In this document: piece after piece, positions 1 through 20,318 of the stretch | Position numbering within the stretch: position 1 is the first letter of the stretch | Layout: each line of letters opens with the position of its first letter | Virus record (IMG/VR): IMGVR_UViG_3300037502_000187 | Coordinates: 1 to 20,318 of that record | Length of the DNA stretch: 20,318 nt | DNA from: a virus | Direction: 5' to 3' (one strand) | Notes under the pieces: model-generated | What the model saw: only the letters and a program-made list of their open reading frames with translations | The model's database searches: none | Told to the model about the DNA's origin: nothing | Translations under genes and position numbers: made by a program

Positions 1-2
1 AA

Positions 3-2054
3 GCGACTAAGCTACTTGGAAAAGAGCCAACTGCTACTGAACAAGTCTTTTTAGACATGGCTCGTCACCTTGCGAATGAAGGCATAACAGACTTAAAGAA
101 CGCTGATTTAACAGAAACTAATCGTAGGTTTGGCTCTACCTTTACAGGTGGTGGTGGTACGATATATGAGATTAAGAAAGACTCTTCTGGAAATCCAGTT
201 ATCTCTACTTGGAGTAAGTCTACTAGCGATAAAGGAACAATCCTTGCAGGCCTTGCATTAGCTGGATTGGCATTTGGTGTACCTTCATTGTTTGGGGAAG
301 CTACTGCTGCCACTACTGGATTGACAGCATCTGAATTGGCAGCCGCTGATATGGCTCTTGGTGGCCTTGGTGGTACTGCTGGTGCTACTGCATTAGCTGA
401 AGCCGCTACTCTTGGTAGTGTTGGGGCTTTAGGAACATCGTCACTAGCAAATACTACTGGTGCATTGGGCGCTGAAGGTCTTACTGGTTCTACTGTCGCA
501 GGAATGGGTGGTGGTACTGGTTTAACAGCGGGTTCAAGCGGTTTAGGAATCAATGCGGGAGCTGCAGGAGGACTTGGCGTTACTGGTGGTGGTGCAGGCA
601 TTACAGCGGGTACTGGTTTAACAGGAACTGGTGTATTAACTGGTTCTACTCTTGGTACTGGATTGCTTGGTGGTGCGGAAACTCTCGCAGGATTGACTGG
701 TACAGGAGTTCTTACTGGTTCTGAACTAGGTACTGGTTTGCTTGGTACAACAGGAACTACAGGATTGACTGGTACTGGTATATTGACAGACTCTACTTTA
801 GGGACTGGATTGCTTGGTACTGGCCCTACTACAGCAGTTACTACTGGTGGTGTTACTGGTTTAACGCCAGTAACTAATCTTGGCCCTGGTGCTATAAGTA
901 CTGGTGTAACTACAGGAACTATACCTACCGTTACGCCTCCAACACCTCCAGTTACTCCAACAACACCAACTACAACTCCTACGCCTACAGGATTGTTTAA
1001 TGGATTAACTGCTCAACAATTGGCTGGGTTAATTTCTGGTGGTCTTGGCACAGCAGGAAATCTGTTGCAAATGCAACAATCAAAAGAAGCAACACAACAA
1101 GCGCAAGCTCGTATTGATGCTGAGACTGCTGCTGCTAAACAGGCGGCTCAATTTCGTCCTGTTGGCATGACAACAAGGTTTGGCACTTCTAACTTCACAT
1201 TTAATCCTACTACTGGACAATTGGAGAGTGCAGGATACACATTGTCTCCAGAAGCAAAAGCTCAACAAGATCGTTTGATGTCTTTGGCTAATCAAGGTTT
1301 GACACAAGCAGAACAAGCTCCACAACAATTTGCTCCTTTGCAAACAGGCGCTCAGAGTTTGTTTAGCCTTGGTAACAAATACTTGGCTCAAAGTCCTGAG
1401 GAAGTTGCTCAACGCTATATCAGTCAGCAGATGAACTTGTTGCAACCAGGTCGTGAACTTGAGTTGGCTAACTTGCAAAACAGATTGCAACAACAGGGTC
1501 GTGCGGGATTGGCAGTTGCTCAAGGTGGCAACTATGGTGCTACAACACCTGAGTTGCAAGCCTTGTATAACGCTCGTGCAATGCAAGAGGCTCAGTTGGC
1601 GGCTAATGCTCAACAAGCTGGTCAACAACAAGTGGCATTTGGTGCAGGATTGCTTGGTCAAGGTGCTGGCGCTATGGGTCAGTACTATGCGGGTCAGCAA
1701 GCGGCTTATGCTCCTTACACTACTGCAATGGGTCAAGTTCAGAACTTGGAAGCACAAGGACAGCAACCACTTGGTTTGAGTTCATCTTTTGCTCAACAAC
1801 AAGCTCAAGCGGGTGCTAATGCGGGTCGTTTAGGTTTAAGTGGCGCTCAATTGAGTGCAGGCTTGGCGACAAGTGCTGATGCAACAAGAAATCTTGCCGC
1901 ACAAGGATTGATTGCGGCAGGAAATCCTAATGCCATGTTTGGTCAAGCACTGGGTCAATGGGCTACTGGATTATTTGGTGGCCAACAGGGTACAGGAGTA
2001 GCAGGAAATCCTCTTGCAGTAGGGGAATATGCAAACCCTGGATATTGGACTTAA
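3..2054 (+). CDS. Large Gly/Thr- and Gln-rich virion protein, probable internal/ejection protein (5' partial)
   Basis: The reading frame is open from base 3 through the first ATG at 57 with no stop, so the gene almost certainly begins before the window and the ATG at 57 is internal. Counting from that ATG, residues 59-80 are a hydrophobic helix. Residues 85-280 are Gly/Thr/Ala-rich with three near-identical repeats, followed by a Pro/Thr linker (about 285-312). The C-terminal half is Gln/Ala-rich and looks helical. This make-up, and its place before two similar large proteins and the lysis genes, fits the internal virion or DNA-ejection proteins of podovirus-like phages. I see no enzyme motif. 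A tail-associated structural role is the main alternative. The gene ends TAA, 12 bases before the next start. Confidence 0.6.
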   Translation, partial: ATKLLGKEPTATEQVFLDMARHLANEGITDLKNADLTETNRRFGSTFTGGGGTIYEIKKDSSGNPVISTWSKSTSDKGTILAGLALAGLAFGVPSLFGEATAATTGLTASELAAADMALGGLGGTAGATALAEAATLGSVGALGTSSLANTTGALGAEGLTGSTVAGMGGGTGLTAGSSGLGINAGAAGGLGVTGGGAGITAGTGLTGTGVLTGSTLGTGLLGGAETLAGLTGTGVLTGSELGTGLLGTTGTTGLTGTGILTDSTLGTGLLGTGPTTAVTTGGVTGLTPVTNLGPGAISTGVTTGTIPTVTPPTPPVTPTTPTTTPTPTGLFNGLTAQQLAGLISGGLGTAGNLLQMQQSKEATQQAQARIDAETAAAKQAAQFRPVGMTTRFGTSNFTFNPTTGQLESAGYTLSPEAKAQQDRLMSLANQGLTQAEQAPQQFAPLQTGAQSLFSLGNKYLAQSPEEVAQRYISQQMNLLQPGRELELANLQNRLQQQGRAGLAVAQGGNYGATTPELQALYNARAMQEAQLAANAQQAGQQQVAFGAGLLGQGAGAMGQYYAGQQAAYAPYTTAMGQVQNLEAQGQQPLGLSSSFAQQQAQAGANAGRLGLSGAQLSAGLATSADATRNLAAQGLIAAGNPNAMFGQALGQWATGLFGGQQGTGVAGNPLAVGEYANPGYWT
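615..815 (+). repeat. Three tandem ~24-residue Gly/Thr repeats inside the first CDS
   Basis: The encoded unit GLTGTGVLTGSTLGTGLL occurs at residues 187-204, 212-229 (T to E) and 236-253 (V to I, G to D), counted from the ATG at 57. The DNA copies differ at synonymous positions, so the duplication is not brand new. Weaker Gly/Thr variants lie upstream. Such repeats commonly make flexible or beta-stacked segments; no function can be assigned. Confidence 0.85.
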
Positions 2055-2066
2055 TTGGAGAAAAAC

Positions 2067-3398
2067 ATGGCAGATATCGTTCCTAGCTTATTTGGTTTGA
2101 CACCTGAGATGTATCAAGGTCAACAATACCAACAAGACTTAAAAAGAGGCTATGAGTTAGCACAATTATCACCAGGCGCTGCCGCACAAGCAGGCTTGAT
2201 GGCTAGTGTTGGTCAATTAGGTCGTGGCTTTGCTGGCGCTATGGGCATAGAAGACCCACAACTTCAGTTGATTAGCGCTCGTAATGCTATTGTTAAACAA
2301 ATTGACCAAACTGATCCAGCTTCAATTATGAAGGCTGCTCAAGCTCTTGCTCAAATTGGAGATCAACAAGGCGCTTTCTCTTTATCAGATTATGCTCGTA
2401 AAGCTCAAAGTGAAATTGCTCAAGCTCAACAACGCACAGCAGCCGCAAGCCGTGAGCGATCACAAGCAATGCCTGCTGATATTCAAATTGCCGCTCAAAT
2501 TGCATCTATCACAGATGGTTTAGATCAATTAAGAAATTTACCAGATACGCCAGAGCGAAATCGCACAATGAATATGTTGACTACTCAGTTAACTCAACTT
2601 GAGCGTCTAACAGATAAAGGCAGTAAAGTTTCCGCAAACATCAAAGAAGTTGGAGTTGCAGAAACCACTAGAGAGCCTGTTTATCTAGATGTTAACAATG
2701 ACCAACAGTTTATATACAAGAAAGATGAAACTGGCAAACAAGTTCGTGTTCCGTTTACTGGTGGTGTTGATAGAACTACCGCTAAAACTAGTGTTGGTGT
2801 TAAGTATCCTGAAGGTGAATCAGAGTTTGTTAAAGAGCTTGGAAAGTTAGATGCCAAGAAAGTTGGTGATGCTATTGTCTTAAGAGATAACGCTGCATCA
2901 ACAATTAAGTCTCTTAATAAACTTGCATCTTTGCCTGACAATGACTTGATCTCAGGACAATTTGCTACTGGTCGTGTTGGAGTAACTAGTTTGCTTCAAA
3001 CGCTTGGTTTGGCTTCTGATACTGACGCTAGAAAATTGGCAACAAGTGAACAATACCAAAAAGTTGCAAGCGATGTTGTTTTGCAAACTCTTGGTGGAAA
3101 ACTTGGTGCTGGATTCTCTAATGATGATCGTAAGTTTATCCAAGGCCTTATTCCTCAACTTGAAACAAGTCCTGCTGCTCGTAGACAACTTATTTCTTTC
3201 ATGCAAGAGAAGAATCAAGAAATTATTCAAGAAACAATTAGGCTTGAAAATTACGCAAGAGAGAAAAGAGGTTTGTCAGGATTTACGCCTAAGATTCCAA
3301 TTACTGTTGCACCAAGCCAGCCAAGACCATATTCAGGCTTGAGTGATGCTGAACTTAATGCAAGAATTAGAGCCGCACAAGCTCAACAACCACAATAA
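2067..3398 (+). CDS. Probable internal virion protein (443 aa)
   Basis: The start is set at ATG 2067 because GGAG at 2057-2060 lies six bases upstream; an in-frame TTG at 2055 also exists but sits inside that site. The protein is mostly helical and rich in Ala and Gln in its first third (MADIVPSLFGLTPEMYQGQQ onward). A more mixed C-terminal half contains a GKLGAGFSNDDRKFIQGLIP segment (about residues 350-370) and ends in a Pro-rich tail. There is no signal peptide or catalytic motif. Its position between two other large Ala/Gln-rich proteins suggests it belongs to the same virion-internal complex, comparable in role to the T7 gp14-gp16 set. That is inferred from gene order and composition, not from a recognised domain. 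Confidence 0.6.
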   Translation: MADIVPSLFGLTPEMYQGQQYQQDLKRGYELAQLSPGAAAQAGLMASVGQLGRGFAGAMGIEDPQLQLISARNAIVKQIDQTDPASIMKAAQALAQIGDQQGAFSLSDYARKAQSEIAQAQQRTAAASRERSQAMPADIQIAAQIASITDGLDQLRNLPDTPERNRTMNMLTTQLTQLERLTDKGSKVSANIKEVGVAETTREPVYLDVNNDQQFIYKKDETGKQVRVPFTGGVDRTTAKTSVGVKYPEGESEFVKELGKLDAKKVGDAIVLRDNAASTIKSLNKLASLPDNDLISGQFATGRVGVTSLLQTLGLASDTDARKLATSEQYQKVASDVVLQTLGGKLGAGFSNDDRKFIQGLIPQLETSPAARRQLISFMQEKNQEIIQETIRLENYAREKRGLSGFTPKIPITVAPSQPRPYSGLSDAELNARIRAAQAQQPQ

Positions 3399-3408
3399 GG
3401 GGTGAAAC

Positions 3409-5544
3409 ATGGCTGACAATTTGGCAGAACTCATTGCTGAAAGAGAAAGACGAGCTGGTCGAGTTACTGGCGGTGTTGGTAGTGTTCTTGAGCCTAAAAA
3501 AGAAACTACAACTCTTGATGAGGTCAAAAAGGCTGTTACATCACTTCTGAAAGGCTCTACAAAGGGTGTTATTGACATCATTGGTGGTTGGGGAAACCTA
3601 TACGATGTAATCAAGGAAAGCAAAGAGCCTAATCCTTTGTCTAGTCGTGGATTAGTCAATGCCATCTCTAGAGCTGGCGGCCCTGATCTAATGAAGTTAG
3701 AAGGCTACAGAGGTTTGTATGACATTGGTCAGGCAGGCGCTCCTGCGGCTTTGATGACTGCTGTTGCACCAGGCAGTAGTTTGTTTAACTTGTCTACTCC
3801 TGCTCGTACTGCTGCGGCTGAATTTACAACTGCTGGTGGATTGGGTTTGTTATCTCAACAAGTTGCTCCTGAAAGTGCCGCTGCTCAACTCACAATGCAA
3901 ACCTTGCCTTACTTGGTCAAGGGTGGTGTTAGTGGCTATCGTTCTAAAGCACAACAAGACAAGATTGAAGAATACAAAAAGTTACTTCCTTCTGGTGACA
4001 AGAACATCTTTGAAGAGTTTATGCTTCGTGGACAGGCATCTTCTGATCCTGTTATTGCCGCTGATATTGCTCGTCTTTCACGCTCACCAAAGTATTTGGA
4101 GTTGATTACAGCTTTGAATGAAGGTGCTGCTAAGAAAGCTGTTATGGGTATTGAGCCTCAAGGCGCTCCATTGACTAAAGAACAGGCAAAAACAGGCATC
4201 ATTCAAAGTATTCAAAACAAACTTGAAGGTATGCGTGACAGCAAAACATCAGGCTTGTTTGAAAAAGCAAAAGGTTATGGTGCAAAAACACCTTTAGTTG
4301 ACCCATCTACAACAATAGCAAACATTGATGAATTAATTGCTAGATATAGCGAAAAAATGACACCAAATGCAGATCGTGCCGTTCAAGTTCTTGAAGGCAT
4401 GAAACAGCGTTTACTTACAGAAGTAGCGGTTAGCCCTGAACAAGCAGCATTTAAAGGTGTTGCAGGCCCAGTTGAAACTACAAACAAGCGTACTGTTGAG
4501 CAAGTTCAAGGAATCTTGTCTGAGTTTGGCAAGAAGGCATCTGCTGGTGACAACTTAATCAAAGATTTGTCTATCTCTGATGAACGAATCATTTCTAGTG
4601 CTATTTTTGGTGGCATGAAAGAAGATTTAAGAAACGCCATAAAGAACTCTACTGGTAAAGATAAAGCGGCTCTTAATTTGCTTGCTGAAGCTCGTAGTCG
4701 TGTTGAAAAGTCAAGTACAGCATATCGTGAAGCAATTGCTCAAGGAATGCCTGCTTTCTTGCAAAACAAAACTCTTGCAGAGATATCGCCTGAAGAACTT
4801 TTTGCAACCTATAAAGCATTGACTCCAAATCAAAGAGCAACAATGCGTTCATGGGTTGAAAATACAGATACAGCCGCTTTAAATGTTCTTGATAAACAAG
4901 TATTTGATGACTTTGTTGCAAAAGCAAAAACACCAAATGCTACTGGCGTAGAAACTGTCAATTTAGAGTTGATGGCTAAAAACTGGCGCGGGCTAAGTGA
5001 AAATGATCGTGACGCTTTGGCTACTGCTCTTGGAACTAATGCTTCGGAGTTTGGCAGTCGAATGAAAGATGCTGAATTGATGACACGCAAGATGAGTGTT
5101 GTTAAGCCTACAGAGCCGCCGATTATTGGCGGTGAAACTGTTCGTGAAGCATCTGCTGTTTTGGGTGCTACAGGAGGTTATTCAGCATCTAAAGTTGGTC
5201 AACTAGGCTTGGATATTGTTAACTCTTTTAGCAAGGGTGGCTTGAACGAAGACCAACTGATGAAGGCTTTGTTGACTCCAGAAGGCGCTCAATTCTTGAA
5301 AACTGCAGCTTTGAGTCCAAGGTCTGAGAATGTTCTTAGAGAGTTGACCAAAATGGAAAACACAAATCCTGTTGCTAAGTGGATGGTTGGAACTACTGCC
5401 AGGTTTGGGCCAAGAATAAGTAGTGCTGAACAACCTACTGTGCAAACAGAACAACAGGCAATAGCTGGTCAAAATGAACTTGCTGAGTTGCTTAAAGAAA
5501 TGCAATTGCGTCAAGGACAACCACAGACTGAGCCTTTGCAGTAA
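3409..5544 (+). CDS. Large helical virion protein, probable ejection protein (711 aa)
   Basis: ATG 3409 is preceded by a strong AAGGGGTG site, 10 bases after the previous stop. The N-terminus (MADNLAELIAERERRAGR) is charged. Residues about 105-160 are hydrophobic and Ala/Gly-rich, which could be membrane-active. The long remainder is predicted helical, with many Lys/Glu/Gln and several Ala-rich stretches. No transglycosylase or protease motif is evident. It is the third of three consecutive large proteins, and I infer it is an internal virion or DNA-ejection protein in the position of T7 gp15/gp16, although it is much shorter than gp16. Its stop shares bases with the next small ORF (TAATG at 5542-5546). 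Confidence 0.6.
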   Translation: MADNLAELIAERERRAGRVTGGVGSVLEPKKETTTLDEVKKAVTSLLKGSTKGVIDIIGGWGNLYDVIKESKEPNPLSSRGLVNAISRAGGPDLMKLEGYRGLYDIGQAGAPAALMTAVAPGSSLFNLSTPARTAAAEFTTAGGLGLLSQQVAPESAAAQLTMQTLPYLVKGGVSGYRSKAQQDKIEEYKKLLPSGDKNIFEEFMLRGQASSDPVIAADIARLSRSPKYLELITALNEGAAKKAVMGIEPQGAPLTKEQAKTGIIQSIQNKLEGMRDSKTSGLFEKAKGYGAKTPLVDPSTTIANIDELIARYSEKMTPNADRAVQVLEGMKQRLLTEVAVSPEQAAFKGVAGPVETTNKRTVEQVQGILSEFGKKASAGDNLIKDLSISDERIISSAIFGGMKEDLRNAIKNSTGKDKAALNLLAEARSRVEKSSTAYREAIAQGMPAFLQNKTLAEISPEELFATYKALTPNQRATMRSWVENTDTAALNVLDKQVFDDFVAKAKTPNATGVETVNLELMAKNWRGLSENDRDALATALGTNASEFGSRMKDAELMTRKMSVVKPTEPPIIGGETVREASAVLGATGGYSASKVGQLGLDIVNSFSKGGLNEDQLMKALLTPEGAQFLKTAALSPRSENVLRELTKMENTNPVAKWMVGTTARFGPRISSAEQPTVQTEQQAIAGQNELAELLKEMQLRQGQPQTEPLQ

Positions 5545-5636
5545 TGTTTGAATGGGCTGTTGAGTATTTGGCAGCAGTCCTTCTTAGTTGTTTTGTCATT
5601 TACTGTAGTTATATTGTTGTATGGGCATTTCCATGA
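5544..5636 (+). CDS. 30-aa single-pass membrane peptide
   Basis: The ATG at 5544 overlaps the stop of the preceding large gene (TAATG), which suggests translational coupling. The 30-residue product starts MFEWAVEYLAAVL and is almost entirely hydrophobic from residue 8 to the end (LLSCFVIYCSYIVVWAF), so it is a single transmembrane segment with little else. It ends in an ATGA overlap with the next ORF. Its place at the head of the lysis region would suit a small holin- or antiholin-like peptide, but size and hydrophobicity are the only evidence. Confidence 0.5.
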   Translation: MFEWAVEYLAAVLLSCFVIYCSYIVVWAFP

Positions 5637-5746
5637 TCGCCTTTCTCTTGGCGGCAACCATTGAATACCGATGTGTTAAATGGACTTGGACTGGCAATGC
5701 GTTAAATCGCAGAGTAGTCTGTCTCAAGTGGGAGAAGAGAAAATGA
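5633..5746 (+). CDS. 37-aa Trp/Cys/Arg-rich small protein
   Basis: ATGA overlaps tie this ORF to both neighbours (5633 and 5743); an in-frame ATG at 5621 would add four residues. A short hydrophobic start (MIAFLLAATIEYRC) is followed by a basic segment with VKWTWTGNALNRRVVCLKW and ends EKRK. The CVKWTW...CLKWEK pattern matches my memory of a short conserved hypothetical in T7-like cyanophages and pelagiphages, located near lysis genes; I have not searched this. Two cysteines flank the Trp-rich segment. Function unknown. Tight coupling on both sides argues that it is translated. Confidence 0.55.
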   Translation: MIAFLLAATIEYRCVKWTWTGNALNRRVVCLKWEKRK

Positions 5747-6243
5747 TACCTTTGGATCCGATAAGCGCTTTAAATGGCCTACAGAACGCCATTTCAATGG
5801 TTAAGAAGGCTAGTAAGGTAGCCAATGACATAGGTGGTCTTGCCCCGATGATTAGCAAGATGTTTGACGCTAAGAGTGTTGCTACGAAAGCTATGCTTGA
5901 AGCAAAGCGTGAAAAGCGTGGTTCAAACATGGGTGCGGCTCTACAGATTGAGATGGCACTTGAGCAAGCCAGAGCGTTTGAGGAAGAACTCAAAATGTTG
6001 TTCATGCAGACAGGCAAGATTGATGTCTGGAACAAGATCAAGGCTCGTCAAGCTGAGATGGACAGGGATGATGCTAAAGAAATGGCTGCCTTGAAAGCGG
6101 CTGAGAAGAAGGCTAAAGAAAAAGAAGAAGAGATGCAAGAGTGGGCAATCATCATTGGTGGCATTGTCTTTGTTCTGTTTTTAGTATTCATTGGCATCAA
6201 CGAGTTAATGAATCTATGTCCTAAAGGTGGATGTGGAAGATGA
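5743..6243 (+). CDS. Coiled-coil protein with C-terminal membrane anchor (166 aa)
   Basis: I chose ATG 5743 because GGGAG at 5730-5734 is well placed and it overlaps the preceding stop (ATGA); an upstream in-frame ATG at 5680 would overlap the 37-aa gene. The protein begins MIPLDPISALNGLQNAISMV. It has a helical middle with an Ala/Glu/Lys coiled coil at about residues 85-135, then a transmembrane helix (WAIIIGGIVFVLFLVFIGI, about 138-157) and a short Cys-containing tail (NLCPKGGCGR). The layout resembles a conserved protein I recall from podovirus-like marine phages next to lysis genes. Possible roles are lysis control or a membrane component of virion entry. The family is not assigned. It ends in an ATGA overlap with the next ORF. 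Confidence 0.6.
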   Translation: MIPLDPISALNGLQNAISMVKKASKVANDIGGLAPMISKMFDAKSVATKAMLEAKREKRGSNMGAALQIEMALEQARAFEEELKMLFMQTGKIDVWNKIKARQAEMDRDDAKEMAALKAAEKKAKEKEEEMQEWAIIIGGIVFVLFLVFIGINELMNLCPKGGCGR

Positions 6244-6389
6244 ACGAGTACCAGAAACAGTTTGATATGTTTCTAAAGGTGTTCATTTATGGGTGTGTTG
6301 CTTGGTGGTTTCTAGGTTTTCTGAAGTTCTTACCTGATGACTTATCAAACAAAATTGTGGCACTTTTATTGGGGAAGATTGGGTTATGA
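6240..6389 (+). CDS. 49-aa small membrane protein
   Basis: Starts in the ATGA overlap with the previous gene. The product begins MNEYQKQFDMFLKVFIYGC. A hydrophobic, Trp-containing segment (about residues 11-30, ending AWWFLGFLKFLP) is followed by DDLSNKIVALLLGKIGL, which looks like an amphipathic helix. There is no signal peptide or lipobox. It ends ATGA-coupled to the 58-aa ORF at 6386. Its place between two membrane proteins of the lysis region suggests an accessory lysis or membrane role. No family recognised. Confidence 0.5.
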   Translation: MNEYQKQFDMFLKVFIYGCVAWWFLGFLKFLPDDLSNKIVALLLGKIGL

Positions 6390-6562
6390 AAATATCAACT
6401 TACCAACAAAATGCAAGGATGCTTTGGGAGGCTCATCGGGTGATCCACCAACAGAACATGGCAAGATTAGCCGAGCTGAACAGACAAGCAGACCACCAAC
6501 AGAAAGTCCAAGAGATAAAGACTCATTGGGTTAAGGCTTCACAAGTGGATGTAATGGTATGA
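6386..6562 (+). CDS. 58-aa hydrophilic hypothetical protein
   Basis: ATGA overlaps join it to both neighbours (6386 and 6559). The product starts MKISTYQQNARMLWEAHRV and is a charged, Gln- and His-rich, probably single helical rod (HQQNMARLAELNRQADHQQK), ending in MV. It has no membrane segment. The long open stretch in another frame at 6337-6534 is a shadow of this gene. Function unknown. The coiled-coil-like composition would permit it to bind one of the adjacent membrane proteins. Confidence 0.5.
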   Translation: MKISTYQQNARMLWEAHRVIHQQNMARLAELNRQADHQQKVQEIKTHWVKASQVDVMV

Positions 6563-6762
6563 GATATTTACTTTTGTTATTACTGCTTACTGGTTGTGAA
6601 GATCGTTACCGATATTTTTGCCAGAATCCAGACAACTTTCATGCCGAACAATGCCAAAAACCCAAGTGCTTGTTTACCCAACAATGTCCCGAATACTTAG
6701 TCGCCCCCATTTTGGAAAAAAAGGTTAACGATGTCCAACCAGAAGCCAAACCTAACAACTGA
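6559..6762 (+). CDS. Small Cys-rich lipoprotein (67 aa)
   Basis: The sequence opens with a short lipoprotein signal, MRYLLLLLLLTGC, in which LLTGC is a lipobox and Cys13 would be the lipidated residue. Five more cysteines lie between residues 20 and 44 (YFCQNPDNF, EQCQKPKC, TQQCPEY), suggesting disulfides in the periplasm. The tail is Lys/Pro-rich. I recall closely similar small 'DRYRYxCQ' lipoproteins in marine T7-like and T4-like phages (unsearched). It begins ATGA-coupled and its last 32 bases overlap the holin-like gene. It may be an outer-membrane lysis factor, but a separate Rz1 exists downstream. Confidence 0.65.
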   Translation: MRYLLLLLLLTGCEDRYRYFCQNPDNFHAEQCQKPKCLFTQQCPEYLVAPILEKKVNDVQPEAKPNN

Positions 6763-7255
6763 AGAATTTGAAGTCCGAGTTTGGGGCTTTGTTGTAGTCG
6801 TTGTGACTTGCATCTTGTGCTTCATTGTTATTGCACTTCTGTACTCTGTCACCTTTGTGACTCAACCTATCAAGAGTATGGCTCCCATAGACCAAGCCTA
6901 CACAAAGATGTTGAACGACATCGTTCTTTTGATTGTTGGCGGTATTGGTGGTGTGATGACTAAGAGGGCGGCTGGTGCAGCGGCAAAGGCTTTTGGAGCG
7001 CCACAACCTCCAATGCAACCAATGTGTCAACCAATGGGCAATAACGGCTCTGTGGGCGGTTTTAACGCTTCCTATGCACCTCCACAGTCTGCCTATGGTT
7101 TGCCAAGTCAACCTTTTGGTGCAATGCCTGTTTGGACTAATCCAGAGTTAGATGAATCTTGGACGCCTGGACCACCACCAACAACGCCACCAGATCATTT
7201 AGAAGATGACCATGAGCGAGTCCAATTAGCTGTTGCAAGACAGGAGGTTGACTAA
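6731..7255 (+). CDS. Holin-like membrane protein (174 aa)
   Basis: ATG 6731 follows AAGG at a spacing of about six bases and lies inside the end of the lipoprotein gene. There are two hydrophobic segments: residues about 18-40 (VWGFVVVVVTCILCFIVIAL) and about 63-76 (DIVLLIVGGIGGVM). A soluble Pro/Gly/Gln-rich tail follows from residue 85, with an acidic end (PDHLEDDHERV). Two membrane helices just ahead of Rz/Rz1 and endolysin fit a holin, which would form membrane holes to release the endolysin. The long Pro-rich C-terminus is unusual for a simple holin. The stop shares TAATG with Rz. Confidence 0.6.
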   Translation: MSNQKPNLTTEEFEVRVWGFVVVVVTCILCFIVIALLYSVTFVTQPIKSMAPIDQAYTKMLNDIVLLIVGGIGGVMTKRAAGAAAKAFGAPQPPMQPMCQPMGNNGSVGGFNASYAPPQSAYGLPSQPFGAMPVWTNPELDESWTPGPPPTTPPDHLEDDHERVQLAVARQEVD

Positions 7256-7755
7256 TGCTACCTATACCTTTACCTTGGTTGATAGTGGGTGTTCTCATTT
7301 CCTTATTTGGAACTTACAGAGTTGGACACCACTATGGTTGGCTAGAGCGTGATAACGACATGAAAATAGCGATTGCTAAGAAAAATGAAGAATCTCGCAA
7401 AACTGAACAGAAACTTACTGAACAACTTAATGCTAATGCTTCTAAACTTCAGGAGACACAAAATGTTATCAATCAGAAACAGTCTGCTTTGGATCGTGCC
7501 ATTCGTGCTGGTAGGGTGCGGCTCAACCCCTCAAGTTGTGTATCAGCCCCCACAAATCCCACCCCTACCTCCACAGATTCAGAAACAAGAAGTGAACCTG
7601 ACAGACAGACTAACGAAGCTACTGATGCCGAACGAGCAACCCTCCTCGCCATCGCAGAAATAGTCGCTCAAGGGGATAAGAATACTGCTGCTTTAAATGC
7701 TTGTGTGGACTCGTACAACCAGATGAGAGACTTGTTAAATGCCAATAACCTCTGA
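7255..7755 (+). CDS. Rz-like inner-membrane spanin (i-spanin)
   Basis: ATG 7255 has a full AGGAGG site at 7242-7247 and overlaps the previous stop. The 166-aa product has one N-terminal membrane anchor (residues about 5-19, PLPWLIVGVLISLFG). A periplasmic coiled coil follows (about 30-80, MKIAIAKKNEESRKTEQKL and onward), then a Ser/Thr/Pro-rich linker and a C-terminal helix. This is the standard i-spanin layout. The o-spanin gene lies wholly inside in the +1 frame (7463-7663), as in lambda Rz/Rz1. Together they disrupt the outer membrane at the end of lysis. The last 17 bases overlap the endolysin gene. The presence of spanins implies a Gram-negative host. Confidence 0.85.
   Translation: MLPIPLPWLIVGVLISLFGTYRVGHHYGWLERDNDMKIAIAKKNEESRKTEQKLTEQLNANASKLQETQNVINQKQSALDRAIRAGRVRLNPSSCVSAPTNPTPTSTDSETRSEPDRQTNEATDAERATLLAIAEIVAQGDKNTAALNACVDSYNQMRDLLNANNL
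7463..7663 (+). CDS. Rz1-like outer-membrane lipoprotein spanin, nested in Rz
   Basis: An independent start at ATG 7463 has AGGAG at 7451-7455 with seven bases of spacing. The 66-aa product has a lipoprotein signal MLSIRNSLLWIVPFVLVGC (lipobox LVGC, Cys19). A proline-rich mature part follows (VYQPPQIPPLPPQIQK), typical of Rz1 o-spanins, and a short charged tail. It lies entirely inside the Rz gene in the +1 frame, the classic embedded spanin arrangement. The upstream in-frame ATG at 7373 would add 30 basic residues before the signal peptide and is unlikely to be used. Confidence 0.85.
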   Translation: MLSIRNSLLWIVPFVLVGCGSTPQVVYQPPQIPPLPPQIQKQEVNLTDRLTKLLMPNEQPSSPSQK

Positions 7756-8335
7756 ACAACTAAAACAACTCCATATTGCTCCTGAATGGCTCGATGGGTT
7801 GAACGCTACCTTTGAGAGATTTGACATCTCAACACCATTTCGTATGGCTGCTTTTATTGGGCAATGTGGGCATGAGTGCGGTAACTTTAAGATTCTTGAG
7901 GAGAATTTAAACTATCGTGCAGAGGCTTTGCAGAAGTTATGGCCTAAGCGCTTTGATGCTGCTAAAGCACAGGCTTGCGCTAGAAACCCTAAGTTGATTG
8001 CCAATACTGTTTACTCTAATCGTATGGGAAACAGGGATGAGGCTTCTGGTGATGGCTACAGATTCCGTGGTCGTGGTTGCATCCAGTTGACTGGTCACGC
8101 TAATTACTACCATGCAGGGCAAGCCTTAGGTGTAGATTTTGTTATGAACCCTGAGTTAGTTGCTACTCCAATGTATGCGGCTTTGACTGCGGGATGGTTT
8201 TGGGATGTCCAAAAACTAAACCAATATGCTGATTCCAGAGACTACAAAACCATGACCAAGAAGATAAATGGTGGTTTTATTGGCTTGGCAGACAGAGAAA
8301 AGCATATAAATCATGCACTTGCGGTACTAACTTAA
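7739..8335 (+). CDS. GH19-type endolysin (chitinase-like lysozyme, 198 aa)
   Basis: This is the cell-wall hydrolase that cleaves peptidoglycan glycan strands once released by the holin. GH19 features are visible: FIGQCGHECGNFK with the likely catalytic Glu46, the NYRAEAL segment at about residues 58-64, and the strongly conserved DGYRFRGRGCIQLTGHANYY block at about 105-124. A C-terminal helical part ends near KINGGFIGLADREKHIN. There is no signal peptide or separate binding domain, so it needs the holin for export. The length is typical for single-domain phage GH19 lysins. It begins inside the end of Rz with an ATG at 7739 (GAGAG upstream). Confidence 0.9.
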   Translation: MPITSEQLKQLHIAPEWLDGLNATFERFDISTPFRMAAFIGQCGHECGNFKILEENLNYRAEALQKLWPKRFDAAKAQACARNPKLIANTVYSNRMGNRDEASGDGYRFRGRGCIQLTGHANYYHAGQALGVDFVMNPELVATPMYAALTAGWFWDVQKLNQYADSRDYKTMTKKINGGFIGLADREKHINHALAVLT

Positions 8336-8372
8336 ATGAAATTATCAAAAAACTTGTGTATAAAGTGATGTT

Positions 8373-8747
8373 ATGTCAAACATACCAACACAACAAGACG
8401 CTGAATTCTTTGCTGAATGCGTAAAGAAGTGGCAAAAAACTCTATCTCTTGGTGATTGGAGAATAGAAAAAGGCTCTAAGCCTGCCAAGCAAGCAATGGC
8501 TTCTGTTGAGTTTAATGAGAATGCGAGATTAGCGACTTATCGTCTAGGAGACTTTGGTGCTGAAAAGATCACACCTGAGTCCTTAGACAAAACAGCTTTA
8601 CATGAGTTGCTCCATGTAATGCTGCATGATCTGATGGCTGTTGCACAAGACCCGAAATCCTCAGAAGAGGAAGTGGAAATGCAAGAGCATAGGGTCATCA
8701 ACTTGCTTGAGCAATTACTCTTCAAGGAATCTAATGGGCGCTCATAA
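8373..8747 (+). CDS. Small HExxH putative zinc-metalloprotease-like protein (124 aa)
   Basis: The motif LHELLHVMLHDL at about residues 76-87 contains HELLH, a zinc-binding HExxH signature. It follows a beta-rich first half (DWRIEKGSKP, ARLATYRLGDF). The C-terminal helix (EEEVEMQEHRVINLLEQLLF) could supply a third ligand. The size and layout resemble minimal SprT- or ImmA-like metalloprotease folds found in phages, but a full family match is not visible. The start has only a weak upstream AAAGTGATG. The stop lies inside the metallophosphoesterase gene (14-base overlap). It may be a processing enzyme or a catalytically silent relative. Confidence 0.55.
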   Translation: MSNIPTQQDAEFFAECVKKWQKTLSLGDWRIEKGSKPAKQAMASVEFNENARLATYRLGDFGAEKITPESLDKTALHELLHVMLHDLMAVAQDPKSSEEEVEMQEHRVINLLEQLLFKESNGRS

Positions 8748-9720
8748 CGAAACTTGCACAGATGTCGAATTCATCAAACTATGGGGTGAATTACAGTCTG
8801 CAGCAAAGCTATCTAACCATCTTGGGATTGCCATTAGAGCAGTTTATTTGCGTAGAAGATGGATTGAAGACCATTACAAAATCAAGCTAGGTGCGGCAGA
8901 CCATAGAGGCTCTAAGTACGATTCAACCAAGCCAAAGTCATTCTCTCCACTAAAGCAAATTGAATTAGGCATAGAAGATGGGACTGTGATTGTCTTTTCT
9001 GATGCTCACTTCATACCAGGTCAACGCTCAACAGCCTTCAAAGGGCTTTTATGGGCTATTCAAGAGTTCAAACCCAAAGCAGTAATATGTAACGGAGATG
9101 CATTTGATGGAGCGTCTATCAGTCGTTATGACGCTTCTGATATGCCTCAAACATCTGTCATCCAAGAGTTGAAGGCTTGTCAAGCAGCACTTGAGGAAAT
9201 TGAGGAAACTGCCAAAGCTGAGAGACACAATGTAAAGCTAGTGTTTACATGGGGCAATCACGATGCTAGATTTGCCAACAGATTGGCTCAACACGCACCA
9301 CAATTTAAAGATGTTCAAGGCTTTAAGTTGACAGACCATATCCCTAATTGGGATTTCTGTTGGGCTTGTTGGCCTACCGAAAAAGTAGTTGTCAAGCACC
9401 GATACAAGAATGGCATCCATGCCACTCATAACAATACTGTAAACGCTGGTGTATCAATCGTTACTGGACACTTGCATAGCCTCAAAGTAACGCCATTTGA
9501 TGACTATAACGGCACTCGATATGGAGTTGATACTGGCACTCTTGCTGAGACTGATGGCCCACAATTCACCTATGGAGAGTTAAATCCTAGCAATCACAGA
9601 TCAGGTTTTGCAGTATTGAACTTCTTTAATGGCAAGCTATTGTGGCCTGAGCTTGTCCATAAGTTTGACGAAGACCAGATTGAATTCCGTGGTGAAGTGA
9701 TTGATGTAGGTGCGTTTTGA
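8734..9720 (+). CDS. HTH-calcineurin-like metallophosphoesterase (328 aa)
   Basis: I place the start at ATG 8734, with AAGGA five bases upstream; an earlier in-frame ATG at 8641 runs deep inside the previous gene. Residues about 17-45 (ELQSAAKLSNHLGIAIRAVY) look like a helix-turn-helix. The catalytic domain has all the calcineurin-type metal motifs: SDAH (D90, H92), GDAFDG (D122), GNHD (N175, H176), HATH (about H229-H232) and GHLH (H246, H248). These bind two metals and cleave phosphoesters. The substrate is unknown; relatives act on nucleic-acid ends, nucleotides or phosphoproteins. The N-terminal DNA-binding-like region suggests a nucleic-acid substrate. The next ORF starts within its last codons. 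Confidence 0.85.
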   Translation: MGAHNETCTDVEFIKLWGELQSAAKLSNHLGIAIRAVYLRRRWIEDHYKIKLGAADHRGSKYDSTKPKSFSPLKQIELGIEDGTVIVFSDAHFIPGQRSTAFKGLLWAIQEFKPKAVICNGDAFDGASISRYDASDMPQTSVIQELKACQAALEEIEETAKAERHNVKLVFTWGNHDARFANRLAQHAPQFKDVQGFKLTDHIPNWDFCWACWPTEKVVVKHRYKNGIHATHNNTVNAGVSIVTGHLHSLKVTPFDDYNGTRYGVDTGTLAETDGPQFTYGELNPSNHRSGFAVLNFFNGKLLWPELVHKFDEDQIEFRGEVIDVGAF

Positions 9721-9860
9721 GTGCTCCCCTAATCATTATCACAGGCTTGATCTACGCTTATATAGCTGGTGAACAAGCACTAAAGGGTAACATGTATATG
9801 GCAATCGTATATACAGGCTACGCCTTTAGTAATGTGGGTCTTTACTTACTTGCTAAGTAG
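9717..9860 (+). CDS. 47-aa small membrane protein with TTG start
   Basis: The frame opens with TTG at 9717, overlapping the previous stop (TTGA), with GTAGG upstream at a suitable distance; no ATG is possible before residue 26. The product reads SAPLIIITGLIYAYIAGEQ at its start and YSG-like AFSNVGLYLLAK at its end, giving two hydrophobic segments joined by a short polar turn. I recall the pattern 'LI(I/T)GLIYAY...YAFSNIGLY' from short conserved proteins of marine and freshwater phages (unsearched). Its last eight bases overlap the convergent MazG gene. A 50-base nested inverted repeat lies within it. Confidence 0.6.
   Translation: MSAPLIIITGLIYAYIAGEQALKGNMYMAIVYTGYAFSNVGLYLLAK
9780..9829. 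other. Nested two-arm inverted repeat at the convergent gene junction
   Basis: The outer arms CTAAAGG (9780-9786) and CCTTTAG (9823-9829) enclose inner arms TGTATAT (9793-9799) and ATATACA (9809-9815). Both are perfect 7-bp pairs, with a 9-base loop and 6/7-base internal loops. The structure can form in RNA from either strand. It lies just before the ends of the two convergent operons and inside the 47-aa coding region. It lacks a U-tract, so it is not a classical rho-independent terminator. It could stop or process both transcripts. Confidence 0.55.
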
Positions 9861-10161
9861 CGTCTTTCTGAAATACTCCGTTGGGCAAAAGAGTACCCCT
9901 ACGATTCTTGATCTGATCGTATGCAACTTCCATACAGTCTACCAGATTTAAGTCCTGTAGAGCACAGTAATTGACCAAGCAAACCATCACATCTCCGACT
10001 GCATCAATGACAGCTTCTCTGTCTTTTTTGATGGTTGCATCTGCCAATTCACCCATTTCAGATACCGCTTTAAGTAATTGCGTCTCTGGTGTGCTGTTGG
10101 GAATAATCTTGCGAGCCTCGGCCCATTGAATAATCTTAATTTCTACTGCTGCATAACTCAT
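9853..10161 (-). CDS. MazG-like nucleotide pyrophosphohydrolase (102 aa)
   Basis: The all-alpha NTP-PPase pattern is clear: E35xxE38 in VSEMGELADA, followed by D53xxxD57 in IDAVGDVMVCL. These residues bind Mg2+ in MazG/dUTPase-like enzymes that hydrolyse (d)NTPs to monophosphates. The length of 102 aa is normal for phage single-domain members. The ATG has AGGAG seven bases upstream, inside the end of the previous gene (ATGA overlap). It is the last gene of the leftward operon, and its stop overlaps the convergent 47-aa ORF by eight bases. Plausible roles are nucleotide-pool cleaning or lowering of stress nucleotides during infection. Confidence 0.8.
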   Translation of the reverse strand: MSYAAVEIKIIQWAEARKIIPNSTPETQLLKAVSEMGELADATIKKDREAVIDAVGDVMVCLVNYCALQDLNLVDCMEVAYDQIKNRRGTLLPNGVFQKDAT

Positions 10162-10340
10162 CTTAATCTCCTATAAGGTTGTTGATCTTTCTCCGGTGGT
10201 GGTGGAGTCATTTTCTCGGAAGGTGGTGTCCAACCATGTTTTTTCCAAAGAGCCTGAACATCTGAGCCAGACTCCCATTTGAATTCTTTGTTAGCAACCG
10301 ATGGGTAGCTAATCTTGGAATGTGGAGGTAATTCAATCAT
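10158..10340 (-). CDS. 60-aa hypothetical protein
   Basis: A short protein starting MIELPPHSKISYPSV, with a central WESGSDVQALWKKHGWTPP segment and a Pro-rich, charged tail ending YRRLR. The motif VQALWKKHGW suggests one helix. Both ends are ATGA-coupled, to the winged-helix gene upstream and to MazG downstream, which supports translation. No family recognised. The final codons (AGG AGA) double as the MazG ribosome-binding site. Confidence 0.6.
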   Translation of the reverse strand: MIELPPHSKISYPSVANKEFKWESGSDVQALWKKHGWTPPSEKMTPPPPEKDQQPYRRLR

Positions 10341-10672
10341 TTTGTTGCCTTCATAACTCGTTGTTTTTTGCCAGAACGACCAACTCTAGTGCCGATGATT
10401 TCAATGAACCCTTTGTCTAACAAGGCTCTGTATCTGGCTGTTATTGAGGAATATGGGTACTGTGGGAACTTCTCCAATATCTCGTCTGAGATACACCCAT
10501 CAGGAAAGCTCTTAATCGCCTCATAAACGATTTGTTCGATCTTGGTGGTGTCTACTGCTTGAGCCGCTTCATGGCTCGTTACAGGGTCTTCTTTTCGTGC
10601 CAACTTAAAAGCTGGTGTGCCGAAGAATCTGTCCATAGACTTCTTCATGTTGTCAAAAATATCATTCATCAT
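10337..10672 (-). CDS. Winged-helix DNA-binding protein (111 aa)
   Basis: Residues about 25-105 look like a winged helix. DPVTSHEAAQAV is followed by KIEQIVYEAIKSFPDGCISD, a recognition-helix-like stretch YPYSSITARYRALLDKGFIE, and a wing IGTRVGRSGKKQRV. The 'DPVTSHEAA' opening is common in small phage proteins of this type. The N-terminus (MMNDIFDNMKKSMDRFFGTP) is a separate amphipathic helix. AGGAG precedes the start with about six bases of spacing. Position between SSB and MazG in the leftward operon suggests a regulatory or replication-accessory role; the target is unknown. Confidence 0.65.
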   Translation of the reverse strand: MMNDIFDNMKKSMDRFFGTPAFKLARKEDPVTSHEAAQAVDTTKIEQIVYEAIKSFPDGCISDEILEKFPQYPYSSITARYRALLDKGFIEIIGTRVGRSGKKQRVMKATK

Positions 10673-10681
10673 TAACTCCTA

Positions 10682-10765
10682 TTAAATGGGTGAGGGTACT
10701 CGCTGCGTCTTGTGGTACTGCACCTCATGAACTGAATCACTTGGCTGAGAATCTTCCATAAGCAT
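10682..10765 (-). CDS. Possible 27-aa peptide between SSB and winged-helix genes
   Basis: After the SSB stop, GAGGGG followed about seven bases later by ATG (10765) opens a 27-codon frame starting MLMEDSQPSDSVHEVQYH. It ends TAA just before the AGGAG of the winged-helix gene. It fills an otherwise empty 114-base gap in an operon that has no other gaps. Nothing in the peptide is recognisable, so it could equally be untranslated spacer. Confidence 0.3.
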   Translation of the reverse strand: MLMEDSQPSDSVHEVQYHKTQRVPSPI

Positions 10766-10786
10766 CCGCTTTCCCCTCGTAAACTA

Positions 10787-11038
10787 TCAGAAGGGCATAT
10801 CTTCGTCATCAAAGCCAGTAGCCTTGGAACGCTCAGACATCTTGGCTTTCTGTGGTGCTTGTGGCTCTTTTGGAGACAATGCAAGACCCATGAACTTGCC
10901 AGACTTTCCTTCTTTAATCCATGCTGATAACCAGAAGTCTTGACCATTTACTGTCAGATTTCCTTTGTAATCAGGATGGTTTCCTGTTTCTTTCTTGTCG
11001 TTTTTGAACAAAACGCCTGAGTTGTCACGCTTTTCCAT
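10787..11038 (-). CDS. Single-stranded-DNA-binding-like protein (83 aa)
   Basis: The protein opens MEKRDNSGVLFKNDKKETG and continues NHPDYKGNLTVNGQDFWLSAWIKE, a beta-rich OB-fold-like segment known from small phage SSB-type proteins. It ends in an acidic tip, DDEDMPF, like the DDxxPF tails with which SSBs recruit partners. The start shares TAATG with the end of the annealing-protein gene, so the two are probably made together for recombination or replication. The length is shorter than bacterial SSB but usual for this phage type. A longer open frame at 10672-10947 on the same strand is mostly a shadow. Confidence 0.65.
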   Translation of the reverse strand: MEKRDNSGVLFKNDKKETGNHPDYKGNLTVNGQDFWLSAWIKEGKSGKFMGLALSPKEPQAPQKAKMSERSKATGFDDEDMPF

Positions 11039-11682
11039 TAAATTTCCTTAGCTTTTTTGATTTGTGAACGCACTTTGCTTGGCAAGAGTCCCCATAAAGC
11101 AACCTTTTGGTCAGCTTCTAGGTTCTCTGCTTCCATCTTCTCAAGCCCTTGTTTTCCATCAAGAGCAATGAGTTCCATTGCCAACTCTCTCAGATACTGC
11201 ATCTCTTCTGGTGGAAGTGAGTCTGCAATGCCTTGTGTTGGCGTAATAACTACTGATTTACCTTCTTCTGGAACATCCTCACCGCTATACAAATATAGGC
11301 CAAGTCCATGAAGTGCCAGGGCTTTTGTCATGCAGCGCATGATGGCTGTATTGACAGCAAAAGCATCACACTCAACCCGATACTCTTTTCCATACTTAGA
11401 TACTGCTGTGTAGCCTTTAAGTGGTATTGCTTTGTTACTTGAATCCATAACTGGCAACTGGCAGGTCATTGGCTTGTCAAACATTGTGACTGTTACCCAG
11501 ACCATTGCTGTTCCGTTAATCTCCATATAGCACTTGCCATCAAACATTTCTACCTTATAGGTAGCTTTAGGGTCTGCTTTAAGTGCTTCAGCCCATGCCC
11601 AAGCCCATGAAAGGTAGGACAAGCCATTTTTCTTCTCAACATGATCGTTGACATTGGTTTTAAGTAACGCTTCTATTGACAT
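11038..11682 (-). CDS. Sak3-like single-strand annealing protein (DUF1071, 214 aa)
   Basis: The N-terminal block KKNGLSYLSWAWAWAEALK followed by DPKATYKVEMFDGK and later YTAVSKYGKEYRVE matches the DUF1071/Sak3 family of phage annealing recombinases as I know it. These proteins anneal complementary single strands during recombination-dependent replication. The NTAIMRCMTKALALHGLGLY helix (about residues 109-128) is another family hallmark. The C-terminal third is helical, charged and less conserved. AGGAG stands seven bases before ATG 11682. It is coupled to the SSB-like gene, its usual partner. Predicted cytoplasmic ring- or filament-forming protein. Confidence 0.85.
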   Translation of the reverse strand: MSIEALLKTNVNDHVEKKNGLSYLSWAWAWAEALKADPKATYKVEMFDGKCYMEINGTAMVWVTVTMFDKPMTCQLPVMDSSNKAIPLKGYTAVSKYGKEYRVECDAFAVNTAIMRCMTKALALHGLGLYLYSGEDVPEEGKSVVITPTQGIADSLPPEEMQYLRELAMELIALDGKQGLEKMEAENLEADQKVALWGLLPSKVRSQIKKAKEI

Positions 11683-11683
11683 A

Positions 11684-11869
11684 TTAACTCCTGTAAGTTT
11701 CTAACTCTTCTTCAATGATTGCTTTTTGTTGGTCAAGGTATAAATCCTTGAACTGGATAAAGTCTGCTTCGTCACAGCAAACTATTCTGTTTCCCTTGAT
11801 TGTCAAACAATAAGGACAGTAGTGGATGTCAGAAAACTCTTCCACATAGGTTTGAAATAGTGTTTTCAT
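11684..11869 (-). CDS. 61-aa Cys-pair (zinc-ribbon-like) hypothetical protein
   Basis: I choose ATG 11869, which overlaps the upstream stop (TAATG), rather than an in-frame start ten codons earlier that lies inside the previous gene. The product has HYCPYC (Cys18, Cys21) and IVCC (Cys31, Cys32), a possible zinc knuckle, followed by an acidic helix (KDLYLDQQKAIIEEELETY). Its final codons contain the AGGAG of the annealing-protein gene. Family unknown. The location suggests an accessory recombination or host-takeover role. Confidence 0.6.
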   Translation of the reverse strand: MKTLFQTYVEEFSDIHYCPYCLTIKGNRIVCCDEADFIQFKDLYLDQQKAIIEEELETYRS

Positions 11870-12069
11870 TAGTGGAGCTTGTCGTAAGCCATTTCCCAAA
11901 GAACATCGTCTGCCAGAATGGTGAGTCTGTCTAACTCCTCTTCTGTCAATGGTGTTCCGTCTTCGTAACAGCCACTTGAAAAGTATGCGTCACTAAAGTC
12001 TGGATAATCCGCACTATCCACTCCGTCTACTTCTAGGTCTACGACCTTTTTGCCGTTCAAAATTGGCAT
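11869..12069 (-). CDS. 66-aa conserved acidic phage protein
   Basis: The start at 12069 is chosen because AGGAG lies six bases upstream (AATAGGAGTCAAGATG); an in-frame ATG at 12114 adds 15 basic residues without a site. The product begins MPILNGKKVVDLEVDGVDSA and continues DYPDFSDAYFSSGCYEDG, a pattern I recall from short conserved phage proteins (unsearched). It is strongly acidic, which raises DNA mimicry as one possibility. It is the first gene of the leftward operon, so it is probably made early. Confidence 0.6.
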   Translation of the reverse strand: MPILNGKKVVDLEVDGVDSADYPDFSDAYFSSGCYEDGTPLTEEELDRLTILADDVLWEMAYDKLH

Positions 12070-12144
12070 CTTGACTCCTATTGACTTGTTTATCAAAATT
12101 GTCCGTTTCTGCAATTCGTCCCTGTAGCTTTATGCAATGATAAA

Positions 12145-12215
12145 TGTTGAGCGCAAGTTTCGATGTAATTGCAGCTTTTTAGCACGATGGACTTCGCACC
12201 TAAGGATGCTCAACA
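12145..12215. repeat. 8-bp inverted repeat TGTTGAGC...GCTCAACA in the divergent intergenic region
   Basis: TGTTGAGC (12145-12152) and GCTCAACA (12208-12215) are exact inverse copies 55 bases apart, in the 230-base region between the leftward operon (start 12069) and the rightward operon (start 12300). They may be two half-sites, for loop formation or a paired operator, or the foot of a large hairpin. The leftward promoter must lie nearby, but no convincing -35/-10 pair stands out. Confidence 0.4.
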
Positions 12216-12251
12216 CCTCTAATGTGCCATAACTTTTTAATGTTTTATATT

Positions 12252-12267
12252 AGGATAAACCCTTATA
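12252..12267 (+). promoter_or_regulatory. AGG-N6-CCT-WATA leader element, copy 1
   Basis: AGGATAAACCCTTATA stands 32 bases before ATG 12300. The inverted AGG/CCT triplets flank a six-base centre, and the 3' TATATA could serve as a -10 box with only a weak -35. The same pattern occurs at 15969 and 19731, always ahead of a + strand gene. This suggests a shared regulator-binding site or a phage-type promoter. Confidence 0.5.
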
Positions 12268-12299
12268 TACAAACAAAAAAACAACACTAAGATACTAGT

Positions 12300-12479
12300 A
12301 TGAACATCGAACAAATTGAACAAAAGTGCGCTGAGACATTGCTTGATTACGCAATCACAATGTGTTCAGCTTATGTGGATGATCCTGAAGACTTCAATGC
12401 CGCAGTAGTGGCTTTGCTCGCTAGGACTCTAGAAAACCACCTTAACAGACCAATTAACATCCAAGAAATGTACCAATGA
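12300..12479 (+). CDS. 59-aa hypothetical protein, first gene of rightward operon
   Basis: ATG 12300 follows the AT-rich leader and has no clear Shine-Dalgarno site. The product starts MNIEQIEQKCAETLLDYAIT and has a mid-section SAYVDDPEDFNAAVVALLAR, then ends NIQEMYQ. It appears wholly helical and slightly acidic. The stop overlaps the next gene's start (ATGA, 12476-12479). Family not recognised. As the first gene after the divergent promoter region it is probably expressed early. Confidence 0.6.
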   Translation: MNIEQIEQKCAETLLDYAITMCSAYVDDPEDFNAAVVALLARTLENHLNRPINIQEMYQ

Positions 12480-12844
12480 CACAAGCAAGAATTATCAAAG
12501 CCCTCCAGAATGGCCCGCTTACCTCACATGAGTTGGCTAACCTGACTGGTATGCCACAAACTACAGTCCTGTCAACAGCAAAGAAACTTCGCCATAAGGG
12601 TGAATTAACAACAGAGTTGGTCAAGGTAGGTAAGCATTGGATTGCCAAATACACCCTGTCAGACGATTTGATTGAGGCTAAGAAGCCAGAAGAGAAGCGA
12701 TGCCTACTGAATCCGTTTGATATTCGCAATGCCAAGGGTATTTTTACGCCTGCTGAGTACCGAGTAATGAATGCTCAAGCTAAAAGGCTTTACAAGGGAA
12801 ATCCAGACTTTACAAAGCAGATTACAAATAATCAAAGAATTTAA
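12476..12844 (+). CDS. Helix-turn-helix (winged-helix) regulator-like protein (122 aa)
   Basis: The first 60 residues form a compact winged helix: IIKALQNGPLTSHELANLTG, then MPQTTVLSTAKKLRHKGEL as the recognition helix, and a beta wing ending GKHWIAKYTL. The rest is charged (EAKKPEEKRC) with a C-terminal FTPAEYRVMNAQAKRLYKGN segment. It is ATGA-coupled to the 59-aa gene. It is likely a transcriptional regulator or a primosome-type accessory, since it sits directly before the DUF1376 replication protein. The gene ends at the first copy of the TTTAAGTTTACA repeat of the next promoter. Confidence 0.65.
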   Translation: MTQARIIKALQNGPLTSHELANLTGMPQTTVLSTAKKLRHKGELTTELVKVGKHWIAKYTLSDDLIEAKKPEEKRCLLNPFDIRNAKGIFTPAEYRVMNAQAKRLYKGNPDFTKQITNNQRI

Positions 12845-12845
12845 G

Positions 12846-12874
12846 TTTACAGTAGACTTTTTTAAGTTTACAAT
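12846..12874 (+). promoter_or_regulatory. Strong sigma70-type promoter for the DUF1376 gene
   Basis: A -35 box TTTACA (12846-12851) and a -10 box TACAAT (12869-12874) are separated by exactly 17 bases; each matches the consensus at five of six positions. Transcription would start near 12881, leaving a leader of about 95 bases. The 12-mer TTTAAGTTTACA occurs at 12840 and again at 12861, 21 bases apart, covering both boxes. A repressor could bind both copies on the same face of the helix. Confidence 0.7.
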
Positions 12875-12923
12875 TGTTTGAAACACGGCTAGGTTGGACT
12901 AATTACCCAATCCGAAAAGAGAA

Positions 12924-12971
12924 CAGACCCCTCCTGCCGATTGTTTCTTTTAGGGTCGATGTTTGGGTCTG
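12924..12971 (+). promoter_or_regulatory. Possible alternative-hairpin leader before the DUF1376 gene
   Basis: CAGACCC (12924-12930) can pair perfectly with GGGTCTG (12965-12971), which sits directly before ATG 12975. Alternatively its GACCC can pair with GGGTC at 12953-12957. The two pairings exclude each other, and the first would cover the translation start region. This could modulate translation, but no covariation evidence is available. Confidence 0.35.
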
Positions 12972-12974
12972 AAA

Positions 12975-13733
12975 ATGCACTATTACCAGTTCAACATTGG
13001 TGACTATCAAAGTCACACTTCTCACCTTTCTGACATTGAGGATTTAGTCTACAGGCGTTTGCTTGATTGGTACTATCTCCACGAATGTCCAATTCCTCTT
13101 GATGAAGCTGAAGTATCTAGGCAAATAAGGATGCGTTCGCATACCGAAAGCATTGCAATCGTATTGCGAGAGTATTTTGTTTATACTGATTCTGGTTGGA
13201 TACATAACAGAGCAAACAAGGAAATAGCCAAAGCTGACGAGAAATCTGAGAAGGCTAGTGCTTCTGCTAAAGCCAGATGGAGTAAGAAAGATGCGAACGC
13301 ATTGCCAACGCAATCCGAAAGCAATGCTACACATAACACATTACCCATTACACAAGACACAAAACCCATTAAAGAGAACAAGAAAGGCTCTCGCCTATCT
13401 CAAGATTGGTTTCTTACTAAATCTTTAGGTGATTGGGCTACTCAAGAAAGACCTGATTTGGATGTTCGTCAAGTTGCTGAACAGTTCAAAGATTATTGGA
13501 TTGCTCAACCTGGTCAAAAAGGTGTGAAGTTGGATTGGGATGCTACTTGGCGTAATTGGGTGAGAAACACAAAAGCAGTTAAGGCTAATCCCGCAGACAT
13601 TGTGAGGCTCACAGTTCCATCAAAGAATGAGCCTGATCCCGCATTAGAAAAGATTAAAGCTGACGAAAAGAAGGCCACACCAATGCCTGACCATATTCGC
13701 AAATACATTGCAGAAGTAGTGAGGAAGGCATGA
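12975..13733 (+). CDS. DUF1376 (YdaU-type) phage replication protein (252 aa)
   Basis: The N-terminus MHYYQFNIGDYQSHTSHLSD followed by EDLVYRRLLDWYYLHECPIP is the DUF1376 signature found in phage and prophage replication-initiation proteins. A linker with polar low complexity (about residues 105-140) leads to a second helical domain, RLSQDWFLTKSLGDWATQER with DYWIAQPGQKGVKLDWDATW and NWVRNTKA, which is typical of the C-terminal replisome-organiser part. I use ATG 12975 rather than the TTG at 12963. The ribosome site is weak and may be structured. The end overlaps the Mom-like gene by four bases (ATGA). A helicase or primase partner is not in this window. Confidence 0.8.
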   Translation: MHYYQFNIGDYQSHTSHLSDIEDLVYRRLLDWYYLHECPIPLDEAEVSRQIRMRSHTESIAIVLREYFVYTDSGWIHNRANKEIAKADEKSEKASASAKARWSKKDANALPTQSESNATHNTLPITQDTKPIKENKKGSRLSQDWFLTKSLGDWATQERPDLDVRQVAEQFKDYWIAQPGQKGVKLDWDATWRNWVRNTKAVKANPADIVRLTVPSKNEPDPALEKIKADEKKATPMPDHIRKYIAEVVRKA

Positions 13734-14344
13734 AAGTCTTGCCGATTAACACATTTGAAGTTGAGCCTTGGTTATTGAAAAAACACTATGCAAAGCGAAT
13801 GTGTCCAGTTTCATATGCTTTTGGACTTTACATTGATGAACAATTAGTTGGTGTTGTAACTTATGGCATGCCAGCAAGTCCTAATCTTTGCATGGGCATT
13901 TGTGGTTTTGATTACAAAGACAAAGTGTTAGAACTAAATAGGCTTTGTTTAAATGATGGCGTAAAAAATGGCGCTTCTTTTTTGGTAAGCAAGAGTTTAC
14001 AAATGTTGCCAAAACCAACAGTCGTTGTTTCTTATGCTGATACAGCAATGGGACATGTTGGATATATTTATCAAGCAAGTAACTTTTTGTTTACTGGAAC
14101 AACTAAAGAACGCACAGATATGGCTGGTGGATACGGAAAACATAGTAGACACAGTTTTGGAAATTCTGAGATAAGAGTAAACAGAAGTGCAAAACATCGA
14201 TATGTTTATTTTGTTGGGACTAAATCACAAAAGAATAACTTAATTAAACAATTGAATTATGAGATTCTTCCGTATCCCAAAGGCGATACCCAAAGATATG
14301 ACGCTGGAACTACTGTAAAAACTCAACAACTTTTATTCGCATGA
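13730..14344 (+). CDS. Mom-like DNA adenine modification protein (204 aa)
   Basis: Sequence blocks match the phage Mom family as I know it: LLKKHYAKRMCPVSYAFGLY, QLVGVVTYGMPAS, LELNRLCL (Arg71), VVVSYADTAMGHVGYIYQAS (Asp104, Tyr114), a late HRYVYFVG and a closing EILPYPKGDTQRYD. Phage Mu Mom, a GNAT-like acyltransferase, converts adenine in DNA to N6-carbamoylmethyl-adenine and so blocks many restriction enzymes. The Arg, Asp and Tyr positions look like those important in Mu Mom, though the alignment is by eye. It is ATGA-coupled on both sides, within an operon that also holds a C5 methyltransferase. Confidence 0.8.
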   Translation: MKVLPINTFEVEPWLLKKHYAKRMCPVSYAFGLYIDEQLVGVVTYGMPASPNLCMGICGFDYKDKVLELNRLCLNDGVKNGASFLVSKSLQMLPKPTVVVSYADTAMGHVGYIYQASNFLFTGTTKERTDMAGGYGKHSRHSFGNSEIRVNRSAKHRYVYFVGTKSQKNNLIKQLNYEILPYPKGDTQRYDAGTTVKTQQLLFA

Positions 14345-14448
14345 ACTACTACGAAGCCATGAGACTACTAGACAAAGTGCGTGAAGGCGTACCTTACCCA
14401 CTACACCTGATAAACCAAGCCTTAGAACTTACTGGCGACCTAGAGTAA
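14341..14448 (+). CDS. 35-aa hypothetical protein
   Basis: Starts in the ATGA overlap with the Mom-like gene and ends six bases before the next ATG. The peptide is MNYYEAMRLLDKVREGVPYP followed by LHLINQALELTGDLE, two short helices. I recall the ending 'INQALELTGDL' from other small phage ORFs (unsearched). No function can be assigned; coupling and codon pattern argue that it is expressed. Confidence 0.5.
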   Translation: MNYYEAMRLLDKVREGVPYPLHLINQALELTGDLE

Positions 14449-14454
14449 ATACCT

Positions 14455-14667
14455 ATGGCATATAGCCGAAAAACAATATCCAATGAGAGCGACAGAGTTG
14501 TTCTTGAGAAAGCCGAGGCAAGGGAGATGTTCCGAACTTGGCAGACAAACCAAGATAACGACTTTGTTCGTGCCAGGCTTGAGCGTTGCGAAAGAATCTA
14601 TGGAACTGGAGCAAGAGATCGAGTCCGTTTTTATATGCGTCAAATGAAAGAAGGACAAATTGAATGA
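14455..14667 (+). CDS. 70-aa hypothetical protein upstream of the methyltransferase
   Basis: The product is a charged, helical protein beginning MAYSRKTISNESDRVVLEKA. Its conserved-looking end NDFVRARLERCERIYGTGAR continues to a basic RFYMRQMKEG stretch. There is no membrane or metal motif. The high Arg/Lys content would allow nucleic-acid binding. Its stop (14665-14667) overlaps both the TTG start of the methyltransferase (14660) and an ATG (14664) in the +1 frame, and its final AAGGA is the ribosome site for both. Function unknown; perhaps an accessory of the modification genes. Confidence 0.6.
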   Translation: MAYSRKTISNESDRVVLEKAEAREMFRTWQTNQDNDFVRARLERCERIYGTGARDRVRFYMRQMKEGQIE

Positions 14668-15544
14668 GTTGGCTTTATTCGCGGGTGCTGGTGGAGGAAT
14701 ACTTGGGGGACATCTCCTCGGATGGAGAACAGTCTGTGCAGTCGAGTGGGAGCAATACCCAGCTAGCGTACTGTGCGCCCGACAAAATGACGGGCTTCTC
14801 CCGCCTTTCCCGATTTGGGATGATGTACAAACCTTTGACGGAAAGCCTTGGCGAGGAATTGTTGATGTCGTATCTGGCGGATTTCCGTGCCAAGACATCT
14901 CAGTCGCAGGAAACGGAGATGGACTTGACGGACAGAGATCAGGAATGTGGCGAGAAATGGCACGGATTATTGGCGAGGTTCGACCAAGATTCGCATTTGT
15001 GGAGAACAGTCCAATGCTCGTTACTAGAGGACTTGAACGAGTCCTTGCAGACCTTACCTCAATGGGGTATGACAGTCGGTGGGGAGTTATATCTGCTGCC
15101 GACATTGGTGCAAAACATAAACGAGAACGAATCTGGATTGTGGCTAACACCAACAGTTATGGACGGACTTCCACCAAGAAATCCAGAAGCCTTGGAACGG
15201 CAATATCAGAACAACAGGAAGGGCAGAACAACTCATGCAACCTTGAGGGAACAAGTTGTTTATCCACCACCGAAAGAGATGTTTCCAACTCCAACAATGA
15301 GAGATTACAAAGGAGCAAATGGATTCGAGACAACAAAAAAGAAAATTTCGGAGGGTTTGCGAGCGCACATGGGTCAACTTCCAAACGCAATCCAACATTT
15401 GGAACAGAAGCCGATTGGTGGCACATTGAACCCAATGTGGGTCGAGTGGCTGATGGGGTGGCCGCTCGGGTGGACAGACTTAAAGCCATTGGAAACGGAC
15501 AAGTCCCACTCTGTGCAGCAACCGCATGGAGAATCTTGAAATGA
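14660..15544 (+). CDS. DNA (cytosine-5) methyltransferase (294 aa)
   Basis: This enzyme transfers a methyl group from SAM to C5 of cytosine. Visible motifs are I LFAGAGGGILGGHLLGW (residues 6-22), IV GFPCQDIS (catalytic Cys77), VI FVENSP (113-118), VIII GAKHKRERIWIVA (150-162), and IX/X VDRLKAIGNGQVPLCAATAW near the end. The start is TTG 14660, four bases after AAGGA; no ATG precedes motif I. The target-recognition stretch (about 163-255) is unusually short, polar and Ser/Asn-rich (NTNSYGR, SNSNNERLQR). It is double-coded with the nested +1-frame ORF at 14865-15539. The stop overlaps the RusA start (ATGA). With the Mom-like protein it probably guards phage DNA from host restriction. Confidence 0.9.
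   Translation: MNELALFAGAGGGILGGHLLGWRTVCAVEWEQYPASVLCARQNDGLLPPFPIWDDVQTFDGKPWRGIVDVVSGGFPCQDISVAGNGDGLDGQRSGMWREMARIIGEVRPRFAFVENSPMLVTRGLERVLADLTSMGYDSRWGVISAADIGAKHKRERIWIVANTNSYGRTSTKKSRSLGTAISEQQEGQNNSCNLEGTSCLSTTERDVSNSNNERLQRSKWIRDNKKENFGGFASAHGSTSKRNPTFGTEADWWHIEPNVGRVADGVAARVDRLKAIGNGQVPLCAATAWRILK
14865..15539 (+). CDS. Nested +1-frame protein inside the methyltransferase gene (DFRAKT-type, 224 aa)
   Basis: This ORF lies wholly within the C5 methyltransferase gene. I start it at ATG 14865, which has GAGGA seven bases upstream; the frame is also open back to ATG 14664 (291 aa). Motifs are MSYLADFRAKTSQSQE, WRTVQCSLLEDL, TLPQWGMTVGGELY, LWLTPTVMDGLPP, MFPTPTMRDYKG and LNPMWVEWLMGWPLGWTDLK. 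I recognise this set from phage proteins of unknown function often annotated near C5 methyltransferases (memory only). DFRAKTS is the +1 reading of the PCQD-motif DNA, and the C-terminal block is the +1 reading of motif X. It may be a true overprinted partner, or a conserved by-product of the methyltransferase frame. Confidence 0.55.
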   Translation: MSYLADFRAKTSQSQETEMDLTDRDQECGEKWHGLLARFDQDSHLWRTVQCSLLEDLNESLQTLPQWGMTVGGELYLLPTLVQNINENESGLWLTPTVMDGLPPRNPEALERQYQNNRKGRTTHATLREQVVYPPPKEMFPTPTMRDYKGANGFETTKKKISEGLRAHMGQLPNAIQHLEQKPIGGTLNPMWVEWLMGWPLGWTDLKPLETDKSHSVQQPHGES

Positions 15545-15969
15545 CATTTATGGTCACATTCAAAGTAGACGCTAACCCTGTTGGGAAACAGAGAGCCAGG
15601 TATGCAAAGCGAGGCAAGCATGTTATGGCTTACACCCCTGACAAAACCCGCAACTATGAGTCTTTAATAAAAGAAGCAGCCATACAAGCAATGGGTAGCA
15701 ATGAAATCCTAGAAACCCCTGTAAACCTTTATCTGTATATCAGAGCGCCTATCCCTCAGTCGTACTCAAAAAAGCGCTCAGAAGCCTGTTTAAACGGCTC
15801 AGAGAAGCCAATTAAGAAGCCTGATGCATCCAATGTGCTGAAAAGCGTAGAAGATGCAATGAATGGAGTGGTTTACAAGGATGATTCTCAGATCGTGAAT
15901 ATCCATGTTGCGAAGGTTTATTCAAGTCTTGCGGGTGTCGATATTTGTGTAAAAGAATGCTTGGACTAA
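15541..15969 (+). CDS. rusA: RusA-like Holliday junction resolvase (142 aa)
   Basis: The protein shows the RusA layout: a beta-start MVTFKVDANPVGKQRARYAK, then LYIRAPIPQSYSKK, and the active-site block KKPDASNVLKSVEDAMNGVV followed by YKDDSQI. The Asp residues there correspond to the metal-binding catalytic acids of E. coli RusA. The enzyme would cut four-way junctions or branched replication products before packaging, and it pairs logically with the Sak3 and SSB genes. I use ATG 15541 (GGAGA eight bases upstream, ATGA overlap with the methyltransferase) instead of the in-frame ATG 15526. Confidence 0.9.
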   Translation: MTFMVTFKVDANPVGKQRARYAKRGKHVMAYTPDKTRNYESLIKEAAIQAMGSNEILETPVNLYLYIRAPIPQSYSKKRSEACLNGSEKPIKKPDASNVLKSVEDAMNGVVYKDDSQIVNIHVAKVYSSLAGVDICVKECLD

Positions 15970-15984
15970 GGGTAAGTCCTAATA
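15969..15984 (+). promoter_or_regulatory. AGG-N6-CCT-WATA leader element, copy 2
   Basis: AGGGTAAGTCCTAATA begins on the last base of the RusA stop and ends 50 bases before ATG 16035. It keeps the AGG/CCT arms, the six-base spacing and the AATA end of the other copies, although the centre differs (GTAAGT). The gap it occupies is one of few non-coding spaces in this operon, which supports an internal promoter or control site here. Confidence 0.45.
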
Positions 15985-16034
15985 GATTTATTGTTCAACA
16001 AGAGTAAATTAACAGTTTTTAACAGGAGTCAATA

Positions 16035-16268
16035 ATGAACACATGGGAATTTGATACAACTACTGGCGAAGGTAGCGAGATTGTTACAGTCGTTTACGAG
16101 TATGAAATAGATGAAGATGGCACTTATAACGAGAACATCAAAGAAGTCTGGTTTGAGGGTCGAGATGTCATCGGGTTGTTCTCTGAAGAACACTACAAAG
16201 AGCTAGAGATGGAAGCCGCCATGCGCTTTCACCACCACAAGCTTAACTATAAATACGAGGATGTATGA
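16035..16268 (+). CDS. 77-aa conserved acidic hypothetical protein
   Basis: ATG 16035 has AGGAG six bases upstream (AACAGGAGTCAATAATG). The protein starts MNTWEFDTTTGEGSEIVTVV and continues with beta-strand-rich sequence (YEYEIDEDG, IKEVWFEGRDVIGLF), then a helix (EEHYKELEMEAAMRFHHHK). It is acidic and soluble. Similar short 'WEF...DV' proteins occur in phage accessory regions in my memory. Its separate leader with an AGG-N6-CCT element suggests expression independent of the upstream genes. It ends in an ATGA overlap. Confidence 0.6.
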   Translation: MNTWEFDTTTGEGSEIVTVVYEYEIDEDGTYNENIKEVWFEGRDVIGLFSEEHYKELEMEAAMRFHHHKLNYKYEDV

Positions 16269-16351
16269 GTTTTGAGTGGAAACTGATACTTTGTGGGCTT
16301 GTAGTCTTTTGGATGTGGGTTTACTCAATTTGGAGGTTTTATGTCTCCTGA
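16265..16351 (+). CDS. 28-aa single-pass membrane peptide
   Basis: Starts in the ATGA overlap with the previous gene and overlaps the start of the next by 11 bases. The product MSFEWKLILCGLVVFWMWVY continues SIWRFYVS; residues 6-22 form one Trp-rich membrane helix. The final codons contain GGAGG (16332-16336), which serves as the ribosome site for the next gene. It is too short for family assignment. Confidence 0.5.
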   Translation: MSFEWKLILCGLVVFWMWVYSIWRFYVS

Positions 16352-16541
16352 AAAGATAGTTGAAATAACTAGACAAGTTGGTGGATTTGATGCAACACCA
16401 AAATTCTTAGAAGCCTTCGCTAATCTAGTTGCTCAACTAGAGAGAGAAAGAATAGCAACCAGTATTGAGAGATTGCCATTTGGTGATACTGCTGCAAGTT
16501 TTGCTATTTATGTCAGGGAGCTAAAAGATGACACAAGATGA
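16341..16541 (+). CDS. Small duplicated protein, copy 1 (66 aa)
   Basis: The N-terminal half, IVEITRQVGGFDATPKFLEA followed by FANLVAQLERERIA, is nearly the same as in the gene directly downstream, while the C-terminal parts differ. A good GGAGG site precedes the ATG. The protein is a small soluble helical bundle without catalytic motifs. The pair arose by tandem duplication. The family is unknown to me beyond resemblance to short phage proteins containing an 'ERE' helix. Confidence 0.65.
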   Translation: MSPEKIVEITRQVGGFDATPKFLEAFANLVAQLERERIATSIERLPFGDTAASFAIYVRELKDDTR

Positions 16542-16737
16542 AATCATTGAGATTACTAGGCAAGCGGGTGGCTTTGATGCTACCCCTGAGTTCCTTGCTA
16601 AATTTGCTAAGCTAGTAGCACAGCATGAGCGTGAGGCGTGTGCAAAGGTGTGCGAATCGCGCATCACTCCAGGAACTGGATCGGTCGCCATTTTGAATGG
16701 TGCGGCGGGCGCCATCCGAGCAAGGGGACAAGCATGA
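16528..16737 (+). CDS. Small duplicated protein, copy 2 (69 aa)
   Basis: A paralogue of the preceding gene: IIEITRQAGGFDATPEFLAK with FAKLVAQHEREACAKVCESR. From residue 35 it diverges to a EACAKVCE...AAGAIRARGQA pattern that is common at the ends of small phage proteins, where two cysteines sit in a helix. It overlaps copy 1 by 14 bases; GGGAG lies upstream. It ends ATGA-coupled to the next gene. Function unknown. The differing tails suggest divergence after duplication or a domain swap. Confidence 0.65.
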   Translation: MTQDEIIEITRQAGGFDATPEFLAKFAKLVAQHEREACAKVCESRITPGTGSVAILNGAAGAIRARGQA

Positions 16738-16931
16738 ACTTTGAATCATGGATTGCCAATAAGGTTCTCAATGGCAAAGAGGCGACTATCAGTTTGGCAC
16801 TTTTAGAGGCAAAAATGTATGAGCCTGCAATCAAAGGGTGGATTGATGCTACATCTAAAAAATTTGATTGCAAAGCCACCATTCACTGGAAAAGTAATGT
16901 TGTGACTTTTTACCCAAGTGGACAATCATGA
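16734..16931 (+). CDS. 65-aa hypothetical protein
   Basis: ATG 16734 is chosen because AGGGG lies about six bases upstream and it overlaps the previous stop (ATGA); the open frame extends further upstream inside the previous gene. The product begins MNFESWIANKVLNGKEATIS and ends with a beta-type segment CKATIHWKSNVVTFYPSGQS. There are no motifs. Both ends are coupled by ATGA overlaps, supporting translation. Probably a small accessory protein. Confidence 0.55.
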   Translation: MNFESWIANKVLNGKEATISLALLEAKMYEPAIKGWIDATSKKFDCKATIHWKSNVVTFYPSGQS

Positions 16932-17326
16932 GACAGACTGAAGTATTACGCCTTGCATTGGAGGCATTGGAGAAAATAGCGTATGTCACAGCAATGGACT
17001 ACGAATACCAACGATGGGCAAGAGAAGCCATAACCGCCATTAAAGCCGCACTAGAAGCGAAGGATGAGCCTGCCGCATGGATGTATTTAGACGACTTGAA
17101 GCGTTTTGAAACAAGCGAAACTTTTGCTCAAGCATATTCAATTGAGATGGTCAGCCCAACTCAGGGCGAGACAGTGCCGTTGTACACCACCCCACCACAG
17201 CGCACATGGGTAGGGCTGACGGATGAGGAAGTTACATGGCTTTGCAATACAGCCAAGTCACACGAACAGACATGGGGAATGTTCGTCCGAGCCATTGAAG
17301 CCAAACTCAAGGAGAAGAACACATGA
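16928..17326 (+). CDS. 132-aa phage hypothetical protein with PLYTTPPQR motif
   Basis: A helical N-terminal part (VLRLALEALEKIAYV and AREAITAIKAALEAKDEP) leads to AAWMYLDDLKRFE. A segment VPLYTTPPQRTWVGLTDEEV follows, then a final helix. The 'P(L/V)YTTPPQR.W.GLTDEE' string is very common in accessory proteins of Burkholderiales and enterobacterial phages, in my recollection, and is always of unknown function. It is ATGA-coupled on both sides. No catalytic residues stand out. Confidence 0.65.
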   Translation: MRQTEVLRLALEALEKIAYVTAMDYEYQRWAREAITAIKAALEAKDEPAAWMYLDDLKRFETSETFAQAYSIEMVSPTQGETVPLYTTPPQRTWVGLTDEEVTWLCNTAKSHEQTWGMFVRAIEAKLKEKNT

Positions 17327-17520
17327 GCAAAGGCGACTCACCAAGACCATTTTCAGTAACAAACGAAGAATACGCAAACCGATGGAACGCAATATTTGGT
17401 AGAGATAATGAGAAAAAGAACGAAGAGAAAAGTCTGGAATCTGATAGACCCAATAACTCATGCAATAGTGGGAGCAGCGATAACTCACAGGGAAAAGCTG
17501 GACAAACTCAGGATGCTTGA
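17323..17520 (+). CDS. 65-aa protein with KGDSPRPFSV motif, overlapping the next gene
   Basis: Starts ATGA-coupled. The first 28 residues, MSKGDSPRPFSVTNEEYANR with WNAIFGRD, match a short motif I know from many phage and prophage proteins. The remaining 37 residues are polar and low-complexity (NSCNSGSSDNSQGKAGQTQ) and lie out of frame inside the following gene for 113 bases. The N-terminal core is thus the original protein, and the tail may be a passive extension forced by the overlap. Function unknown. Confidence 0.6.
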   Translation: MSKGDSPRPFSVTNEEYANRWNAIFGRDNEKKNEEKSLESDRPNNSCNSGSSDNSQGKAGQTQDA

Positions 17521-17866
17521 ATACTCAGCCCTAGAGTCAATAACAAAAGGCTCTGGAACAATCCATGACTGGCGCACCCTTGTTGATGTGCTTAACCTAA
17601 GTGAGATGCTTGGTCGTGGAGGCATAGGGCCAGAGGTATTGCCAGTATGCGAGAAAGCTCAAAAAGCACTACATGAAGCGGCAATTAGGTTTGAAAAGAC
17701 TAAAAAGCTTGGATTAAGTGGTGAGGGAATACAAGCTGTAAGGGACTTAATCGAGTATGCAGACCTCCAACAATCGAGTATTTCTAGGTCAGAATTTGAG
17801 AAATACATCCAAAAGACCAAGAATTACATCAAATCACATGGTGACAAAGTAGTGGAGATAGTATGA
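17408..17866 (+). CDS. 152-aa conserved helical phage protein
   Basis: The start is ATG 17408, giving a basic N-terminus MRKRTKRKVWNLIDPITHAI; four codons upstream is a weaker alternative. The rest is helical: TIHDWRTLVDVLNLSEMLGR, GIGPEVLPVCEKAQKALHEA, and an end IEYADLQQSSISRSEFEKYI. I recall close relatives in Burkholderiales phages (unsearched), but no named domain. The basic start and helical body would suit nucleic-acid or protein binding. It overlaps the 65-aa gene by 113 bases and the next gene by four. Confidence 0.65.
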   Translation: MRKRTKRKVWNLIDPITHAIVGAAITHREKLDKLRMLEYSALESITKGSGTIHDWRTLVDVLNLSEMLGRGGIGPEVLPVCEKAQKALHEAAIRFEKTKKLGLSGEGIQAVRDLIEYADLQQSSISRSEFEKYIQKTKNYIKSHGDKVVEIV

Positions 17867-18189
17867 GTGATAGCCCACACAAGGCGATACAGTTTCTAAT
17901 AGATACGAGTCCTTTGTATGCCAAAGCTAAGGCTGACAGAATGTATCTTGAGGAGTTTCGCAAGAGCAGAAAAGCCCAGCTCATGGCACAAGCTGGTACA
18001 GAAGTCCTTGGAAAACAGGAAACCTATGCCTATGCTCACCAAGATTACATAGAAATACTCAATGGGATCAAGGAAGCGGTCGAGAAAGAAGAGAAATATC
18101 GGTGGTTAATGACTGCAGCGCAAGCAAGAATCGAGGTCTGGAGAACCGAACAGTACTCAGCCAGGATGGAAGTGAGAGCGACTCAATAG
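17863..18189 (+). CDS. 108-aa coiled-coil phage protein
   Basis: ATG 17863 has GGAG five bases upstream and overlaps the previous stop. The protein is one long charged helix pair: YAKAKADRMYLEEFRKSRKA, a hinge near YAYAHQDYIEI, then IKEAVEKEEKYRWLMTAAQA and RIEVWRTEQ. The 'YLEEFRKSxKA...AYAHxxY' pattern is shared with small proteins I recall from several phages of proteobacteria. No enzyme residues. It may act as a scaffold or adaptor. The adjacent HNH-like gene begins immediately after its stop. Confidence 0.65.
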   Translation: MSDSPHKAIQFLIDTSPLYAKAKADRMYLEEFRKSRKAQLMAQAGTEVLGKQETYAYAHQDYIEILNGIKEAVEKEEKYRWLMTAAQARIEVWRTEQYSARMEVRATQ

Positions 18190-18492
18190 ATGCAAAGCAA
18201 AAATAAAGCAAAGCCCACCAGTGCTGAAAAACAGCACATTGAGCGAATTAAGAGTATGTCTTGCATTATTTGCGACTCACCACCACCAAGTGAGTGCCAC
18301 GAGATAAACCAGGGTCAATGGTTTACATCAATGCCCCTTTGTGCTGATTGCCATCGTGGAAGCATTAACGGGATACATGGGCAGAAAAGACTTTGGTCTG
18401 TTTACAAGATGGACGAATTGTCTGCGCTGAATGAAACTATCCGTAGATTGTGCGAGACAATGCCACTAGAAACCGATAAAAACCCGTTTTAA
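18190..18492 (+). CDS. Zinc-binding HNH/Ref-like putative nuclease (100 aa)
   Basis: Cysteine and histidine pairs define a treble-clef zinc site: SCIICDSPPPSECHEINQGQ, then MPLCADCHRGSINGIHGQKR. The CxxC...H...CxxCH order with a following NGIHG is typical of small phage HNH-type proteins related to the P1 Ref recombination nuclease. These cut DNA near recombinase filaments. The second catalytic His may be in GIHGQ. The start follows the previous stop directly, without a strong ribosome site, so it probably relies on coupling. It is the last gene of the rightward operon. Confidence 0.65.
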   Translation: MQSKNKAKPTSAEKQHIERIKSMSCIICDSPPPSECHEINQGQWFTSMPLCADCHRGSINGIHGQKRLWSVYKMDELSALNETIRRLCETMPLETDKNPF

Positions 18493-18538
18493 GCCATTTT
18501 TTAGCATCGATGCATAGTTGGTAGCATGGACGAAAAAA

Positions 18539-18554
18539 AAGCCTATAAAGGCTT
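18539..18554 (-). terminator. Rho-independent terminator 2 for the leftward GP88 operon
   Basis: Read on the minus strand, AAGCC-TTTATA-GGCTT is followed by a run of eight or more T, a classical terminator. It lies behind a first terminator at 18573-18592 and facing the end of the rightward operon. Confidence 0.7.
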
Positions 18555-18572
18555 AAATTTAAGACAATAAAA

Positions 18573-18592
18573 AACCCTCACAATGGAGGGTT
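18573..18592 (-). terminator. Rho-independent terminator 1 for the leftward GP88 operon
   Basis: Read on the minus strand, a 7-bp stem AACCCTC/GAGGGTT with a six-base loop is followed by TTTTTTATTG. It lies about 65 bases after the GP88 stop. On the + strand there is no T-run after the stem, so it acts leftward. In tandem with the next hairpin it insulates the two converging operons. Confidence 0.75.
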
Positions 18593-18658
18593 AGTTGGTT
18601 AGCGTTTTGTAAGTATTCGGAAAATTAGGGCAATGCAAGCATAAATCATTGAATCCCC

Positions 18659-19306
18659 TTAAATTTGCTTTAACTTGATAACCCGTGCCATTTTTTGGCC
18701 ATGCGCTGGATAGGCAATCAATGGGACATCTTTAGACCAACAAGCCCTGCAGCCGTTACAGTTCCCCCCATGTTTATAAGCTTCACATAATTGAACCCCT
18801 TCACGGGCTTGAAATGTGGCAGCATCTGGGCCAATAACCGAACCATGCAAGCCCTCAATGTATTCCCCTTGGATAGAATCACTTGAAAATCTAACCTTCA
18901 CATTAGGTAAAGCTTCCATTTGAGCAAAAACATGGGCAAATTTAGGGAATTTATGCATTCTGGTGGGCAACCAATGATTGCACCATGGTGTCCGAATCAT
19001 TACCTCAAGGATTTTTTCCGCTAATCCAAGGGTATAAACATCACCAGAATCGAACCAGCGAAAATAACGATCTTGATCAAGCTCTGAAACCATGTCAGAC
19101 ACCCACTCTAAGCGCTGCCAGTCTTCACGATTAGACAATCTGGGAGCTTTAACATTAGGGTAATTGTAATTTCCTGTGGTGGCATAACATCCCTTACAGG
19201 CATCAACAAGCTCACCAGGCGCTGCCCAAGAACCAGGACAGGTGTCCAAAGCTTGCAAGCTCCACGAACGGGCATTTAATTTTGAAGTATTTGAGATTTT
19301 GATCAT
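18659..19306 (-). CDS. Phage gene-product-88 (GP88) family protein (215 aa)
   Basis: I start at ATG 19306 (AGGTG six bases upstream); an in-frame GTG at 19315 overlaps that site. The sequence has the hallmarks of the GP88 family as I know it: ISNTSKLNARSWSLQALDTC, ACKGCYATTGNY, RYFRWFDSGDVYTL, NHWLPTRMHKFPKF, VRFSSDSIQGEYIEGLHGS, and a final CNGCRACW with IAYPAHGQKM. The eight or so ordered cysteines, including CKGC and CNGCRAC, suggest a bound metal or Fe-S cluster. The fold might be radical-SAM-like, but the family function is unknown. It is the last gene of a three-gene leftward operon and ends before two terminators. Confidence 0.8.
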   Translation of the reverse strand: MIKISNTSKLNARSWSLQALDTCPGSWAAPGELVDACKGCYATTGNYNYPNVKAPRLSNREDWQRLEWVSDMVSELDQDRYFRWFDSGDVYTLGLAEKILEVMIRTPWCNHWLPTRMHKFPKFAHVFAQMEALPNVKVRFSSDSIQGEYIEGLHGSVIGPDAATFQAREGVQLCEAYKHGGNCNGCRACWSKDVPLIAYPAHGQKMARVIKLKQI

Positions 19307-19334
19307 TATTGACACCTATTGAATTGAAAAAATA

Positions 19335-19430
19335 TTACTTTATAAGTACATCAAAGTAGGCTAAAAGCCCGATACAGAGACAGAGACCTAAACCGATGGC
19401 TGTCAGATAGTCTAAGAGAGTATTTTTCAT
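19335..19430 (-). CDS. 31-aa single-pass membrane peptide
   Basis: The frame opens at ATG 19430, ATGA-coupled to the 75-aa gene. The product MKNTLLDYLTAIGLGLCLCI continues GLLAYFDVLIK, giving one membrane helix at about residues 8-25 with two cysteines. It ends TAA before the GP88 leader. It is too short for family assignment; coupling and hydrophobic design support its reality. Confidence 0.5.
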   Translation of the reverse strand: MKNTLLDYLTAIGLGLCLCIGLLAYFDVLIK

Positions 19431-19654
19431 GCTGTGATCCCCTCAATGGCGCGTGATTGAATTTTTTTGTTCGCCATGTCGTGCATTGTCCAACAATCAC
19501 GATCACCCCAATAAGCGGCCTCTTGATCGTCCTCAACGATTTTGCGAACCTCTTGCATGATTAAAACATTGCGGACAATATCGGCATTGCGTGGGAATTG
19601 ATAATTGAGCCAGTTTTTGAAAAAATTTAAGTATTCTGAACGATTGCTTTTCAT
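19427..19654 (-). CDS. 75-aa hypothetical protein, first gene of the leftward GP88 operon
   Basis: ATG 19654 has AGGTG five bases upstream (AATAGGTGTCAACATG). The product starts MKSNRSEYLNFFKNWLNYQF, continues PRNADIVRNVLIMQEVRKIV and ends with DRDCWTMHDMANKKIQSR. It is a soluble helical protein of mixed charge. No family recognised. Its leader shares the AATAGGTGTCAA string with GP88. It faces the divergent regulatory region at 19655-19790. Confidence 0.55.
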   Translation of the reverse strand: MKSNRSEYLNFFKNWLNYQFPRNADIVRNVLIMQEVRKIVEDDQEAAYWGDRDCWTMHDMANKKIQSRAIEGITA

Positions 19655-19674
19655 GTTGACACCTATTAAAAGTT

Positions 19675-19708
19675 CCTAGTTCTGCTAGGCCAGTAAAGAT
19701 ACTGTATC
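19675..19708. promoter_or_regulatory. Two adjacent short palindromes in the divergent regulatory region
   Basis: CCTAG-TTCTG-CTAGG (19675-19689) and GATACTGTATC (19698-19708) are perfect inverted repeats, lying 20 bases or more before the leftward start at 19654. They are candidate operators for the divergent genes, and the small protein encoded at 19791 is a possible binder. I found no strong -35/-10 pair for the leftward direction here. Confidence 0.45.
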
Positions 19709-19730
19709 AGTAAAAAAAATAAAAAATACT

Positions 19731-19746
19731 AGGACAAACCCTAATA
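19731..19746 (+). promoter_or_regulatory. AGG-N6-CCT-WATA leader element, copy 3
   Basis: AGGACAAACCCTAATA lies 44 bases before ATG 19791 and is followed by TACAAT (19750-19755), a good -10 box with only a poor -35. It shares the arms, spacing and tail of the copies at 12252 and 15969. Confidence 0.5.
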
Positions 19747-19790
19747 AAGTACAATTTATTTAAATTATTTTTATTGGATAGGTGGAAAAC

Positions 19791-20012
19791 ATGGGCAGAC
19801 CATCAAAACCAGATACCCGATATTTCCAGAGAACATTGTCAGACCCTCAAAGAATAGCATTGTTGGCTGCTGGTAAAGGTAACTTATGCCGTGGCTTTGA
19901 GAACATGATTGACCTATACAGTTATGCCCATAACCAAGGGTACAGACCTGGTATGTCATTGAGTATTTTAAATATAGAGATCGCGGGTAAAGAGACAGCC
20001 CTTAATGAGTGA
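19791..20012 (+). CDS. Small putative DNA-binding protein (73 aa)
   Basis: I use ATG 19791 (AGGTGG five bases upstream) rather than the GTG at 19782. The protein begins MGRPSKPDTRYFQRTLSDPQ, with an AT-hook-like GRPSKP. A strand-helix-helix pattern follows, ending CRGFENMIDLYSYAHNQGY, which would suit a ribbon-helix-helix repressor. It ends with a short acidic tail. It is transcribed away from the GP88 operon, with several palindromes between them, so autoregulation and control of the divergent operon are plausible. The family call is tentative. Confidence 0.5.
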   Translation: MGRPSKPDTRYFQRTLSDPQRIALLAAGKGNLCRGFENMIDLYSYAHNQGYRPGMSLSILNIEIAGKETALNE

Positions 20013-20018
20013 ATCAAT

Positions 20019-20047
20019 AGGGAATAGCGTAAGGGATAGATAAGGGA
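20019..20047 (+). repeat. Three AGGGA direct repeats, iteron-like
   Basis: AGGGA occurs at 20019, 20032 and 20043 (13 and 11 bases apart) in a purine-rich stretch, and a weaker ATAGGT follows. The spacing is roughly one helical turn. It may be a protein-binding array or simple purine bias. Confidence 0.3.
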
Positions 20048-20135
20048 ACGGATAGGTAAGACTGGTAAACCAAAACATAAAGGTAACCCTAAAAAGGTAT
20101 CACGATAAAGGTGCTTCAAAGACTCTCACCACTTA

Positions 20136-20172
20136 GTTATAAAACATAACCAATTTAGTTATGACCCATAAC
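20136..20172. promoter_or_regulatory. Paired 15-bp palindromic operator, GTTAT-N5-ATAAC twice
   Basis: GTTATAAAACATAAC (20136-20150) and GTTATGACCCATAAC (20158-20172) have identical inverted arms and unlike centres, and repeat with a period of 22 bases, about two helical turns. Each is preceded by TTA. This is the layout expected of a cooperative dimer-binding repressor ahead of the gene at 20269. Confidence 0.65.
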
Positions 20173-20192
20173 GATTGGTAGGTTGGATTGAT

Positions 20193-20218
20193 GGGGGGGA
20201 GGGGGTTGGTTGGGTTGG
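20193..20218 (+). other. G-quadruplex motif upstream of the last gene
   Basis: The + strand reads G7-A-G5-TTGGTT-G3-TTGG. Four runs of three G can be drawn with loops of 1, 1 and 6 bases, which meets the usual quadruplex rule. A C-rich run at 20236-20243 (CCCCACCC) could pair with it instead. Such G-rich tracts are rare in this AT-leaning window. Confidence 0.6.
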
Positions 20219-20268
20219 TAGATATTTGTGGTACACCCCACCCTCAAAAAAAGCTAAAAAGGAAACAA

Positions 20269-20318
20269 ATGAAAACAACACTAAAGCGTGGACGAGGAAG
20301 ACCAAAAGGAAGCGTCAA
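20269..20318 (+). CDS. N-terminus of an AT-hook-like protein (3' partial)
   Basis: AAAAAGGA five bases or so before ATG 20269 starts a gene cut by the window end. Its first residues, MKTTLKRGRGRPKGSV, contain the AT-hook core GRGRPKGS, which binds the minor groove of AT-rich DNA. The same kind of start also occurs in some phage small terminase subunits and DNA-binding proteins. With only 16 codons visible no choice can be made. Confidence 0.5.
   Translation, partial: MKTTLKRGRGRPKGSV

Follow-up and report, generated by a model that had tools for sequence, protein, structure and literature searches.

What do two short palindromes do just upstream of the packaging genes of an uncultivated phage, and which protein, if any, reads them? 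The window, by which we mean the whole stretch of DNA analysed, is a 20,318-bp fragment of a phage contig (IMG/VR record IMGVR_UViG_3300037502_000187) that ends 50 bases into its last gene, and the palindromes lie close to that end. Based on our analysis, we propose that the pair is one member, called cassette A here, of a set of exchangeable operators that would gate the terminase/late region for proteins probably not encoded by the phage. We put the probability of this reading at a little over 40%.

The palindromes and their surroundings

The two sites, GTTATAAAACATAAC at 20136-20150 and GTTATGACCCATAAC at 20158-20172, were read directly from the sequence. As the first-pass annotation of this DNA had described, both are exact copies of GTTAT-N5-ATAAC, with identical arms and unlike centres, and they start 22 bp apart. 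They are intergenic, between a gene for a 73-aa protein and the gene at the position of the small terminase gene (terS), after one conserved block and just before another:

19791-20009, + strand: conserved 73-aa gene upstream of the array, whose product was the candidate ligand of the first-pass annotation.
20107-20132, + strand: conserved left block, AAAGGTGCTTC...CTCTCAC, which precedes the first cassette in relatives.
20134-20152, no strand: cassette A site 1, T-N-GTTAT-AAAAC-ATAAC-N-A (core 20136-20150).
20156-20174, no strand: cassette A site 2, T-N-GTTAT-GACCC-ATAAC-N-A (core 20158-20172).
20175-20192, + strand: short remainder of the array; most relatives have extra AGGGTAAACCCT and CTGT-N8-ACAG sites here, which are absent from the window, so that its array is the twin A alone.
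20193-20243, + strand: conserved right block, GGGGGGGAGGGGG ... TAGATATTTGTGG ... C-rich; a candidate core for packaging/cleavage or regulation that the distant relative L087 also has.
20269-20318, + strand: start of the terS-position gene, MKTTLKRGRGRPKGS..., which the record truncates.

By its position, the cut gene at 20269 is the predicted small terminase gene: in relatives, the gene at this place encodes 121-123 aa and is followed directly by a 419-aa large terminase (TerL) and a portal protein. The terS-position protein sequence gave no significant family match.

Scanning the whole record, a check that the first-pass annotation had suggested, revealed no exact copy beyond the pair; dinucleotide-shuffled sequences contained 0.02 copies on average, and 0 of 100 shuffles reached 2. 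With up to 2 mismatches allowed, the rest of the record is at background (14 found against 9.4 expected, all of these others carrying 2 mismatches). Exact copies in 20 related contigs of 25-37 kb are also nearly all inside this one array, the sole stray being at 10362 of contig G170. Among 52 distinct A sites in relatives, the centre is variable and the ten arm bases are practically invariant (the first G varies in 4 of 52); since the search demanded a left arm of GTTAT or ATTAT and a right arm of ATAAC, the other nine arm bases are invariant by selection, and independent support for the arms comes from the spacer test. In that test, GTTAT-Nk-ATAAC occurred within arrays at k=5 exclusively (20 and 10 copies in two groups of phages described below), with none at any other k from 0 to 14 and about 0.1 in shuffles, which supports the earlier description of an operator-like site with fixed arms and a free centre. 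Conservation in the 52 sites also takes in one flanking base at either end, giving T-N-GTTAT-N5-ATAAC-N-A, a site of about 19 bp. The arm changes are one-sided, for example ATTAT...ATAAC, which speaks for a protein site rather than an RNA hairpin, and the RNA reading is among the less supported ones. The A palindromes are very probably real protein-binding sites. Their phasing is preferred, not strict: neighbouring pairs (n=17) are 22 bp apart in 13 cases, 23 bp in 3 and 42 bp in 1, and although 22-bp twins recur, single copies are common, many relatives having one copy alone. The end of the window, used as a DNA query, found no match among deposited phages, and a search of the open-access literature found no paper with the motif in the written forms tried.

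Elsewhere in the window, an exact 12-mer, TTGACACCTATT, stands ahead of two leftward genes (19309-19320 and 19656-19667), with weaker copies at other places; these are probably ribosome-binding sites, perhaps more. Two full-length ORFs of 294 and 291 aa overlap in different frames on the + strand (14660-15544 and 14664-15539). The 294-aa product matches C-5 cytosine methylase (PF00145, phrog_363), and for the 291-aa product the match is to a different phage DNA methyltransferase family (phrog_1008); because both match methyltransferase families, some 870 bp seem to encode protein in both frames. Close by, at 13730-14344 (+), lies a DNA modification gene for a Mom family protein (PF25680, E 1e-36).

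Exchange of cassettes among related phages

Relatives were found in IMG/VR with the 73-aa protein (76 loci) and with the terS-position protein (the best 80 of 559 loci). About 100 related phages, uncultivated and from fresh water, have a hypervariable array of dyad-symmetric sites at the same spot: the intergenic flanks are conserved, and the middle is made up of short elements, symmetric or repeated, that combine in many ways. The order begins with a cassette in slot 1 and continues with CTGT-N8-ACAG-like and AGGGTAAACCCT sites; a conserved G-run block separates these from terS. Five types of slot-1 cassette were distinguished:

Cassette A: GTTAT-N5-ATAAC, single or twin.
Cassette B: AATGAGAATCATTCGCATT, Fur-box-like.
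Cassette C: ATGC-N7-GCATAACC.
Cassette D: CTTAACATAA repeats.
Cassette E: AGGACAWT in tandem.

Slot 1 was scored as one of these types in 97 of 98 terS loci, and the remaining one (L063) reads as a variant of B. The first-pass annotation had held that absence of the motif from related phages would count against an operator. Most relatives do lack A, yet another palindrome or repeat occupies the same place. The CTGT-N8-ACAG-like sites are found in 68 of 95 arrays in the window's group and in 41 of 43 in a second group. Because loci were picked by similarity and the metagenome contigs that carry the arrays are often broken in this region, the cassette frequencies are not population frequencies.

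Spacing is as strict for the other elements. CTGT and ACAG are separated practically only by N8 (50 and 34 copies in the two groups; the exceptions, in the first, are 3 copies at N0 and 1 at N7), ATGC and GCAT occur at N7 (18 and 24 copies), AGGGT and ACCCT at N2 (88 and 46 copies), and GAAT and ATTC peak at N1 (67 and 20 copies), with fewer than 1 in shuffles. The cassette patterns were written after the sequences had been seen, and the spacer test, run on those same arrays, is the main guard against over-reading. Strict spacer lengths are the signature of dimer binding sites, and each cassette would be an operator for dimeric DNA-binding proteins.

The second group was found by a scan for twin A sites and a search with its small terminase. 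Its phages have another terminase pair (TerS of 147 aa, TerL of 464 aa), for which the sequence search gave no link to TerS or TerL of the window's group, and still have, ahead of terS, the elements of the window's group in an unchanged order; in L171, L173 and L174, the loci examined, the array lies between a leftward gene and the rightward terS. Since these phages have GP88-like and other genes in common with the window while the packaging modules differ, the two groups are, to judge from gene content, mosaic relatives, and shared ancestry of the array itself is possible. Relative to terS, the AGGG repeats and a homopolymer run have opposite orientations in the two groups. In a third contig, L005 (TerS of 175 aa, TerL distantly related to that of the window's group, E about 1e-25), three A sites at 22-bp steps and one more lie just upstream of terS.

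Some further loci are recorded here as separate observations. The 46,225-bp contig G174, which carries L173, encodes the 464-aa TerL and also has a partial TerL of the 419-aa type (83% identical) at one of its ends; it is either a chimera or a phage with two packaging modules. Two relatives of the L005 TerS (L322 and L323) have no A and, judged by eye, a different palindrome-like element before a G-rich block upstream of terS, as if cassette replacement of the same kind were happening there. Twin GTTAT-N5-ATAAC sites with AT-rich centres also occur in a setting without an adjacent terminase, beside a Fur-box-like AATGAGACTCATTCTCATT (L176, 7058-7095; L177, 1493-1530).

How do the cassettes relate to the descent of the neighbouring gene? 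On a terS tree of 98 tips, slot-1 type requires at least 39 changes, against an average of 41.7 (36-45) for shuffled labels, so cassette type is not detectably linked to terS descent. Identical 330-nt terS genes stand beside different cassettes (B in L130, D in L140 and L144; C in L119, B in L120). In the nearest relatives of the window, L012 and L013, the right block and the last part of the 73-aa gene are closely similar to the window's, and A is exchanged for B. That at least five cassette types exchange at one array spot upstream of terS is nearly certain. Such extreme mosaicism, with very frequent swaps uncoupled from terS descent and cassettes common to different phage groups, would suit a recombination hotspot or neutral or selfish palindromic elements to which no protein binds. 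Neutral elements would not be expected to hold their arms and spacer lengths while the centres drift, nor to leave a slot-1 cassette in every complete array scored, and we consider this explanation decidedly unlikely.

Candidate readers of the sites

Two neighbouring phage proteins were considered as specific readers of the cassettes. TerS is rejected in this role because one and the same terS gene can stand beside different cassettes, and the same cassettes are found with TerS proteins that are dissimilar. The other is the 73-aa protein, which the first-pass annotation, calling it putatively DNA-binding, had placed on a cooperative repressor operator. Its gene adjoins the array, and the 22-bp spacing prevailing among A pairs would fit cooperative binding. 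Against this, the 39-aa core of the window's protein is identical in L012 and in L088/L013, which have cassette B and no GTTAT palindrome, and another identical core was found with A, B, C and D cassettes, making the protein unlikely as a specific ligand. Phages in which no 73-aa neighbour is obvious also have this site lexicon ahead of terS. The protein matched no family in Pfam or PHROG, and its predicted model (mean pLDDT 69.8) matched no DNA-binding fold in a search of the PDB, so that it is at most a putative DNA-binding protein. An operator bound by this neighbour is therefore scarcely credible, and it is highly likely that neither the 73-aa protein nor TerS reads the cassettes specifically.

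Could another phage protein do so? Lambdoid operators and mycobacteriophage stoperators are short palindromes, sometimes in phased tandem, that are dispersed and co-vary with the phage repressor. The arrays described here resemble them in having short palindromes, some in phased tandem, but there is essentially one array per genome rather than copies at several promoters, and neither a repressor nor an integrase was recognised in 21 contigs. No phage protein family tracked cassette type in these contigs, many of them incomplete, in a test that scores the presence of families and is blind to subtle changes of specificity within one; operator type thus did not co-vary with a phage-encoded repressor, and a linked phage gene as reader was rejected on this evidence. 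The readers would not be phage-encoded in linkage with the cassette. Host regulators are the simplest candidates, because cassette B has the form of a Fur box and the downstream sites that of a LexA box.

Fur boxes are interrupted palindromes. Cassette B (AATGAGAATCATTCGCATT and similar) has this form, GAAT-N-ATTC, and matches sites in one Burkholderiales genome, where the Fur-form AATGMGAATNATTCKCATT occurs in 3 copies against 0 in the control, one of them a short way ahead of an ORF whose translation resembles a TonB-dependent receptor. Unlike ordinary Fur boxes, B substitutes at the same spot for A, whose sequence has no likeness to a Fur box. The LexA-form TACTGT-N8-ACAGTA was several-fold above a read-backwards control in 60 Burkholderiales genomes, and the CTGT-N8-ACAG dyad with strict spacing is present in the relatives' arrays and absent from the window's. 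In phage GIL01, host LexA boxes are reported to control phage promoters (PMC4551915, PMC6182141). Many of our arrays are like that promoter region in carrying sites of the form bound by the host SOS repressor; they differ in that the LexA-like sites belong to a mixed, exchangeable array before terminase genes, and the window has none. We found no report of Fur or LexA boxes at phage terminase genes in the open-access literature.

The same comparison gave nothing for A, which was found in 4 of 150 Burkholderiales genomes, with a higher control, and in 4 of 274 Gammaproteobacteria sampled, and nothing for cassette C in the bacterial genomes sampled. A was accordingly rejected as a common host operator in these two groups, and host ligands are supported for B and the LexA-like sites only. 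These samples, of 60 to 274 genomes, were drawn around an uncertain host group: a close TerL was found in a single bacterial-genome record, a betaproteobacterial MAG contig that may be a binned phage, and a TerL search of 399 Burkholderiales found none apart from that one MAG genome.

Packaging site, replication origin or operator gate

The strongest rival to an operator gate is a packaging region, in which the array and G-run block form a packaging-initiation site (pac/cos or terminal-repeat) and the cassettes position or bend DNA for the terminase. The pac/cos regions of SPP1, P1 and lambda contain repeated sites close to the small terminase gene, which are read by the phage's own terminase. 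The present arrays resemble these regions, and the terminal repeat of Sinorhizobium phage phiM5, in having repeated sites near the small terminase gene beside a conserved core. They always lie close upstream of terS, and no other non-coding part is as well conserved as the G-run/TAGATATTTGTG block, which even L087 has. In phiM5, whose TerL is 56% identical to that of our second group, the annotated left direct terminal repeat runs up to position 357, immediately ahead of the terminase gene and beside a C-run/G-run dyad and a CATATATCTGC element; phiM5 lacks such palindromes, however, its block lies between a short ORF and terL, and the resemblance of its element to TAGATATTTGTG is a visual impression. 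Ends of contigs are concentrated in the array, but they are spread over it, as expected from repeats shared among strains, with no single cut point, which speaks against a physical genome end in the array. In contrast to SPP1, P1 and lambda, the cassettes change while TerS is constant, and dissimilar TerS proteins have cassettes in common; this absence of co-variation concerns the cassettes and not the G-run block, and a packaging site fails to explain it unless the cassettes serve another protein. We regard the packaging reading as somewhat doubtful.

The array could also be a replication origin, with repeated AGGGTTT as iterons and the G-run forming an R-loop or quadruplex. Such repeats at steps of about 15 bp, together with a G-run, do occur in one intergenic region per genome. 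In six near-complete contigs, however, no GC-skew switch was seen at the block, and the primosomal and single-strand annealing genes are elsewhere in the window. An origin at this place is very improbable; like the neutral-element and RNA readings, it is less supported than a gate or a packaging site.

We return to the operator gate that we prefer. Its mechanism is the least certain step of the explanation: bound proteins would keep the terminase/late region shut while phage copies are few. Replication would then multiply the sites beyond the number of repressor molecules, and the terminase/late region would be released. A timer of this kind would work with any abundant repressor, and the interchangeability of the cassettes beside unchanged phage proteins would thereby be explained. 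Several results sit poorly with a gate: A and C are not enriched in the sampled bacteria, no sigma-70-like promoter was found near the window's array, and the inversion of the AGGG repeats and homopolymer run between the two groups is odd for a fixed promoter architecture. Whether the array is a transcriptional gate rather than a packaging element is, in our estimate, about an even call. The full form of the model, a replication-coupled timer built from borrowed host repressors whose cassettes are a pool traded among phages with unrelated packaging machines, is unlikely as it stands.

Operators usually co-evolve with their repressor. Here, five kinds of site replace one another ahead of an unchanged set of genes, and phages that have different terminases use them again, with no corresponding change seen in those phage proteins that were examined. 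Should host regulators read the sites, the physiology of the host, such as its iron status or DNA damage, would act on the packaging or late stage of freshwater phages that are abundant and uncultivated; should the array be a packaging site, its accessory sites evolve without dependence on the terminase. In both cases, the cassettes supply sequences with which their binding proteins can be sought.
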